Part shown: positions 1 to 64,000 of the stretch, piece by piece
Layout of the letters: each line of letters opens with the position of its first letter
How positions within the stretch are numbered: the stretch's first letter is position 1
Source: Alphaproteobacteria bacterium SO-S41
GTDB lineage: Bacteria; Pseudomonadota; Alphaproteobacteria; Micropepsales; Micropepsaceae
Assembly (NCBI GenBank): GCA_019670725.1
Contig: AP024629.1
Span: forward strand, 1,054,001 to 1,118,000
Direction of reading: 5' to 3'
DNA: 64,000 nt
The notes under the pieces: generated by a model
Told to the model about the DNA's origin: nothing
The model's database searches: none
What the model saw: the letters and a program-made list of their open reading frames with translations, nothing else
Program-made: the position numbers and the translations under genes

Positions 1-705
1 GACTATGCCAGCGTACGGCGCTTCGCTGACGCGTTCGTCGCGACCGGCACGCCTTTGAATGTGCTGATCAACAATGCCGGCATCATGGCGACGCCGGAGC
101 GCCGGATCATGGGCGGGATTGAGTCGCAGTTCGGCACCAACCATCTCGGCCACCTGCTGCTCGCCGCTCATCTCGCGCCCGCTCTGGCGAAGGGCGCGCG
201 CGTCGTGGCGCTGTCCTCGATCGGCCATCGTCGCTCGCCGATCAAGTTCGACGACCCGAACTTCGAAACCACGCCCTACGACAAATGGGAGGCCTATGGT
301 CAGGCGAAGACGGCGAACGCGCTCTTCGCCATCGAACTGAACCGGCGCCTGGAACCCAAGGGCATCACCGCCTTTGCCGTCCACCCCGGCGGGATCATGA
401 CCAATCTCCAGCGCGACATGTCGAAGGCCGAGATCAAGGCCTTCGGCTGGGTCGACGATGACGGCAATGTCCGCGACGGCTTCAAGACGACGGCGGGCGG
501 CGCCGCGACCTCGATCTGGTGCGCGACCTCGCCGCTGCTGGCCGGGGGCGGAGGGGTCTATTGCGAGGACTGCAACATTGCGAAGCTCGTGCCCGATGAT
601 GATGCGAGCTTCGCGGGCGTGCGGTCCTGGGCCATCGATCCCGATGCGGCGCGGCGCCTGTGGACGCTGTCGGAAAAGATCCTGGACGAGAAACTAAGCG
701 TCTAG
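1..705 (+). CDS. Short-chain dehydrogenase/reductase, 5' end outside window
   Basis: The reading frame is open from base 1, so the N-terminal nucleotide-binding glycine motif lies outside the window. What remains shows the SDR landmarks: an NNAG motif right after VLI (near base 70), an ALSS stretch, and the catalytic YGQAK (Tyr codon at 295-297) in the YxxxK arrangement. The insert between the Ser and the Tyr (SPIKFDDPNFE) resembles the retinol-dehydrogenase/WWOX-like SDR subgroup, which reduces or oxidises carbonyl/alcohol substrates with NAD(P)(H). The TTG at base 55 is internal and not a start. The gene ends 5 bp before the convergent aldo/keto reductase. Substrate unknown. Confidence 0.88.
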   Translation, partial: DYASVRRFADAFVATGTPLNVLINNAGIMATPERRIMGGIESQFGTNHLGHLLLAAHLAPALAKGARVVALSSIGHRRSPIKFDDPNFETTPYDKWEAYGQAKTANALFAIELNRRLEPKGITAFAVHPGGIMTNLQRDMSKAEIKAFGWVDDDGNVRDGFKTTAGGAATSIWCATSPLLAGGGGVYCEDCNIAKLVPDDDASFAGVRSWAIDPDAARRLWTLSEKILDEKLSV

Positions 706-710
706 CGCGC

Positions 711-1661
711 TCAACCCGACCGGGTGGCGCCGGCGACGATCGCTTCCGCCTGCTTGAACAGAGCGGGATCGATCGTCAGGCCGGATGCGGCGGCATTTTC
801 CGCGAGCTGCTCGGGCCGGCTGGCGCCGACGATGGCGGAGGCGACATTCGGCTCGCGCAGCACCCACGCCAGCGCGAATTGCGAGAGTGTGCAGCCCGCC
901 TCGGCCGCCAGCGGCTTCAGCTTCTGCACGGCCTCGAGTACGCCCGGATTCAGCCATGACTGGATGAATGAGCCCATGCTGTCGCTCGTGGCGCGCGACT
1001 GCGGCGGCAGGGCAGCGCCCGGCAGATACTTGCCCGACAGAACGCCCTGGGCGAGCGGCGACCAGACGATCTGCGACACACCGTTCGCGGCACTCAGCGG
1101 AATGACCTTGTCCTCGGGGCGCCGCCACAGCAGCGAATATTGCGGCTGGCTGGAGACGAATTTCTCGCTGCCCGGCACGGCGAAGGCCGCCTCGATCTGG
1201 GCGGGCGCCCATTCGCTGAAGCCGATATAGCGAGCCTTGCCCTGGCGGACGACCTCGCTCAGCGCGCCCATCGTCTCCTCGATCGGCGTCTCGGTGTCGT
1301 AGCGATGGCACTGGTAGAGATCGACATAGTCGGTGCGCAGACGCTTCAGCGACGCGTCGATCTGCTTGAGGATCTGCGCCCGCGAGAGCCCCTTGTCAGT
1401 GTCGCTCATCGGGAAGAACAGCTTCGTCGCCATAATGTAGGACGAGCGCGGCCGGTCGGCGAGGACCTCGCCCAGCACCGTCTCCGCCGCGCCGCGGCCG
1501 TAGATATTGGCGGTGTCGATGAAATTGATGCCGAGGTCGAAGGCGCGGTTGATGCAGGCGACGGCGTTGTCGCGCTCCACGCCCACGCCATAGGTCAGCC
1601 ACGACCCCAGCGAGATTTCCGACACGTTGAGATCGCTCGCACCGAGCTTGCGGTATTTCAT
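711..1661 (-). CDS. Aldo/keto reductase
   Basis: A 316-residue, full-length NADPH-dependent aldo/keto reductase of the (beta/alpha)8 barrel superfamily. The catalytic tetrad is visible: Asp49 (in NFIDTANIYG), Tyr54, Lys80 (MATK) and His119 (YQCHRYD). The C-terminal IVGASRPEQL stretch is the cofactor-phosphate loop typical of the potassium-channel-beta/YdjG-like branch. The start ATG is preceded on the minus strand by GGGAG eight bases upstream. It is divergent from the alcohol dehydrogenase across 156 bp, which suggests related carbonyl metabolism, but the substrate cannot be read from sequence. Confidence 0.93.
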   Translation of the reverse strand: MKYRKLGASDLNVSEISLGSWLTYGVGVERDNAVACINRAFDLGINFIDTANIYGRGAAETVLGEVLADRPRSSYIMATKLFFPMSDTDKGLSRAQILKQIDASLKRLRTDYVDLYQCHRYDTETPIEETMGALSEVVRQGKARYIGFSEWAPAQIEAAFAVPGSEKFVSSQPQYSLLWRRPEDKVIPLSAANGVSQIVWSPLAQGVLSGKYLPGAALPPQSRATSDSMGSFIQSWLNPGVLEAVQKLKPLAAEAGCTLSQFALAWVLREPNVASAIVGASRPEQLAENAAASGLTIDPALFKQAEAIVAGATRSG

Positions 1662-1817
1662 GATCGTCGCTCCCTTGTGGCGTGGGACTTCAGGGTTCCC
1701 GTCGCGGCCATCGCCTGCCTATCGCAGCCGATTGTCAACCTTGGATCGCCTTGGCGCGGCTCCGTCATTGCGCCTAGAGTGCCGTCCATCCACCGTCGCA
1801 GCCTTGCGGATATTCCC

Positions 1818-2882
1818 ATGCCCAAAGCCATCGGTTACGCCGCCCGGAGCGCCACCACGCCGCTCACGACCTTCCATTTCGATCGCCGGGCGCTGAGGCC
1901 CGAGGATGTCCAGATCGACATTCTCTATTGCGGCGTCTGCCATTCCGATCTGCATCAGACGCGCAATGACTGGAAGGGCACGATGTATCCGTGCTGTCCC
2001 GGGCACGAGATCGTCGGGCGGGTCAGCAAGACCGGTCCGGCCGTGCGCAAGTTCCGCGAGGGCGACCGGGTCGCAGTCGGCTGTCTCGTCGATAGCTGTC
2101 TTGCCTGCGACCAGTGCCGCAAGGGCGAGGAACAGCTTTGCCGCAATCGCTCGACTGGCACCTATAACGGCAAGGACCGCATCACCGGCGAGACGACCTA
2201 TGGCGGCTATTCCGACATCATCGTGGTGCGCGAGGAATTCGTCCTGCGCATTCCCGACGCGCTCGACATCAAACGGGCCGCGCCGCTGCTATGCGCGGGC
2301 ATTACGACCTATTCGCCGCTGAAGAAATGGAATGTCGGCCCCGGCTCGCGGGTCGGCGTCGCGGGCCTCGGCGGGCTCGGCCACATGGCGGTGAAGCTCG
2401 CCGTCGGCCTCGGCGCCGACGTCACCGTCATCACCGGCTCGCCCGCGAAGGAAGCCGACGCCAAAGCGCTCGGCGCGCAGAAGGTGCTCATCACGACCGA
2501 CAAGGACGCCTTGCGCGCCGCGACCTCAAGCTTCGACGTCATCATCGACACCGTGCCCGTCGCGCATCCCGTCACGCCCTATCTGCATCTGCTCGATATC
2601 GACGGCACGCTGGTCATCGTCGGTGCGATCGACCAGTTGCCGCCGTTCCACACCGGTCTGCTGCTGGGCCAGCGGCGGCGCGTCACCGGCTCGCCGATCG
2701 GCGGGATCGCCGAGACCCAGGAGATGCTCGATTTCTGCGCCGCGAAGAACATCCTGCCGGACTGTGAGATGATCGACATCCAGGAGATCAATCACGCCTA
2801 TGAGCGGATGGAAAAATCGGACGTCAAATATCGCTTCGTGATCGACATGGCCTCGCTCGGCAAAGAGGCGAAGGCTGCCTGA
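1818..2882 (+). CDS. Zinc-dependent NAD(P) alcohol dehydrogenase (CAD/YahK-like)
   Basis: A 354-residue medium-chain dehydrogenase. Catalytic-zinc ligands are Cys41 (CGVCHSDLH) and His63-Glu64 (PGHE); the structural-zinc lobe has Cys94, Cys97, Cys100 and Cys108; the Rossmann motif is GLGGLGH. This pattern and the length match the cinnamyl-alcohol-dehydrogenase/YahK group that reduces aldehydes with NADPH. The frame is open far upstream, overlapping the aldo/keto reductase, but homology begins at MPKAIGYAAR, so I place the start there. No strong ribosome binding site is visible. It probably acts on aromatic or aliphatic aldehydes; the exact substrate is unknown. Confidence 0.93.
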   Translation: MPKAIGYAARSATTPLTTFHFDRRALRPEDVQIDILYCGVCHSDLHQTRNDWKGTMYPCCPGHEIVGRVSKTGPAVRKFREGDRVAVGCLVDSCLACDQCRKGEEQLCRNRSTGTYNGKDRITGETTYGGYSDIIVVREEFVLRIPDALDIKRAAPLLCAGITTYSPLKKWNVGPGSRVGVAGLGGLGHMAVKLAVGLGADVTVITGSPAKEADAKALGAQKVLITTDKDALRAATSSFDVIIDTVPVAHPVTPYLHLLDIDGTLVIVGAIDQLPPFHTGLLLGQRRRVTGSPIGGIAETQEMLDFCAAKNILPDCEMIDIQEINHAYERMEKSDVKYRFVIDMASLGKEAKAA

Positions 2883-2896
2883 GCAGGCCGGCTTCG

Positions 2897-3781
2897 TCAG
2901 CTCTCCAGCGCCGCACGAAGCCATTCGAGGAATTGTCCGGTCTCCGCGGAAATCGGCTTGTGGCCGTTGGGTATCGCGGCGAAGCCGTCGGCGAAGGGCG
3001 CGAAGGCCGCCACCTCGACCAGACGCCCCGCCTTGAGGTCGCCCTCTGCCAGCCGCCGTTCGGCGATGGCGATGCCCATCCCTGCCACCGCGGCGCCGAT
3101 GCAAAGATGCGTATGCGGAAAGGAGATGGTGGTGGGCGCCTCGACGCGCACGCCTGTTTGCGCCGTCCAGCGATCCCACGCCCGCGATGTGTGCTCATGC
3201 AGAATCTGGCACGCCGCCGAGAGCATCTTCGCTGACCGCCGGACGGCGTAGTGCGGCGCGGCGACGATCCCGAACGCACTGTCGGCCAGTCTGATCGCGC
3301 GCGCCTGATCCTCGGGCGGATAGGCCGAGCGGTCCCAGAGCACGACGAGATCGGCGTCGCGTTCGTTCCGCATCTCGCGCGCCGAGGTCATCGAGAGGCG
3401 AATGCGGATATCGGGATGCTCAGCCGAGAATTCCGGCAGATGCGGGACGAGCCAGCCCATGGCGAAGCTTGCGCTGCAGGCGACATGGACGACCGGCGAG
3501 CGCGCGTCGCGGACGATTTCCGTGAACCGTCCCGCCAACTGATCGAGCGCATCACCGACCGCCGCGGCGAGCATCCGGCCGGTGGCGTTCGGCGCGATCC
3601 CGGTGCCGGCCTTGTCGAAGAGCGAAAGCCCGACCTCCTCGTGCAGCGCCCGCAACTGCTTGCTGACCGCGCCATGGGTCCGGCCGAGTTCTTCCGCCGC
3701 CCGGCTGACCGAGCCGAGCCGCGCGACCGCCTCGAAGGCACGCAGGGTGGAAAGGGGTGGGAGACGGGCGCGCAGTGGCAA
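2897..3781 (-). CDS. LysR-family transcriptional regulator (GcvA-like)
   Basis: N-terminal winged helix-turn-helix (LPPLSTLRAFEAVARLG then SRAAEELGRTHGAVSKQLRALHE) and a C-terminal substrate-binding domain, about 294 residues, as in GcvA/TrpI-type LysR regulators. The frame stays open to an ATG at 3868, but family members start five to ten residues before LPPL, so I prefer the TTG at 3781; neither start has a clear ribosome binding site. That choice puts a perfect inverted repeat (3788-3806) just upstream of the gene and between it and the divergent methyltransferase, a typical LysR arrangement with the neighbour as likely target. Start uncertain. Confidence 0.85.
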   Translation of the reverse strand: MPLRARLPPLSTLRAFEAVARLGSVSRAAEELGRTHGAVSKQLRALHEEVGLSLFDKAGTGIAPNATGRMLAAAVGDALDQLAGRFTEIVRDARSPVVHVACSASFAMGWLVPHLPEFSAEHPDIRIRLSMTSAREMRNERDADLVVLWDRSAYPPEDQARAIRLADSAFGIVAAPHYAVRRSAKMLSAACQILHEHTSRAWDRWTAQTGVRVEAPTTISFPHTHLCIGAAVAGMGIAIAERRLAEGDLKAGRLVEVAAFAPFADGFAAIPNGHKPISAETGQFLEWLRAALES

Positions 3782-3787
3782 ATTAAT

Positions 3788-3806
3788 CTGTGAGTTAGGC
3801 TCACAG
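3788..3806. promoter_or_regulatory. Inverted repeat with LysR-box spacing
   Basis: CTGTGAG, five bases (TTAGG), CTCACAG: a perfect 7-bp inverted repeat. It contains T-N11-A (T3791 to A3803), the LysR-box signature, and lies in the divergent gap between the LysR gene and the methyltransferase. Probable regulator binding site; function is inferred. Confidence 0.6.
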
Positions 3807-3881
3807 TTAGAGCGACAAGAACTCCATTTTTCAAGGTCTCGTGTTGCGTCACTGAGCATACAACTCAATGAGGAGGCTTAC

Positions 3882-4649
3882 ATGCGCATCGGCGGCGATT
3901 TCGACTACGACAGCAACGGCATGGGCTATGCCGCCCAGCGCCGCCCGGATCCGCGCATCGCGGCCATCATCCACCGCGCCTTGGGCGATGCCCGGACCGT
4001 GCTCAATGTCGGGGCGGGCACCGGCTCATACGAGCCGGAGAACCGGCATGTGCTGGCGCTGGAGCCCTCCGCCGTCATGCGCTCGCAGCGCCGCCCCGGC
4101 GCGGCGCCGGCCATCCGCGGTGTCGCGGAAGCGCTGCCGTTCGACGATCAGTCCATCGACGCCGTCATGGCGGTCATGACGGTGCATCAATGGCCCGACC
4201 TCGCCAAAGGCCTTGGCGAGTTGCGGCGCGTGGCGCGCGGGCCTGTCGTCATCGTGGCCGGCGATGGTCCGGCGCTGCCGCGCTTCTGGCTTAACGACTA
4301 TGCCCCCGAATTAATCGCGGCCGAGCAGCGCCGCTATCCGCCGATCGAGGCGATCGCCGCCGCGCTCGGTCAGGGCGCGCAGGTCTCCACGATCCCTATC
4401 CCGATCGACTGCACGGACGGCATCACCGAGGCCTTCTACGCCCGCCCCGAACGCCTGCTCGATCCGGCCGTGCGGCGGGCGCAATCGTCCTGGGGCTTCG
4501 TGGGGCCTGAGGTCGAACCGCGCTTTGTCGCAACACTGTCGGCCGATCTCGCGTCGGGCCGTTGGGAAGAACGCTACGGCGCCTGGCGCGAGCGTCCCAG
4601 CTTCGACGGGGCGCTGCGCTTGATCGTCGGACACGGGGCGTCGGCCTAG
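3882..4649 (+). CDS. Class I SAM-dependent methyltransferase
   Basis: A 255-residue protein with the SAM-binding motif I LNVGAGTGSYEP (near residues 40-52), an acidic end of strand 2 (LALEPS), and the motif 'LPFDDQSIDAVMAVMTVHQW' typical of the UbiE/BioC-like Methyltransf_11 group. The start at ATG 3882 is fixed by a perfect AGGAGG at 3871-3876; the earlier in-frame open stretch lies inside the LysR gene. The methyl acceptor is unknown. It is probably controlled by the divergent LysR protein through the inverted repeat at 3788-3806. Confidence 0.9.
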   Translation: MRIGGDFDYDSNGMGYAAQRRPDPRIAAIIHRALGDARTVLNVGAGTGSYEPENRHVLALEPSAVMRSQRRPGAAPAIRGVAEALPFDDQSIDAVMAVMTVHQWPDLAKGLGELRRVARGPVVIVAGDGPALPRFWLNDYAPELIAAEQRRYPPIEAIAAALGQGAQVSTIPIPIDCTDGITEAFYARPERLLDPAVRRAQSSWGFVGPEVEPRFVATLSADLASGRWEERYGAWRERPSFDGALRLIVGHGASA

Positions 4650-4672
4650 CGCTATCGTGCGCGGCCCAAACA

Positions 4673-4700
4673 AAAGGCCCGGCGGTGAGGCCGGGCCTTT
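4673..4700. terminator. Bidirectional intrinsic terminator
   Basis: AAAGGCCCGGC and GCCGGGCCTTT form a perfect 11-bp stem around the six-base loop GGTGAG. The flanking A and T runs give a U tract on either strand, so it can end both the methyltransferase and the convergent CarD gene. Confidence 0.88.
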
Positions 4701-4721
4701 CGGAATGGCGTCGTCTATCGC

Positions 4722-5465
4722 TTAGGCGGCGGCGGTCGCCGCCGGTGCTGCAGCGGCCGCGGCGACCTGCTTCAGCAGCGCGCTTTCCAGGCGCTTCATC
4801 GCGGCGTCCTCGTCGATCCGCTCGACGGCGGCGACTTCGCGGACCATGCGCGAGAGAGCCGCCTCATAGAGTTGGCGCTCGGAATAGCTCTGCTCGGGCT
4901 GGCCGCCGGCGCGGTGGAGGTCGCGCACCACTTCGGCGATCGAGATGAGGTCGCCCGAATTGATCTTGGCCTCGTATTCCTGCGCCCGGCGCGACCACAT
5001 GGTGCGCTTGATGCGGGCGCGGCCGCGCAGGGTCTGCATGGCCGAGAGCACGGTGTCGGCGCCCGCGAGCTTGCGCATCCCGATGGCCTTCGCCTTGGGG
5101 GTCGGCACGCGCAGCGTCATCTTGTCCTTCTCGAAGGTGATGACGAAGAGTTCCAGCTTGTAGCCGGCGACTTCCTGCTCCTCGATGCGGACAATCTGGC
5201 CGACGCCGTGGGCGGGGTAGACGACATGGTCGTTGACCTTGAAGTCGGCGCGGCGGGTCACGATCGGGGCGGGCTCGGCGGCCTTCACGGCGACCGGCTT
5301 GGCCGCCACGGGCTTCGCGACGACGGCAGCGGCGGCAACCACGGGCTTGGGCGCGACCTTGGCGGCGGGCGCAGCGGCCTTCGCAGCGACGGGCTTCGCG
5401 GCGGTTTTGGCTTTGACGGCAGTTTTGGGGGCGGGCTTCTTGGCGGCGCTGGTCTTGTTGGGCAT
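4722..5465 (-). CDS. CarD/CdnL-family RNA polymerase-binding regulator with long N-terminal tail
   Basis: A 247-residue CarD-like regulator. The RNA-polymerase-interacting Tudor-like domain begins near residue 73 (FKVNDHVVYPAHGVGQIVRI), followed by the helical DNA-binding domain with the conserved RGRARIKRTMWSRRAQEYEAKI region. CarD/CdnL proteins bind the beta subunit and stabilise open promoter complexes, especially at rRNA promoters. CdnL is usually about 160-170 residues; this one carries an extra ~70-residue Ala/Lys/Pro tail with AKPVA-like repeats, reminiscent of histone H1 tails, plus an Ala-rich C terminus. GGAG lies eight bases before the ATG. It neighbours FdxA, as in many Hyphomicrobiales. 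Confidence 0.92.
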   Translation of the reverse strand: MPNKTSAAKKPAPKTAVKAKTAAKPVAAKAAAPAAKVAPKPVVAAAAVVAKPVAAKPVAVKAAEPAPIVTRRADFKVNDHVVYPAHGVGQIVRIEEQEVAGYKLELFVITFEKDKMTLRVPTPKAKAIGMRKLAGADTVLSAMQTLRGRARIKRTMWSRRAQEYEAKINSGDLISIAEVVRDLHRAGGQPEQSYSERQLYEAALSRMVREVAAVERIDEDAAMKRLESALLKQVAAAAAAPAATAAA

Positions 5466-5884
5466 GGTCAGTTCTCCGCGCTGGCTTCAGGACACGGGGG
5501 CCGGTCTTTATGCCGAATACCCCTAGACTGTGTCGTCCTGATGGCCGCGAGGTCCGCCGAAGCACACAACACCCAACCGCGTGCAACCTGCGCGCGTGTT
5601 CGGTGTCATAAAAGCGCTTAAAGACGCGACGGGCCGAGGCCGTCGCCGCTATGGGCGTGCCGGGAAACCTTTGGGCATCAGGTGACGTGATCTGTCGCCA
5701 ATATAGCACAAAATCGCCAAAATGGAAGGCCCTAAATCGTTAAGCCCTTGATTAAATAGTTAAAAACCACTCCGCATACGGACAACCCACTGTGACTCCG
5801 AGAGAATCCGCCCCAGATGTGGTGGTTTAGCGTTAACGGATTGGTAAACATGTAGGGCGGTTTCGAGCCGTCGGAACACCCGAC
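5466..5884. other. Intergenic region upstream of the CarD gene
   Basis: 419 bp without a convincing gene. It should hold the CarD promoter on the minus strand, though I could not identify clear -35/-10 boxes. The half nearest the secreted-protein gene is AT-rich for this genome and contains four TTAA sites (5740, 5752, 5760, 5833). No RNA gene, repeat or terminator with a U tract was recognised. Confidence 0.5.
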
Positions 5885-6223
5885 TCAGCTCCGTCTGTGG
5901 AACACGTGTCCTGAGATCGTGATCGTGTTTTCGTCCTGCCAGATCACGCTGAAGCGCATCGCGGCTGGTCCGGCCACCCACTGATAGGTCAGAACCAGGA
6001 TCCCGCCAGCATAGCTCGGCTGCCAATCGCAAATCCCGGTCGTGACGGTCCCGTTCGCCGCGAAGGCGCAGGATCCGTCGCCCGATGACCAGTTCAGGGC
6101 CTGACCGCCGCCGTCACCCTCCCAATAGCCGAACGGCGGGGGCATGGGCGATTGCGCGAAGGGCGCACCCGACATCAGGAGAGCGGCGGCGATCGCCGCA
6201 CCTAATTTGACGAAACCACGCAT
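5885..6223 (-). CDS. Small secreted hypothetical protein
   Basis: About 112 residues, starting MRGFVKLGAAIAAALLMSG and ending the signal peptide at APFAQ, so probably exported to the periplasm. The mature part has two cysteines (SCAF, GICDW) that could form a disulfide and is rich in Trp, Gly and Thr, suggesting a small beta-sandwich. Ten more in-frame codons upstream are possible, but the start at 6223 has a G-rich ribosome-binding-like stretch just before it. It sits between FdxA and CarD, which are normally adjacent in related genomes. I do not recognise a family. Confidence 0.7.
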   Translation of the reverse strand: MRGFVKLGAAIAAALLMSGAPFAQSPMPPPFGYWEGDGGGQALNWSSGDGSCAFAANGTVTTGICDWQPSYAGGILVLTYQWVAGPAAMRFSVIWQDENTITISGHVFHRRS

Positions 6224-6301
6224 GAAAACCCCCCGATCCATGGCAACGGCCATAGGGCTAGGGCGTGACGTTCCCGTCCGACAGTCCCCCGTTTGGAGGG
6301 A

Positions 6302-6640
6302 TCAGACGCCCTTGCCGGGATTGGGGCTGAAATGCGCGTCGAGCTTGTCGGTGACCTTCGCCCACTCGTCGCGATCGTCGGGTGGGGTGCCCTTGGCGGT
6401 GATGTTGGGCCAGGTCTGGGCGAACTTGCGGTTCAGCTCCAGCCAGGTCTCGAGCCCCGGCTCGGTATCCGGCTTGATCGCCTCGACGGGGCATTCCGGC
6501 TCGCAGACGCCGCAATCGATGCATTCGTCGGGATGGATGACCAGGAAGTTCTCGCCCTCGTAGAAACAGTCCACGGGACAGACTTCGATGCAGTCCATGT
6601 ACTTGCACTTGATGCAAGCGTCGGCCACCACATAGGTCAT
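6302..6640 (-). CDS. fdxA: Seven-iron ferredoxin FdxA
   Basis: A 112-residue ferredoxin closely matching Azotobacter ferredoxin I. The N-terminal cluster ligands are Cys9, Cys17 and Cys50 for the 3Fe-4S site and Cys21, Cys40, Cys43 and Cys46 for the 4Fe-4S site; Cys12 and Cys25 are also present ([30 protein letters not shown]). The long C-terminal tail with WPNITAKG is also family-typical. The longer open frame upstream is discarded because homology begins at MTYVVAD. It is a low-potential electron carrier in the cytoplasm. It lies downstream of the helicase/S4 genes on the same strand, as in related genomes. Confidence 0.95.
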
Positions 6641-6674
6641 CTGACTAAGCCTGCGCGCGGTTTGAGCGCGCCCC

Positions 6675-7142
6675 CTACTGCGTGCCGCCTGATTTACGGG
6701 CGAGGACACGCTGCCGCGCCTCGGCGCGGATGCGGTCCGGCACGTGCAGCAGGGCGGCGACGGAACGGATCAAGCGGTCCTCGAACGCGTCGAGAACGCC
6801 GTCTGCATAGACGACCTCCCACAGCATTTCAACGACGCCGCCGCGTTCCGTCTCGTTCATCGTGCGCTTCACGGCATCGGTGAACTTAAAGAGTTCGACC
6901 GCCTCGCGCTGCCGGATGCGCGCGGCCGAGAGCAGGGCCACGGCCCGCTCCGGCGTCAGCTCCAGCTTGCGGGCGAGGAGGCCGGAGAGTTCGGTGTGCT
7001 CGCCCTCGGCATAGTTGCCGTCGGTCGAGGCCGCCTCGAGCAGCAAAGCGGCGACCGCGATGTCGCGCTCGGAAAACGCCTCGCCTGCGGCCGGGGTCTT
7101 CAGGCCGTGCTGGCTGAGGAGGGCTTTGATCTTGTCGAACAT
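6675..7142 (-). CDS. TerB-like protein
   Basis: A 155-residue all-helical cytoplasmic protein. The core carries the TerB-family pattern: [22 protein letters not shown] (acidic DGxxxxxE, near residues 31-48) and a second copy [15 protein letters not shown] around residue 110, the twin acidic motifs that bind metal in TerB. Members are often annotated as tellurite resistance proteins, but most are not tied to tellurite. It sits between FdxA and a membrane protein on one strand and could be co-transcribed with either. No ter operon partners are present, so resistance should not be assumed. Confidence 0.85.
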
Positions 7143-7183
7143 TGGGGTGGGTTAGAGGAAGGGGCGAGACCGGGCAAGACGGC

Positions 7184-8968
7184 TCACGGGCTTGTCACAC
7201 GGTAGACCCACGTGCCGCCGTTCCCGGAATCCGGCACGCGCGTCAGCCAGTCCGGTGTCTGCCCGTTGCGCAGCGCGATGAACAGCGCGTCCGGATGACC
7301 CGCCAGTTGCGTGTCGAGTGCGCCGGAGGCCGCGCAGATCGCGACATAGTCGATCCCCCGCGCGCGGATCAGCGCGCGGGCTTCGTCCGGCGCGGCGGTC
7401 AGCATGGCGACGGCGTCCAGGATGCCGTCGCGGTTGCGGTGATAGGGGGCGGCGATCACGCTGTGCGGTGTCTCGGCGAGGATCAGCGGCCCGAAGGCGA
7501 TATTGCTGAGCACGAGGCCGGGCGGCAAGGCGGCGAGCGCGCGATAGTCGCTGCGGCGCAGGCAATCGGTCTCTGCCGTGCTCGCCCGCCGGGCCTGCTG
7601 TTCCTTGCTCAATGGCAAGACGAGGCCGGCGACGATCGAGGCGGCGAGCGTGATCAGCACGGGATTGCTCAGCGCCGCGCCGATGGCAAGACGTCCGACC
7701 TGCGGCAGGCTCTGCGCGCGGCGCGCGGCGCGTGCGGCAGCGGCGGCCAGGACGGGGGCGGCGAGGACCGCGGCGAAAGGCAGGCTGCGCACCTGCCACA
7801 GCGCGATGGCGATGGCGATGGCGAGGGTAAGTCCCGCGATCCGCGCTGGCTGCGTCCCCATGAAGGCCACGGCCGCCAGCGCCGCGAGCGGCAGGGCGAA
7901 GACGCCGGCAAAGGCGATCGGATTGGCGGCGAAGAGGTCGAAGGCCGAGCGCGCCTCACGGATGTGGTCCATCCACACCGCAAACAGTCGCGGATCGACG
8001 GCGGCATAAGGCCCTTTCAGGCAGACCGGGTTCTGCAGCGCGACCGCGGCGACAGCCGCGCCCGCCGCCAGCGCGACGATGATGAGCCGTCCACCCCGTC
8101 CGGTGACGACCGCGCCACCAAGGCTCGCGATCCCGGCGGCGAGGATGAGCGGCGCGAGATAGACCGGCGAGACGACATCGCAGGCGGGTAGCAGCCAAAG
8201 CGCAGGCGGCGCGTTGAGCACCAGGCCCGCTGTGGCGGTCAGCGCGAAGGCCGCCGCATAGTCCCGGAAGGCCTGTTGCCAGACGACGCCGTCGAGCGCC
8301 CAGCGCAACGCGATAACCATGCCGCCCAGTGCGACATAGGGCAGCGTTTCCATCCCGATAGTCAGCGCCAGCCCGCTGAAGAGCCCGGCAGCGAGGAAGC
8401 TCGCGCGGGTCCGGCCCTCGCTCGTCAGCGCCGCGATCAGCGCGACGCCGAGCGCGATCTGCATATTGTGGTGATCGATCCGCGCGGGCGCGTAGACCGT
8501 GACGGTAAAGGCCGCAAAGGCCGTCGCGATGACAGCGAGGATCGCCCCGTCGCGCCCGGCAATCCGGCCACCGATGAAACCCGCGGCCGGGAGAAGCAGC
8601 AGCGCCGGTAGCAACGGCCAGATCAGGATGGCCGTCTGCTCGGCGCGTTCCGCTCCGACCAGCGGCGTCAGCGCGAGGACGATGCCGGCGATCGGCGCAT
8701 CGATCAGACGCGACCAGTGCATCGACACGCCGTCGGACGGCGGCAGGGTCGGATCGAGCCGGTGCTGGGTGAGGTCGTGCCACGCCTGACCGTTCAGGAA
8801 ATCGCGCACCTCGACGATGCGCATCGCATCGTCGGGGTCGGGCCAGGTCTCGATCGCCTTCTCACCGCGCAGGATCAGGCTTGCGGCGACCAGAACGAGC
8901 CAGACGGCGGCGATGAAGGCCGTCCAGCGCCAACCGGTGTGCGACGAGGGCTCCAAGGCGGCGTGCAA
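7184..8968 (-). CDS. Large polytopic membrane protein, GT-C glycosyltransferase-like
   Basis: 594 residues with about a dozen hydrophobic segments and a C-terminal soluble part from about residue 470. After the first membrane span comes WPDPDDAMR, an acidic luminal-loop motif like the catalytic DxD/DD loop of GT-C glycosyltransferases, then MHWSRLID and a DHHN motif (IDHHNMQIALG). Together these suggest a lipid-linked sugar transferase of the STT3/ArnT fold class, acting at the periplasmic face, but no acceptor can be named. The C-terminal domain ends in a cysteine-containing GIDYVAICA strand. It separates FdxA/TerB from the S4 gene, an unusual insertion in this neighbourhood. Confidence 0.7.
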   Translation of the reverse strand: MHAALEPSSHTGWRWTAFIAAVWLVLVAASLILRGEKAIETWPDPDDAMRIVEVRDFLNGQAWHDLTQHRLDPTLPPSDGVSMHWSRLIDAPIAGIVLALTPLVGAERAEQTAILIWPLLPALLLLPAAGFIGGRIAGRDGAILAVIATAFAAFTVTVYAPARIDHHNMQIALGVALIAALTSEGRTRASFLAAGLFSGLALTIGMETLPYVALGGMVIALRWALDGVVWQQAFRDYAAAFALTATAGLVLNAPPALWLLPACDVVSPVYLAPLILAAGIASLGGAVVTGRGGRLIIVALAAGAAVAAVALQNPVCLKGPYAAVDPRLFAVWMDHIREARSAFDLFAANPIAFAGVFALPLAALAAVAFMGTQPARIAGLTLAIAIAIALWQVRSLPFAAVLAAPVLAAAAARAARRAQSLPQVGRLAIGAALSNPVLITLAASIVAGLVLPLSKEQQARRASTAETDCLRRSDYRALAALPPGLVLSNIAFGPLILAETPHSVIAAPYHRNRDGILDAVAMLTAAPDEARALIRARGIDYVAICAASGALDTQLAGHPDALFIALRNGQTPDWLTRVPDSGNGGTWVYRVTSP

Positions 8969-9030
8969 GATGTCTGGATTCCGGCGGCGGGCTATCCGGT
9001 CGTCATGCCCGCGGCGCGGTTAAGGCGGCG

Positions 9031-9282
9031 CTAAGCCTCGTGCTCAGTGTAGAGCATGGCGGCATCGGGCGCCGGGCCTCGGCGCTCGGTTAAAGCAAGC
9101 ACTTCGACGACGCGCACGCGCGAACCCTGGGGCAGGGTCAGCTTGTCGCCGGGCTTCACGGTGTAGTGCGCCTTGGTCGTCACGACGCCGTTCACGCGGA
9201 TGCGGCCCTGGTCGCAGAACTCGGCCGCCATCGCCCGCGTCTTGTAGAACCGCGCGCACCACAGCCATTTGTCGAGCCGCAT
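9031..9282 (-). CDS. S4-domain RNA-binding protein (Hsp15-like)
   Basis: An 83-residue protein consisting almost only of an S4 RNA-binding domain: RLDKWLWCARFYKTRAMA, then GRIRVNGVVTTKAHYTVKPGD, as in Hsp15/HslR, which binds stalled 50S subunits carrying nascent chains. The start ATG at 9282 directly abuts the stop codon of the upstream 66-residue gene, implying translational coupling with it and with the helicase. The pairing of an S4 protein with this SUV3-like helicase is common in Hyphomicrobiales, pointing to an RNA-related role. Confidence 0.92.
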   Translation of the reverse strand: MRLDKWLWCARFYKTRAMAAEFCDQGRIRVNGVVTTKAHYTVKPGDKLTLPQGSRVRVVEVLALTERRGPAPDAAMLYTEHEA

Positions 9283-9483
9283 CTAGAGCGGCTCCAGCAT
9301 AGGGCGCGTCTTCTTCAGCGCGCGCAGTTTGCGTAGGTCGCGGGTCGTCGGCCGGTTGGTGGCGCGCAGCTTCTGGATGAAGTCCTCCTTCTTGGGGAAG
9401 GGCTTCAACGCACCATGTTCATCGCGCGGCTCCTCGCGCCACGCGATGGAGACCCCTTTGGAGGGTGTCCGCACCTTCTTCAT
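9283..9483 (-). CDS. 66-residue basic protein coupled between helicase and S4 genes
   Basis: The ATG overlaps the helicase stop codon (ATGA type) and the stop abuts the S4 start, so all three genes read as one coupled unit. The protein is small and charged, with many Lys and Arg (KKVRTPSKG, RKLRALKKTRPM) and no membrane segment or cysteine. I do not recognise a family; given the partners, an RNA- or ribosome-binding accessory role is possible but only inferred. The tight coupling is the main evidence that it is real. Confidence 0.7.
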   Translation of the reverse strand: MKKVRTPSKGVSIAWREEPRDEHGALKPFPKKEDFIQKLRATNRPTTRDLRKLRALKKTRPMLEPL

Positions 9484-12419
9484 CCCTTGAGTTTCGCCAG
9501 GATCGCGAAGGGCGAATTGGGATCGGCCGGCTTTTCCTTGCGCTCGAAGCGCTGGGCGGGCTGCGGCGGCCGGTCGGGACGGGGACGATCGTCACGCGGA
9601 CGGTCATCGCGCGGGCGATCATGCCGGGGCCGATCGCCACGCGGCGGACGATCACCTTGGGGGCGCTCCCCAGCCGGTGCCGCTCCGGCCTCGCCGGCGG
9701 GACGGTCCTGACGCGGCGGCCGATCGCCCCGGCGCTCGCCGCGCGGCGGACCGCCCGGCTTGCCGTCGCGATTGGGGCGTGGGCCACGGTTACGATGACG
9801 CTCGCGCTCGCCGTCGCGCGGCTTGGGCACCGCCTCGCCAGCCACGGCTTCCGCGCCGGGTGCCGGTGCGGTCGCGGTATCCGGGCGCGGCTGATGCGGC
9901 GGGCGGCGGTCGCGGCCACGCTCCCGGTCACGATTCTGCGGCGGACGTTCGTGCTCGTTGCGGCGCTTGGGGCGCCACAGCAGCAGATCGGCGCCCGTCT
10001 CGGTCTTGGCGCCTTCTGACTTGAAGCCAAGCGCCCGCAGCACGCCGGCCATCTCGTCGGCCGCGCAGCCGAGCAGCGAGAGCATGTCCGGCGAGATCGC
10101 GAAGGGCGGCAGCTTCTTTTCCGCGTCGCGCTTCGCCTCGATGGCGTCGCCGAGCCGCTCCAGCATGTCGAGTCGCACGGCGCGCGGGCCGAGCACGCGG
10201 TAGCCCGTCGCGCCATAGACCGGCACCGGCACGGCGGGATCGGTCGTCACCGAGGTAAGGCCCGCATTCGGCAACCGCGGCAGCGGCGTCACGCCCGACT
10301 TCACGGCGGCCAGCAAGCCCATCAGGCGTGCCGCTTCCGGTTTCACCAGCGCAGGCGTGAAGACCGAGAAGCGCGCGAACTTGACGCCGAGCTTGCGCAG
10401 CGCGGCCCGATCGGCCGGCGGCAGGCGCTCGACCTCGTTGCGCACAGACTCGCGGTCGAGCGCGCCCATCGTCTCGCTGAGGCGGAAGGCGAAGCCGCGC
10501 GCCGCGGCGGGCAGTGCTTTTTCGCCTTCGGCTTCCACCGCCGCCTGCAATTCGAACAGCGGGCTCAGCACATGGCCGATGCGCGATTCCACCCATTCGC
10601 GCACGCGGCCTTCGGCACGCACCCAGGCGGTCGGCGTGATCTGCTCGTCGGCCTGCAGCACGACACGCGGCTTCAGCGCAGTATGCCCGGCCTCCAGCGT
10701 CGCGACGATCGCGCCGCCCCACCAGATGCGGCCGTGTTCGCTCATCGAGAACGCTTTGTCCTCGGCATTGGCGATCTCGAAGGCGCGCTTGGCGAGTTCG
10801 CCCTGCAGCCCGCGGAACGCCACGCTCTTCAGTGCGCGGCCGTGAATGCCCGCTGCCCGCGGATCGGCCGCGAAGCGCAGGCCGTCGAGCTTGCCGACAT
10901 ATTCGCCGTCGACCAGCACCTCGCCCTCGTCGCCGACGGTCGCCGCGAAATCCTCGTCCTCGCGCAGCTTCTTCATCAGCACCGACGTGCGGCGGTCGAT
11001 GAAGCGCTCGGTCAGTTTCTCGTGCAGCGCGTCGGAAAGCTTGTCCTCGATCTCGCGCGCCCGCGTCTGCCAGGCCGCGCTGTCGGCGAGCCAGCCCGGC
11101 CGGTTCGCGATATAGGCCCAGGTGCGGATATGCGCGAGGCGGCCCTGGATCGTGTCGATCTCGCCTTCGGTATTGTCGAGGCTCTCGACCTGCGGCCGCA
11201 GCCACGCTTCGTCGATAACCCCGGCGTCGGAGGTCATCTGCTCGAACAGCTTGACCAGCAGGCGCGCGTGCTCATCGACAGTGATCTTGCGGAAGTCAGG
11301 GACCTGGCAGATCTCCCATAACTTCTGCACGGCCTCGCGCGTCGTCGCCTTTGCGGCAACCGTATCGATATCCTTCAGGATACGCAGCGCGATCAGGTCG
11401 GTCGACGGCCGCACGCGCTGCAGACCTTTCACGGTCGGCAGTTCGTCGAGGCTCGCCAGCAGCTTTTCGACCGAGCTGAAATCGAGATGGGGATTGCGCC
11501 ATTGCGCCACGCGCACCGGGTCGAAGCGGTGGTTCTCGATCTGCTCGACCAGCGCGGCATCGAGATCGGCGGTCTCGCCGGTGACGCCGAACGTGCCGTC
11601 ATTCATGTGGCGGCCGGCGCGGCCGGCGATCTGCGCCAGTTCCTGCGCGCGCAGGGGGCGCATGGTCTGGCCATCGAACTTCTCGGTACTGGCGAAGGCG
11701 ACATGGTCGATGTCCATGTTGAGGCCCATGCCGATCGCATCGGTCGCCACGATGAAATCGACCTCGCCGGACTGATACAGCGCGACCTGCGCGTTGCGCG
11801 TGCGGGGGCTTAGTCCGCCCATCACGACCGCCGCGCCGCCGCGCTGGCGGCGGATGAGTTCGGCGATGGCGTAGACCTCGTTCGCGCTGAAGGCGACGAC
11901 GGCGCTGCGACGGGGCAGCCGGGTCAGCTTCTTCGCGCCGGTATAAGCAAGATCCGAAAAACGCGGCCGCGTGATGAACTGCGCATGCGGCACCAGGCGC
12001 TGGATCAGCCCGCGCATCGTCTCGGCGCCGAGGAACAGCGTCTCGTGAGACCCGCGGGCATGCAGCAGCCGATCGGTGAAGACATGGCCGCGCTCGTGGT
12101 CGGCGACCATCTGGATTTCGTCGACCGCCAGGAATTCGGTGCCGAGGCCCATCGGCATGGATTCCACTGTGCACACCCAATAGGCGGCGTGCTTGGGCAC
12201 GATCTTTTCCTCGCCCGTCAACAGCGCGACGGCGTCGGCGCCTTTGACCGCGACGATGCGATCATAGATTTCGCGCGCCAGCAGGCGCAGCGGCAGACCG
12301 ATCATACCGGTGCGGTGCGCCAGCATGCGTTCGATCGCGTAATGCGTCTTGCCGGTATTGGTGGGGCCAAGAACGCCGATCACGCGGTCGGCGCCGTTCA
12401 TCTCGAAGGAGTGCGTCAT
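9480..12419 (-). CDS. SUV3-like superfamily 2 RNA helicase with disordered C-terminal tail
   Basis: 979 residues. Helicase motifs are in order: I GPTNTGKT (18-25), II DEIQ (LAVDEIQMVADHERG), III GAET, V VATDAIGMGLN and VI QIAGRAGR. This set, with DEIQ instead of DEAD, is that of the mitochondrial SUV3/bacterial MgpS-like helicases, ATP-driven RNA unwinding enzymes that work with RNA decay. From about residue 830 the chain turns into a ~140-residue Arg/Asp/Pro-rich disordered tail with repeated RPRDD units, likely an RNA-binding or condensate-forming segment. Start could be the second Met (residue 7). It heads the coupled unit with the 66-residue and S4 genes. Confidence 0.93.
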   Translation of the reverse strand: MTHSFEMNGADRVIGVLGPTNTGKTHYAIERMLAHRTGMIGLPLRLLAREIYDRIVAVKGADAVALLTGEEKIVPKHAAYWVCTVESMPMGLGTEFLAVDEIQMVADHERGHVFTDRLLHARGSHETLFLGAETMRGLIQRLVPHAQFITRPRFSDLAYTGAKKLTRLPRRSAVVAFSANEVYAIAELIRRQRGGAAVVMGGLSPRTRNAQVALYQSGEVDFIVATDAIGMGLNMDIDHVAFASTEKFDGQTMRPLRAQELAQIAGRAGRHMNDGTFGVTGETADLDAALVEQIENHRFDPVRVAQWRNPHLDFSSVEKLLASLDELPTVKGLQRVRPSTDLIALRILKDIDTVAAKATTREAVQKLWEICQVPDFRKITVDEHARLLVKLFEQMTSDAGVIDEAWLRPQVESLDNTEGEIDTIQGRLAHIRTWAYIANRPGWLADSAAWQTRAREIEDKLSDALHEKLTERFIDRRTSVLMKKLREDEDFAATVGDEGEVLVDGEYVGKLDGLRFAADPRAAGIHGRALKSVAFRGLQGELAKRAFEIANAEDKAFSMSEHGRIWWGGAIVATLEAGHTALKPRVVLQADEQITPTAWVRAEGRVREWVESRIGHVLSPLFELQAAVEAEGEKALPAAARGFAFRLSETMGALDRESVRNEVERLPPADRAALRKLGVKFARFSVFTPALVKPEAARLMGLLAAVKSGVTPLPRLPNAGLTSVTTDPAVPVPVYGATGYRVLGPRAVRLDMLERLGDAIEAKRDAEKKLPPFAISPDMLSLLGCAADEMAGVLRALGFKSEGAKTETGADLLLWRPKRRNEHERPPQNRDRERGRDRRPPHQPRPDTATAPAPGAEAVAGEAVPKPRDGERERHRNRGPRPNRDGKPGGPPRGERRGDRPPRQDRPAGEAGAAPAGERPQGDRPPRGDRPRHDRPRDDRPRDDRPRPDRPPQPAQRFERKEKPADPNSPFAILAKLKG

Positions 12420-12452
12420 GCTGCCTGGACAATGCGGAATGGTTTCCGCCGG

Positions 12453-12460
12453 TTAACCAT
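12453..12460 (+). promoter_or_regulatory. CtrA-like half site TTAACCAT
   Basis: TTAACCAT lies 34 bases upstream of the helicase start. It matches the half-site form described for the alphaproteobacterial cell-cycle regulator CtrA. A single match is weak, but it sits in a region strongly enriched in TTAA. Confidence 0.35.
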
Positions 12461-12501
12461 AGTTGTTTAAGAAGTGCGCCCGCGCCGCCTAGGTCAACCT
12501 C

Positions 12502-12530
12502 TTAACAAGAGCCGGCGCAAGACTTGTTAA
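12502..12530. repeat. Inverted repeat TTAACAAG / CTTGTTAA
   Basis: Perfect 8-bp arms (12502-12509 and 12523-12530) around a 13-base spacer, in the helicase/mutase divergent region. Without a U tract it is more likely a protein site than a terminator. Confidence 0.5.
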
Positions 12531-12534
12531 TACA

Positions 12535-12618
12535 CGGAACGGTGTTGGAACGGATGGGGTCCGAATCACTGACGCGTTAATTCTCGCGATTCGTTCACGC
12601 ACGACATGTGGTGGATGC
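12535..12618 (+). repeat. Direct repeat copy 1 (~85 bp)
   Basis: Begins CGGAACGGT, continues through CCGAATC, contains the 17-base block GCGATTCGTTCACGCAC that is identical in copy 2, and ends GGATGC. Copy 2 is 276 bp downstream at 12811-12896 with the same order of blocks. Confidence 0.8.
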
Positions 12619-12810
12619 AGGGTCGCGCAGACATGGAGCGTTCACGCGCGGCGATCTGCGGCGACGCTTCCGGTGTTAACATCTGACGCATCGACACCCC
12701 TCGCGCAGCGTCAAAGATCACTCCGGCGCGGAAAACGTTACGCCGGGATTAACCACGTTTCTTCACATCCGCATCTCTTAACTGGCATTGCATCGCACAC
12801 GGTGAACGCG

Positions 12811-12896
12811 CGGAACGGTCACGGAACGGAGCGTGCCCGAATCGCTGATGACGAGGGTTCCGCGATTCGTTCACGCACCAGATGTTGTGCGGATGC
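12811..12896 (+). repeat. Direct repeat copy 2 (~85 bp)
   Basis: Same order of blocks as copy 1: CGGAACGGT, a second GGAACGGA, CCGAATC, the identical GCGATTCGTTCACGCAC and GGATGC. The parts between are diverged by substitutions and small indels, so the duplication is not recent. Confidence 0.8.
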
Positions 12897-13117
12897 CATG
12901 TGATCGTCATGCGGCGTTTACGAAACAGCTTGCCCGGACGTGGCGCGCATTAACCTCTCTGCCGGGTCGCCTGCCCGAAGCGATGCGGGATCGAGGCAGA
13001 TCGCTTTACCCCTGCGGCAACTTCCATCGTTTGACCCCCTCCGGCCTGCGGGATTAAGTCACCGCCGCATCACAATTGGATTGAAGGGGCAAAGCGCCCC
13101 GCACGGAGCTTTGCGCC

Positions 13118-16236
<3,119 letters not shown>

Positions 16237-16245
16237 GTGAGGTTC

Positions 16246-17973
16246 CTATTCGGGTTCTGAATCGTCTTCCGCGCTCAGCTCCAGCAGCGGTGCAGGTCCA
16301 TCGATGGCTTCGACAGTGCGCAGCTTGCGGCCGATCGCACGTGTACGGGTGCCTGCGTCATCGACGGTCTTCTGCGCTGCGTCGAGCTGCTTCTTCAGCT
16401 TGTCGAGCACGCCGCCATACTTCTCAAATTCGGCCTTCGCTTCGCCCAGCACGCGCCAGACCTCGCCGGAGCGCTTCTGGATGGCAAGTGTGCGGAAGCC
16501 CATCTGCAGCGCGCTGAGCAGCGCGGTCAGCGTCGAGGGCCCCGCAATGGTGACGCGGTGCGTGCCCTGCAGCTTTGCCGCGAGACCCGGCTGGCGCAGC
16601 GCTTCGGCGAAGAGCCCCTCGGTCGGCAGATACATGACCGCAAAATCGGTGGTGCCGGGCGGGCGCACATATTTGGTAGAGATTTTCTTGGCTTCATTCT
16701 CGATGACCCGTGCGAGATCGTTCTGCGCTGTGCGGATCGCGGCGGGGTCGCCGCCCTGCGTCGCGTCGATCAGCCGCTCGTAGTCTTCCTTGGGGAACTT
16801 GGCGTCGATCGGCAGCAGCACCTCACCGCCCGTATCCTGCCCGGGCAGGCGCACCGCATATTCGACACGCTCGGCCGAGGCGGGATCGATCAACACGTTG
16901 GTGTCGTACTGGTCGCGGGTCAGCATGTTTTCCAGCATCATGCCGAGCTGCACTTCCGCCCAGCCGCCGCGATCCTTCACATTGGCGAGCACCTTCTTCA
17001 GGTCGCCGACGCCCAACGCCAGCGTCTGCATCTCGCCGAGCCCGCGCTGCACGTTCTCCAGCCGCTCGCTCACCAGCGCAAAGGATTCGCCGAGGCGCTT
17101 CTCCAGCGTCCCCTGCAGCTTCTCCTCCACCGTCGCGCGCATCTGTTCCAGCTTCTGGTCGTTGGACGCGCGCAACGCTTCCAGCCGCTGCTCGACGGCG
17201 AGGCGGAGCGCGTTCTGACGCTGCTCGTTGGCCTCGGTCAGCGCGGCGATGCGGGCCTCGACGCCGGTCAGTGCCTCGCGCGTGCCGCCCTGGAAGGCGG
17301 CCATGTCTGTCTTCAGCCCCTCGCCGAAGCTCGCAACGGAGCGGCCGACCTCGAAGCGCAATTGTTCGGCGGCCTTGCTCTGCGAGTCCGCGAACGCGTC
17401 CATCCGCGTTTCGACGGCACTGCGCGACCCTTGCAATCCGGCGCTCAACCGGTCGCCGACCGAGCCGATCTGCTCGCGCACCTCGCCGCGCAGATTGATG
17501 CCCCGCTGGTCGGCCTCCTCGCGCATCCGTGAGGTCTCGTCGCGCAGCGTCCGATCGGTCTGGCGTGACTCGTTGGCGAGGATGGTGACGGAGCTGCGGG
17601 TGAACTCCGCCGCTGCGCGGGTGACGTCGGCCGCCGTCGCGCTGCGCCGCCAGGCGAGCAGTGCGAACACCGCGCCGAACGCCGCCAGCGCGACGGCCGC
17701 TCCGAGCAGGATAAGGATGAGATTGGGATCGACCGAGGCCGGTGGCACCGGCGCGGGCGTCGCCGCGACCGTCGCGGTCTGAACCGGCGCAGGTGCCGGT
17801 GTCGGCGCGGGCGCTGGCGGCGGAACCGGTGCAGACGGCAGCACGACCTCGGCCTTTACCGGCAGGTCCGGCCGTACGGGCAGGGGGAAGGACGGCGGCG
17901 CATCGGCCTGGACCTCCGGCACGGGCGGCGGCGGGGCGGGCGGGGCAGCAGGCGGCGAGCGGCGACGGGCCAT
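16246..17973 (-). CDS. rmuC: RmuC-family DNA recombination protein
   Basis: 575 residues. A proline-rich N-terminal region (about residues 5-85) precedes one membrane span (LILILLGAAVALAAFGAVFA), then a long coiled coil (about 130-300) and the RmuC domain (KKVLANVKDRGGWAEVQLG to the end), which has a predicted nuclease-like fold. RmuC limits inversions at short inverted repeats in E. coli. Family members normally start directly with the membrane span; the extra ~85 residues of Pro/Ala repeats before it would be on the periplasmic side or cytoplasmic depending on topology, and are unusual. Confidence 0.9.
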   Translation of the reverse strand: MARRRSPPAAPPAPPPPVPEVQADAPPSFPLPVRPDLPVKAEVVLPSAPVPPPAPAPTPAPAPVQTATVAATPAPVPPASVDPNLILILLGAAVALAAFGAVFALLAWRRSATAADVTRAAAEFTRSSVTILANESRQTDRTLRDETSRMREEADQRGINLRGEVREQIGSVGDRLSAGLQGSRSAVETRMDAFADSQSKAAEQLRFEVGRSVASFGEGLKTDMAAFQGGTREALTGVEARIAALTEANEQRQNALRLAVEQRLEALRASNDQKLEQMRATVEEKLQGTLEKRLGESFALVSERLENVQRGLGEMQTLALGVGDLKKVLANVKDRGGWAEVQLGMMLENMLTRDQYDTNVLIDPASAERVEYAVRLPGQDTGGEVLLPIDAKFPKEDYERLIDATQGGDPAAIRTAQNDLARVIENEAKKISTKYVRPPGTTDFAVMYLPTEGLFAEALRQPGLAAKLQGTHRVTIAGPSTLTALLSALQMGFRTLAIQKRSGEVWRVLGEAKAEFEKYGGVLDKLKKQLDAAQKTVDDAGTRTRAIGRKLRTVEAIDGPAPLLELSAEDDSEPE

Positions 17974-18158
17974 CAGGCAGGCAAGGCAGAGAGGCGGGTT
18001 TCGGCAATCACGTCGGCAAGTCCATCCAGCTTAAGCGCGCGTCCGTCGGTTGATCACAAGTCGCACCCCGCATATCGCCGCCGCGCCCGAAATCGTGTAG
18101 GCTGCTACGGCGTGGCGGGGGCCATTTGCCGACTTCAATCTATACGAGGAGTCCCGTG

Positions 18159-18566
18159 ATGACCTATCCGAGAATTGCCGCGGCGATCGTCCTGGCCGGT
18201 CTCGCCGCTTTGGCGCCCGCCTATGCCAGCGAAACCAAGAAGGACGCTCCCGAACTCGCCGGCTTCGTCCGCACCGGCCAGTTGGAGAGCTGCCTGTCGA
18301 CCACAAGGCTCGACAGCACCAAGATCCTTAACGGCGACCAGATCCTGTTCCGCATGAAAGGCGGCGACACCTATCTGAACGAGCCCGACGGCTGCCCTGG
18401 TCTCAGCAAGTTTTCGGCGCTCTCCTATGAAGTTCACGCCAACCAGATCTGCAACACGACGATCGTGACGCTGATCGAGCCGGCGGGCACGGGTGCTTCG
18501 GTGCGCGGGTCGTGCGGCCTGTCGAAGTTCGAGAAGCTGGAAAAGAAGTCCGCCTCGGCCGAGTGA
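18159..18566 (+). CDS. Secreted four-cysteine protein, paralogue A
   Basis: 135 residues: signal peptide to PAYA, then a mature domain with four cysteines at positions matching its downstream neighbour (ESC, DGCP, QIC, GSCGLSKF). Shared blocks are ILN..QILF.M, YLNEP..CP.L, C.TTIV.LI and GSCGLSKF.KLEKK. Four conserved cysteines suggest two disulfides in the periplasm. The start at 18159 follows GAGGA by eight bases. I do not recognise a named family; in alphaproteobacteria similar small proteins are annotated hypothetical. Tandem with 18654-19052, 87 bp apart, indicating local duplication. Confidence 0.82.
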   Translation: MTYPRIAAAIVLAGLAALAPAYASETKKDAPELAGFVRTGQLESCLSTTRLDSTKILNGDQILFRMKGGDTYLNEPDGCPGLSKFSALSYEVHANQICNTTIVTLIEPAGTGASVRGSCGLSKFEKLEKKSASAE

Positions 18567-18653
18567 TCACGCCGAAATGAGTTGGCAGGGTGCGCCGCCC
18601 GCGACGGGCGCGCATCCGGACCGCGTTCAAGAAGATCATAAGGGAGAAGACCC

Positions 18654-19052
18654 ATGAGCATTATGCGTATGGCAGCCGTGTTCGGCTGCGCGGTTCTCGG
18701 CGGTGCGCTGCTGCCCGCCCTTGCCTCGGACAAGGCGGACTCGGACGTTCTTGCCAAATACAACCGCACCGAGACGTACGAGAACTGCATCAACATCCAG
18801 CGCATCCAGAACAGCCGGATCCTGAACGACCATCAGATCCTGTTCGAGATGGCGGGCGATACCGTCTATCTGAACGAGCCGGAAAACTGCCCCAGCCTCA
18901 ATAAGTCGCTGGGGCTCGGCTATGATGCGACGACCGGCGATCTCTGCACGACAACGATCGTGCATCTGATCGATCCGGGCTCGCCCGCCGGCGACCGCGG
19001 TTCGTGCGGCCTTTCCAAGTTCCAGAAGCTGGAAAAGAAGCCGGCGCCCTAG
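18654..19052 (+). CDS. Secreted four-cysteine protein, paralogue B
   Basis: 132 residues, signal peptide ending LPALAS, then the same domain as the upstream gene with all four cysteines kept (YENC, ENCP, GDLC, GSCGLSKF) and the same KLEKK tail. GGGAGA lies a few bases before the ATG. The region between the duplicates is short and contains no terminator, so both are probably on one transcript. Divergence between copies is highest in the N-terminal third of the mature protein, suggesting different partners or ligands. Function unknown. Confidence 0.82.
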   Translation: MSIMRMAAVFGCAVLGGALLPALASDKADSDVLAKYNRTETYENCINIQRIQNSRILNDHQILFEMAGDTVYLNEPENCPSLNKSLGLGYDATTGDLCTTTIVHLIDPGSPAGDRGSCGLSKFQKLEKKPAP

Positions 19053-19121
19053 GCGTCTGACCCCGTAGGCAGGTGGAATTCCCCTCGCTAGGATCGGCGC
19101 GGGGAATTCGTGCCTGGGGAA

Positions 19122-21062
19122 ATGATGAGCATTGCGCGTGGTGTGATGCAGGCCGCCTGGCTCGCTGCATCAATTTTGTTGGCGAGCACAGCCACCGCCA
19201 AGCCGCCGGTCGAAGCGTTCGCTGCCTTGCCGGCGATGCGCAGTCCTTCGTTGTCGCCGGACGGACTGCATTTTGCCGCCATCCAGGAAATGGGCGGCAG
19301 GCCCATCGCGGCGATCTACGCAGTGGGCGGCAGCGCGCCGCCGGTTGGGCTGCCGTCCGATGACTGGGTCATCTGGGGCGTGCAATGGGTCAGCAACGAC
19401 CGTTTGTTGCTGATGGCGGGCAAGGGCGCCCAGGTGCCGGGAGCCCGGGAACTCTGGACACTGAACCGTTCCGTCGCGGTCTCAGTGGACGGCAGCGGGA
19501 TAACGCCGCTGCTGGATAACATCACGGGGCTCGGCAACAATTCGAGTTCCGCCTCGATCTCCGATCTGGCGCTCGACGATCCCCAGCATATCTACATGCC
19601 GCTGTTCTACATGGCGGGCGCCGCCGGGCCGTCGCTCGACATCTTCAAGGTCAACGTCATGACCGGCGAGGGCGAGCGCTTCGTCTATGGCAGCGAGAGT
19701 ACGGCTGACTGGATCATGGACGGTCATGGCCATGTCGCCGGTCGCATCGATGAAACGCGCGGGCCGTTGGGGCAACGGCTGATGGTGCCGGACGGCGGCA
19801 GCTGGCGTGAACTCGTGCGCGCGCCTTACACCTCTGAGGGCGCATTGAGCATTGCCGGTCTCAGCGCCGATGGCGGTGCTGTCGTGCGTCTGGGCGAAGC
19901 CGGTGGCCGGATCGTGCTCACGCGCCTCGAGCTTGCGTCTGGCAAGGAGAGTGTCCTCTACGCGCACCCGGCCTTCGACATTGCGGGCACGATCCATGAC
20001 GAATGGACCGGGCGTGTCATCGGCGCCCAGATCGGCGGCGAGGGCGGCACAATCTTTTTCGATTCCGCGCGCCAGCAGATGCACGAGAAGATTCGGCGCG
20101 CTTTCCCCGGCCTGCTGGCACAGGAGGTTTCGCTCGACCTGACGGGCCGAAAGATCATCGCCGTCACGGAAGGCCCGCGTCATCCGCCGACCTATCACTA
20201 TGTCGACATGGACACGAAGGAGGCGACCGAGATCGTGTCCTCCTATCCAGGCCTTACCGAAGCCGATCTCGGCGAGATGAAGCCTTACGACTATGTCGCG
20301 CGCGACGGGCTGAAGATTCCCGCCTTCATCACTCTGCCGCCGGGCAAGGCGCCGAAAAACCTGCCCGCCGTCGTGATGCCGCATGGCGGGCCGGACGCCC
20401 GCGACGCCTGGGGCTTCGACTGGTGGGCGCAGTTCCTCGCCAATCGCGGCTATGTCGTGCTGCAGCCCAATTTCCGCGGCTCGAGCGGCTATGGCCGCGC
20501 CTTTACCGAGGCCGGGCTCCAGCAATGGGGCCTCAAAATGCAGGACGATATCAGCGACGGCGTCGCGAAGCTGATCGCCGACGGCATCGTCGATCCCACG
20601 CGCATCTGCATCGTCGGCGCCAGCTATGGGGGCTATGCGGCCCTCGCCGGCGCCACGCTCACCCCTGACCTCTATGCATGTGCGGCCAGTGTCGCGGGGG
20701 TTTCCGACTTGCCGAAGATGATCAAGCACGAGCGCAAGAAATATGGCCGCGACTCCGCCGCGGTCTCGTTCTGGATCTCGCGCATCGGCAGCCCGATCGA
20801 CGATTCAGAACGGCTGCGCGCCACCTCGCCGGCCCGGCAGGCGGCAAACGTCAAATGCCCGATCCTGTTGCTGCACGGTGAACTCGACACCACCGTGCCG
20901 ATCGAACAGAGCGAGTTCATGCAGGACGCGCTTCAGGACGCCGGCAAGCCCGTCACCTTCATCAAGCTGGTCGGCGACGACCATTACCTTCAGCTCGGCA
21001 GCACGCGGCTGCAGATGCTGACTGCGCTTGAGGCGTTCCTGGCGGCGAATATCGGGAGCTGA
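19122..21062 (+). CDS. Secreted S9-family (prolyl oligopeptidase-like) peptidase
   Basis: 646 residues with a signal peptide (ASILLASTATA), an N-terminal beta-propeller-like region to about residue 390 and a C-terminal alpha/beta-hydrolase domain. The catalytic triad is readable: Ser501 (GASYGGYAA), Asp589 (GELDTTVP) and His621 (GDDHYLQ). The HGGPDARD stretch forms the oxyanion region. S9C-type enzymes of this layout are dipeptidyl/acylaminoacyl peptidases degrading oligopeptides in the periplasm. Two adjacent ATG codons are possible; GGGGA precedes them. It ends 9 bp before the convergent DUF3108 gene. Confidence 0.92.
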   Translation: MMSIARGVMQAAWLAASILLASTATAKPPVEAFAALPAMRSPSLSPDGLHFAAIQEMGGRPIAAIYAVGGSAPPVGLPSDDWVIWGVQWVSNDRLLLMAGKGAQVPGARELWTLNRSVAVSVDGSGITPLLDNITGLGNNSSSASISDLALDDPQHIYMPLFYMAGAAGPSLDIFKVNVMTGEGERFVYGSESTADWIMDGHGHVAGRIDETRGPLGQRLMVPDGGSWRELVRAPYTSEGALSIAGLSADGGAVVRLGEAGGRIVLTRLELASGKESVLYAHPAFDIAGTIHDEWTGRVIGAQIGGEGGTIFFDSARQQMHEKIRRAFPGLLAQEVSLDLTGRKIIAVTEGPRHPPTYHYVDMDTKEATEIVSSYPGLTEADLGEMKPYDYVARDGLKIPAFITLPPGKAPKNLPAVVMPHGGPDARDAWGFDWWAQFLANRGYVVLQPNFRGSSGYGRAFTEAGLQQWGLKMQDDISDGVAKLIADGIVDPTRICIVGASYGGYAALAGATLTPDLYACAASVAGVSDLPKMIKHERKKYGRDSAAVSFWISRIGSPIDDSERLRATSPARQAANVKCPILLLHGELDTTVPIEQSEFMQDALQDAGKPVTFIKLVGDDHYLQLGSTRLQMLTALEAFLAANIGS

Positions 21063-21071
21063 TGGGCGACC

Positions 21072-21941
21072 TTAGCCGCCCTCGGCGAAGAACTTGCCCC
21101 AGTCCTTGCCATTGATGGTCACGCGCTTGGGGACGGCGACGACGTCGCCGACCTCGGCGTCGCTCCACAGCCGCACCGGCAGATAGAAGGCCGGGCCGCC
21201 ATACGCGCCCTTGCCGATCGGCGCGAACAGAACCTCGATCTTGGTGTTCGAGGCCTTGGCGATGTGTTCGGCATCCCAGCCCGCGATGCGGCGATAGCCG
21301 ACGACGCAATGCAGCGCCTGGCCGTTATACCCGCCGGCGCCGCGCTTCACGTCGGTCATGCCGTCGCTCCACATGTCGAAGGCGTAGACGCGCTTGCCGT
21401 CATAGATCGGGATCGAGGTGCCGCAGGCCTTCTCGCCCGGCCCGGCGGTCGGAATCAGCATCATCGCGAGCACGGCGCTCATAGGATCGTAGGTGGCCTT
21501 GGTCAGCGCCTCGGCCGGCGTCCACTGATTGATTTCGTAGACGGGGTCGGCCTCCATGCTGATGGGATCGCCGTCCTTGTACTGGATGGTCACGGTCTGC
21601 GTGCGCTTGGACGAGATCTGCTGGATCCATGACGAGTTCGGCGTCACCGCGCCGAGGCCGCCCATGCCATTGGCGACGGCGTTCACGGTGTTGGCGGTGA
21701 TCATTGAGGCGAGGCCGTCGGGCCGCACATAGGCATGCACCTCGTAGAGCCCGTCATGCAGCTTCAGGTCCATCTGGATCGTCCCGACCGAGAAGCCGAG
21801 CAGCGTCACGTCATAAAGCGCTTGGATGTCGTAGGCCGGAGCGGCGGCCGGCGGGGCGGCGGTTTCCGCCCGCGCTGCGCCCGAGGCCAGCACCGCCGCG
21901 CACAGCACCGCCGTCGTGATTTTCGTGAGCAAAGACTTCAC
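21072..21941 (-). CDS. DUF3108 periplasmic protein
   Basis: 289 residues with a signal peptide ending ARA. The mature protein has the DUF3108 pattern: YDVTLLGFSVGTIQMDL, a YEVHAYV strand, the DPMSAVLAMM segment, IPIYDGKRVYAFDM and ALHCVVGYRRIAGW. Two cysteines (KACGTS, LHCVVGY) may pair. DUF3108 proteins are predicted beta-barrel-like periplasmic proteins of unknown role, frequently next to the L28 gene in Hyphomicrobiales, as here with MeaB in between. The start codon is GTG. Divergent from MeaB across 155 bp. Confidence 0.88.
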   Translation of the reverse strand: MKSLLTKITTAVLCAAVLASGAARAETAAPPAAAPAYDIQALYDVTLLGFSVGTIQMDLKLHDGLYEVHAYVRPDGLASMITANTVNAVANGMGGLGAVTPNSSWIQQISSKRTQTVTIQYKDGDPISMEADPVYEINQWTPAEALTKATYDPMSAVLAMMLIPTAGPGEKACGTSIPIYDGKRVYAFDMWSDGMTDVKRGAGGYNGQALHCVVGYRRIAGWDAEHIAKASNTKIEVLFAPIGKGAYGGPAFYLPVRLWSDAEVGDVVAVPKRVTINGKDWGKFFAEGG

Positions 21942-22096
21942 CTCGTCGTTGAGGGCGCGCGACCGCGCCGCTACACAGGACGTCAGAAACAGGACGCCGT
22001 CTGAATAGGTCGTGAATGTGGCGGGGACGTGAGCCCCCGGCCACTGAATTCGGCTCCATGCGGCGTCATCACCTTTAAGAGACCAGCCCGGCCGCC

Positions 22097-23074
22097 TTGA
22101 CCCGTTCTGTCGCAGATCTTTCGCAGCGCCTGATCGCCGGCGACCGCCGCGCGCTCGCCAAGGCGATCACGTTGATCGAATCGACGCGGCCCGAGGACCG
22201 GGCACGCGCCGAAACGCTGCTGACCGAGGCGCTGCCGCATACCGGCAAGGCCGTCCGCATCGGCCTTTCCGGTACGCCGGGGGCGGGCAAATCGACCTTC
22301 ATCGAGGCCTTCGGTACGCATCTGACGGGGCAGGGGCGGCGGGTTGCGGTACTCGCCGTCGATCCCTCCTCGCGCCGCTCGGGCGGCTCGATCCTGGGTG
22401 ACAAGACCCGCATGGAGCGCCTAGCGCGCGATCCCGCCGCCTTCATCCGCCCCTCGCCCTCATCGGGCGAACTTGGCGGCGTCGCCCGGCGCACCCGCGA
22501 AGTGATGCTGGCGGTTGAGGCGGCCGGCTTCGATACCGTGCTGGTCGAAACCGTGGGGGTCGGCCAGTCCGAGACCGCGGTCGCCGACATGACCGACATG
22601 TTCGTCCTGATCCACGCCCCCGGCGGCGGCGACGAGCTGCAGGGGATCAAGCGCGGAATCATGGAGCTCGCCGACCTCGTCCTAGTGAACAAGGCGGACG
22701 GCGATCTATTGCCGGCCGCCCGGCGGGCCGCTGCAGACGTCTCGGCCGCCCTCCATCTGATGCGGCCCAAGCACAAAGGCTGGTCGCCCCCAGTGCTGCA
22801 GGTTTCCGCGCTCGAAGACCGGGGTGTCGCGGCGGTCTGGGTCGAAATCGAGCGATTCCGCACGACACTTGGCGAATCCGGGCTTGGGGACCTCCGCCAG
22901 GCCCAGGCCCGGGCCTGGATGTGGGCGGATGTCCGCGACGGGCTGCTCCACGCGCTGGCCGCCGATGCCGGAATTGCCGAGGAAGCCCAAAGGCTTGAGG
23001 GCGAGGTGGCCGCGGGCCGCCTGACCGCCCCTAAAGCCGCGCAAACCCTGCTCAAGCGCTTCCTCGAACCTTGA
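22097..23074 (+). CDS. meaB: MeaB, GTPase chaperone of methylmalonyl-CoA mutase
   Basis: 325-residue G3E-family P-loop GTPase. Walker A is GTPGAGKS (59-66), followed by [19 protein letters not shown], the switch region ETVGVGQSE and the guanine-specificity motif NKAD. MeaB gates cofactor loading and protects methylmalonyl-CoA mutase (here at 13118-15256) from inactivation. The start is TTG at 22097: an in-frame stop lies 19 bases upstream and no ATG fits the conserved N terminus. It is 108 bp upstream of L28. Older annotations call this family ArgK. Confidence 0.94.
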
Positions 23075-23181
23075 CAGGGGGGCGGGGGGCCACTAAACCC
23101 GCGCGGCTTTCAGGTGAGGGGCCGCGCGGGATACCGCGGCGGCCTTTGCCGTCTTTACGAACTCGAGTTGAGGATACCGCC

Positions 23182-23490
23182 ATGTCGCGCCGCTGTGAGC
23201 TGACCGGTAAGGCCGTGATGGTTGGCAACAATGTCAGCCACGCCAACAATCGCACGAAGCGCCGCTTCATGCCGAATCTGATGGAAGTCAGCGTTCCCTC
23301 CGAAGCGCTGGGCAAGTCGTTCAAGCTGAAGGTCAGCGCGAACGCGCTCCGCACGCTCGACCATGTCGGCGGCCTCGACGTGTTCCTGGGCAAAGCCCGT
23401 GACACCGCCCTGTCGCCGATGGCCAAGCGCATCAAGCGCGACGTCGCCAAGGCGAAGAAGGCCGCGCCCGCTCCGGCCGCCGCCGCTTGA
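23182..23490 (+). CDS. rpmB: 50S ribosomal protein L28
   Basis: 102 residues beginning [25 protein letters not shown]... as in alphaproteobacterial L28 (longer form, with an Ala/Lys-rich C-terminal tail). L28 is a large-subunit protein near the E site. GAGG stands eight bases before the ATG; the upstream open frame is ignored. A strong intrinsic terminator follows at 23515-23543, so it probably forms its own transcript or the end of the MeaB transcript. Confidence 0.97.
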
Positions 23491-23514
23491 TCGGCGCGCA
23501 TTCGTTGAATTGAG

Positions 23515-23543
23515 AAAAGGCCCCGTTTCGGCGGGGCCTTTTT
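23515..23543 (+). terminator. Intrinsic terminator after rpmB
   Basis: AAAAGGCCCCG, loop TTTCGG, CGGGGCCTTTT plus one more T: a perfect 11-bp stem running into five T residues, 25 bp after the L28 stop codon. Confidence 0.93.
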
Positions 23544-23577
23544 GTTTGCCGCGGGGGCGGCAAGGGGTGGGGGCCTC

Positions 23578-24276
23578 ATGTGTTTTTCGACGGTTGCGAG
23601 CCTGACGAGCGGTGCCGGGCTGGCGGCGATCGGCATCGCGTCGGTCGCCGCGGTTCCGGCGCGGCGCGAGATGCTGTTCGCCGGCATCCCCCTGCTGTTC
23701 GGCGTCCACCAGTTGATGGAAGGCGGTCTCTGGCTCGCGCTGCATCGCGGCGATGCGGCGATGACCTCCTGCATGACCGCGGGCTTCTCGATGATCGCGC
23801 AGGTCGCCTGGCCGGTCATCGCGCCGTTGGCGGTCTGGCTGGTCGAGCCGCCCGGCTGGCGGCGGCAGGCGATCGCCGTCTGCGTCGCGGCCGGCGTCCT
23901 GATCGCAGCCATCCTGCTCTACGGCCAGGCGACCGATTTTTCGCCGGCTGAAATCCGCAACGGCCACATCTTCTACGGCTTCCCGCATTACAACTGGTTC
24001 CGCGACGCGCAGCTCCTGCTGCCGGCGCTCGCACTCTACGTCATCGCAACCTGCGGCGGCAGCCTCCTCAGCAGCGATCGGCTGATCCCGCTGTTCGGGG
24101 CGGCTGTACCGCTGTCGCTCATCGCGACGGCGGCGATCTTCGAGACGTGGCTGGTTTCGGTATGGTGCTTCTTCGCCGCGCTGCTCAGCGCGATCGTCTT
24201 CACCTGGGCGATGCGCCGGCGGCGAACGGCCGCCGGGGCGTGGCTGGAGCTTACTCCGCCAGCTCGAACATCATGA
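23578..24276 (+). CDS. DUF6629-like seven-span membrane protein
   Basis: 232 residues starting MCFSTVASLTSGAGLAAIGI, the typical opening of DUF6629 proteins, with about seven membrane spans. Family-like features are the FGVHQLMEGGLWLAL segment in the second span and the FPHYNWFRDAQ loop. Function is unknown for the family. A G-rich stretch precedes the ATG. The last 26 bases overlap the convergent phytase-like gene. It stands directly after the rpmB terminator and is therefore transcribed from its own promoter. Confidence 0.8.
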   Translation: MCFSTVASLTSGAGLAAIGIASVAAVPARREMLFAGIPLLFGVHQLMEGGLWLALHRGDAAMTSCMTAGFSMIAQVAWPVIAPLAVWLVEPPGWRRQAIAVCVAAGVLIAAILLYGQATDFSPAEIRNGHIFYGFPHYNWFRDAQLLLPALALYVIATCGGSLLSSDRLIPLFGAAVPLSLIATAAIFETWLVSVWCFFAALLSAIVFTWAMRRRRTAAGAWLELTPPARTS

Positions 24277-25288
24277 CCAGCGTGCGCTGCAGCGGCCGCT
24301 GAAAATTGTCGTCGGAGACGATGTAGATCATCGTCTTGCCGTCCGCCGTCTTCCGCGCCGCGACGCCTTCCATATTGTCGACGGTGACGCCGGCGAAGAG
24401 CTCGGCGATCAGCGTGCCTTCGACCGTCGCGCCCTCCATGAAAGTCGCGGGATCGAACACGCGCAGTTCCGCGCCGGGTCCGGTCAGGGTCGAGAAGCGG
24501 CGCTCCAGCGTCAGCACCCGGCCGTCGGGCAGCAGCGCCGCATCGGTCATCGCATAGGGCAGGACGCGCTTCACGATGAAGCTGGTCGCCGCCCCGGTCT
24601 TGGGATCGACCGCCCAGCCCAGCGAATCCTGGTCGTCGTCGCGCGGTCCGTATTCGCTGATCGCGAGCAACCGTCCGTCGTCCAGCGTCGCCAGGACCTC
24701 AAGGCCCTCATTGCTGCGCAGCGTCTTGATCGCGTCCGGCATCGCGAATGCCTGCCCCTTGGCCGCGACGCCGTCCTTGGCGAAGTCGAAGCGCAGCACG
24801 CGATGATGGTTTTCATAGGAGACGAAGGCGTCGCCCTTCAGGTCGTGCGGGTCGGCGAAGGCGAGACCCTCGCTGTCGCCTTCAACCTTGCCCGAGAGCT
24901 GGGCGCCGTTCTCGTCGAGCATCTGCGCGATACGGACGTCGTTCATTCCCGCGAGATTGCCGTTCTCGTCATAGGTGAGCGCACCCGTCACCCAGATGCC
25001 GACATCCTCGACCGAAACAAAGCGCGAGCCGTCGGCGCTGACCTTCAGCGCCGAGAGGCCGCCGAAATGATCGCTTCGCGGCACCACCGAAATGCCGCCG
25101 CGATAGATCAGCTTGCCGATCCTCAGATCCGTTGGATCGGCGGAGCGCAGCTCGACCGGAACGGTGGAAACCTCGACGGCGACGCCACCCGGCGCAACGG
25201 GCGTGGTTGGCACATCGGCGATGGCGTGAAAGATCCCGATGCCGCCGGCAAGCGCAGCGGCGGCGATGAAGGCGGTGCGAACGGTCAT
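24251..25288 (-). CDS. Exported phytase-like-domain (esterase-like) protein
   Basis: 345 residues with an N-terminal signal/anchor (AFIAAAALAGGIGIFHA). The rest matches the phytase-like domain (PF13449): HFGGLSALKVSADGSRFVSVEDVG, SEGLAF, NEGLEVLATLDDGRLLAISEYG and VDNMEGVAARKTADGKTM, arranged as propeller blades. The 'esterase-like activity of phytase family' label comes from Sinorhizobium work; the substrate is not settled. It lies 14 bp downstream of CobT on the same strand, the usual neighbourhood in Hyphomicrobiales, and may share its transcript. Confidence 0.88.
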   Translation of the reverse strand: MTVRTAFIAAAALAGGIGIFHAIADVPTTPVAPGGVAVEVSTVPVELRSADPTDLRIGKLIYRGGISVVPRSDHFGGLSALKVSADGSRFVSVEDVGIWVTGALTYDENGNLAGMNDVRIAQMLDENGAQLSGKVEGDSEGLAFADPHDLKGDAFVSYENHHRVLRFDFAKDGVAAKGQAFAMPDAIKTLRSNEGLEVLATLDDGRLLAISEYGPRDDDQDSLGWAVDPKTGAATSFIVKRVLPYAMTDAALLPDGRVLTLERRFSTLTGPGAELRVFDPATFMEGATVEGTLIAELFAGVTVDNMEGVAARKTADGKTMIYIVSDDNFQRPLQRTLVMMFELAE

Positions 25289-25302
25289 GAAACTCCCGGG
25301 TG

Positions 25303-27237
25303 TCAGACGGCGCCGCGCACGGCCTGCAGGCTGGTCTTCGCGAGGCCCGGCCGTGTCGCGGCGCGCGGCGCGCCGGCATCGTTCGCCGGCGTCGCCGACG
25401 GCTTCTTGCGCGCGCCTTCTTCCTCGAACAACTCGGCCAGCTTCTCGGTCATCGCGCCGCCCAACTGCTCGGCGTCCACGATGGTGACGGCACGACGGTA
25501 ATAGCGCGTCACGTCATGGCCGATGCCGATGGCGAGCAGTTCGACCGGCGAGCGCGTCTCGATATCCTCGATGACCGCGCGGAGATGGCGCTCCAGATAG
25601 TTGCCGGCATTCACCGACAGCGTGGAATCGTCCACCGGCGCGCCGTCCGAAATCACCATCAGGATGCGGCGCTGCTCGCTGCGGCCGAGCAGGCGGTTAT
25701 GCGCCCAGATCAGCGCCTCACCGTCGATGTTCTCCTTCAGCAACCCCTCGCGCATCATCAGCCCGAGATTGCGCCGCGCCCGGCGCCACGGCGCATCGGC
25801 CGGCTTGTAGACGATGTGGCGCAGATCGTTCAGGCGGCCGGGCTGGCCGGGCTTGCCGTCCTGGATCCACTTCTCGCGCGCCTGGCCGCCCTTCCACGCC
25901 TTGGTAGTGAAGCCGAGAATCTCGACCTTCACATTGCAGCGCTCCAGCGTGCGGGCGAGGATATCGGCGCACATCGCGGCGACGGTGATGGGACGCCCGC
26001 GCATCGAGCCCGAATTGTCGAGCAACAGCGTCACGATCGTGTCGCGGAACTTCATGTCCTTCTCGACCTTGAAGGACAGCGGATTGGTGGGATCGATGAT
26101 GACGCGCACGAGCCGCGCGGCATCCAGCATCCCTTCCTCCAGATCGAACTCCCAGTTGCGGGTCTGCTTTGCCATCAAGCGGCGCTGCAGGCGGTTGGCG
26201 AGCCGCGTCACCACGCCCTGCATGGCGGCCAGCTGCTGATCGAGATAGGCGCGCAACCGCGTCAGCTCATCGGCATCGCAGAGATCGTCAGCGCCGATCA
26301 CCTCGTCATGCGCGGTCGAGAAAATCTTGTAGGCCGGCTCGTTCGGCTTGTCCGGCAGGTTCTGGTTCGGGCGCTGTGGCTGGGTGCCGTCGTCCTCGGC
26401 CTCCTGCTCGTCCTCTCCGGACATTTCTTCGGAATCGATCTCGACCGTCTGCTGGTCGTCGTCCTGCGGCTGGCCTTCCTGGAACTCGACCTCTTCGGAG
26501 GACGAGCCCTGCGGCTCCTCGCTCTCGCCGGATTCCTGCTGCTGCTGGTCCTGCTCGGAAGAGTCGTTGTCGCTGTCCTCGTTCGACTCGTCGTTCTCGT
26601 TCTCGCCCAGCTCGTCGCCGAGATCGAGATCGCGCAGCACGGTCCGCATGATCTTCGCGAAGGCCTGCTGGTCGTGCTCCTGCTCGACCAGGCGCTTCAG
26701 ATCGCCCGCCGCGCGCTCCTCGATGAAGGGGCGCCACAGATCGACGATGCGCTGAGCTGACTTCGGCGGCGCGCGTCCCGTCACGGTCTCGCGCACCAGC
26801 AGCGCGACGGCATCGGCGAGCGGCGCGTCGGCGCGGTCCTTGATCTTGGCGTAGCCCTTGCCGGCGTAGCGGCTCTCCAGCACGGCGGCGAGATTGTCGC
26901 TCATGCCCGTCATGGCATTGGCGCCGATCGCGTCGATCCGCGCCGCCTCGACGGCGTCGAAGATCGTCTTGGCGTTCGGCCCGGTCGGGCTGAACTGGGC
27001 GTGCAGCTTCTCGTCATGGAAGGCGAGTTTCAGGCCGAACGAGTCGGCCTGGCCGCGCACGATCGCGACATCCGCCGCCGGCAGGTCGCGAGAGGGGACG
27101 GGCAGGCGGGCGCGGATGCCCTTCAGGGCCGGCGGCTCGGTGCCGTAGGTGACCGTGAGTTCCGGCTCGGCGGCGATCGAGCGCGTCGTCTGCGCCACCG
27201 CCCGCTTGAACCGTTCGACCTGATTTTCCGCTTTCAT
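25303..27237 (-). CDS. cobT: Aerobic cobaltochelatase subunit CobT
   Basis: 644 residues. An N-terminal helical part, a strongly acidic linker (runs of Glu, Asp, Ser and Gln, about residues 210-290) and a C-terminal von Willebrand A domain with the MIDAS motif DNSGSMRG near residue 405. With CobS (32213-33205) and CobN it forms the ATP-dependent complex inserting cobalt into hydrogenobyrinic acid a,c-diamide in aerobic B12 synthesis. CobT and CobS are normally adjacent; here five plus-strand genes and one secreted-protein gene separate them. CobN is not in the window. Confidence 0.95.
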
Positions 27238-27360
27238 GGGATTTTCTTAGCCGAGGCCGAGGCCGCTGTCAGCGTTCCGTTAGGGGAGGGTGATCCTGTC
27301 CGAAAACGGCCAGAGAAACGCCGCGCCATCCCGCACGCTCTCCCCACACAGGAGAGACCC

Positions 27361-27801
27361 ATGACCCCCACCGACCCGATCCCTGCCGAGGCCGCCATCG
27401 TCACCAAGGACGTCACCCTCAACGCCCCGCCGGCTCTCGTCTGGGCGGCGCTGCGCGATTTCGGCGCGGTCGATACCCGCCTCGCGCCCGGCTTCGTCAC
27501 CGCATGCCGCCTCGAAGGCACCGCGCGGATCTGCACCTTCGCCAACGGCTCGACCGCCCGTGAGGAACTGGTCGCCTGGGACGACGCCGCCCGGCGCCTC
27601 ACCTACACGATCCCGTCGGAGCGGATGACCTGGCACCGCGCCACGGCCGAGGTGCACGACGCGCCCGGCGGCGGCACGCGGTTCGTCTGGACCACCGCCG
27701 TCGCGCCGGCCGTCATCGCCGATTACATCTCGCCCCAGATGGATCTGGGCGTCGCGGCGATGAGCCGCACCCTGGAGGCAGCGGCGCGAGAATCAGCGTA
27801 A
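27361..27801 (+). CDS. SRPBCC (START-like) family protein
   Basis: 146 residues with a START/Bet v1-like ligand-binding fold: VTLNAPPALVWAALRDFGAVD at the N terminus, then a strand rich core (TWHRATAEVHD, TRFVWTTAV) and a C-terminal helix. Such proteins bind small hydrophobic molecules in a cavity; no ligand is implied. AGGAG six bases upstream fixes the ATG at 27361. It is divergent from CobT and 44 bp upstream of the sensor gene, so it may be co-transcribed with the sensor/channel pair. Confidence 0.88.
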   Translation: MTPTDPIPAEAAIVTKDVTLNAPPALVWAALRDFGAVDTRLAPGFVTACRLEGTARICTFANGSTAREELVAWDDAARRLTYTIPSERMTWHRATAEVHDAPGGGTRFVWTTAVAPAVIADYISPQMDLGVAAMSRTLEAAARESA

Positions 27802-27845
27802 GAAGCCACCCGCACGCGCCGGGGGGCGCGATCGGGACCAGGTCG

Positions 27846-28970
27846 ATGAGATTTCGCACAAGCGCGCCGCTGGCGCTGATCCTCACGGCGGCGGTCGTGG
27901 TCGGCTTGCTCACCTTCATGTCCAACCGGCTGTTCTCCGGCCTCACCGACGAGGTCGAGACCGGCCAGTTCGAGCTGATGCAGTCGATCCTGGAAAATGC
28001 GCTCAGCGGCGCTGAATCGAAGGCGCTCGCCCGCGCCGAGATGATCGCTTCGCTGCCGACCACGGTCACCCTCATGGCGACGCAGAACCGCGAGGGCCTG
28101 CTCGCCGAGTACGCGGGGATGTTCGCGATCCAGAAGGAAAAATACGGCGTCGATCAGGCGCAGTTCCACGTGCCGCCCGCGACCTCGCTGCTGCGTCTCC
28201 AGGCGCCCGACAAGTTCGGCGACGATCTCTCCAAGTCCCGCCCGCTGGTCTTTGCCGCCAATCGCGACAAGGCCGTGAAGAAGGGCTTTGCCGTCGCCCG
28301 CACCGGCCCGGCGATCTTCGGTGTCGCGCCGATCAAGGACGCCGCCGGCACTCATCTCGGCACCTTCGAGTTCGGTATCGACTTCGGCAGTTTACTGGAC
28401 GGTTTGAAGGCCTCGTTCGGCCTGGAGCTGGCGGTCTTCATCGAGGAAAAGCCGCTGCGCGATTTCGGCACCGGCGTCGATCCCGCCCGCCTCGCCGACC
28501 AGAACCGCGTCGGCCGCTTCATCCGCTGGCACGCGACCAACCTCGCGCTGGTGAGCGAACTCGCGGGGGATGCCGACATTTCGGTCGTCAACGAGCCCAC
28601 CACCTATGTCCGCACGGCCGAGGGCACGCCCTATGGCGTCCTTCTCTTCCCGCTGAAGAACGCCGCCGGCGATGCGCTTGGTGTCCTCGTCGTCGCCCGC
28701 GATTTCTCCGGCTCGCGCGCCGCCTCTGGCCGGTCGCTGGTCTGGCAGATCGCCTTCGCGGTTTTCGCCGTTGTCATCCTCGCGGGCACGGCGATCGTCG
28801 TCGTCCGCGGCCGGGTGCTCCGGCCCCTCACCGTGCTCGACGCGCGCCTGACTGCTTTCGCGGCGGGCGAGCGCAAGACACTGCTTGAGGACACCGACCG
28901 CTTCCCGCCGGAGATCGAAAGCCTCGCCGCTCATGTCGAACGGGCGGCCTGGACGGAGCGCGGCGCGTGA
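27846..28970 (+). CDS. dCache-HAMP membrane sensor without output domain
   Basis: 374 residues: membrane span 8-26, a periplasmic double-Cache-like domain (about 30-295), span 299-321 and a HAMP-like segment with Pro327 (LRPLTVLDARLTAFAAGE) and PEIESLA (355-361). The stretch QFHVPPATSLLRLQAPDKFG (107-124 region) is characteristic of the dCache_3 sensor class of chemoreceptors and histidine kinases. The protein stops right after HAMP: no kinase, methyl-accepting or cyclase domain follows. The stop overlaps the GTG start of the channel gene by four bases. I infer that it senses a periplasmic ligand and may act through the channel. Confidence 0.82.
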   Translation: MRFRTSAPLALILTAAVVVGLLTFMSNRLFSGLTDEVETGQFELMQSILENALSGAESKALARAEMIASLPTTVTLMATQNREGLLAEYAGMFAIQKEKYGVDQAQFHVPPATSLLRLQAPDKFGDDLSKSRPLVFAANRDKAVKKGFAVARTGPAIFGVAPIKDAAGTHLGTFEFGIDFGSLLDGLKASFGLELAVFIEEKPLRDFGTGVDPARLADQNRVGRFIRWHATNLALVSELAGDADISVVNEPTTYVRTAEGTPYGVLLFPLKNAAGDALGVLVVARDFSGSRAASGRSLVWQIAFAVFAVVILAGTAIVVVRGRVLRPLTVLDARLTAFAAGERKTLLEDTDRFPPEIESLAAHVERAAWTERGA

Positions 28971-30043
28971 GACGCACGCTCTCCGTCCTCGCGCTCGTCT
29001 GGCTCGCGCTGACGGCCTTCGCGCTGCCGGCCGCGGCACAGATCGGGCTTCCCGCCGACAAAGGCCTGCCCGTCGTCGTACGCATCGGCACGACCTTCGT
29101 TGAGCTCCAGTCTTTCGACCAGGACGCAGGCACCTTCACCGCGACGGTCGATGTCCGCGTCATCTGGGAAGACCTGCGCCTGCGCATGACGCCAGATCAC
29201 GCGCTCGATCCGCCGTTGATCTATCGCGGCACGGACGCGACCGACCGGCTCCAGGGCCTCTGGACCCCGCCGATCGAGCTCATCAACCAGGTGGGCGATG
29301 CCGCGCATACCGAGATTGCGCTGCGCACCTATCCCGACGGCCGCGCCGAGCTGATGCAGCGCACGACCGCCACCTTCTCCACCCCCTTCGACGTCACGCG
29401 CTTCCCCTTCGACCGCCAGAAGCTGCAGGTCGAAATCGCGACCCGGCTTGAGCCTGCCAGCAATGTCGTGCTCCAAACCCGCCAGGACGATCTCGATTTC
29501 AGCCGCGCCGCCTCGGGCGCCGAGCTCGAAGGCTGGACGCTCGGCCTCGTCGACATGCGCAGTGTGCCGCTGCCCGGCTGGTACGGCGCCTCGCACAGCC
29601 GCATCGTCGCCAGCCTCGCGATCACCCGCAATCCCGCGAACCTGATCGCGGCGATGTTCATTCCGCTCTTCGCCTCGCTGCTGATCCCGATGCTGACCAT
29701 CTGGCTCAACCGCATCGAGGACGGCGTCTTTCAGATCGAGACGTTCGAGTTGGTGAACCTCATCATCGGCGGGCTCTTCGCGGTCATCGCGCTCAACTTC
29801 ACGGTCAATGCGGACTACGCCGTGCTGTCGGCGGGCGACAACTCGGTCAGTCAGCTCTTTGCGCTGAACTATGTGACGCTGGGGATCTGTCTGCTCGTGA
29901 ACATCCTGTTCTATCGCTACCGCGTCTTTGAGACGACGCTGGGGCGCTATGGGCAGGAGCAGCTCTTCCTGGTGCTCGCCTGGGCGATCCCCGTCATCGT
30001 CCTCACCGCCGCCGTCGCCATCGTCGCGGTGGCGCTGGTCTAG
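28967..30043 (+). CDS. Pentameric ligand-gated ion channel (prokaryotic Cys-loop-like)
   Basis: 358 residues: signal peptide (to AAAQ25), a beta-sandwich ligand-binding domain (about 35-220) and four membrane spans (about 225-247, 260-280, 295-317, 333-357). Family landmarks are TFTATVDVRVIWEDLRL, WTPPIELIN and the Pro-loop FDVTRFPFDRQKLQVEI (141-157), which in bacteria lacks the two cysteines of animal receptors, as here. It should assemble as a pentamer in the inner membrane, relatives being GLIC and ELIC. GTG start inside the preceding sensor's stop. The selectivity region (span 2) is divergent; ion preference cannot be read. Confidence 0.87.
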   Translation: MRRTLSVLALVWLALTAFALPAAAQIGLPADKGLPVVVRIGTTFVELQSFDQDAGTFTATVDVRVIWEDLRLRMTPDHALDPPLIYRGTDATDRLQGLWTPPIELINQVGDAAHTEIALRTYPDGRAELMQRTTATFSTPFDVTRFPFDRQKLQVEIATRLEPASNVVLQTRQDDLDFSRAASGAELEGWTLGLVDMRSVPLPGWYGASHSRIVASLAITRNPANLIAAMFIPLFASLLIPMLTIWLNRIEDGVFQIETFELVNLIIGGLFAVIALNFTVNADYAVLSAGDNSVSQLFALNYVTLGICLLVNILFYRYRVFETTLGRYGQEQLFLVLAWAIPVIVLTAAVAIVAVALV

Positions 30044-30165
30044 GCGCCCCCGTTGCCTGAGCGCCGGACGGACATCCCGCGCTCACTACCGGACATGCGG
30101 TTCCTCTTTCGCAGGTAAATCGACGTCAGCCTCAAAATCGGAGGCCTTGACGGCGCGCGTTCTCG

Positions 30166-30211
30166 TCATTATTAAACAAAGTCGTTGATCAACAAGATTG
30201 TTGAATAATGA
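30166..30211. promoter_or_regulatory. 46-bp palindromic operator over the ArsR start codon
   Basis: Centred between 30188 and 30189 on the perfect GTTGATCAAC; outer arms TCATTATT and AATAATGA match exactly, and 19 of 23 base pairs overall are symmetric. The right arm includes the ArsR ATG (30208-30210). This is the size and AT-richness expected of an ArsR-family operator, implying autorepression. Confidence 0.7.
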
Positions 30212-30558
30212 TCCAGGCCGACCCCCTCTCCCAGACGCTCTCAGCCCTCGCCGATCCCACGCGGCGCGCTCTGCTCGCCCGGCTCGCGCAGGGCGAGGCC
30301 AGCGTGAACGAGCTTGCCGAGCCGTTCGACATCACCCTCCAGGCGGTCTCACGCCATCTCAAGGTGCTGGAAGGGGCGGGGCTGATCACGCGCACCCGCA
30401 CCGCCCAGTGGCGGCCCTGCAAGCTGGCTCCGGAACCGCTGAAGGCGCTCGACGGCTGGCTCGAGCACTACCGTCGCTTCTGGGACGACAGCTTCGACCG
30501 CATGGCCGCCTATCTCGCCGACCTTCAGAAAGGACATCCCGATGACCGTTCAAACTGA
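30208..30558 (+). CDS. ArsR-family transcriptional regulator
   Basis: 116 residues: winged helix-turn-helix ALADPTRRALLARLAQGEAS, then VNELAEPFDITLQAVSRHLKVLE and a beta wing (RTRTAQWRPCKL). No metal-binding CxC motif is present, so it belongs to the metal-free group typically paired with AHSA1/START genes, as here where its end overlaps the SRPBCC gene by 17 bases. The palindrome covering its own start codon argues for autoregulation of the three-gene operon (ArsR, AHSA1, GST). Confidence 0.93.
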   Translation: MIQADPLSQTLSALADPTRRALLARLAQGEASVNELAEPFDITLQAVSRHLKVLEGAGLITRTRTAQWRPCKLAPEPLKALDGWLEHYRRFWDDSFDRMAAYLADLQKGHPDDRSN

Positions 30559-31024
30559 AATGCGTCCCGTCGCGGACGACGAACTGCTGATCGTCAGGAC
30601 ATTCGATGCGCCGGCCGCTCTGGTATTCCGCATCTGGGAGGACCAGTCCCACGCGATCCGCTGGTGGGGTCCCAAGGACTTCACCACGCCGCATCTGGAA
30701 ATGGACTTCCGCCCCGGCGGCAAATGGCGCGCCTGCATCGCCTCGCCCACCCACGGCGAAAGCTGGATGAGCGGCGTCTATCGCGAGATCGTCCGCGACC
30801 AGCGCATTGTCTTCACCTTTCGCTGGGAGCAGGGGCGGGATCCCGGCCACGAGTCGCTGATCACCGTCACGCTCACCGAAGAGAACGGCCGCACGACGCA
30901 GACCTTCCATCAGGCGCCGTTCCCGACGGTCGAAAGCCGCGACAGCCATCTCGGCGGCTGGACCCAGTTCGTTGACAAGGAAGGCGCCTATGCCGAGCGC
31001 CTCGCCAAGGAGGAAGCCGCATGA
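30542..31024 (+). CDS. AHSA1/SRPBCC-family protein
   Basis: 160 residues of the AHSA1/START-like fold: LLIVRTFDAPAALVFRIWED, then HAIRWWGPKDFT, a DFRPGGKWRACI strand, and a C-terminal DSHLGGWTQFVDKEGAYAERL helix. This subgroup is regularly encoded directly after an ArsR regulator and is thought to bind or modify small hydrophobic molecules; the ligand is unknown. Overlaps the regulator by 17 bases and the GST start by four. Confidence 0.9.
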   Translation: MTVQTEMRPVADDELLIVRTFDAPAALVFRIWEDQSHAIRWWGPKDFTTPHLEMDFRPGGKWRACIASPTHGESWMSGVYREIVRDQRIVFTFRWEQGRDPGHESLITVTLTEENGRTTQTFHQAPFPTVESRDSHLGGWTQFVDKEGAYAERLAKEEAA

Positions 31025-31659
31025 TCACCGTCTCCGCTTTTCGCTGGGTGCCGCCCTTCGCCCAAGGCCTGGTGCGCGATCTTCGCGTCCGCTGGGCGCT
31101 GGAAGAGGCGGGCCTTCCCTATGAAGCCAGGATCATCGGCTTCGAGGATCAGGCGACGCCCGGCTATCGCGCGCTGCAGCCGTTCGGCCAGGTTCCCGCC
31201 TACGAGGAAAACGGGCTCACCCTCTTCGAATCCGGCGCGATCGTTCTTCACATCGCCGCAAGATCCGAAAACTTGATGCCCGCCGATGCAGCGTCGCGAG
31301 CGCGCGCGATGACGTGGGTCATCTCCGCACTCAATACCGTCGAACCGCCCATCGCCAATCTCGCCGAGATCGATCTCTTCCCCGGCGATGCGGCGGTCAA
31401 GGCAGCGCGCCGGCCCGAGGTCGAGCAGCGCGTGCGCCTGCGCCTTGGCGAAGTGGCCGAGGTGTTGGGGACGCGCGACTATCTGGAAGACCGCTTCACC
31501 GCCGGCGATCTGATGATGACGACGGTGCTGCGCAATCTGCGCCAGACCGACATTGTCGCATCCTTCCCGACGCTCGCGGCCTATCAGGCCCGCTGCGAAG
31601 CGCGCCCGGCTTTCACGAAAGCGCTGGATGCTCAGATGGCGGTATTCGCCGCAGCGTAG
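31021..31659 (+). CDS. Glutathione S-transferase family protein
   Basis: 212 residues with an N-terminal thioredoxin-like domain (PYEARIIGFEDQAT, GQVPAYEENGLTLFESGAIVLHIA, the last containing the glutathione-gamma-Glu binding ES motif) and an all-helical C-terminal domain with the N-capping-box pattern LEDRFTAGDLMM. The catalytic Ser/Cys of the first helix is not obvious. ATG overlaps the AHSA1 stop (ATGA), so it is translationally coupled; likely a detoxification partner of the ArsR-controlled operon. Confidence 0.9.
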   Translation: MITVSAFRWVPPFAQGLVRDLRVRWALEEAGLPYEARIIGFEDQATPGYRALQPFGQVPAYEENGLTLFESGAIVLHIAARSENLMPADAASRARAMTWVISALNTVEPPIANLAEIDLFPGDAAVKAARRPEVEQRVRLRLGEVAEVLGTRDYLEDRFTAGDLMMTTVLRNLRQTDIVASFPTLAAYQARCEARPAFTKALDAQMAVFAAA

Positions 31660-31671
31660 CCGCGGCTAGGT

Positions 31672-32169
31672 TCAGCCGCCGCGGCAGGTCGTTCCGCCCG
31701 TGAACAGATAGCCGGCGACGCCTTCAACGGTATAGCCGGCGCGAGGCAGGCTATCGACCTCGCGCTGGTCGGTCGAATAGATGTGGTCGTCCGACTTCTG
31801 CTTGTAGCCGCGATAGAGCGGGACGGTGCCACCGCCACCATTCGTCGCGACATAGCCCGCGATGCCCTCATCGTCATAGCCGCCGTTGCGCATGGCGCTA
31901 CGGCGTTCGGATGAGGAGGTCGTGTAGAAATAGTCGCTGCCGTTGTAGAGGCGATAGAGCGGCGTCGTGCCGCCGACCTGACGGTCGGAGATATAGCCGA
32001 GTGCGCCTTCCAGATTGAAGCCGCTGCGGCGCATCTCGTTGCGCTCGCGGCAGTCGGCCGTCATGAAATGGTTCTGGCCGTCGAACATGCGGTAGATCGC
32101 ACGGTTCTCGGCCTGCGCCGTCGTACCCAGCAAGGCCAGCAGGGCGGCCGCCGTCAGAAACCGGAACAT
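31672..32169 (-). CDS. Secreted DUF5648-repeat protein
   Basis: 165 residues: signal peptide (FLTAAALLALLGTTAQA), then three repeats of about 45 residues with the pattern PLYRLYN...DYFYTT...ER......GY..EGIAGY, starting near residues 24, 68 and 113. This is the DUF5648 repeat found in extracellular proteins, often bacterial lipases and peptidases; a free-standing repeat protein may bind carbohydrate or surface. The ATG at 32169 has GGGAGAAG just upstream. It follows CobS on the same strand; a hairpin lies between. Confidence 0.8.
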   Translation of the reverse strand: MFRFLTAAALLALLGTTAQAENRAIYRMFDGQNHFMTADCRERNEMRRSGFNLEGALGYISDRQVGGTTPLYRLYNGSDYFYTTSSSERRSAMRNGGYDDEGIAGYVATNGGGGTVPLYRGYKQKSDDHIYSTDQREVDSLPRAGYTVEGVAGYLFTGGTTCRGG

Positions 32170-32193
32170 GTGCTTCTCCCTTGTTGCCGCCGG

Positions 32194-32212
32194 CGCACCG
32201 TCAGCCGGTGCG
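32194..32212. terminator. Hairpin immediately after cobS
   Basis: CGCACCG, loop TCAGC, CGGTGCG: a 7-bp stem abutting the CobS stop codon on the minus strand. There is no U tract, so it may be a weak terminator, a 3'-end stabiliser or chance. Confidence 0.35.
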
Positions 32213-33205
32213 TCAGGCGACCATCACCTTCGCCGCGCTCTCGGGCAATTCCTCGCCGAAGCAGCGCTGGTAGAACTCCGCAACCGTCGCCCGCTCCAGT
32301 TCGTCGCACTTGTTCAGGAACGTCAGACGGAAGGCGAAACCGATATCGCCGAAGATCGTTGCGTTCTCTGCCCAGGTGATGACCGTGCGCGGGCTCATCA
32401 CCGTGGAGATGTCGCCATTAATGAACGCTGAACGGGTCAGGTCGGCGACGCGCACCATGGCGGCGAGCTTCTTCTTGCCCTCCGGCGTCTGGTAGGCCTT
32501 CGACTTCGCCAGCACGATCTCGACTTCCTTGTCGTGCGCCAGATAGTTCAGCGTCGTGACGATGGACCAGCGGTCCATCTGGCCCTGATTGATCTGCTGC
32601 GTGCCGTGATAGAGACCCGTCGTATCGCCGAGGCCGATCGTGTTGGTCGTCGAGAACAGGCGGAAGCCGCTATGCGGGCGGATCACGCGGTTCTGGTCCA
32701 GCAGGGTCAGCTTGCCGCTGACTTCCAGCACGCGCTGGATCACGAACATGACGTCGGGACGGCCGGCGTCATATTCGTCGAAGACCAGCGCGACGGGGCG
32801 CTGCAGCGTCCAGGGCAGAATGCCTTCGCGGAATTCGGTGACCTGCTTGCCTTCCTTCAGGACGATCGCGTCCTTGCCGACCAGGTCGATGCGGCTGATG
32901 TGGCTGTCGAGGTTGACGCGGATGCAGGGCCAGTTGAGGCGCGCCGCAACCTGCTCGATATGGGTCGACTTGCCCGTGCCATGATAGCCCTGGACCATGA
33001 CGCGGCGGTTGAAGGCGAAACCGGCGAGGATCGCCAGCGTCGTCTCGCGGTCGAAGCGATAGGTCTCGTCGAGATCGGGGACATAGGAGTTCGGCTGCGA
33101 GAAGGCCGGCACCGTCATCTTGGTGTCGATACCGAAGACCGTCTTCACATCGACGGTCGTGTCGGGCTGCGCCTCGGTGCTGAGGCCCTCGGACATCTCG
33201 GACAT
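32213..33205 (-). CDS. cobS: Aerobic cobaltochelatase subunit CobS
   Basis: 330-residue AAA+ ATPase: Walker A GYHGTGKS (73-80), Walker [10 protein letters not shown] (138-146), sensor/arginine-finger region [23 protein letters not shown]. CobS hexamers with CobT power the CobN chelatase in aerobic cobalamin synthesis. The N terminus MSEMSEG offers two possible Met starts. It is 80 bp downstream of the J-domain gene, an arrangement common in Hyphomicrobiales (BolA, J-domain, CobS, CobT). Confidence 0.96.
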
Positions 33206-33285
33206 GGAACTTCCTGCGGCGGTCGGTTGCTTGAAATGATGGCACGGCGTCCCCGGCGAAGTCGGCCTGCCGGGATCGGGCGGGC

Positions 33286-33903
33286 CTAGCTGAAGTTCGA
33301 CTTCTTCAGCACGCCGTAAGCGCGGATAACCTGCGCAAGCCGTTCCTCGGCCGACCGATCCCCGCCATTGACGTCGGGATGGTAGCGTTTCACCAATTCC
33401 TTATAGGTCCGCTTGACGTCGTTCAAGGATGCCTCTGGGGTAAGCCCCATCGTGGTCAGGGCCTCCATCTGCAGCTTGCCGACGATCTTGACCCGCTTGC
33501 CGGGGGCGTCGCTGCGGGCGGTGGCGGCCTTGCCGTCCTCGAACACCTTGTAGGTGTCCTGGGTCTTGCCGGCGAAGGTGCCCTTCACCTCGCGCGCCTG
33601 CCAGGTGGTGGCGAAGCGGTCCTTCAGCTTCCAGGTCGGGCGATGGCCGGTCTGGGCGTCGCGCTGGAACTGCAGGACCTCCTGATCGCTCATCCCCTCG
33701 AAATAGTTCCAGTTCTCGTTGACCGCCCGGACGTGCGGCATGCACAGCCAGCGGCGCTCGCGGGTGTTTTCCTTGCTCTTGGGGGCCTGATGGGTGCCGG
33801 GCTTGTCGCAGCCGGGCATCTCGCACATCTGGACCTTCGGACGCGCGGGTTCGCGCTTCTTGAAGCTGAAGTCGATGGTGGTGGGTTTGCGCGCGTCGCT
33901 CAT
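33286..33903 (-). CDS. DnaJ-family J-domain protein
   Basis: 205 residues with the J domain at the C terminus rather than the N terminus: HPD at 175-177 inside [16 protein letters not shown]. The N-terminal part has cysteines C27, C32 and C54 and His57 ([17 protein letters not shown]), possibly a zinc site. J-domain proteins stimulate DnaK ATPase; the atypical domain order suggests a dedicated client-delivery factor. Conserved position between BolA (divergent) and CobS in Hyphomicrobiales. Confidence 0.92.
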
Positions 33904-33989
33904 CTCACCTCCAAGTATGGGAACTGCGCCTTAACAAGACAAGAAACGAGTGTGCTTGACACGGGCCGCGAAGCGGTTTCGTTCGCGCC

Positions 33990-34292
33990 ATGACCGTCGA
34001 AGACACCATCCGCACCAAGCTGACCGCCGCCTTCGCGCCCGAGGCGTTGAGCGTCGAGAACGACAGCGCCCGGCATGCCGGCCATGCCCATCTGACCCAT
34101 CACCTGAAGACCCAGGGGCGCGGTCCCGCCGACGCGACCGGCCAGTCGCATTTCAACGTGACCATCGTCGCCGACGCCTTCAAGGGCCTCGGCCGCGTCG
34201 CCCGACAGCGCCTCGTCTACGACGCGTTGAAGGACGAACTCGCAGGCCCCGTCCATGCACTGGCGGTGAAGGCCAAGGCGCCGGGGGAGTAA
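33990..34292 (+). CDS. BolA-family protein
   Basis: 100 residues, BolA/IbaG fold: TVEDTIRTKLTAAFAPEALSVEN at the N terminus, the conserved HFNVTIVADAFKGLGRVARQRLVYDAL core and a C-terminal VHALAVKA strand. BolA proteins work with monothiol glutaredoxins in iron-sulfur trafficking and affect cell shape and stress. It is divergent from the J-domain gene across 86 bp. A CGFS-type glutaredoxin partner is not in the window (the glutaredoxin at 61262 is of the CPYC type). Confidence 0.93.
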   Translation: MTVEDTIRTKLTAAFAPEALSVENDSARHAGHAHLTHHLKTQGRGPADATGQSHFNVTIVADAFKGLGRVARQRLVYDALKDELAGPVHALAVKAKAPGE

Positions 34293-34391
34293 GTGCGACG
34301 ACAGTTTGCCGCAGTGGAATTTCCGGCGGCGGTGCGGGCCGGCAGTAGGATGGCGCCCGGTGCGTATGGACCGCCAACCCCGGAGTGTCAC

Positions 34392-34654
34392 ATGACCAAA
34401 GGAAATTCGCCGACCCAGATGGCGAAGATGCATCTCGACAAGGCTCTGCAGGGCGCGATCGTCGCCTCGCAAGGCTTCACGTCGGCAAGGACGTGAACAC
34501 CATCTCGCACTACAACGTCACGGTCTGCCTCGCGAACCTGGTGCGCGGCCTTCAGGATCTGACGCTCGGCCTGCGGGCGACCTACATGCTGCTCGAACAG
34601 GTCGACGCCAAGCTGGCGCAACAAACCAAAGGCGGCCGCGCGTCGCGGCCCTGA
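34392..34654 (+). pseudogene. Small protein gene broken by a frameshift
   Basis: The ATG at 34392 opens MTKGNSPTQMAKMHLDKAL and reads to a stop at 34496. Near 34485 sensible coding jumps to the -1/+2 frame, which continues KDVNTISHYNVTVCLANLV... QTKGG to the stop at 34654. One missing base there would join both halves into an ~87-residue helical protein. It could be a sequencing error, a recent mutation or a recoding site. The alternative uninterrupted frame from 34385 has an implausible first third. No family recognised. Confidence 0.5.
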
Positions 34655-35425
34655 TCAGCGCGCGTGGGTGACGCCGCCGTCAACGATCAGGGTCGAGCCC
34701 ACGACATAGTCGCCCGCCCGGCTCGCGAGATAGATCGCAGCGCCCGCCATGTCCTCGTCGGTGCCGATCCGGCGCAGCGGAATGCGCTTCGCCGTCGTCT
34801 CGGCCTGGTCGCGCGCCACCGTGTTCATGTCGGACGCGAAGGCGCCGGGCGCGATGCCGCTGACGGCGATCTGCTCCGGCGCCAGCTGCACCGCCATGCG
34901 CCGCGTCAGCTGGATGAGGCCTGCTTTGGACGCCGCGTAGGAATAGGTCTCCTGCGGATTGACGGAGATGCCGTCGATCGAGGCGATGTTGATGACCTTC
35001 GCCACGCGTTCCTTCGCCGCCGCGCGCAGCTGCGGCAGCAGCGCCTGGGTCAGGAAGAACGGCGTCTTCATGTTGAGATCGACGACGCGGTCCCAGCCCT
35101 TGGCTTCGGGAAAGGTGTCGATCGCCTCCAGCCAGGCGACGCCGGCATTGTTGAGGAGAATGTCGAGCTTCGGCTCGCGCGCGGCGATCGCGGCGGCGAG
35201 GCCCTTGACGCCCTCCATGCCGGAGACGTCGAAGGGCAGGGAGATGCAGGTGCCGAATGCCGAGAGCTCGGCCGCCGTGGCATCGCACACCGCCTGCTTG
35301 CGCGAGGAGATGTAGACCTTCGCGCCGGCCTTCACGAAGGCGGCGGCGATCATCTTGCCGATGCCGCGTCCCCCGCCCGTGATCAACGCCACGCGGCCGG
35401 CAATGGAGAAAAGATCGCTGCTCAT
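34655..35425 (-). CDS. SDR-family oxidoreductase
   Basis: 256-residue classical SDR. Cofactor motif TGGGRGIG (near 17-24), NNAG, catalytic Ser in ASIDG and YSYAASK, and a C-terminal STLIVDGGVTHAR. SSRKQAVCDATAAEL after strand 2 suggests NADPH preference and resembles gluconate-5-dehydrogenase/RhlG-like reductases. Substrate unknown. It lies 17 bp from AroB on the same strand, which may be coincidental. Its stop is directly adjacent to the stop of the convergent frameshifted gene, forming TGATCA. Confidence 0.92.
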   Translation of the reverse strand: MSSDLFSIAGRVALITGGGRGIGKMIAAAFVKAGAKVYISSRKQAVCDATAAELSAFGTCISLPFDVSGMEGVKGLAAAIAAREPKLDILLNNAGVAWLEAIDTFPEAKGWDRVVDLNMKTPFFLTQALLPQLRAAAKERVAKVINIASIDGISVNPQETYSYAASKAGLIQLTRRMAVQLAPEQIAVSGIAPGAFASDMNTVARDQAETTAKRIPLRRIGTDEDMAGAAIYLASRAGDYVVGSTLIVDGGVTHAR

Positions 35426-35442
35426 GGTTTCGCTCCTGCTTT

Positions 35443-36552
35443 TTATTCTGCCTTGTTCAGTACCGCGCGCACGGCGTCGGCATCGACATCCTTGGCGATG
35501 AAGGCCTCGCCGATTCCGCGCGCCAGGATGAAGGTCAGCTTGCCCGCCTCGACCTTCTTGTCCTGTGCCATGTGGCGCAGCAGCTCGTCGGTCGAGAGCC
35601 GCGCGCCCGCGATATCGGCGATCCGATGGGGCAGGCCCATCCGCGCCAGATGCGTCGCGACCCGGCCCGGCACCTGCCCGTCACAAGCCCCAAGCGCCGC
35701 CGACAGATCGAAGGCAAGCTTCATGCCGATCGCGACGCCCTCGCCATGCAGCAGGCGCTGCGAGAATCCGGTCGCGGCTTCCAGCGCATGACCGAAGGTA
35801 TGGCCGAGATTGAGCAGCGCGCGCTCGCCCGTCTCCGTCTCGTCGCGCTCCACGACACCGGCCTTCGCCGTGACGCTCGCGGCCACCGCCCGCGTCAGCG
35901 CGGCGAGATCGCCGCTCAGCAGTTTGGCGCCGTCGCTGTCCAGCCAGTCGAAGAAGGGGGCGTCACCGATCAGCCCGTATTTCACAACCTCGGCATAGCC
36001 CGCCTTCAGCTCGCGCAGCGGCAGCGTGCCCAGCACAGCGGTATCGGCCAGTACCAGTCGCGGCTGGTGGAAGAGGCCGATCAGGTTCTTGCCCTCGGGC
36101 GCATTGATCGCCGTCTTGCCGCCGACGCTGCTGTCGACCTGCGCCAGCAGCGTCGTCGGGATCTGCACAAAGCCCATGCCCCGGCGCACCAACCCCGCCG
36201 CGAGACCGACGAGATCGCCGATCACCCCGCCGCCCAGCGCAACGACGAGATCGCCGCGCTCCAGCCGCGCTGCCAGCAGCGCGCGGCAGACATGCTCCAA
36301 TTGGGCGAAACTCTTGGTCTGCTCGCCCGGCGGCAGCACGATCGCTTCATGTGCAATGCCGGCGGCATCCAGCGCGGCGTTCAGCGCCGGCAGGTGCAGC
36401 CCTGCCACCGTCGCGTCGGTCACGATCGCGACGCGCGACCGCTTCAGCAGCGGCCGGGTCAGTTCACCGGCACGGGCCAGCACGCCAGGCCCCACGATCA
36501 CGTCATAGGACCGCTCGCCCAGGCCGACGCGGATTGTTTCGGAGGTCGTCAA
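35443..36552 (-). CDS. aroB: 3-dehydroquinate synthase
   Basis: 369 residues, the usual length. AroB converts DAHP to 3-dehydroquinate in the shikimate pathway using NAD and a divalent metal. Visible motifs: GEQTKSFAQL, the NAD loop VALGGGVIGDLVGLAAG, PTTLLAQVDSSVGGKTAIN, and the metal-binding NLGHTFGHALE and LLHGEGVAIGM. The start overlaps the AroK stop by four bases, so the two consecutive-step-related enzymes are translationally coupled. Confidence 0.97.
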   Translation of the reverse strand: MTTSETIRVGLGERSYDVIVGPGVLARAGELTRPLLKRSRVAIVTDATVAGLHLPALNAALDAAGIAHEAIVLPPGEQTKSFAQLEHVCRALLAARLERGDLVVALGGGVIGDLVGLAAGLVRRGMGFVQIPTTLLAQVDSSVGGKTAINAPEGKNLIGLFHQPRLVLADTAVLGTLPLRELKAGYAEVVKYGLIGDAPFFDWLDSDGAKLLSGDLAALTRAVAASVTAKAGVVERDETETGERALLNLGHTFGHALEAATGFSQRLLHGEGVAIGMKLAFDLSAALGACDGQVPGRVATHLARMGLPHRIADIAGARLSTDELLRHMAQDKKVEAGKLTFILARGIGEAFIAKDVDADAVRAVLNKAE

Positions 36553-37118
36553 ATCTGCAAGTCCTTCGGCAAGGCGCCGGCCTGCTGCAGCGCCTGGATG
36601 ATGGCGCGCACGACCCGGTCATGGGGGCCGTCGCGGCTTTCGACGGTCAGGTCCGCCTCGGCATAGATCGGATAGCGCTCGGCGATCAGGCGCTCCATCG
36701 TGGCCCGAGGATCGGCGGTTTTCAGCAAGGGCCGGTTTCCCTTGCGTCCCACCCGGTCCATCAAAAGATTGAGATCGGCCTTCAGCCAGACGGAGACGCC
36801 CCGCGCCTTGATCGCCTCGCGGGTGCGCGGGTCCATGAAGGCGCCGCCGCCGGTCGCGAGAACCAGGCGCGGGCCTTCCAGCAGCCGGGCGATGACCCGG
36901 CGCTCACCGTCGCGGAAGGCGGACTCGCCGAAACGCGCGAAGATTTCGGAAACGGAACAGCCCGCCGCCTCCTCGATGGCATGGTCGGCATCGGTGAAAT
37001 GCAGGCGCAGCAGGGCGGCCAGACGGCGTCCCACCGTCGTCTTGCCGACGCCCATCAGACCGACCAGCACAATCGTGCGTTCGGCGAGGGGCAAATCCTC
37101 GGTTTCTGCCGCTTCCAT
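36549..37118 (-). CDS. aroK: Shikimate kinase
   Basis: 189 residues from MEAAETED; the longer frame to 37166 is possible but family members begin near here. P-loop GLMGVGKT (20-27), the shikimate-binding DADH and GGGAFMD motifs, and the RNRPLL-like lid region (KGNRPLLK). It phosphorylates shikimate in aromatic amino acid synthesis, upstream of chorismate. First gene of the aroK-aroB unit, divergent from the small membrane protein/XerD genes as in related genomes. Confidence 0.95.
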   Translation of the reverse strand: MEAAETEDLPLAERTIVLVGLMGVGKTTVGRRLAALLRLHFTDADHAIEEAAGCSVSEIFARFGESAFRDGERRVIARLLEGPRLVLATGGGAFMDPRTREAIKARGVSVWLKADLNLLMDRVGRKGNRPLLKTADPRATMERLIAERYPIYAEADLTVESRDGPHDRVVRAIIQALQQAGALPKDLQI

Positions 37119-37172
37119 CGGAAATGTCCGTAGCGCAGGCGGGCCCTGTTCGCAAAGCCGCCTCAATCGGGC

Positions 37173-37198
37173 GTCAACCTTTCCACGTCAGGGTTGAC
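37173..37198. promoter_or_regulatory. Back-to-back TTGAC elements between aroK and the xerD-side genes
   Basis: GTCAACC (37173-37179) and GGTTGAC (37192-37198) form an inverted repeat with a 12-base spacer. Each arm gives a TTGAC -35-like box reading outward, one toward aroK and one toward 37261. Matching -10 boxes are not clear, so this is tentative. Confidence 0.4.
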
Positions 37199-37260
37199 CC
37201 TTGCGGGGCGAAGGGCCCATTCCCAAAGGACGAACCGAATCGCATTCCAGGGTCGAACCT

Positions 37261-37404
37261 ATGTCGCGCGGCGCCGTTTTCCTGATTGGTCTGGTTGTTC
37301 TGCTCGGTGCGGGGTTTGTCGGTCTGGTGATGCTGGCCAATTCGTCCGAGCCCCCGCAGCGCCAGGTGGAGCAGACGATCCCAGATGAGAAGCTTCCGAA
37401 ATAG
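37261..37404 (+). CDS. 47-residue single-span membrane protein
   Basis: MSRGAVFLIGLVVLLGAGFV starts a single membrane span (about residues 6-26), followed by a short polar tail rich in Pro, Gln and Glu. The coding sequence overlaps the next gene by 20 bases, implying coupled translation with the alanine-rich secreted protein. I do not recognise a family; the overlap and conserved-looking codon use support it as real. Confidence 0.6.
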   Translation: MSRGAVFLIGLVVLLGAGFVGLVMLANSSEPPQRQVEQTIPDEKLPK

Positions 37405-39349
37405 GCTCCTCGCCGCCGGTGCCGCGGCCGCGCTGGCCGGCGCCGCCGCCGCGCAGGATGGCAGCGGCATTCCCCGTGACCCCTCGCAGACCTATACCGC
37501 CCCCACGGCGCCGACCCGCGGTGGCTCCATCGCCGTTCCGCTGCCGCCCTCCGGCACGATCGGCAATCCCACCGGGCCCGATTCGGCTGACACGATCCTG
37601 CCGTCCGACACGCCCGTCGCCGGTCAGCCCGGCGATTTCGCGAATCCCTCCGACGGTGCGGTCGATCCCTCGCAACCCTCCATTCTCGATACCTCCCGCG
37701 AGGCCGCGCCGACCGATCTGCCTTATGGCGAGGTCGCGACGCCGCTCTCGCGCCGGCAGCTCGAAGAACAGAATCACGACATGATGCCGACGACCGTCGA
37801 GGTCGAGGACCTCGGCACGGTCGATCCGTCGGAGAAGGGCACGCTGGACGAAGCCGAGGGCAGTCTCGGCGGCGATCTCTGGGGCGAGTCGGACTATCCG
37901 ACGATCGCCGAACTGCTGGAGGAGATGCCGGTCGCGACCGCCTCGCCGGCGATGAACGGGCTGGTCCGCCGCGTGCTGCTCACCGGCGCAAAGCCCAAGG
38001 ACGCCAACAAGTCCGGCGCGACCCTCTTTGACATCCGCACGACGCGCCTCGCGGAAGCCGGACTAATTACCGACCTCGTTCAACTGCTCGACGCCTCCGG
38101 CAGCGCCAAGATCGGCGATCCCGCGGCGCGGTCGTCGGCGCTTCTCCTCGCGGGGCGTGAGACCGAGGCCTGCGGCGCGTCCGACGACACCGATGCCGGC
38201 GACGGCCCGGCGCTGCAACTGCGCGCCTTCTGCCGTCTCGTCGCGGGCGATGCCGCCGCGGCCTCGCTCAGCGCCGATCTGGCGCGGGTGAAGGGTGTCG
38301 ATGATCCCGCCTTCTTCGCGCTGATCGCCCATCTCGCCGACGGCGCACCGCTCGATCCCGCTGCCGTCAAGGCTTTGACGCCCGTGACGCTGGCGCTGGC
38401 GCGCAAGGCCAAGGCGCCGCTCACCGAGGCCGCGCTCGACGGCGCGGCGCTCGGCGTTGCCGCGGCGCTCGCGACCGACAAGGCGACGCCGTCCGCCCTT
38501 CGGCTCGCCGCGGCCGAACGCGCCGCTGCCGAAGGCGCCATCGACGCCGCCGCACTGCTCGACATCTTCCAGGCCGTCAAATTCAAGGCCGCCGATTTCG
38601 CCGCGCTCGCCAAGGCGACAGGCGCCCAGGGCGGCGCGCTGCAGGTCCAGAACGTGATCCGCACCGAAGGGCTCGAGCCGCGCGCGAAAGCCATCGGCGC
38701 GGCGCTCGCCTTCGCGGAATCACGCGGCCTCGCGGCGCTGTATTCGAACCTGCTGGCGCGTGCCGCGTGGGAGACGCCGCCATCGGCTGCGCTCGCGGCC
38801 TATGCCGACGATGTGACGCGCGTCCTGCTCGCCTCGGGCCGCGGTGACCGTGTCGCCGATTGGCTCAACCTCGGCAACGCATTGGCCGGCGCCTTGCGCG
38901 ACGAGCTGACCGTGCGCCTCGCCCTCGCGATTCCCTCGCGCGACCGCGCTGCGGCCGCCGCCGAACCGCTCGCTCGGCTGGCGCGTGCCAGCGGCGGCGA
39001 CGAGGCGCTGGCTGCACGGACGCTGATCTATGCCGGTGCGCTGGACGCGCTCGGCTATGACATTCCAGCGGAGGCGCAGAGCCTGCTGCAGTCCTCCCCG
39101 CTGATCGCCGGTCCTGCGGCGGGCGGTGTCGAAACCGCCGAACTCGTCGACGCCGCGCAGGCCAAGCGTAAGGGGGAAACCATCCTGCGCGCCCTCATCC
39201 TGATCGGTCGCGGCGGCCCCGCCCAGGCCCATCCGACCGCGGTCATCGAGGCGGTCGGCGCGCTCTCCGGTGTCGGCCTCGCCAACGAGGCGGTGGCTCT
39301 CGCGCTTGAAGCGGCGCTCGCCCGGCCACGCACGGCGGGCGGCGGCTAG
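37385..39349 (+). CDS. Long alanine-rich exported protein upstream of xerD
   Basis: 654 residues: signal peptide (LLAAGAAAALAGAAAAQ), a low-complexity region rich in Pro, Thr, Ser and Asp (about 25-170), and a ~450-residue helical region very rich in Ala, Leu and Asp, probably a TPR-like or HEAT-like solenoid. The pattern of short helices ending in Pro/Gly supports a repeat scaffold. Similar proteins upstream of xerD in other alphaproteobacteria are uncharacterised. It overlaps the small membrane protein by 20 bases and XerD by one (TAGTG). Confidence 0.75.
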   Translation: MRSFRNRLLAAGAAAALAGAAAAQDGSGIPRDPSQTYTAPTAPTRGGSIAVPLPPSGTIGNPTGPDSADTILPSDTPVAGQPGDFANPSDGAVDPSQPSILDTSREAAPTDLPYGEVATPLSRRQLEEQNHDMMPTTVEVEDLGTVDPSEKGTLDEAEGSLGGDLWGESDYPTIAELLEEMPVATASPAMNGLVRRVLLTGAKPKDANKSGATLFDIRTTRLAEAGLITDLVQLLDASGSAKIGDPAARSSALLLAGRETEACGASDDTDAGDGPALQLRAFCRLVAGDAAAASLSADLARVKGVDDPAFFALIAHLADGAPLDPAAVKALTPVTLALARKAKAPLTEAALDGAALGVAAALATDKATPSALRLAAAERAAAEGAIDAAALLDIFQAVKFKAADFAALAKATGAQGGALQVQNVIRTEGLEPRAKAIGAALAFAESRGLAALYSNLLARAAWETPPSAALAAYADDVTRVLLASGRGDRVADWLNLGNALAGALRDELTVRLALAIPSRDRAAAAAEPLARLARASGGDEALAARTLIYAGALDALGYDIPAEAQSLLQSSPLIAGPAAGGVETAELVDAAQAKRKGETILRALILIGRGGPAQAHPTAVIEAVGALSGVGLANEAVALALEAALARPRTAGGG

Positions 39350-40308
39350 TGGGCCGTCCCCGCGCCGCCGCACCGCAAGGCCTCGCCGGCCTGCATCATC
39401 TCGAAACCTTCCTCGAAATGCTCAGCGCCGAACGGGGCGCGGCGAAGAACACGCTCGACGCCTATCGCCGCGATCTCCTCGATCTCGCGGGATTTCTGAA
39501 GCGGCGCGGGCGGATGCTGACCGATGCCGCGGAGGGCGATCTCACGGCCTATCTCGCCCAGATGGAGCAGGCCGGCATGGCGCGCACGACAGCGCAGCGC
39601 CGCCTCTCCGCGATCAAGCAGTTCTGCAAATTCCTCTTGGCCGACAACGTCCGCACCGACGATCCGTCCTCGACGCTGGATGCGCCCAAGCGCGCGCGGC
39701 CGCTGCCCAAGATCGTCGCCGAAGACGATGTCGGCCGGCTCCTCGCCTTCGCGCGCGCCGATACCAGCCCCAGGGGCCTCCGCTTCCGGGCGCAGCTTGA
39801 ACTCGCCTGCGGCTCGGGCCTGCGGGTCAGCGAACTCGTCGGCCTGCCGCTCAGCGCCGCGCCGCGCACAGGGCGCATGCTCTTCGTACGCGGCAAGGGC
39901 GACAAGGAACGCATGGTGCCAATGAGCGCCGAAGCGCGCCTCGCGCTCGACGACTGGCTCGCCGCCCGGCCGCTCCTGCTCAAGCAGGGTCCGAACGGTC
40001 GTCCCATTGAATCACGCTTTCTCTTTCCTTCATCGGCGAAGCTTGGCCATCGCACGCGCCAGCAATTCGCCCTCGATCTGAAGGATGCCGCGTTACAGGC
40101 CGGGCTCGACCCTACGCGCCTTTCTCCCCATGCGCTGCGCCACGCCTTCGCAACCCACCTGCTCAGCAGGGGCGCCGACCTCCGCAGCCTGCAGACCATG
40201 CTCGGCCATGCCGACATCGCGACGACGCAGATCTACACCCATGTCGTAGAAGACCGCCTGCGCGACACGGTGGAGCAAGCGCATCCGCTGGCGCGTCGCC
40301 GCGCCTGA
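39349..40308 (+). CDS. xerD: Tyrosine recombinase XerD
   Basis: 319 residues with the SAM-like N-terminal arm-binding domain (HLETFLEMLSAERG...) and a complete catalytic domain: Arg159, Lys183, His261, Arg264, His287 and nucleophile Tyr296 (HALRHAFATHLL, GHADIATTQIYTH). With XerC it resolves chromosome dimers at dif under FtsK control. Starts with GTG overlapping the stop of the preceding gene by one base. Position next to divergent aroK-aroB is the conserved housekeeping location, so this is not a mobile-element integrase. Confidence 0.93.
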   Translation: MGRPRAAAPQGLAGLHHLETFLEMLSAERGAAKNTLDAYRRDLLDLAGFLKRRGRMLTDAAEGDLTAYLAQMEQAGMARTTAQRRLSAIKQFCKFLLADNVRTDDPSSTLDAPKRARPLPKIVAEDDVGRLLAFARADTSPRGLRFRAQLELACGSGLRVSELVGLPLSAAPRTGRMLFVRGKGDKERMVPMSAEARLALDDWLAARPLLLKQGPNGRPIESRFLFPSSAKLGHRTRQQFALDLKDAALQAGLDPTRLSPHALRHAFATHLLSRGADLRSLQTMLGHADIATTQIYTHVVEDRLRDTVEQAHPLARRRA

Positions 40309-40311
40309 CGC

Positions 40312-41088
40312 CTACTCGCCTTCCGGCATCGGCGATTCCACGTCGATGCTGGCGCAGGTCGTGCAGTAATTGCCTTCCGCCTTGATGCTGAATTCCAACG
40401 ACTCGACATAGCCGGGGCTCTTGCGGTCCCAGTTGTTCTTGAAGCGCAGCGTCTGCGCCTTCTTGCCGGGCGGGGAGTAGGTGCCGGTGATAATGTAGCG
40501 GCCGGTCGGGATGTCCAGGATCTTGCCGTAGGCCTCCGTGCCGGCCTCGCCGCCCTGGCGCACGATGGTCTGGCCCGTGCTGCCGTCGATCAGCGGCCCG
40601 ACGGGGGTCAGTGTGTAGGTCAGGTTCTCGGTGTCCTCGACATACATATTGTCGGTGGAGACGTTGACATAGAGATAGGCGCCATAGGTTCCCATGCCCG
40701 GCGACGGCTTCTTGCCGGTCAGCTCCCAGATGAAGTTTCTGACCGCGCCGTCCTCGGCGTCGAAGGAATCGGTTGTGTCGGGCTTCAGCTCGATCTTGAA
40801 GGTCTGCCCGTCATACTCTTTCTCTAGCGTCGCCAGCGCGCGATAGGCGCCGAAGGCGAGACGCGCGCGATAGGTGCCGTCCGCCTTGGTCGTCACCTGC
40901 ATGTTGTTGTCGCCGATGCCGTCGATGAACATCTGCACGCCGCCAAGGGGATTGCCGGCCTTGTCCGTGACCTTGCCGAAGACAAAGCCTTTTTCGGCCT
41001 GCTCCTGGATCGCCGGCATCTGGGCCAGCGCGGTCGTTCCGCTCAGCGCGGCGGCGAAGGCCAGAGCAATCAGGTTCAGCTTCGCCAT
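40312..41088 (-). CDS. Exported protein with carboxypeptidase-regulatory-like domain
   Basis: 258 residues: signal peptide ending TTALA, then GKVTDKAGNPLGGVQMFIDG and ADGTYRARLAFGAYRALATLE, the prealbumin-like carboxypeptidase regulatory fold (about residues 35-105), followed by a beta-rich region and a C-terminal CTTC motif (residues near 245) that may form a redox or metal site. Function unknown. Convergent with XerD, 3 bp apart. Upstream 174 bp to the FHA-protease gene forms a divergent promoter region. Confidence 0.8.
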   Translation of the reverse strand: MAKLNLIALAFAAALSGTTALAQMPAIQEQAEKGFVFGKVTDKAGNPLGGVQMFIDGIGDNNMQVTTKADGTYRARLAFGAYRALATLEKEYDGQTFKIELKPDTTDSFDAEDGAVRNFIWELTGKKPSPGMGTYGAYLYVNVSTDNMYVEDTENLTYTLTPVGPLIDGSTGQTIVRQGGEAGTEAYGKILDIPTGRYIITGTYSPPGKKAQTLRFKNNWDRKSPGYVESLEFSIKAEGNYCTTCASIDVESPMPEGE

Positions 41089-41262
41089 CGGCGTCTCTCC
41101 AGTCGGTCGTCAGAAAAAGTCTGCGGTTGGTTCCTAGAGACAGAATTTAACGCCGTCATTGGCGGTCGTCACCAAATCGCGCTCCCGCTTGCAACCCCCC
41201 TATTTGGGCGCTGGCGCCGTTCTGCGGTCGTGCTGATCTCGCGCTCTACAGGGGGAAATCCG

Positions 41263-43053
41263 ATGGGTCTGCTGATCAAACATGTCTCCGCGCCTTATGC
41301 GGGACGCGAAATCGTGATCGCCGACGATGCGCACGAGGTCCGGTTCGGCCGCGATCCCGGCGCCGAGGTCGGCTTTCCCGCGGAGCTCGATATCGTCGGT
41401 CGCGACCACTTCCGCTTGCGCCGCGAGGTCGGTACCTGGAAATTCGTCATCGCCAAGCAGCGTCCGGTCTTCTCCGGCGGCCGGGCGCTCCTCGACGGCG
41501 AGGAACTCGACCAGGCGATGGAGCTTCAGCTCTCCAGCTCCGGCGGGCCGCGCCTCAGGGTCGAGCCGCGGGCCGGTGCCGCCGGCAATATTCCCAAGAC
41601 CCGCATTCTCGCGGGGGGCGAGGATATCGGCGATGTCGTCGCCGCCTCGCGCGCCGGTGGCCGGCGTCTCGCGTTCTGGCTCGGCGGCGTGACGCTGGCC
41701 GTCGCCGCGATCGCGGCCGCCTATGTCTTCCTCAGCCGCGATCTCACCGCCGTCGCCGGCCGGATCCCGACAATCGAACAGCAGGTCGCGGCCGTTACGG
41801 CCAGTGCCGACAAGCAATTCGATGCCGCCAAAATCCTCGGCAAGGTCAGCACCGCGGTCTATGAGGTGGCATTGAAAGGTCCAACGGGTGCGTTCATGTC
41901 GATCGGCACGGCATCGGTCGTCCGCATGCCCGATGGCACGTTGGCACTCGCAACAAACGCCCATATCTCCGAGCCCGTGCTCGACTACCTCGCCCATCCC
42001 GAATACGGCCAGGAAGTCTGGGTGGTGCAACCCAAGGGGCCTGACTATCCCAAGTTCAAGGTCATCGGCGCGAAGACCCACCCTGCCTATGTGGAATTCG
42101 GGAATTGGGTCGCACGCATGGAGGCCTTGCACGACGAGGCGCGGGTGCGTGAGGTCAAGTTCCTGCCGATCGGCTACGATGTCGGCCTGCTCTTCGTCGC
42201 TGAGCCCGACAAGCTCGGCGACCCACTCGAGATCGCCGCGCCCGACGCGCTTGTGGCGCTTGAGGCCGGGACGCCTCTGGTGATGACCGGCTATCCGGTC
42301 GGCGACGTTGCCGGCACCGATGTCCTGAGGCCCGAGCCGACCTCGCATACCGGCAACATCACGGCGATGACGACCTTCTACCTGTTCCACGGCGATCCCA
42401 GTGAGAACCTCCTCATTCAGCATTCTCTGCCGACTGCTGCCGGCGCGTCGGGCAGTCCAATGTTCAATGCCGCAGGCAAGCTCGTCGCGCTGCACGATGC
42501 GACGAACAGCGATGCGATGTATTCGATGATCAATTACGGTCAGCGCATCGACCTGCTGCTGGAGCTCATGGACGGCAGCGCAGAGGCGAAGATGCCGGCC
42601 TATCGCCGCGAGTGGGCCGGCGTCGAGGACCGCCTTGCCAAGACCGACCCCAATCAGATCCTCGACGATCTCGTCAGCGATTTCGGCATTCAGGTCGGTG
42701 CCGCCGCCACCGAAGTCCAGCGCCTGACGCTGACGATGGACGGCACGACACCCGACGGCCCCAACAGCCGTGCCGCGACGTTCATGCTCGATCTCGATCC
42801 TGGCGCCGCCTATCTTCTCGTCGCCTATTCGCCCGACGCGCGGCCGCTCTCGTCGACGGCCTTCGCCGGCGATCAGCCGATCGCCGGCAGCGTCGGCGGC
42901 TTTGCCGTGACCTCGCTGAAGATCGGCAATCACGACGGCGCCTATCCGCATGTGATGATCGGCGTGCTCGACCAGACCTCGCTCGGCGCGACGGCGGTGA
43001 CACCGGGCGCCCTCAAGGTGCTCGTCTACAAGGCCGTCTACCCGCCGGCCTAG
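41263..43053 (+). CDS. FHA domain-transmembrane-trypsin-like serine protease
   Basis: 596 residues in three parts. Residues 1-105 form an FHA-like domain (VRFGRDPG 27-33, IVGRDHFRLRRE near 45-54), which reads phosphothreonine in the cytoplasm. One span follows at about 136-158 (FWLGGVTLAVAAIAAAYVFL). Outside the membrane is a chymotrypsin-fold protease with His234 (TNAHISEP), Asp306 (GYDVGLLF) and Ser396 (GASGSP), then a beta-rich C-terminal domain. GGGGGA six bases upstream sets the ATG. Such a layout could couple cytoplasmic phosphorylation to periplasmic proteolysis; the Ser/Thr kinase at 52.3-54.7 kb is a conceivable partner. Confidence 0.82.
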   Translation: MGLLIKHVSAPYAGREIVIADDAHEVRFGRDPGAEVGFPAELDIVGRDHFRLRREVGTWKFVIAKQRPVFSGGRALLDGEELDQAMELQLSSSGGPRLRVEPRAGAAGNIPKTRILAGGEDIGDVVAASRAGGRRLAFWLGGVTLAVAAIAAAYVFLSRDLTAVAGRIPTIEQQVAAVTASADKQFDAAKILGKVSTAVYEVALKGPTGAFMSIGTASVVRMPDGTLALATNAHISEPVLDYLAHPEYGQEVWVVQPKGPDYPKFKVIGAKTHPAYVEFGNWVARMEALHDEARVREVKFLPIGYDVGLLFVAEPDKLGDPLEIAAPDALVALEAGTPLVMTGYPVGDVAGTDVLRPEPTSHTGNITAMTTFYLFHGDPSENLLIQHSLPTAAGASGSPMFNAAGKLVALHDATNSDAMYSMINYGQRIDLLLELMDGSAEAKMPAYRREWAGVEDRLAKTDPNQILDDLVSDFGIQVGAAATEVQRLTLTMDGTTPDGPNSRAATFMLDLDPGAAYLLVAYSPDARPLSSTAFAGDQPIAGSVGGFAVTSLKIGNHDGAYPHVMIGVLDQTSLGATAVTPGALKVLVYKAVYPPA

Positions 43054-43814
43054 GCGGGAAGGCGATTGAGGAAATCCGTCACCGCCGCGTTGAACGCTTC
43101 CGGCCGGTCGATATTCGCGGCATGGCCGGCACCGTCGATGACCACTTTCTCGGCGCCCGGAATCTTCGCCGCCATATAGTCGGTCGCAGCGAGGAACGGC
43201 TTGTCCTCGCTGCCCACCAGCACCAGCGAGGGCACCGCGACCGATGGCAGCGAGGCCAACACGTCGCCATTGCGCTGGCTCAGCATGCCGCGCGCTGCCT
43301 TGGCGAGGCCCACGGCCGACCGATGCGTGCTCGTCCGCATTTCCGGGCTCGCGCGCTCCAGCCGCGCCAGGCCGTTCGTCTCGAAATCCTCGGCGGTCTT
43401 CAGCGCATTGGCGTTCCAGGCGTCCCGCGCCTCGTCCTTGCGGAACCCTGGACCGGTATCGATGATGAGGAGCGCCCTGACCCGCTCGGGATACACGCGG
43501 TTGAAGGCCAGCGACATATAGCCGCCCAGCGACAGACCGCCGACGATCGCGCGCTTGGCGTCCACCTCGTCCAACAACGCCGCCATGTCGGCGACCGTCG
43601 CGACCTCGCTATAGGCGCTTTGATCCTCGGGATAGTCGGATTGCCCATGCCCGCGCATGTCCCATAGGACCAGCGTGTGATCCTTCGCCAGCGCCTCGAT
43701 CTGTCCGCGCCACATCTGGGAGGTTGCGGAATAGCCGTGGGTGAGCAGCAGGACGGGGCCGGATCCATGCACCTCGTAATAAAGGTCGACGCCGTCGCGA
43801 TTGAGTTTTGCCAT
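43050..43814 (-). CDS. Alpha/beta hydrolase
   Basis: 254 residues of the alpha/beta-hydrolase fold with oxyanion HGYS (26-29), nucleophile elbow GLSLGG, and C-terminal GAGHAAN catalytic His. The family includes epoxide hydrolases, lipases and haloperoxidase-like enzymes; no substrate can be assigned. Its stop shares CTAG (43050-43053) with the FHA-protease stop on the other strand. Divergent from the secreted-protein gene at 43938. Confidence 0.9.
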   Translation of the reverse strand: MAKLNRDGVDLYYEVHGSGPVLLLTHGYSATSQMWRGQIEALAKDHTLVLWDMRGHGQSDYPEDQSAYSEVATVADMAALLDEVDAKRAIVGGLSLGGYMSLAFNRVYPERVRALLIIDTGPGFRKDEARDAWNANALKTAEDFETNGLARLERASPEMRTSTHRSAVGLAKAARGMLSQRNGDVLASLPSVAVPSLVLVGSEDKPFLAATDYMAAKIPGAEKVVIDGAGHAANIDRPEAFNAAVTDFLNRLPA

Positions 43815-43937
43815 GGGTTGCTCCCAGGTCGGATGCGTTAAGCTCCCATCATGGCAGCGTCGCGCTGTCAGGCAAGGTGGTCACAGCGCTGCCGCAAAGC
43901 ACGGGCTAAGCTTGAGGCCCCGCAGGGAGAAACGACC

Positions 43938-45158
43938 ATGCGCACCCTAATCGGCCTCACGATCTGTCTCGCGCTGGCCAGCACCGCGACGGCCGGGCCT
44001 GCCGCCGACAAGGCGGCCGAACACCTCTATGCCGGCACCCTGGCTGCGGGGGAGGCGGAGCTGCAATCGCTGTCGGCTGCCTCGCCGGACAATGTCGAGG
44101 CTATTGCCGGCCTTGGCGCGATCCAGTTCACCCGCGCCATCGAACGCTTCGCCCAGGACATGTATCGCCACGGCCTGCAGCCCGGCGGCGGCGCCTACGG
44201 CCCGCTGCTGCGCCTGCCCATCCCGGTCAATCCTGCGCCGGAGAAGCTGACCTATGAAGAGCTGCGCGCCATTTTCGAACATCTCAGCACCGATCTCGAC
44301 CTCGCCGAGGTGACGCTCTCGCGTGTCGGTGAGCGCGCGGTGAAGCTGCCGCTGGCGACCGGTCGCATCCGCATCGACGTCAACGGCGACGGCAAGGCCG
44401 ACGAGACCGAACAGCTCATCGCACTCGCCTTCGGCGACAGCGCGCCCACCGAGTTCAAGGCGCAGAATGAAAGCTTCGTCGTCGCCTTCGACACCGCCGA
44501 CATCTACTGGCTGCGCGGCTATTCCAATCTGCTCGCCTCGGTTGCCGATTTCTGGCTCGCCTTCGACTTCCGCGAGACCTTCGATCTCACCTTCCACGTC
44601 ATCTTCCCGAAGGCGGGTCTTCCGAACAGCGCGACGCTCACCACCGGCAGCCAGATCGCGGGCATGGAAGCGGACAGCATCGCCGACTTCATCGCGCTCA
44701 TTCACCTCATCGACTGGCCGGTTGCCGATCGGGCGCGGCTGACGGGGCTCGCAAGCCGCGGCCTCGCGATCATCGATCTCAACCGCAAGACCTGGGCCTC
44801 CGCGATGGCCGAGACCGACGACGACCGCGAATGGCTCCCGGCGCCCGGCCAGAAGTCGGGCGTGATGGCCGGCATGGAGGTGACCAAGGAGCGCATCGAT
44901 GCGTGGCTCGGCGCGCTCGGCGAAGCTGAAGCCGTCCTTAACGGCACCAAACTGGTCGGCCACTGGCGCTTCGCCAAGGGCTTCAACCTGAAGCGCGTAC
45001 TGGCCGAGATGGACCATTTCGACCTGGTCCTCTGGGTCACCGGCCACGCCGCGCTGCCCTATCTCGAAGACGGCACCATCGCCGATGGCGCCGCCTTCCA
45101 GCAGGCCGACCGCGTCTTCAGCGGCGACCTTCTGACCTATGCCTTCTGGTTCAACTGA
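43938..45158 (+). CDS. Exported protein with an EF-hand-like loop
   Basis: 406 residues with a signal peptide (ICLALASTATAG). A canonical calcium-loop spacing DVNGDGKADETE occurs at 147-158, with Ala instead of a bulky residue at loop position 8. The rest is helical, with TFHVIFPKAGLPNS and HFDLVLWVTGHAALPY blocks; helical repeats at the N terminus resemble TPR. GGGAGA precedes the ATG at 43938; the frame upstream of it is discarded. The 3' end overlaps the convergent enoyl-CoA hydratase gene by 22 bases. Function unknown. Confidence 0.75.
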   Translation: MRTLIGLTICLALASTATAGPAADKAAEHLYAGTLAAGEAELQSLSAASPDNVEAIAGLGAIQFTRAIERFAQDMYRHGLQPGGGAYGPLLRLPIPVNPAPEKLTYEELRAIFEHLSTDLDLAEVTLSRVGERAVKLPLATGRIRIDVNGDGKADETEQLIALAFGDSAPTEFKAQNESFVVAFDTADIYWLRGYSNLLASVADFWLAFDFRETFDLTFHVIFPKAGLPNSATLTTGSQIAGMEADSIADFIALIHLIDWPVADRARLTGLASRGLAIIDLNRKTWASAMAETDDDREWLPAPGQKSGVMAGMEVTKERIDAWLGALGEAEAVLNGTKLVGHWRFAKGFNLKRVLAEMDHFDLVLWVTGHAALPYLEDGTIADGAAFQQADRVFSGDLLTYAFWFN

Positions 45159-45973
45159 GCCCCGAGTCCCGCGACATCCTTCTCGCCCTCGCGGGTCTGC
45201 CCGCCGATCTCCAGGAAGCGCGTCATGTTGCGCTTCGCTGACTCAGTGCGCAGCAGGGTCTGGAACTGATAGGCCTCCTCGATCAGGCCCTGCTCCAGCG
45301 GCAGGTCGGCGGCGTTGATCGCCAGCTTCGCCGCGCGCACCGCCTCCACGGGGAATGACGCAATCCGCGCCGTGAGGCGGTCGACGAAAGGCCCGATCTC
45401 ATCCGCCTCGAAGATGCGGTCGAGATAGCCCCAGCGTTCCGCCGTCTCGGCATCGAGATCCTCGGCACCCAGGATCACCTCGATCGCCCGCCCACGCCCG
45501 ATCAGGCGGGGCAGGCGCTGCGTCCCGCCACCGCCGGGCAGGATGCCGAGCGGCACCTCCATCTGGTTGATCTTGGTCTTGCCCTTCACGCCATAGCGCA
45601 GGTCGAAACCGGAGGCCGTCTCGCTGCCGCCGCCGCCGACCCGGCCTTCGATCTGCGCGATCGTCACCTTCGGCATGGTGCGGAAGCGCTCGCCCATCGC
45701 GTGGAAGTCGTTGAGCACGGCGCTCCGCTCCGCCGGCGTGTCGGTCGGAAAGGTCAGGATCGCCGCGACGTCGAAATGGGCGATGAAGAAATCCGGATCG
45801 GCGCTGCGCAGCACCAGCACCGACACCGCGTCGTCCGCCTCGATGTCCTTTGAGAGCTGCGCCAGCTCCGCATAGAGCTGCAGCGTCATCACGTTGATCG
45901 GCGGCGCGTCGATGACGGCGACTGCCACGCGGTCCTTCACGCTGACGCGGATCAGTTGGAAGTCATAGGCCAT
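45137..45973 (-). CDS. Enoyl-CoA hydratase/isomerase-family protein
   Basis: 278-residue crotonase-fold protein starting MAYDFQLIRVSVKDRVAVAV; the open frame continuing 190 codons upstream lies inside the SDR gene and is a shadow. Oxyanion residues sit in FIAHFDVAAI and GRVGGGGSE; the two catalytic glutamates of hydratases are present (GGGGSETAS and QMEVPLGILPG). It probably hydrates or isomerises an acyl-CoA. It lies 5 bp after the SDR on the same strand, suggesting one operon, and is near malyl-CoA lyase. Confidence 0.9.
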   Translation of the reverse strand: MAYDFQLIRVSVKDRVAVAVIDAPPINVMTLQLYAELAQLSKDIEADDAVSVLVLRSADPDFFIAHFDVAAILTFPTDTPAERSAVLNDFHAMGERFRTMPKVTIAQIEGRVGGGGSETASGFDLRYGVKGKTKINQMEVPLGILPGGGGTQRLPRLIGRGRAIEVILGAEDLDAETAERWGYLDRIFEADEIGPFVDRLTARIASFPVEAVRAAKLAINAADLPLEQGLIEEAYQFQTLLRTESAKRNMTRFLEIGGQTREGEKDVAGLGAQLNQKA

Positions 45974-45978
45974 GGCGC

Positions 45979-46944
45979 TCACTTCCTGACGGGCGGGCTG
46001 GCCGCAAGGGTGAACGGGTGCTGGAAGTCGGGCTCGTAGGCCTGTTCCGGATTTGCACGCACCGCGGCGTCCAGCGCGTGGGCATCGTCGCCCACCAGGA
46101 TGCGCCAGCGCTCGGCCCGCACGCCGTCGAGAATGACCTTGGCGGCGGCGGCGGCGGTCATGGGCGCGTCTTCCAGGAAGCGGCGGGCGTTGTCGGCCAT
46201 CAGCTTGGCGATATCCTCGTCCGAGACCTTCGAAGGATCGAGCCCGAGGCTCGCAATGCGACGGCGCGCCTGTTTCAGTTCGTGCTCGTTCAGCGGCCGG
46301 TCGCCTGCAAGCACCTGGCGCGTGTTGCTGGCGATCGAGGTGCCGATATGGCCGGGCATCACGACCGAGCAGGTCACGTGCGGCGCGTTCAGGCGAAGGT
46401 CGGTGATCAGCGCCTCGGTGAAGCCCTTCACCGCAAACTTCGCGGCGGCATAGGCGGTGTGCGAGACGTTCGGCCCGAGACTCGCCCAGAAGCCGTTGAC
46501 GCTGGACGTGTTGGTGATGTGGGCGCGATCCGCCTTCAGCAGCATCGGCAGGAAGGCGCGGCACGAGTGATAGACGCCGTTCCAGCAGATGTTAAACGTC
46601 CGCTCCCACTCGTCGCGCGGGCCAGTGACGAAACTGCCGCCGCCGCCGATCCCGGCATTGTTGAAGAGGAAATGGATGCGGTCGGTATCAAGCTGCTCGG
46701 CCACTTCGCGCTGAAAGCGGATGAGGTCGTCTTCCACGCCGACATCGGCGATATGGGCGGTGATGCGCGTGCCCTGCGGCAGACCGGCGGCTTCGGCGAG
46801 CCGCTTGGTCTCGGCCATCGTGACGGCGGAGACGTCGCACATCGCGACGGTGCAGCCCTCGGCGGTCAGCTGGCGTACCAGTTCGCGCCCCATGCCCGTG
46901 CCGCCGCCCGTAACCACGGCGATCCGCCCTGCGAATTCGATCAT
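45979..46944 (-). CDS. SDR-family oxidoreductase
   Basis: 321 residues, a classical SDR with a C-terminal extension. TGGGTGMG (13-20), Asp/Glu after strand 2 (CDVSAV, suggesting NAD), NNAG, SSVNG and YAAAK are all present. GGAGG is eight bases before the ATG. The extension after about residue 250 (RRFLEDAPMTAAAAAKVILDG) is seen in SDR proteins of the 'SDR_c10-like' fatty-acyl or polyketide type. Five bases from the enoyl-CoA hydratase gene, so likely a shared transcript. Confidence 0.92.
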   Translation of the reverse strand: MIEFAGRIAVVTGGGTGMGRELVRQLTAEGCTVAMCDVSAVTMAETKRLAEAAGLPQGTRITAHIADVGVEDDLIRFQREVAEQLDTDRIHFLFNNAGIGGGGSFVTGPRDEWERTFNICWNGVYHSCRAFLPMLLKADRAHITNTSSVNGFWASLGPNVSHTAYAAAKFAVKGFTEALITDLRLNAPHVTCSVVMPGHIGTSIASNTRQVLAGDRPLNEHELKQARRRIASLGLDPSKVSDEDIAKLMADNARRFLEDAPMTAAAAAKVILDGVRAERWRILVGDDAHALDAAVRANPEQAYEPDFQHPFTLAASPPVRK

Positions 46945-47102
46945 TTCAGTCCTCCGGATGACGTCTGATTGCGTCTGATGATCGGAGTGAAGCGCAGGCG
47001 GCGTGGCGGCGCCAGCCCGTCGTGTTGACGCTCCGGGATGCTTGCGCCTTTCCCCGCCGTCCGCTTTATGCTGCGCGCGCGAAATCTGACCGGAGCGAAC
47101 CC

Positions 47103-48089
47103 ATGTCCTTCACCACTGTCGAGCGCGTCCTCTCGCCGCTCTATCGCTCCAAGCTGTTCCTGCCCGGCAGCCAGGTGAAGTTCTTCGAAAAGGCCGCCAA
47201 GGGCCCGGCGGACGTGATCTGCATGGACCTCGAAGACGCCGTCGCCCCGGCCGACAAGGTCCAGGCGCGCAAAAATGTCGTCCAGGCCCTCAACGAGGTC
47301 GATTTCGGCGACAAGACCGTCACCGTGCGCATCAACGGGCTCGATACCCATCTCGCCTATCGCGACATTATCGACCTCGTGGAACTCGGCGGCGAGCGGC
47401 TCGACGCGATCATGATCCCCAAGGTCGGCGTCGCCGCCGACGTCTATGCCGTCGATATGCTGGTGACCCAGGCCTCGAACTTCGTCGGCAAGAAGAAGCG
47501 TATCAAGCTTGAGGTCATCCTCGAGACGGCGCTCGGCATGACCAATATCGACGCGATCTGCGGTTCCTCGAAGCGGCTTGAAAGCGTCCATTTCGGGTCG
47601 GCCGACTACGCGGCTTCGGCGGGGATGCGCACCACCAATATCGGCGGCGGCAATGCCGACTATGTCATGCTGACCGACAAGGACGAGGCCGGTGCGCGGA
47701 CGCGCCACTGGAACGACCTCTGGCACTACCCGCTGATCCGCATGGTCGCGGCGGCGCGCGCCCACGGCATCACGCCGATCGACGGGCCGTTCGGCGATTA
47801 CAACGATCCCGATGGCTTCCGCGTCCAGGCGAACCGCACCGCGATCCTTGGCTGCGAAGGCAAGTGGGCGATCCACCCCAACCAGGTGCCGCTGGCGAAC
47901 GAGGTCTTCACGCCTCCATCGGCCGAAGTCGAAAAGGCCCGCGCGATCCTCGCGGCGATGGAGACGGCGCAGTCCAGCGGGTCGGGCGCCGCGACCTATA
48001 AGGGCGTCCTCATCGACGCCGCCTCGATCCGCCAGGCCGAAGTCATCGTGAAGCAGTCGGACATCATCGCCGCGAAGACGGCGGCCTGA
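47103..48089 (+). CDS. Malyl-CoA/beta-methylmalyl-CoA lyase-like HpcH/HpaI protein
   Basis: 328 residues of the CitE-like TIM-barrel family. SKLFLPGSQVKFFEKAAKG, CMDLEDAV, VRINGLDT, LEVILETALG and HFGSADYAAS carry the conserved Arg, Glu and Asp that bind CoA ester and magnesium. Length and sequence fit MclA, which splits malyl-CoA to acetyl-CoA and glyoxylate or beta-methylmalyl-CoA to propionyl-CoA and glyoxylate in the ethylmalonyl-CoA pathway; methylmalonyl-CoA mutase in this window fits that route. Start 47103 matches homologues. GST follows after 4 bp. Confidence 0.88.
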   Translation: MSFTTVERVLSPLYRSKLFLPGSQVKFFEKAAKGPADVICMDLEDAVAPADKVQARKNVVQALNEVDFGDKTVTVRINGLDTHLAYRDIIDLVELGGERLDAIMIPKVGVAADVYAVDMLVTQASNFVGKKKRIKLEVILETALGMTNIDAICGSSKRLESVHFGSADYAASAGMRTTNIGGGNADYVMLTDKDEAGARTRHWNDLWHYPLIRMVAAARAHGITPIDGPFGDYNDPDGFRVQANRTAILGCEGKWAIHPNQVPLANEVFTPPSAEVEKARAILAAMETAQSSGSGAATYKGVLIDAASIRQAEVIVKQSDIIAAKTAA

Positions 48090-48093
48090 TCCG

Positions 48094-48798
48094 ATGATCA
48101 CCCTCCACGGTGGCCCGACGCCGAACGCCCGCAAGATCGGCATCGCCCTCATCGAGATGGAGCTGGAATGGCAGCTCGTCGATGTCGACATCCTCGCGGG
48201 CGATCAGCTGACGCCTGAATTCCTCGCGCTCAATCCCAACAACAAGACGCCGGTCATCGAGGATTCCGACGGCCCGAACGGACGGCCCTTCGTCCTGTGG
48301 GAAACCGGCGCAATCCTGCTCTACCTCGCCGAGAAGACGGGCCGCTTCCTGCCCAAGGATGCGGAGGCGCGCGCGCTCTGCTGGCAGTGGCTGATGTTCC
48401 AGGTCTCCGGCGTCGGCCCGATGTTCGGTCAGTTCGCGCATTTCGTTTTCTACGCGAAGGACAAGCACCCCTACGCGATCGACCGCTACACGCGCGAACG
48501 CGAACGCCTGATGGGTGTGCTCGATCAACAGCTCGGTAAGACCGAATGGGTCTCCGGCGATGACTACACCATCGCCGATATGGCGATGCTGCCGTATCTC
48601 GCAGGCTCGATGAAGGGTGAGCCCGGCCGCTATCCGCATCTCCAGCGCTGGGGCGCCGCCATGCTCGCCCGTCCCGCTGTCGCGGCCGGCATGAAGGTCG
48701 GCACGGCGCGCAAGGAAACCATCGAAGGCGGCCTTGACGGCTTCACCGACGAACACCGCTCCATCCTCTGGGGCGACCGCCAGCACGCCAAGCGCTGA
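48094..48798 (+). CDS. Glutathione S-transferase (YghU/YfcG-like)
   Basis: 234 residues. N-terminal thioredoxin fold with LHGGPTPNARKIGIAL (Asn in place of catalytic Ser, as in nu-class GSTs), NKTPVIED and WETGAILLYLAEKTG for glutathione binding, then a C-terminal helical domain (SGDDYTIADMAMLPY). The nu class has disulfide-bond reductase activity with glutathione. Four bases after the malyl-CoA lyase stop, probably co-transcribed. Ends 4 bp before the convergent sigma factor gene. Confidence 0.9.
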   Translation: MITLHGGPTPNARKIGIALIEMELEWQLVDVDILAGDQLTPEFLALNPNNKTPVIEDSDGPNGRPFVLWETGAILLYLAEKTGRFLPKDAEARALCWQWLMFQVSGVGPMFGQFAHFVFYAKDKHPYAIDRYTRERERLMGVLDQQLGKTEWVSGDDYTIADMAMLPYLAGSMKGEPGRYPHLQRWGAAMLARPAVAAGMKVGTARKETIEGGLDGFTDEHRSILWGDRQHAKR

Positions 48799-48802
48799 GC
48801 GG

Positions 48803-49693
48803 TTAGTGCGCCGCGCGGCCGCCTGACAGCGCCGCCGCGGCCCGCGCCAGCTTGTCGGGATTGCGGACGATATAGAGCTTGGCGATCCGGCCGTTCTCGA
48901 TATCGGCGGTGTAGAGCGAATGCAGGCGGCCTTCGTGCGACATCGCGAGGCCGAATTGCCCGTTGATGTCGACCACCATGACCTCCAGCATCTGTGCCGC
49001 GAACTTCCGTGCGACGCTCAGCAGGACATGCACGGCATCGTCGGGCCCGATCAGCGGCCGCAGTGCGGCGCGAACCTTTCCGCCGCCGTCGGAATAGACG
49101 ATAGCGTCCTCGGTCAGCAGCGCTTTCATCGCCGCCGCATCGCCCTTCGCGGCGGCCGCCATGAAGGCCGTAATAACGCGCTGCTGCTGCGCGCGATCGG
49201 TCTCGAAGCGCGGCCTGCCCGAGCGGACGCGCTCGCGCGCCCGGCTCACCAGCTTGCGGCAGGCGGGCTCGGTCTTGTTCAGTGCGGCGGCGATCTCGTC
49301 ATAACCGCAATCGAACGCGTCATGCAGGATGAACGCCGCCCGCTCATCGGGGCTGAGGCGTTCCAGCACATGCAGGAAGCCGAGACTGATGCGTTCGGCA
49401 CGCTCGTCTTCGCTATCCTCCTCATCCGGCGTCTCGACGACGGGCTCTGGGAGCCACGGACCGATATAGTCCTCGCGCCGCGCCTTGGCCCGCCGCAGCG
49501 CGTCGATGGCGAGCCGCGACGCGGTGCGGGTCAACCAGGCCGGCGGGCTCGCGATCTCGCTCTGGTCGATCTTCGCCCAGCGCAGCCAGGTCTCCTGCAC
49601 GACATCTTCCGCCGCACCGCGCTCGCCGAGCATGCGATAGGCAAGGCGGGTCAGCCGCGGGCGTTCGGCCTCGAAGGACGCCGCGCCGCTCAT
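48803..49693 (-). CDS. ECF41-family sigma factor with SnoaL-like C-terminal domain
   Basis: 296 residues: sigma2 (about 10-75), linker with WLPEP (80-84), sigma4 (about 105-165) and a SnoaL-like C-terminal extension containing DGGGK (202-206) and NPDKL (near 273). These three motifs define ECF41, whose fused C-terminal domain controls activity in place of an anti-sigma factor. The ATG overlaps the stop of the CMD gene, its usual partner. A promoter resembling the ECF41 consensus lies upstream of the operon (50657-50682), implying autoregulation. Confidence 0.93.
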   Translation of the reverse strand: MSGAASFEAERPRLTRLAYRMLGERGAAEDVVQETWLRWAKIDQSEIASPPAWLTRTASRLAIDALRRAKARREDYIGPWLPEPVVETPDEEDSEDERAERISLGFLHVLERLSPDERAAFILHDAFDCGYDEIAAALNKTEPACRKLVSRARERVRSGRPRFETDRAQQQRVITAFMAAAAKGDAAAMKALLTEDAIVYSDGGGKVRAALRPLIGPDDAVHVLLSVARKFAAQMLEVMVVDINGQFGLAMSHEGRLHSLYTADIENGRIAKLYIVRNPDKLARAAAALSGGRAAH

Positions 49694-50235
49694 GCCGCTT
49701 TCAGCGCCTCGGCCACGACGATCTCGCCGCTGCCGACCCGCACCTTCTGGCAGGCCTTGGCGTGACCCATCGCGCGCTTCAGCACCGGGAAATTGCGCGC
49801 CGCCATCGCGGTCAGCGACAGCGCGATCACGCCCGCCTCGCCCCAGCGTGCTTTCGCCGCTGCGCGCAGATCGTCCAGTCCCGGATCAGCGGCGAGCAGG
49901 GCCCGCGCATAGTCGAAAGCGAGCTTCGCATCCGCATCCGGCGTCCCGCCCGATAACAGTCCGGCGATCAGCGCGGGCGCGACGCCGGCCTCCACGGCCA
50001 TGTCGGTCGAGATCTGCACGCACGGCCCGCAATCCTCATGCAGTGCGCCGCCGATCGATGCCGCATGCCAGGCGTCGCGGGGCAGGGGCCCTTGCCACTT
50101 GCCGGCCATCTGCATCCGCCCGAAGCGGCGGAACCCCGCCGGCGCTGCATCCGCCATCTCGTGCAGATAAGTCGCGTCGTAGCTGTAGCGCCCCTCCAGA
50201 CGGCCGATCATCCGATGATAGAGCCAACCCAGCAT
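49690..50235 (-). CDS. Carboxymuconolactone decarboxylase-family protein, ECF41 partner
   Basis: About 181 residues starting MLGWLYHRMIGRLEGRYSYD; the open frame further upstream overlaps the membrane-protein gene. The CMD/AhpD-like core has the redox pair HEDCGPC (residues near 82-88). CMD proteins are the most common genomic partner of ECF41 sigma factors; the physiological substrate is unknown. Start and stop both overlap neighbours (one base with the membrane protein, four with the sigma factor). Confidence 0.88.
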   Translation of the reverse strand: MLGWLYHRMIGRLEGRYSYDATYLHEMADAAPAGFRRFGRMQMAGKWQGPLPRDAWHAASIGGALHEDCGPCVQISTDMAVEAGVAPALIAGLLSGGTPDADAKLAFDYARALLAADPGLDDLRAAAKARWGEAGVIALSLTAMAARNFPVLKRAMGHAKACQKVRVGSGEIVVAEALKAA

Positions 50236-50633
50236 CACGCCGCCCTCCGCGCCAGAACCGCCGCCCGCCACACCACAATCAGTCCGATGAACCCAGGCAG
50301 ACAGACGCCCAGCAATTCGGTCATCAGGCCGAGCCCATGACCCATGTGCTGCGCCATCAGCGTCAGGTGAAAACCCGCATGCAAAGCCGGCCACAGGGCC
50401 GCCAGCGCCAGCATCCCGACACCGAGCGCCGGCCGCGCCGCCCAGGCGGCAAAGCCGAGCGCCGAGGCGAGGAAGATGAAGCCGATATCGGTCACAAAAT
50501 GAAAATTATAGGGGCCGGTCTCCATCACCCCCGGCGTGGTCGAATACCAGCGGAACGGGCCGCTCAGCATGAGCACGGCGTTCGCCGCGAAAAACAAGGC
50601 GAGCAGGGCGGAAATGGCGCGCAGCGACTTCAT
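50235..50633 (-). CDS. Four-span membrane protein, first gene of ECF41 operon
   Basis: About 132 residues from MKSLRAISALLALFFAANAV with four hydrophobic helices. Internal histidines (NFHFVTD, LHAGFHLTLMAQHMGHGLG) could coordinate metal or quinone. The longer frame upstream contains the promoter and is not coding. A 24-nt leader separates the ATG from the predicted -10 element. I cannot place it in DoxX with certainty, though it occupies the position DoxX-like partners often take with ECF41. Confidence 0.75.
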   Translation of the reverse strand: MKSLRAISALLALFFAANAVLMLSGPFRWYSTTPGVMETGPYNFHFVTDIGFIFLASALGFAAWAARPALGVGMLALAALWPALHAGFHLTLMAQHMGHGLGLMTELLGVCLPGFIGLIVVWRAAVLARRAA

Positions 50634-50656
50634 GAAGACGATCCTTTTGCCCCGAT

Positions 50657-50682
50657 GACGCAGCCCGGCGAAACCTGTGACC
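50657..50682 (-). promoter_or_regulatory. Predicted ECF41-type promoter
   Basis: On the minus strand: GGTCACA (50682-50676), 15-base spacer, CGTC (50660-50657). This is one base from the published ECF41 -35 TGTCACA and one base short of its usual 16-base spacer before CGTC. It stands upstream of the membrane protein/CMD/sigma operon. Prediction by eye. Confidence 0.6.
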
Positions 50683-50751
50683 GGTGAAATTCGTTGACCT
50701 TGCGTCAGCCGCACGATTGACAGAACCGCCGCAGCTTCGCAGATGTCACCC

Positions 50752-51711
50752 ATGAGCACCTATCTCGAATTCGAGAAGCCGATCGCCGAGCTGGAAACCA
50801 AGGTTTCCGAACTGCGCAAGCTGGCCGAGGCGACCCCCGGCATGAACGTCGCCGACGAGGCGGCGAGGCTGGAGGCCCGCGCCGCCCAGCTTCTGAAGGA
50901 CACCTATACGAAGCTGACGCCCTGGCAGAAGACGCTGGTCGCCCGCCATCCCGGCCGGCCGCATTTCTACGACTATGTCCGTGGCCTCATCGAGGATTTC
51001 ACCCCGCTCGCCGGTGATCGCGGCTTCGGCGACGACAATGCCGTGGTCGGCGGTCTCGGGCGCTTTCGCGGCCGGCCGGTCGTGTTGATCGGCCATGAGA
51101 AGGGCAACGACACCAAGTCGCGCCTGAAGCACAATTTCGGCATGGCGACGCCTGAAGGCTATCGCAAGGCGATCCGCATCATGGACCTCGCCGAACGCTT
51201 CGGCCTGCCGGTCATCGCGCTGCCCGATACGCCCGGCGCCTATCCCGGCCTCGTCTCCGAAGAACGCGGCGTCGCCGAGGCGATCGCCCGATCGACCGAT
51301 CGCTCGCTCAGCCTCACCGTTCCCATGGTCTGCGTCATCACCGGCGAGGGCATGTCGGGCGGCGCCATCGCGATCGCCTGCGGCAACAGCGTAATGATGC
51401 TCGAACACTCCGTCTATGCGGTGATCTCGCCTGAAGGCTGCGCCTCGATCCTGTGGCGCTCGGCCGACAAGGCGGCCGACGCGGCGACCGCGATGAAGAT
51501 CACGGCGCAAGATCTGCTGGCGCTCAAGGTGATCGACCGCTGCATCCCCGAACCCACCGGCGGTGCGCATCGCGATCCGCTGGCGATGGTCGCGGCGGTG
51601 GGCGACGCCATCGCCAGCGAACTCGATGTCCTCGGCACCAAGGACGGCGAGACGCTGAAGCGCGAGCGGCGCGAGAAATTCCTGCGCATGGGGCGCAGCC
51701 TGGCGGCGTAG
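50752..51711 (+). CDS. accA: Acetyl-CoA carboxylase carboxyltransferase subunit alpha
   Basis: 319 residues from [15 protein letters not shown] (an upstream ATG at 50743 adds three residues). Conserved carboxyltransferase motifs: [48 protein letters not shown] and the oxyanion-forming GCASILW. It transfers carboxylate from biotin-BCCP to acetyl-CoA with AccD, the first step of fatty acid synthesis. AccD is not in the window, as usual in alphaproteobacteria. Divergent from the ECF41 operon. Confidence 0.97.
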
Positions 51712-51744
51712 CCGCTGCGCTGATCGTTTCAGGGGATTGCGGGC

Positions 51745-52299
51745 ATGGCGGTCAATCCTTCCAGCGATCCTCCGGTCACCGAGGCGATGCCCGGCCGCGA
51801 CCTCGATGAGCTCGTCCGCGCCCTCTATGACGATCTCCGCGTCACCGCCCGGCGCGAGCGCCGCCGCGCCGGCCGGCCGCTCACATCCAACACGACGGCG
51901 ATGATCAACGAGGCCTATCTCAAGCTCTACCGCCACCGCTCCTGGACCAGCGTCGAGCACTTCATGGCGGTGGCCGCAACGGCGATGCGCCACGTCCTCG
52001 TCGATGCCGCTCGGGCGCGCCTCGCCCACAAACGCGACGGCGGCGGCCAGCGGGTGCCGCTCGACCTCGCGGACGAGGTGACGATCGGCGGCGAGGATCG
52101 CGACATCCTCCGCCTCGGCGACGCGCTGAGCGATCTGTCGAAGATCGATCCGGCGCTGGCTCAGCTCGTCGAGTGCCGTTTCTTCGCGGGACTGGACGAG
52201 ATCGAGACCGGCAAGGTCATGGGCATCAGCGAGCGCACGGTGCGCCGCCGCTGGACCCAGGCGCGCGCCTGGCTGCATCGCGAGATGAGCGAACTCTAG
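51745..52299 (+). CDS. ECF-type sigma factor of the TIGR02999/ECF43-like group
   Basis: 184 residues, sigma2 (LDELVRALYDDLRVTARRERR, HFMAVAATAMRHVLVDAARAR) and sigma4 (ECRFFAGLDEIETGKVMGISERTVRRRWTQA). The RxxRHxxVDxARxR pattern and RTVRRRW define the PF07638/TIGR02999 group, which is encoded beside Ser/Thr protein kinases and, in Xanthomonas and Vibrio examples, is switched on by phosphorylation rather than by an anti-sigma factor. The convergent kinase shares the CTAG of both stop codons (52296-52299), making it the probable partner. Confidence 0.9.
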   Translation: MAVNPSSDPPVTEAMPGRDLDELVRALYDDLRVTARRERRRAGRPLTSNTTAMINEAYLKLYRHRSWTSVEHFMAVAATAMRHVLVDAARARLAHKRDGGGQRVPLDLADEVTIGGEDRDILRLGDALSDLSKIDPALAQLVECRFFAGLDEIETGKVMGISERTVRRRWTQARAWLHREMSEL

Positions 52300-54743
52300 C
52301 CGCCGCGCCGTTCCGCGATCGTCGCCCGCATCTTGGCGATATCGGACAGGAAGCCCTCGCCCTGCGGCCCCAGCGGCTTGAACACCGCCTCCGCCTCGTC
52401 CAGCGCCGCGCCGGCTTCGTCGTAACGACCCTGCTCCAGCCGGATCGCCGCGCGGGCCCGCAGATACATGCCGTAGACCAGCGAAGTATTGCCCGCCTCC
52501 ACCGCGAGATCATCGACCGCCTTCAGCACTGCCTCCGCCTCGTCTGGACGATGCAGGGCGCAGAGCGCGTCGACCCGCGCATAGGCGATGGGGATCGCCG
52601 TCTGCGGCGCGCGTCCGGCATAGGTCTCCATCATCGTGGCGGATTCTTCGAGCACCGGGACCGCTTCGGCGGGCTTGCCTGAGGTGAGGAGCGCCATGCC
52701 GAGCCCGAAGAGATCGCCGGCCAGTGCCGCCGAAGGTCCATAGAGCTCGCGCCGCAAGCCGACGGCTTCGCGCATGTAGCGCTCCATGCCTTCGATATCG
52801 CCTTCCTTGGCAGCGAGCATGCCGTGCAGCGTCAGCATGGAGAGCGCGGTCGAGGAGCGCTGCCGGCCGCCCTGTTCGGCGGCGCGTTCGGCGAGGGCGA
52901 GATAGTGCTTGGTCTCGTCGAACCGCCCGGCGACGTAGAGATGCGTCGCCAGGTTGATATAGCGCACGAGGATTTCGCGGCTGCCGGGTGCATAGGCGCG
53001 CTCGGCCTCGGGCAGGCTGTCGGTCAGCAGCCTGATGCAGTCGTCCAGATGGCCTTCCTGGCTGAGAATGCTGGCTCCGGTCGCGATGGCCTCAAGGCGC
53101 TGGACGCGGAAACGCTCCGGCGCGCCGTCCCAGACCGGCTGCGCCTCGGCCATCAACTGACGTGACTCGGGGAACGCGCCCAGCGCGGCCTTGGCGATGG
53201 CGAGCTGCAGCTTCAGGTCCGCGGTCATCACGGCGTCGTCGCGGCCGACGCCTTTCTCCAACGCCTTGCCCAGCAGCCCGTCGACCGCGGTCGCGTCGTC
53301 GATGCTGGCATAGAGCTCACCCAGCGCCAGCACCATCGCCGCCTGGTTGGCGTTGGCCGGGTCGATCGTCTCGATCAGCTTGGCCGCCGTCGCATCCAGC
53401 AATTCCTTGGCGGTCGCGGTCTTCGCCTTGCCGGTGTCGCTGGCCTCGCCGAACATCAGGCTGATGCCCTGGTTGATCGCTTCGGCGCGCGAGGCTTCCT
53501 CGCGCGCGATGTCGCGCTCGATGGCGGTCTCGCGCATCTGCAGCGCGATGCCCGTGACTCCAGTAATGACGGCAACGATTGCGGCGGCGCTGGCGACGGC
53601 GGCCCAACGGTTGCGGCGCAAGAAGCGGCCCACCGCGTAGAGCCGGTCGCCGGCGCGTACCGAAACCGGCTCGTGGGCACGATGCCGGCGCAAATCTTCG
53701 GCCAGTGCCGCGACGCTGTCATAGCGGCGTGCGGGATCGGCCTGCATCGCCTTGGCGACGATCGCATCGAGATCGCCGCGCAGCAGCCGCCCCGGCACGG
53801 CCTTATCCTTTTCCTCTTCGGCAACCTTGCTCGCGGCCGGCGCGGCGCCGTGCAGCAGGCGCCGCAAGGCGGTCGGCAGCGATGTCGCCTCGAACGACCA
53901 GGCGCCGCGCCCCGCCAGCAATTCGAACAAGGTCGCGCCGAGCCCGTAGACGTCCATCGCCGTCGTCGGCGCATCGCCCTCGAACTGCTCCGGCGCGGCA
54001 TAGGCCGGGGTCGCTCCCCGGGTGAGCCCGTCGCTGAGATCGGGATCGACGATCCCCGCAATGCCGAAATCGAGCAGGCGTACGCGGCTGTCGCCGTCGA
54101 CCATGATGTTCGACGGCTTCAGGTCACGATGGACGATCAGCCGGCGATGCGCATAGGCGACGGCATCGCAGACCTCGGCGAAGAGCTTCAGCCGGGTGGC
54201 GAGATCGGCCTTCGTCTCACGGCACCAGCTCACGATGTCGGTACCGTCGACATACTCCATCGCCATGAAGATGCGGCCGTCCTCCGTGGTGCCGCCGTCG
54301 ATCAGCCGGGCGATGCCGGGATGCTCCAGCTGCGACAGCAGCCGCCGCTCGGCGTCGAAGGCCGCCGCCTGGGCGGTCGCTTCGGGCTGCAGCAGTTTCA
54401 GCGCCACGCGCTGGTCGAAATCGTCCGTTTGCCGCCGCGCGAGATAGACTTCGCCCGCCCCTCCCCGTCCGAGCAGGCGCTCGATCCGGAATGCGCCAAT
54501 CAGCGTACCTTCGCTGAGGGTCTCGCCCTCAGGTTGATCTGCCGGCTCGACCGGCTCGGTCATCAGATCGAGCAGGCCCGCGCGCAATGAGGATTCCAGC
54601 ATCGCCTCGACTTCGGCGCGGATGAAGGGATCGCTGGTCCTGAGGTTCAGCATTTCGGCGCGCCGCGCAGCGGGCATGCCGACAAGCGTGTCGAAGATCT
54701 CGCCGATCGAACGCCACTCGGCTTCGCTGGGGCGGCGTTTCAT
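52296..54743 (-). CDS. Ser/Thr protein kinase with TPR-like C-terminal domain
   Basis: 815 residues. Kinase domain about 84-345: GRGGAGEVY (92-100), Lys116, HRDLKPSN (205-212), DFG (225-227) and APE (250-252), all key residues kept, so active. One membrane span (about 378-402) separates it from a ~400-residue periplasmic-side TPR/solenoid-like region (repeats around LGELYASIDDA, LARAYAPGS...). Such kinases sense outside signals and phosphorylate a partner sigma factor, here probably the convergent one. N-terminal ~60 residues match the short helical region seen in related kinases. Confidence 0.9.
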   Translation of the reverse strand: MKRRPSEAEWRSIGEIFDTLVGMPAARRAEMLNLRTSDPFIRAEVEAMLESSLRAGLLDLMTEPVEPADQPEGETLSEGTLIGAFRIERLLGRGGAGEVYLARRQTDDFDQRVALKLLQPEATAQAAAFDAERRLLSQLEHPGIARLIDGGTTEDGRIFMAMEYVDGTDIVSWCRETKADLATRLKLFAEVCDAVAYAHRRLIVHRDLKPSNIMVDGDSRVRLLDFGIAGIVDPDLSDGLTRGATPAYAAPEQFEGDAPTTAMDVYGLGATLFELLAGRGAWSFEATSLPTALRRLLHGAAPAASKVAEEEKDKAVPGRLLRGDLDAIVAKAMQADPARRYDSVAALAEDLRRHRAHEPVSVRAGDRLYAVGRFLRRNRWAAVASAAAIVAVITGVTGIALQMRETAIERDIAREEASRAEAINQGISLMFGEASDTGKAKTATAKELLDATAAKLIETIDPANANQAAMVLALGELYASIDDATAVDGLLGKALEKGVGRDDAVMTADLKLQLAIAKAALGAFPESRQLMAEAQPVWDGAPERFRVQRLEAIATGASILSQEGHLDDCIRLLTDSLPEAERAYAPGSREILVRYINLATHLYVAGRFDETKHYLALAERAAEQGGRQRSSTALSMLTLHGMLAAKEGDIEGMERYMREAVGLRRELYGPSAALAGDLFGLGMALLTSGKPAEAVPVLEESATMMETYAGRAPQTAIPIAYARVDALCALHRPDEAEAVLKAVDDLAVEAGNTSLVYGMYLRARAAIRLEQGRYDEAGAALDEAEAVFKPLGPQGEGFLSDIAKMRATIAERRGG

Positions 54744-54815
54744 GGGGTGCCGGGTCTTGGACGCAACAGAACCATGGCGCCAGACTGCCCTAAACGGGGT
54801 GGCCGAATAAAGGCG

Positions 54816-56807
54816 TCAGACTGTCACCTGCGCGCCCAGTTCCACCACGCGTCCGGTCGGGATCTGGAAGAAGTCCGTCGCGTTGGTCGCATTTCGGTTC
54901 AGCGCGATGAACAATTTGTCCTGCCATTGCGGCATGCCGGAGCGCCGATCGGGCACGATGACGCGGCGGCCGAGGAAAAACGAGGTCGTCATGATGTCGA
55001 ACTTCAGGCCCTGCTTCTTCAGCCGGGCGAGCGCGCGCGGCACGTTCGGCGTTTCCATATAGCCGAAGTTCAGGATCACCCGCGTCACGTCGTTGTCGAT
55101 CACCTCGATCTTCGCGCGCTGCTCTTCGGAGATGCGCGGATACGAGGCGGTGAACACGTTCAGCATGATCAGCTTCTCGTGCAGCACCTTGTTGTGCTTG
55201 AGATTGTGGAAGAGGGCGGGCGGCGCGGTTTCCGGATCGGTGGTGAGGAAGACCGCGGTACCGGGCACGCGCACCGGCGGGCTCTTTTTCAGCATGGCGA
55301 GCAGCTCTTCCAGCTTCATGGATTCGCGCCGCGTCTTCTCCTGGACGATCCGGTTGCCGCGGCGCCAGGTCCACATGATGATCATCATGCCGAGACCGAG
55401 CAGCAGCGGGACATAGGCGCCGCTGAAAAGCTTCAGCAGGTTCGCCGACAGGAAGGTCAGCTCGATCAGCAGGATCGGCGCGACGATCAGCATGGCCAGC
55501 GGCCGCGAAATCCCCCAAACGCGCCGGACGATCACATAGGCAAGGCACGAGGTGACGACCATCGTGCCGGTCACCGCGATGCCGTAGGCATGGCTCAGGG
55601 CCGACGACGAGCCGAAGCCGATCACCAGCGTGATGACGCCGATGAAGAGCAGCGTGTTGACCGCCGGCAGGTAGATCTGGCCCGCGGCGGATTCGCTGGT
55701 CCGGCGGATCACCATGCGCGGCAGCAGGCCGAGTTGCACAGCCTGCTGGGTCAGCGAGAAGGCGCCGGTGATGACGGCCTGGCTGGCGATGACCGTCGCC
55801 ATGGTCGCCAGAATGACCAGCGGCACCAGCAATTCGCGCGGGGCGAGCAGGAAGAACGGCTCGGCGGCGGTCTCGGGACGGGCGAGCACCATCGCGCCCT
55901 GGCCGAAATAGTTGAGCGCCAGCGCGGGGAAGACGAACCACATCCACGCGGCGGTGATGGGCTTGCGGCCGAAATGGCCCATGTCCGCATACAGCGCCTC
56001 GCAGCCCGTGACGGTCAGGAAGACCGCGCCGAGCACGATGAAGCCGGAAATGCCGTGATCGAACAGGAAACCGATCGCGTAGGTCGGGCTGAGCGCATAG
56101 AGGACGGCCGGGTCGTCCATCAGATGCATGGCGCCCAGCGTGCCGATGGTCAGGAACCAGACGACGCAGATCGGTCCGAACAGGGCCGAGACGCGGCCGG
56201 TGCCGTGGCGCTGCACGGCGAACAGCACGCCGAGGATGATGATCGCCATCGGCAGGATGTACGGATCGAATGTATCGGTGACGAGCGAAAGCCCCTCCAG
56301 CGCCGACAGCACGGAGATCGCGGGCGTGATGATCGCCTCGCCGGCGAACAGCGAAGCGCCGGTGATGCCCAGCACAAAGATCAGCGTCGTGCGCTGGCCA
56401 TAGGCCTTCTGCGCCAGTGCCATCAGCGACAGCGTGCCGCCTTCGCCCTTGTTGTCGGTGCGCAGCAGGAAGACGACGTATTTCAGCGTGACGATGATGG
56501 TCAGCGCCCAGAACATCAGCGAGACGATGCCGATGACCTCGGCCCGGCTGAGGCCGTTCTCCATCGCCGACTTCAGCGCTTCGCGGAAGGCATAGAGCGG
56601 GCTGGTGCCGATGTCGCCATAGACGACGCCGATACTGCCCAGCGTCATCGCCGCGAAGGACGCCTTGTGATGATGATCGTTGCCCAAAGGCCCCGTCGCG
56701 CTGGCGGGGGCGGCATCGGCAACTGCGGCGGGTTCGCTCAAGGTCGCATCATGAACAGGAGCCGAACGAAGGTTCGGTGAAGCGGCGCAATCTAAGCGCC
56801 GCTTCAC
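54816..56807 (-). CDS. kup: Low-affinity potassium uptake protein Kup
   Basis: 663 residues with about twelve membrane spans. KUP-family motifs include GVVYGDIGTSPLYAFREAL, the N-terminal signature, then GEGGTLSLMALAQ and a cytosolic C-terminal domain (TSFFLGRRVIVPDRRSGM). It imports K+ with protons. A ~50-residue polar N-terminal extension precedes the first span. No regulator is adjacent. Upstream of it (on the minus strand) 56808-56877 separates it from the lipoprotein gene. Confidence 0.95.
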   Translation of the reverse strand: MKRRLDCAASPNLRSAPVHDATLSEPAAVADAAPASATGPLGNDHHHKASFAAMTLGSIGVVYGDIGTSPLYAFREALKSAMENGLSRAEVIGIVSLMFWALTIIVTLKYVVFLLRTDNKGEGGTLSLMALAQKAYGQRTTLIFVLGITGASLFAGEAIITPAISVLSALEGLSLVTDTFDPYILPMAIIILGVLFAVQRHGTGRVSALFGPICVVWFLTIGTLGAMHLMDDPAVLYALSPTYAIGFLFDHGISGFIVLGAVFLTVTGCEALYADMGHFGRKPITAAWMWFVFPALALNYFGQGAMVLARPETAAEPFFLLAPRELLVPLVILATMATVIASQAVITGAFSLTQQAVQLGLLPRMVIRRTSESAAGQIYLPAVNTLLFIGVITLVIGFGSSSALSHAYGIAVTGTMVVTSCLAYVIVRRVWGISRPLAMLIVAPILLIELTFLSANLLKLFSGAYVPLLLGLGMMIIMWTWRRGNRIVQEKTRRESMKLEELLAMLKKSPPVRVPGTAVFLTTDPETAPPALFHNLKHNKVLHEKLIMLNVFTASYPRISEEQRAKIEVIDNDVTRVILNFGYMETPNVPRALARLKKQGLKFDIMTTSFFLGRRVIVPDRRSGMPQWQDKLFIALNRNATNATDFFQIPTGRVVELGAQVTV

Positions 56808-56877
56808 GAATGTCTACCGCTCTGCAGCAATTATCGCGCTTGACGGATGCGGCGGAAAAGAGTTCGCGCCGCGCCGG

Positions 56878-57693
56878 TCACGGGGTCAGCGGACCGCCGG
56901 ACTCCAGCCGTTTCAGCTTCGCTTCCGCCGCGGCGACGGCGTCCTTCGCGGCCTGCAGCGCGGCCTCGGCCTTGGGTACGCCTTCATCGTCCATGATGGC
57001 GCGGCCGTTCAGGTCCTCCACACGGATGAAGTCGATCTCATAGGCATAGCCGCCGTCAGGCTTCACGCGCGATTCCAGCGCATCGGCATTACCGGGCTTG
57101 GTGAGGTCGGGCGTCACATAGACGAACTTCGTTTCGCCCGTCGTCACCGCCTCGACGAACTTGAAGGTGAAGCGCTCGTCGATCCAGGGTTTGGCGCCTT
57201 TGCCGGCGCCGATCTTCAGGTTGAAGACGATGGTCTGGATCGCCTCGGACGATTCGTTCTTCAGGTTGAAGGTGAAGAACGGCGAGGCCGACCCGTCGGC
57301 GGCGGGGCGCCAGGTGAATTCGGGGCTGTAGAGCGGCAGGGCGTTCAGGAATTTCCGCGCCACCGTGTCGTTCTTCTTCGCGTTTTCCAGCGCGGTCTCG
57401 GCCTCCGGTACCTTGGCTTGCAGCGCGGGAAGGGTGACGTCGCGCAGTTCGGCGATCAGCTTGGCGCGGGCGAGCGCGATCACCTCGTCCGGCGTCTTGC
57501 CGGCGATGGCGCTCAGCGGCCAGCCCATGTCGATCGCCGCTTGGAAGTCGGCCTGCTTTTCGGGCGGCAGCGTGGCCGTCAGATCGGCGATGCTCTGCTC
57601 CGCCGCTTCCTTCGAAGCGCCATTGATGACGCCCGCCTTTTCACCGCAGGCGGCAAGCAGCAGGAGGGCAGCCGTCAGGACAAGTCTACGCAT
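56878..57693 (-). CDS. Lipoprotein, DUF6694-like
   Basis: 271 residues with a lipobox LAAC (Cys16) at the end of a short signal sequence, so anchored in the membrane by a lipid. INGASKEAAEQSIADLTATL and the following helices resemble the DUF6694 lipoprotein N terminus; later comes a beta-rich FFTFNLKNESSEAIQTIVF domain and a C-terminal coiled coil (AEAALQAAKDAVAAAEAKLKR). Function unknown. Five bases from the epoxide hydrolase gene stop end region, on the same strand, and perhaps co-transcribed. Confidence 0.8.
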   Translation of the reverse strand: MRRLVLTAALLLLAACGEKAGVINGASKEAAEQSIADLTATLPPEKQADFQAAIDMGWPLSAIAGKTPDEVIALARAKLIAELRDVTLPALQAKVPEAETALENAKKNDTVARKFLNALPLYSPEFTWRPAADGSASPFFTFNLKNESSEAIQTIVFNLKIGAGKGAKPWIDERFTFKFVEAVTTGETKFVYVTPDLTKPGNADALESRVKPDGGYAYEIDFIRVEDLNGRAIMDDEGVPKAEAALQAAKDAVAAAEAKLKRLESGGPLTP

Positions 57694-57698
57694 GGCGC

Positions 57699-58871
57699 TC
57701 AGTAACCGATGGTGCGTGCGAAGGCGACGATGTCGGCGACCAGCAGGTCAGGCTTTTCCAGCGCCGCGAAGTGTCCGCCTTCGGCCATGTCGGTCCACTG
57801 CGCGACATTGAGGTGCCGCTCGACCATCGAGCGCGGCGGGAAGGGGATGAGGTCGATCGGGAAGGCCGCGATCCCGACCGGCTTCTCGATCCGCGCTTTG
57901 GGCGGCACGGGCGTGCCGCTGAAATCCTCAAAGAGGCCGCGATAGAGCCAGGTCGAGGTCCCGAACGTGTCGCTCACCAGATAGATCATGACGTTGGTCA
58001 GCAGCTGGTCCATCGAATAGACGGACTCGATGCCGCCGGCGCTGAGATCCGACCAGCCGTTGAACTTCTCGACGATCCAGGCCGCGATCCCGACCGGTGA
58101 ATCCATCAGCGCATAGGAAAGCGTCAGCGGCTTGGTCGCCTGCTCGCGGAAATACCCGCCCTCGGCCTCCATCAGCCCGCCGGCGCGGACCGCATAGGCC
58201 TTTTCCTCATCCGTCTCCGGGTGGACGCCCGGCGAGCGCCAGCCGAGCATGTTGAGATGGGCTGCCGCGCAGGCCGGCGCGTCATAGGCAAGCCAGCCCG
58301 ACACCGAACTCCCCCAGTCCCCGCCCTGCGCGAGATACCGGTCGTAGCCGAGCCCCTTGGTCACCAGCGCATCGAAATAGGTCGCAACTGTGCGCGGCGA
58401 GATCGGCTTGCCGGGCTTCCCCGAAAAGCCATAGCCGGGCAGCGAGGGAACGATGACGTCGAACCCGTCCTCGGCCTTGCCGCCGAAGCGCTCGGGATGG
58501 GCGAGCCGCTCCACGATGTGCAGGAACTCGAAATACGACCCCGGCCAACCATGAGTCAGCAGCAACGCCCGCGGCGCGGGCTGCGAGCCCTTCTCGTGGA
58601 CGAAATGGATGTCGAGGTCGCCGACCGTGGCGGTGAACTGGGGGAAGCGGTTGAGGCCGTCTTCCGCCTTCCGCCAGTCGAAGCCGGTCTGCCAATGGGC
58701 GATCAGCTTCGTCATGTAATCGAGGCTAGCGCCGTAGGCCCAGGGCCCGCCGGGCCCGCCGACCGGGGCGTCCGGCGGCACGAAAGCCGCCACGCGGGCG
58801 GCGATGGCGTCCAGTTTCGCCTGCGGAATGGCGACGGAAAACGGCCGGGGCGGGCTGACGGCGAAGGTCAT
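57699..58871 (-). CDS. Epoxide hydrolase-family protein
   Basis: 390 residues: the EH N-terminal domain (FSVAIPQAKLDAIAARVAAF to FPQFTATVGDLDIHFVHEKG) followed by an alpha/beta-hydrolase domain. Oxyanion HGWPGS, nucleophile Asp in GGDWGS, and the C-terminal GGHFAALE His are present; the cap-domain tyrosines that open epoxides are plausible (FSGKPG...YF). Members open epoxides such as juvenile-hormone-like or limonene-type substrates; the substrate here is unknown. The AT-rich region 58872-59016 upstream contains a palindrome. Confidence 0.9.
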   Translation of the reverse strand: MTFAVSPPRPFSVAIPQAKLDAIAARVAAFVPPDAPVGGPGGPWAYGASLDYMTKLIAHWQTGFDWRKAEDGLNRFPQFTATVGDLDIHFVHEKGSQPAPRALLLTHGWPGSYFEFLHIVERLAHPERFGGKAEDGFDVIVPSLPGYGFSGKPGKPISPRTVATYFDALVTKGLGYDRYLAQGGDWGSSVSGWLAYDAPACAAAHLNMLGWRSPGVHPETDEEKAYAVRAGGLMEAEGGYFREQATKPLTLSYALMDSPVGIAAWIVEKFNGWSDLSAGGIESVYSMDQLLTNVMIYLVSDTFGTSTWLYRGLFEDFSGTPVPPKARIEKPVGIAAFPIDLIPFPPRSMVERHLNVAQWTDMAEGGHFAALEKPDLLVADIVAFARTIGY

Positions 58872-58962
58872 GAGCGTTCTTTCGGGGGTACGGATGTCGG
58901 GGAAACGCTAGGGTGCGGGGCCGCCGCGATCAATCGAGTCTTAGGCCCATGCCAATAATCGA

Positions 58963-58974
58963 TTCAAATTTGAA
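58963..58974. promoter_or_regulatory. Palindrome TTCAAATTTGAA
   Basis: A perfect 12-bp palindrome in the divergent region between the epoxide hydrolase and MutT genes, inside an AT-rich stretch. Possibly an operator; no regulator is adjacent. Confidence 0.35.
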
Positions 58975-59016
58975 CCCTTACCAATCGTTAAGCGCACTGG
59001 TGCAAGGTTGGGGGAC

Positions 59017-59433
59017 ATGACCGGAAAGATACGTCTCGTCCTCGTGGCGGCGTGCGCTCTGGTCGATCCGGATGGCCGCGTCCTGATGGCGCAGCGCCCG
59101 GAAGGCAAGGAACTGGCGGGACTCTGGGAGTTCCCGGGTGGGAAGATCGAGGATGGCGAACGGCCTGAAGACGCACTGGTCCGCGAACTCCGCGAGGAGC
59201 TCGGCATCGGCGTGCGTCCGGGGTCGCTCGAAGCCTTCGCTTTCGCCAGTTACGGCTATGAGCGCTTCCACCTGCTCATGCCGCTTTACCTCTGCCGCGA
59301 ATGGATGGGCGAGGTGACGCCGATGGAAGGACAGCGTGTGATCTGGTCGGCGCTCGCCGATCTCGATGCCCTGCCCATGCCGCCGGCCGACCTGCCGCTG
59401 GTCGCGGCATTGCAGCGCAAGGGGACGCTTTGA
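59017..59433 (+). CDS. mutT: MutT-like 8-oxo-dGTP diphosphatase
   Basis: 138-residue Nudix hydrolase. The Nudix box is complete: GGKIEDGERPEDALVREL then REELGI, matching Gx5Ex7REUxEExGU. The short size and LAGLWEFPGGK before the box fit MutT, which removes oxidised GTP/dGTP to avoid mutation. The start at 59017 follows a G-rich stretch with 4-base spacing. Two bases separate it from the Flp pilin gene, an odd partner. Confidence 0.93.
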   Translation: MTGKIRLVLVAACALVDPDGRVLMAQRPEGKELAGLWEFPGGKIEDGERPEDALVRELREELGIGVRPGSLEAFAFASYGYERFHLLMPLYLCREWMGEVTPMEGQRVIWSALADLDALPMPPADLPLVAALQRKGTL

Positions 59434-59435
59434 AG

Positions 59436-59615
59436 ATGAAGACGATGGTGCGCTTTATCCGCCGTTTCGGCCGCGACGTTTCGGGCGCCACGGCGATCGA
59501 ATATGGCCTGATCGCGACCTTCGTCTCGCTCGCCGTCCTGTCGTCGATCCAGTTGCTGGGCACGACGCTGGTCACCGATTTCTACGACGTGATCGTCGCC
59601 GCCTTTAATCCGTAG
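59436..59615 (+). CDS. Flp-family type IVb pilin (orphan)
   Basis: 59 residues. The prepilin cleavage motif SGATAIEYGL is present with Gly17|Ala18, Glu at mature position 5 and Tyr at 6, then a hydrophobic helix LIATFVSLAVLSSIQLL, as in Flp pilins assembled by Tad systems. No tad/cpa genes are in the window, so it depends on a Tad system elsewhere or serves another role. Two bases after MutT, suggesting co-expression. Its 3' end overlaps the convergent methyltransferase by 11 bases. Confidence 0.9.
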   Translation: MKTMVRFIRRFGRDVSGATAIEYGLIATFVSLAVLSSIQLLGTTLVTDFYDVIVAAFNP

Positions 59616-60453
59616 GGCGCTTCAGCGCATCCTCCAGGCGCATCGTCGCCGAGCCCGGCTTCAGCGGTTGCTGTTGGCTCTCATGCGGCCGCCACCCCGT
59701 CAGCGTAATGAACGAGAACGTCGCGGGCACCCGCCCGTCCGCCGCCGCATGCCGCTCGCGATAGAGCATCAGCGCCCGCAGCAGCGTACCGCGTCCCAGG
59801 AACGCCCGTCGCCGCGCGGTCAGCACATTGCTTTCCCCCGCGCCTCTCAGATCGGCCAATAGCTTCAGCGGATCGGCATAACGGATGGTCAGCCGGTCGG
59901 CATCCGCGACCGGCAAAGCGAACCCCGCCCGCTGCAGCAGCCCCCCGGCATCGCGCACATCGGCGAAGGGGAAGATACGCGGCGACAGCCCGCCGCCCTC
60001 GATCTCCGCCTCGCTCAGCACCCCGCGCAATTCCTGCAGCGTCTCGGCCCCGAACATCACGCCGATGAACAGCCCGTCCGGCTTCAAGGCTGTGCGCGCT
60101 TGCACCAGCGCCCCGATCGGATCGTTGGTCGCATGCAGGTCGAGCAAGCTGGCGACGAGATCGAAACTCCCGTCGGTATAGGGCGAGTGTTCGGCGTCCT
60201 CGTCCGCGCCCGCATGAACAACCGTGCCGACCTTGCCCGGCGGCAGCGCCGCCTCCAGATGCCGCCCGCGATCGCCCCAGACCAGCGCCCGCGCGAAGGA
60301 TCGCGTGACGTCCAGCAGCTTTTCGGCCACCAGCCCCGCCGCATAGGCGTGCAGCACGTCATGCTCGGCGAAGCGCGCGGCCATGCGCGCCGCGCGCTGC
60401 CGGCGCAGGGCCCGGTCGAAAAGCCGCGGCGGGGCGCTCTGGCCGCCGCTCAT
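59605..60453 (-). CDS. BioC-like SAM-dependent methyltransferase
   Basis: 282 residues from MSGGQSAPPRLFDRALRRQR; the open frame upstream runs through ComF and is a shadow. The pattern LFDRALRRQRAARMA...DVTRSFARALVWGDRG and SFDLVASLLDLHATNDPIGALVQ matches the BioC/NDUFAF5-like group, where many members hydroxylate or methylate and the SAM motif I is degenerate (LVWGDRGRHLEAALP). Divergent from ComF across 21 bp, an arrangement conserved in Hyphomicrobiales. Confidence 0.9.
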   Translation of the reverse strand: MSGGQSAPPRLFDRALRRQRAARMAARFAEHDVLHAYAAGLVAEKLLDVTRSFARALVWGDRGRHLEAALPPGKVGTVVHAGADEDAEHSPYTDGSFDLVASLLDLHATNDPIGALVQARTALKPDGLFIGVMFGAETLQELRGVLSEAEIEGGGLSPRIFPFADVRDAGGLLQRAGFALPVADADRLTIRYADPLKLLADLRGAGESNVLTARRRAFLGRGTLLRALMLYRERHAAADGRVPATFSFITLTGWRPHESQQQPLKPGSATMRLEDALKRPTD

Positions 60454-60474
60454 GGATGGGATACGCTTGCCGTC

Positions 60475-61257
60475 ATGGGCGCCCTCCATACCCTGCTGCC
60501 CGCCGTCCTGGCGAGCCTTCGCCGCGCCGGCACGGCGCTCAGCGATGCGCTGTTCCCGCCGCAATGCCTCGCCTGCCGCGCCGAGACCGGCAGCGCGGCG
60601 GCGCTCTGCACGGCGTGCTGGGAGGCAACGGACTTCATCGACGCCAATGCCTGCAACCGCTGCGGCCTGCCGCTGGAGGCAAGCTTCCTCGGCGAGACCG
60701 ACTGCGCCGCCTGCATCGCCCGTCCACCGGCCTTCAGCCGCGCCCGCGCCGTCTTTCGCTACGACACGGCCCGTGACCTCGTCCTCCGCTTCAAGCACGC
60801 CGACCGCACCGACTACACACCTGCCTTCGCGGCCTGGCTCGCCCGTGCCGGGGCGGACCTCATCGCGTCAGCCGATGTCGTGGTCCCCGTTCCGCTCCAT
60901 CGCTGGCGTCTGCTCCGGCGGCGCTACAACCAGGCGGCCGTGCTCGCCAACGCGCTCGCCCGGACGAGCGGCCTGACGCCGCTCCCGAACGCCCTCATCC
61001 GCACCCGCCCGACGCCCAGCCAGGGCGCGATGGTGTCGGCCCGCGCCCGCCGCCGCAACGTGCTCGGCGCCTTCGCGGTCACGCCGCGGACCAAGACGAA
61101 ACTCGCGGGCCAGCGCGTCATCCTCGTCGATGACGTCATGACCACCGGTGCGACACTGGAGGCCTGTGCCCGCGCCCTCACCCGCGCCGGGGCGGCCGAA
61201 GTGATGGCGCTGACCCTCGCGCGCGTTGTGCGGCCGGAAGAAGCGCCTATATTCTGA
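60475..61257 (+). CDS. comF: ComF-family phosphoribosyltransferase-like protein
   Basis: 260 residues with an N-terminal zinc finger (CLAC, CTAC, CNRCGLP, CAAC pairs) and a PRTase-type domain containing the signature VILVDDVMTTGAT. ComF family members are needed for DNA uptake in competent bacteria; in alphaproteobacteria the role is untested. The ATG at 60475 is only 21 bp from the divergent methyltransferase start, so both promoters must lie inside the neighbouring coding sequence. Glutaredoxin follows 4 bp downstream. Confidence 0.92.
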   Translation: MGALHTLLPAVLASLRRAGTALSDALFPPQCLACRAETGSAAALCTACWEATDFIDANACNRCGLPLEASFLGETDCAACIARPPAFSRARAVFRYDTARDLVLRFKHADRTDYTPAFAAWLARAGADLIASADVVVPVPLHRWRLLRRRYNQAAVLANALARTSGLTPLPNALIRTRPTPSQGAMVSARARRRNVLGAFAVTPRTKTKLAGQRVILVDDVMTTGATLEACARALTRAGAAEVMALTLARVVRPEEAPIF

Positions 61258-61261
61258 GTCC

Positions 61262-61516
61262 ATGAAACCCGTGACGATCTACACCACCGGCTGGTGCCCT
61301 TACTGCCACCGCGCCAAGGCGCTGCTGTCGAAAAAGGGCGTTACCTTCGACGAGATCGACGTCTCGATGGACGCCAAGCGCCGCGACGAGATGGAAGAAA
61401 AGTCCGGCCGCCACACCGTGCCGCAGATCTGGATCGGCGACACCCATGTCGGCGGCTCCGACGATCTCGCCGCGCTGGAAAGCGCCGGCAAGCTCGACGC
61501 GCTGCTCGCGGCCTGA
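61262..61516 (+). CDS. grxC: Glutaredoxin 3
   Basis: 84-residue dithiol glutaredoxin: active site CPYC (Cys12, Cys15), cis-Pro in TVPQIWI, and GGSDDL for glutathione binding. It reduces disulfides and supplies electrons to ribonucleotide reductase or other targets via glutathione. Four bases from ComF and two from the nitrilase gene, so clearly in one operon, as in related genomes. Confidence 0.96.
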   Translation: MKPVTIYTTGWCPYCHRAKALLSKKGVTFDEIDVSMDAKRRDEMEEKSGRHTVPQIWIGDTHVGGSDDLAALESAGKLDALLAA

Positions 61517-61518
61517 CC

Positions 61519-62334
61519 ATGACCAAGTTCCGCGCTGCCTGCGTGCAGATGCGCTCCAGCGACGACATGGCGGCGAACATCGCCGATGCGTCAGCGCTCA
61601 TCCGCGACGCCGCGGGGCAGGGCGCGCACTACATCCAGACGCCTGAAAACACCTGCCTCATGGCGCCCGACGGCGGCGCTAAGTTCGACCTGACCTTCGA
61701 CGAGGCGAATGATCCCGCGCTTCCCGCCTTCCGCGCCCTCGCGGAAGAGCTCGGCGTCTGGCTCCATATCGGCTCGCTCGCCATCAAGGTCGGGCCCGAC
61801 AAGGTCGCGAACCGCGCCTTCGTGATCGACCCCCAGGGCGCCATCGCCGCGCACTACGACAAGATCCACCTCTTCGACGTGCAGCTCGCGAACGGCGAGG
61901 ACTACAAGGAAAGCGCCACCGTCGCGCCGGGCGACAAGCTTTCCACGGTCGAATTGCCCTGGGGCAAGCTCGGCGTTTCCATCTGCTACGATCTGCGTTT
62001 CCCGCATCTCTACCGCTCGTTCGGCAAGGCGGGCTGCAGCTTCATCGCCATCCCCGCCGCCTTCACCAAGACGACGGGCGAGGCGCACTGGCACGTTCTG
62101 CAGCGCGCCCGGGCGATCGAAAACGGCGCCTTCGTCATCTCCGCGGCGCAGGGTGGGCGGCACGCCAATGGCCGCCAGACCTACGGCCACAGCCTGATCA
62201 TCGACCCCTGGGGCGAGATCCTCGCGGAGGGCGGCACCGAACCCGGTGTCGTGATCGCCGACATCGATCCCGCAGAGGTCGCGGCGGTTCGCGGGCGGAT
62301 TCCCGCGCTTTCCCACGACCGGCCCTATAGCTGA
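61519..62334 (+). CDS. Carbon-nitrogen hydrolase (NIT1/2-like)
   Basis: 271-residue nitrilase-superfamily amidase with the catalytic triad Glu43 (TPENT), Lys115 (YDKIHLFD) and Cys156 (ICYDLRFP). Branch-10 members include Nit1 deaminated-glutathione amidase and Nit2 omega-amidase; adjacency to a glutaredoxin gene favours a glutathione-related repair role, but this is inference. Two bases separate it from GrxC. Length and HWHVLQRARAIENG region are family-typical. Confidence 0.93.
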   Translation: MTKFRAACVQMRSSDDMAANIADASALIRDAAGQGAHYIQTPENTCLMAPDGGAKFDLTFDEANDPALPAFRALAEELGVWLHIGSLAIKVGPDKVANRAFVIDPQGAIAAHYDKIHLFDVQLANGEDYKESATVAPGDKLSTVELPWGKLGVSICYDLRFPHLYRSFGKAGCSFIAIPAAFTKTTGEAHWHVLQRARAIENGAFVISAAQGGRHANGRQTYGHSLIIDPWGEILAEGGTEPGVVIADIDPAEVAAVRGRIPALSHDRPYS

Positions 62335-62429
62335 CCGCTCGCGGAAAGGTGGGGTTGCCGCGCTCCGGCATCCGCCCCATGTTCCAGTCATCAAAGGTTC
62401 ACCAGGCCGGGCGCACGCTCACCACTGTT

Positions 62430-62828
62430 ATGATCAAGTACGATCTCGTTTGCCGCAAAGACCACCGCTTCGAAGGCTGGTTCGCCTCCTCGTCCGCATA
62501 TGACGACGAAGCCGGCAAAGGCCGCGTCACCTGTCCGGTGTGCAATTCCAAGAAGATCGCCAAGGCCCCAATGGCGCCCGCCGTCAAAGGCGGCGACATG
62601 CCAAGCCCGGCGGAGATGCGCAATGCGCTGGTGAAATTGCGCCGCCACGTCGAGAGCAATGCTGAACATGTCGGCGACCGCTTCGCCGACGAGGCCCGCG
62701 CGATCCATCACGGCGACGCCGATGATCGCCCGATCTACGGCGAGGCAACGGCCGAAGACAGCAAGGCCCTCAAGGAAGAGGGCATCGCCGTCACGCCGAT
62801 CCCGTGGATCCCGCTCGGCGACGCCTGA
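62430..62828 (+). CDS. DUF1178-family zinc-ribbon protein
   Basis: 132 residues from MIKYDLVCRKDHRFEGWF; an upstream open frame adds 27 residues but homology begins here. A zinc-ribbon-like CRKDH...CPVCNS set and the PAEMRNALVKLRRHVESNAEHVGDRFADEARAIHHGD helix define DUF1178. Function unknown; consistently found after the nitrilase gene in Hyphomicrobiales, so it may share the thiol-related pathway of the operon. Ends 8 bp before the convergent SDR. Confidence 0.93.
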   Translation: MIKYDLVCRKDHRFEGWFASSSAYDDEAGKGRVTCPVCNSKKIAKAPMAPAVKGGDMPSPAEMRNALVKLRRHVESNAEHVGDRFADEARAIHHGDADDRPIYGEATAEDSKALKEEGIAVTPIPWIPLGDA

Positions 62829-62836
62829 TCTCCGCT

Positions 62837-63595
62837 CTAGATGTGAACGCCGCCCGACACCTCGATGCGCTGGGCGTTGATCCAGCCCATCTCGTTGGAC
62901 AGCAGGTTGGCGATCACCCCGCCGATATCGTCGGGCAGGCCGATGCGTCCCAGCGCCGTCATGCCCGCCAGATGCTTCTGCACCTCGGGATTGTCGCGGA
63001 CGAAACCGCCGCTGAAATCCGTCGCAATGGCGCCGGGCGCTACCGTGTTCACCGCGATGCGGCGGGGCGCCAGATCGACCGCCATGTAGCGGGTCAGGGC
63101 TTCGACGCCCGCCTTGATCGAGCCATAGCCGATCCGGCCCGGCATCGAGAACCGCGCAAGGCCGGACGAGATGTTCACGATGCGGCCGCCATCGTTCATC
63201 AGCGGTGCCAGCGCCTGCGTCAGGAACAGCGGGCCCTTGAAGTGGACGGCGTAGAGATCGTCCATTTCAGCCTCGGTGATGTTGGCCAAGCTGGAGCTTG
63301 AGGACGTGCCGGCATTGTTGACGAGATAATCGAAGCGCTCGGCCTTCAGCGTCTTCAGCGCGTCCCGCACCGCATCGGCAAACGCCGCGAAGGTGGAGGC
63401 CTTCCCGATGTCGAGCTGGAGCGCGACGGCGCCCGCGCCGAGATCGCTGGCGAGGGTCGCGACCTTGTCGGCTTCTGCCGTATTGGAGTGATAGGTGAAG
63501 ATCGAGCGGATGCCCCGCTTGGCGAGGGCGATCACCGTGCTGCGGCCGATGCCGCGGCTGCCGCCGGTGACGAGAGCGATCGGATTATGTGACAT
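62837..63595 (-). CDS. SDR-family oxidoreductase
   Basis: 252-residue classical SDR: TGGSRGIG (10-17), NNAG, SSGLARFSMPGRIGYGSIK with the catalytic YGSIK, and a C-terminal RIEVSGGVHI. TYHSNTAEADK after strand 2 fits NADPH use. Divergent from the AraC gene across 154 bp, so the AraC protein may control it. Substrate unknown. Confidence 0.93.
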   Translation of the reverse strand: MSHNPIALVTGGSRGIGRSTVIALAKRGIRSIFTYHSNTAEADKVATLASDLGAGAVALQLDIGKASTFAAFADAVRDALKTLKAERFDYLVNNAGTSSSSSLANITEAEMDDLYAVHFKGPLFLTQALAPLMNDGGRIVNISSGLARFSMPGRIGYGSIKAGVEALTRYMAVDLAPRRIAVNTVAPGAIATDFSGGFVRDNPEVQKHLAGMTALGRIGLPDDIGGVIANLLSNEMGWINAQRIEVSGGVHI

Positions 63596-63749
63596 GGACT
63601 GGCTTTCCGTTGTTCGTTGGGCCGGGGGAGGCGCGTCCCAATGCGACGAGTTAGACGCCCGCAGCCGCGGAAACGGAATGGCGAAACCATCCTAATTCTT
63701 GCCTGATCCTGCCGTCTCGTGCATGGTTGCGGCGGAAAGAGAGTGACCC

Positions 63750-64000
63750 ATGACGAGTCCGCTGGCGGAGGCCTTGCTCAACTATACCGAACGCCAGAGC
63801 GGCGAGAGCCCCTTCCGCACGCCGATCGAGACTCTCGCTATCATGCGTTCGGACCGTCCGAAGCCGCCGTCCCACATGATTTTCCGCCCCGCCATGTGCA
63901 TCGTCGCGCAGGGCGCCAAATGGGCGACCTTCGGCGACATGCGGCTGGTCTACAAAGCCGGGCAGGCGCTGGTCGTGGGGATGGAAACCCCTTCGATCGG
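63750..64000 (+). CDS. AraC-family transcriptional regulator, N-terminal part only
   Basis: Open to the window end, 83 residues visible. HMIFRPAMCIVAQGAKWATFGD and VYKAGQALVVGMETP match the N-terminal AraC_N sensor domain (PF06719), which precedes a double helix-turn-helix lying outside the window. A purine-rich AAAGAGAGTG stretch precedes the ATG. Divergent from the SDR at 62837, the likely regulated gene. Confidence 0.88.
   Translation, partial: MTSPLAEALLNYTERQSGESPFRTPIETLAIMRSDRPKPPSHMIFRPAMCIVAQGAKWATFGDMRLVYKAGQALVVGMETPSI

Follow-up and report, generated by a model that had tools for sequence, protein, structure and literature searches.

A dCache_3 membrane protein that lacks an output domain is encoded directly upstream of a pentameric ligand-gated ion channel throughout one clade of bacterial channels

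To what does a membrane-bound sensory protein signal when its gene ends without a recognizable output domain and its stop codon overlaps the start codon of an ion channel gene? This question is raised by 2 genes on the + strand of the window, by which we mean the whole 64,000-nucleotide stretch analysed here (positions 1,054,001-1,118,000 of a genome of 4.44 Mb that is assembled in one contig). A preliminary description of this DNA had proposed that the output of the sensor may be the channel itself, with a HAMP-like segment as the transmitting element and with a nearby START-like gene as supplier or binder of the ligand. We observed that the sensor gene (27846-28970, 374 aa) and the channel gene (28967-30043, 358 aa) are present as described, and that the 4 nucleotides shared by them, GTGA at 28967-28970, contain the stop codon of the first and the GTG start codon of the second. 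The GGAG sequence at 28955-28958, which is located inside the sensor gene and 8 bases to the 5' side of the channel start, resembles a ribosome-binding element and may act as one.

Hydropathy analysis of the window sensor predicted 2 strong membrane-spanning segments, residues 7-25 (27864-27920) and 302-320 (28749-28805), and 54 further residues form a cytoplasmic tail (28806-28967). Between the spans is a dCache_3 periplasmic domain, residues 49-286 (27990-28703; Pfam PF14827, E 7.2e-26), and no kinase, MCP or cyclase family was matched at E values up to 1. A third hydrophobic segment, which is weak, was seen within the Cache domain at residues 265-283. The companion protein has the parts of a complete Cys-loop-like channel, as had been described: a signal-like segment, a ligand-binding domain at residues 29-223 (29051-29635; Neur_chan_LBD, PF02931, E 1.9e-13) and, by hydropathy, the 4 membrane segments M1 (29645-29701), M2 (29750-29806, pore-lining by homology), M3 (29855-29911) and M4 (29984-30040). 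Its Cys-less loop contains the FPFD Pro-loop motif at residues 146-149 (29402-29413), and phmmer searches of PDB gave E values of 2.6e-15 to 9ftg/6v4a, which we take to be DeCLIC, and of about 1e-13 to chains of GLIC (Glr4197). Judged from its sequence, the protein qualifies as a member of the Pro-loop family of pentameric ligand-gated ion channels (pLGICs).

We asked how often such channels are accompanied by such sensors, and in each locus the channel was located first and its upstream neighbour read afterwards, such that the 15 loci besides that of the window were found by channel sequence alone. With the window channel protein, 3 carriers were obtained from 96 genomes of the window's order (the window genome, G065 and G067), and a 386-genome sample of the window's class yielded the window and 3 distant pLGICs. 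The alignment of 3 channels, A1, led, in the database genome_contigs, to one locus in a Burkholderiales MAG (L007) and, in a 397-genome sample of the phylum, to G501 from another class and G726 from the window's class, besides the window. A profile of 6 channels, A3, gave at least 30 pLGIC matches in 27 of 397 genomes from G726's order, 11 of which, in ten genomes, were strong (E 5e-71 or better); these genomes were G726 and the new carriers G984, G1013, G898 (with 2 loci), G982, G1186, G861, G1019, G956 and G979. Scoring was limited to about 5 candidates per genome, or fewer, in the phylum sample and in both the channel and the sensor searches of G726's order, so that further weak members may be missed there. 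The 35 genomes of G501's class contained G501 and 3 distant pLGICs, and nothing new was obtained from 48 genomes of G501's order or 12 of G898's family. Plasmid-borne relatives were not found by tblastn with 3 of the 16 channels, and none of 88 pattern matches in viral contigs was a relative.

All 16 strong channels obtained in this way, which include the profile seeds (3 rows of A1 and 6 of A3), are immediately preceded, on their own strand, by a dCache_3 gene. The 15 further loci are distributed over the window's class (13), another class (one) and the Burkholderiales MAG (one), so the pairing extends well beyond a single genome. In contrast, 0 of 25 distant pLGICs had a sensor-like neighbour in the flanks compared (mostly 1.5 kb on each side, and for 3 of them also about 5 kb), either with a 6-row sensor profile at E 1e-4 or with a 16-row profile at 1e-5; all 25 are counted in this test and in the tree described below, including L051, a 1,990-base piece with a correspondingly short neighbourhood. 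Also, the sensor stop codon is overlapped over 4 bases, ATGA or GTGA, by an in-frame channel start in 15 of the 16 loci. The exception is G1019, where the overlapping ATG is out of frame and the channel would either start at a later TTG or carry an indel. The pairing is more than a matter of chance.

The same association was observed when the sensor was used as the starting point. The 16-row sensor profile matched 3 genes in the 96 genomes of the window's order at E 1e-25, all of them beside channels in the same 3 genomes. Applied at E 1e-35 to 397 genomes of G726's order, in a sample drawn with settings identical to those of the channel search, it gave at least 71 matches in 60 genomes, and the best 11 of the 71 (E 8e-115 or better) were exactly the 11 channel-adjacent genes. 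The other 60 matches were weaker (E 4e-67 or worse), one of them clipped at a contig end and 59 located in frames of 623-808 aa, which were measured from stop to stop and exceed the true gene lengths. Within the samples and thresholds used, sensor and channel occur one to one.

We also compared the neighbourhoods frame against frame, over 22 kb for the window and 12-19 kb for the others, the contig of G501 having just 0.4 kb ahead of the sensor gene. Every cluster of frames that spanned more than 3 of the 16 neighbourhoods fell mostly inside the pair, comprising the 2 genes and the shadow frames of each; the remaining shared frames joined 2 loci, or 3 in one case, and nearly always those of close relatives (G065-G067, G956-G979 and G861-G898). 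The START-like gene at 27361-27801, for which a role in supplying or binding the ligand had been suggested, gave no match (E values up to 1) when the 15 remaining neighbourhoods were searched with blastp and phmmer, and the suggestion was dropped because this gene is not common to the paired loci.

In a channel tree of 41 rows the 16 paired channels formed one clade (support 100/99), which is divided into 2 deep groups, one of 6 (the window, G065, G067, G984, L007 and G501; 100/100) and one of ten (100/99). A sensor tree of 23 rows contained the same group of 6 (100/99) and the same group of ten (81/86), with largely the same subgroups. The branch that places all paired sensors on one side had a support of 64/70, and because this is weak, channels possibly captured a Cache gene twice. 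Distances between sensors and between channels gave a correlation of 0.907; 0 of 20,000 permutations reached this value, and the highest of them gave 0.595. This correlation is in part the shared descent of linked genes, rather than a sign of contact, and linked inheritance by itself would suffice to produce it. In the 3 close pairs that we tested, both genes are under purifying selection (dN/dS for sensor/channel of 0.135/0.093, 0.088/0.078 and 0.198/0.147). Since the distribution is sparse and crosses classes, the gene pair seems to have been lost or transferred as a unit. Conserved operons in general can join proteins of one pathway that make no physical contact with each other.

The properties common to the 16 sensors bear on what these proteins could do. 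PF14827 was matched in 16/16, a strong hydrophobic segment was located at each end in 16/16, and MCPsignal was matched neither by the window sensor at E values up to 1 nor by any of the 16 at E values up to 0.01. A sequence search of PDB with the window sensor alone gave no match at E values up to 1, and the 16-row profile gave weak, partial matches, the best to a histidine kinase (E 5e-4) and the next to CitA sensors; structure models from two-row alignments had mean pLDDT values of 39 and 51 and were too poor for use. Seven dCache_3 relatives outside the pairs served as outgroup receptors. Among the 5 of them scanned with Pfam (L070 and L072, clipped by locus ends, were left out), all taken from paired genomes, 4 were dCache_3-HAMP-MCPsignal chemoreceptors and the fifth matched only dCache_3. 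Two arginines of the Cache domain, Arg117 (28194-28196) and Arg132 (28239-28241), are identical in 16/16 paired sensors and in 7/7 of these relatives, and D127 and K188 do not vary among the paired sensors and are each found in 3/7 relatives. The sensor has thus retained Cache residues that related receptors also possess, and we infer for R117, R132, D127 and K188 a role in ligand binding. The mean pairwise identity among 11 long-tail sensors was highest in the membrane-distal half of the Cache domain (39%) and lowest in the tail (24%).

This last observation concerns the segment that had been proposed to transmit the signal. The number of residues beyond the second span ranged from 8 to 66 over the 16 sensors; 11 had a HAMP-like tail of 51-66 residues, and 5, located in 2 places of the tree, had short tails of 8, 8, 10, 11 and 21 residues. 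The window tail can be called HAMP-like at most, as it had no match to Pfam HAMP at E values up to 10 when scanned alone. When 7 tails were scanned, 4 gave HAMP matches that did not reach the cut-off (25 bits, the highest score being 19.2), and scans of whole sensors detected HAMP in one of 16 (E 0.0058, with a cut at E 0.01). HAMP is not a conserved output of these sensors, because its matches are sub-threshold and the tail is trimmed to 8-21 residues in 5/16, and HAMP-mediated output was ruled out as a conserved route. Possibly, the longer tails contribute some role, since 11/16 sensors keep 51-66 residues and 4 of the 7 scanned tails retain a sub-threshold match. The Cache domain and the 2 spans are the parts that all pairs retain, from which it follows that a signal would most likely be passed sideways, via periplasm or membrane; contact between sensor and channel in these compartments is more likely than a HAMP output. 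The position of the sensor end also bears on the assembly itself: an artefact in which a longer sensor gene has been broken, to be restored in a corrected assembly, is unlikely because 16/16 sensors stop 8-66 residues past the second span and the window genome is a single contig.

The channels of the clade likewise share features that could be compared with other pLGICs. Neur_chan_LBD was matched in 16/16 and PF02932 in only 1/16; in 6 of the 16 rows at least one of the membrane segments fell under a simple hydropathy cut-off. The 16-row channel profile found as its best PDB match GLIC, the proton-gated channel of Gloeobacter, over nearly the full length and with an E value of about 1e-36. Residues P147 and D149 of the beta6-beta7 loop, and R221 before M1, all hallmarks of the superfamily, are present in 16/16 paired and 20/20 distant channels. 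Residues characteristic of the paired clade (at least 15/16 paired and at most 3/20 distant channels) include D175, S179, G204, W205, F231, A236, A272 and T279, in a comparison with 20 distant channels that excluded L041, L042, L044, L050 and L051 for their weak or short matches and did not include GLIC. Gly204-Trp205 (29576-29581) is found in 16/16 paired channels, and its 2 residues in 1/20 and 0/20 of the distant ones. From the strand order of the family we take D175 and S179 to lie in loop F and G204 and W205 in loop C, both of which would be where agonists usually bind. In 13/16 paired channels, an acidic residue is located just before M2; by GLIC numbering, this suggests a pore that is probably cation-selective.

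Taking these observations together, we consider it reasonably probable that the 2 genes are an inherited unit that encodes a pLGIC and its dedicated accessory subunit, a Cache protein related to chemoreceptors and devoid of the MCP domain, which would sense a ligand and modulate or gate the channel. The Cache domain would bind a small ligand in the periplasm, with the sensor sitting beside the channel in the membrane; a ligand-induced change of shape would be passed to the channel through periplasmic contacts or contacts between membrane spans, rather than through a cytoplasmic HAMP segment. Binding might open, close or sensitise the probably cation-selective pore, and the response of the pore would alter membrane potential or ion entry. 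The essential proposal of the preliminary description, a functional coupling in which the channel is the output, is strongly supported by the pairing in both search directions, while its HAMP and START components proved to be wrong. A more specific version, which we regard as tentative and somewhat short of an even chance, is that of a two-protein ligand-gated channel in which a chemoreceptor shed its signalling domain and became the ligand-sensing subunit, such that the Cache partner sets gating instead of the classical orthosteric site; the pair would then be a bacterial counterpart, of independent origin, to the Cache-bearing alpha2delta subunits.

Three other explanations deserve to be weighed. 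The Cache protein could be a ligand concentrator or pre-sensor, which captures a solute near the membrane for a channel with its own binding site for that solute, a role that Tasneem et al. 2004 (PMC549065) proposed for the Cache and PBP partners that bacterial pLGICs have. The retention of D175, S179, G204 and W205, in the presumed loops F and C around the agonist site of the paired channels, is consistent with such a division of labour. Yet 2 membrane spans would be superfluous for a concentrator and they are present in 16/16 sensors, and we consider this explanation unlikely.

Alternatively, the sensor might sense nothing and act as a factor for assembly, folding or trafficking of the channel. 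Obligate pairing and the overlap of stop and start codons are what one might expect of a chaperone-like subunit, and trafficking is likewise affected by the alpha2delta subunits of animal voltage-gated calcium channels, which are Cache proteins. Against this, Arg117 and Arg132 are unchanged in 16/16 sensors and shared with 7/7 dCache_3 relatives, and the membrane-distal Cache half surpasses every other region of the protein in conservation. We judge this role to be decidedly improbable.

The third explanation is that the sensor acts in trans, its signal being relayed by chemoreceptor arrays or a different signalling protein, and that the channel is only co-transcribed with it. In its favour, 4 of the 5 relatives scanned are chemoreceptors, and when MCPsignal matches were counted at E 1e-10 in 14 paired genomes (the L007 genome being left out), 17-47 were found in ten of them. 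However, the pairs persist in the window genome, G065 and G984, each with a single match, and in G067, which has 0 matches at the same threshold although its genome is a single contig with a listed completeness of 100%. A sensor relying on MCP arrays would not function in G067, and output through chemoreceptor arrays was set aside on the strength of this one paired genome; the idea that such channels serve chemotaxis is weakened as well. Action in trans is also at odds with a HAMP segment that is sub-threshold or cut away, and with neighbourhoods that have no other widely common gene, and we give it a very small probability. Short gene overlaps are frequent in bacterial operons, and nothing beyond this speaks for chance adjacency or for a longer sensor gene broken in the assembly, a reading that is practically negligible given 16/16 loci paired and 15/16 with the same overlap across different families and classes, and that is contradicted also by the converse sensor searches.

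The reading of an accessory sensory subunit can be compared with several known systems. We know of no accessory subunit of GLIC, the structure closest to the paired channels in our PDB search. The dCache_3-HAMP-MCP chemoreceptors have the Cache family and the 2 arginines in common with the paired sensors, but the latter are without MCPsignal and without a HAMP match over the Pfam cut-off. In fused pLGICs, such as DeCLIC and the fusions to Cache/MCP-N and PBP-I domains, a periplasmic accessory module is likewise joined to a pLGIC, whereas the module of the window is a separate two-span dCache_3 membrane protein. The calcium channels served by alpha2delta belong to a superfamily other than that of the pLGICs. 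The alpha2delta proteins are likewise Cache accessory proteins of an ion channel, a parallel drawn in PMC549065 (also passages of PMC4822843, which we take to be Upadhyay et al. 2016); they combine VWA with dCache_1, whereas the paired sensors are dCache_3 proteins for which neither VWA nor dCache_1 is among the Pfam families listed. A table in PMC4822843 has an ion-channel column (VWA_N, VGCC_alpha2), defined by calcium-channel domains, with 467 dCache_1 and no dCache_3 proteins.

The preliminary description had treated bacterial pLGICs as known only as stand-alone channels, which overlooks earlier work: the text of Tasneem et al. 2004 (PMC549065) describes fusions of bacterial pLGICs to Cache domains and one predicted operon, in Rhodopseudomonas, of a pLGIC and a stand-alone Cache protein, for which functional cooperation was proposed. 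The idea was thus already in print for one case. That operon resembles the window locus in that a pLGIC of simple architecture is encoded next to an independent gene for a Cache protein, and G726 may be a relative; it was reported for one bacterium, and the text of the report contains no analysis of overlap, HAMP or clade. Two DeCLIC papers (PMC9897478 and PMC12664993) treat a fused N-terminal domain, and the words 'cache' and 'operon' are absent from their main texts. According to passages of Jaiteh et al. 2016 (PMC4795631), the association of domains had been shown only at the genome level and no microbial pLGIC protein had been studied in vivo. In the open-licence literature on a pLGIC with a Cache partner, we found nothing besides the 2004 paper. 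What is new beyond it is that the pair is conserved, that it is exclusive in both directions in our samples, that the channels form a clade, that the sensor has chemoreceptors as relatives and that HAMP has been eroded.

Little is known about what bacterial pLGICs bind and what they do, and a conserved sensor that is separable from the channel offers a direct handle on both: ligand screening in solution is feasible for its Cache domain, and the ligands obtained can then be applied to the channel. If the proposed coupling is correct, a chemoreceptor module would have been rewired from a chemotaxis kinase to an ion channel, and the pair would provide a simple system for heteromeric modulation in the superfamily that includes nicotinic and GABA-A receptors.

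Immediately to the 5' side of the sensor gene, and on the same (+) strand, lies a gene that was assigned by Pfam to the Polyketide_cyc2/START-like class (window positions 27361-27801). It is separated from the sensor gene by 44 bases, and the two are possibly co-transcribed in the window; a search for matches to this START-like gene in the other 15 neighbourhoods of the pair found none. To the 3' side of the channel gene, Pfam matches identified an ArsR-type regulator, an AHSA1-domain protein and a GST (30208-31659), which are encoded consecutively; the overlap is 17 bases at the first junction and 4 bases at the second.

A GGDEF diguanylate cyclase is located directly 3' of the Burkholderiales pair (locus L007, 7023-8213), and a frame resembling it was also observed 3' of the pair in genome G861 (L079, 9128-13621). 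Genome G898 carries the pair twice (L075 and L076), as divergent copies separated by ~160 kb. The G984 channel (L019, 1501-2865, - strand) contains a proline-rich stretch of ~100 residues between its signal segment and its ligand-binding domain. Among the distant pLGICs, those at L049, L050 and L051 are in open frames of 570-718 aa, of which the channel occupies the later portion; a Pfam scan of the N-terminal part of L049 at E 1e-4 detected no domain.

In the window, the sensor-channel region is bracketed by genes on the opposite (-) strand that Pfam identified as CobT (25303-27237) and CobS (32213-33205). Because cobS and cobT are frequently adjacent in related bacteria, the interval between them, including the sensor-channel pair, may be an insertion.
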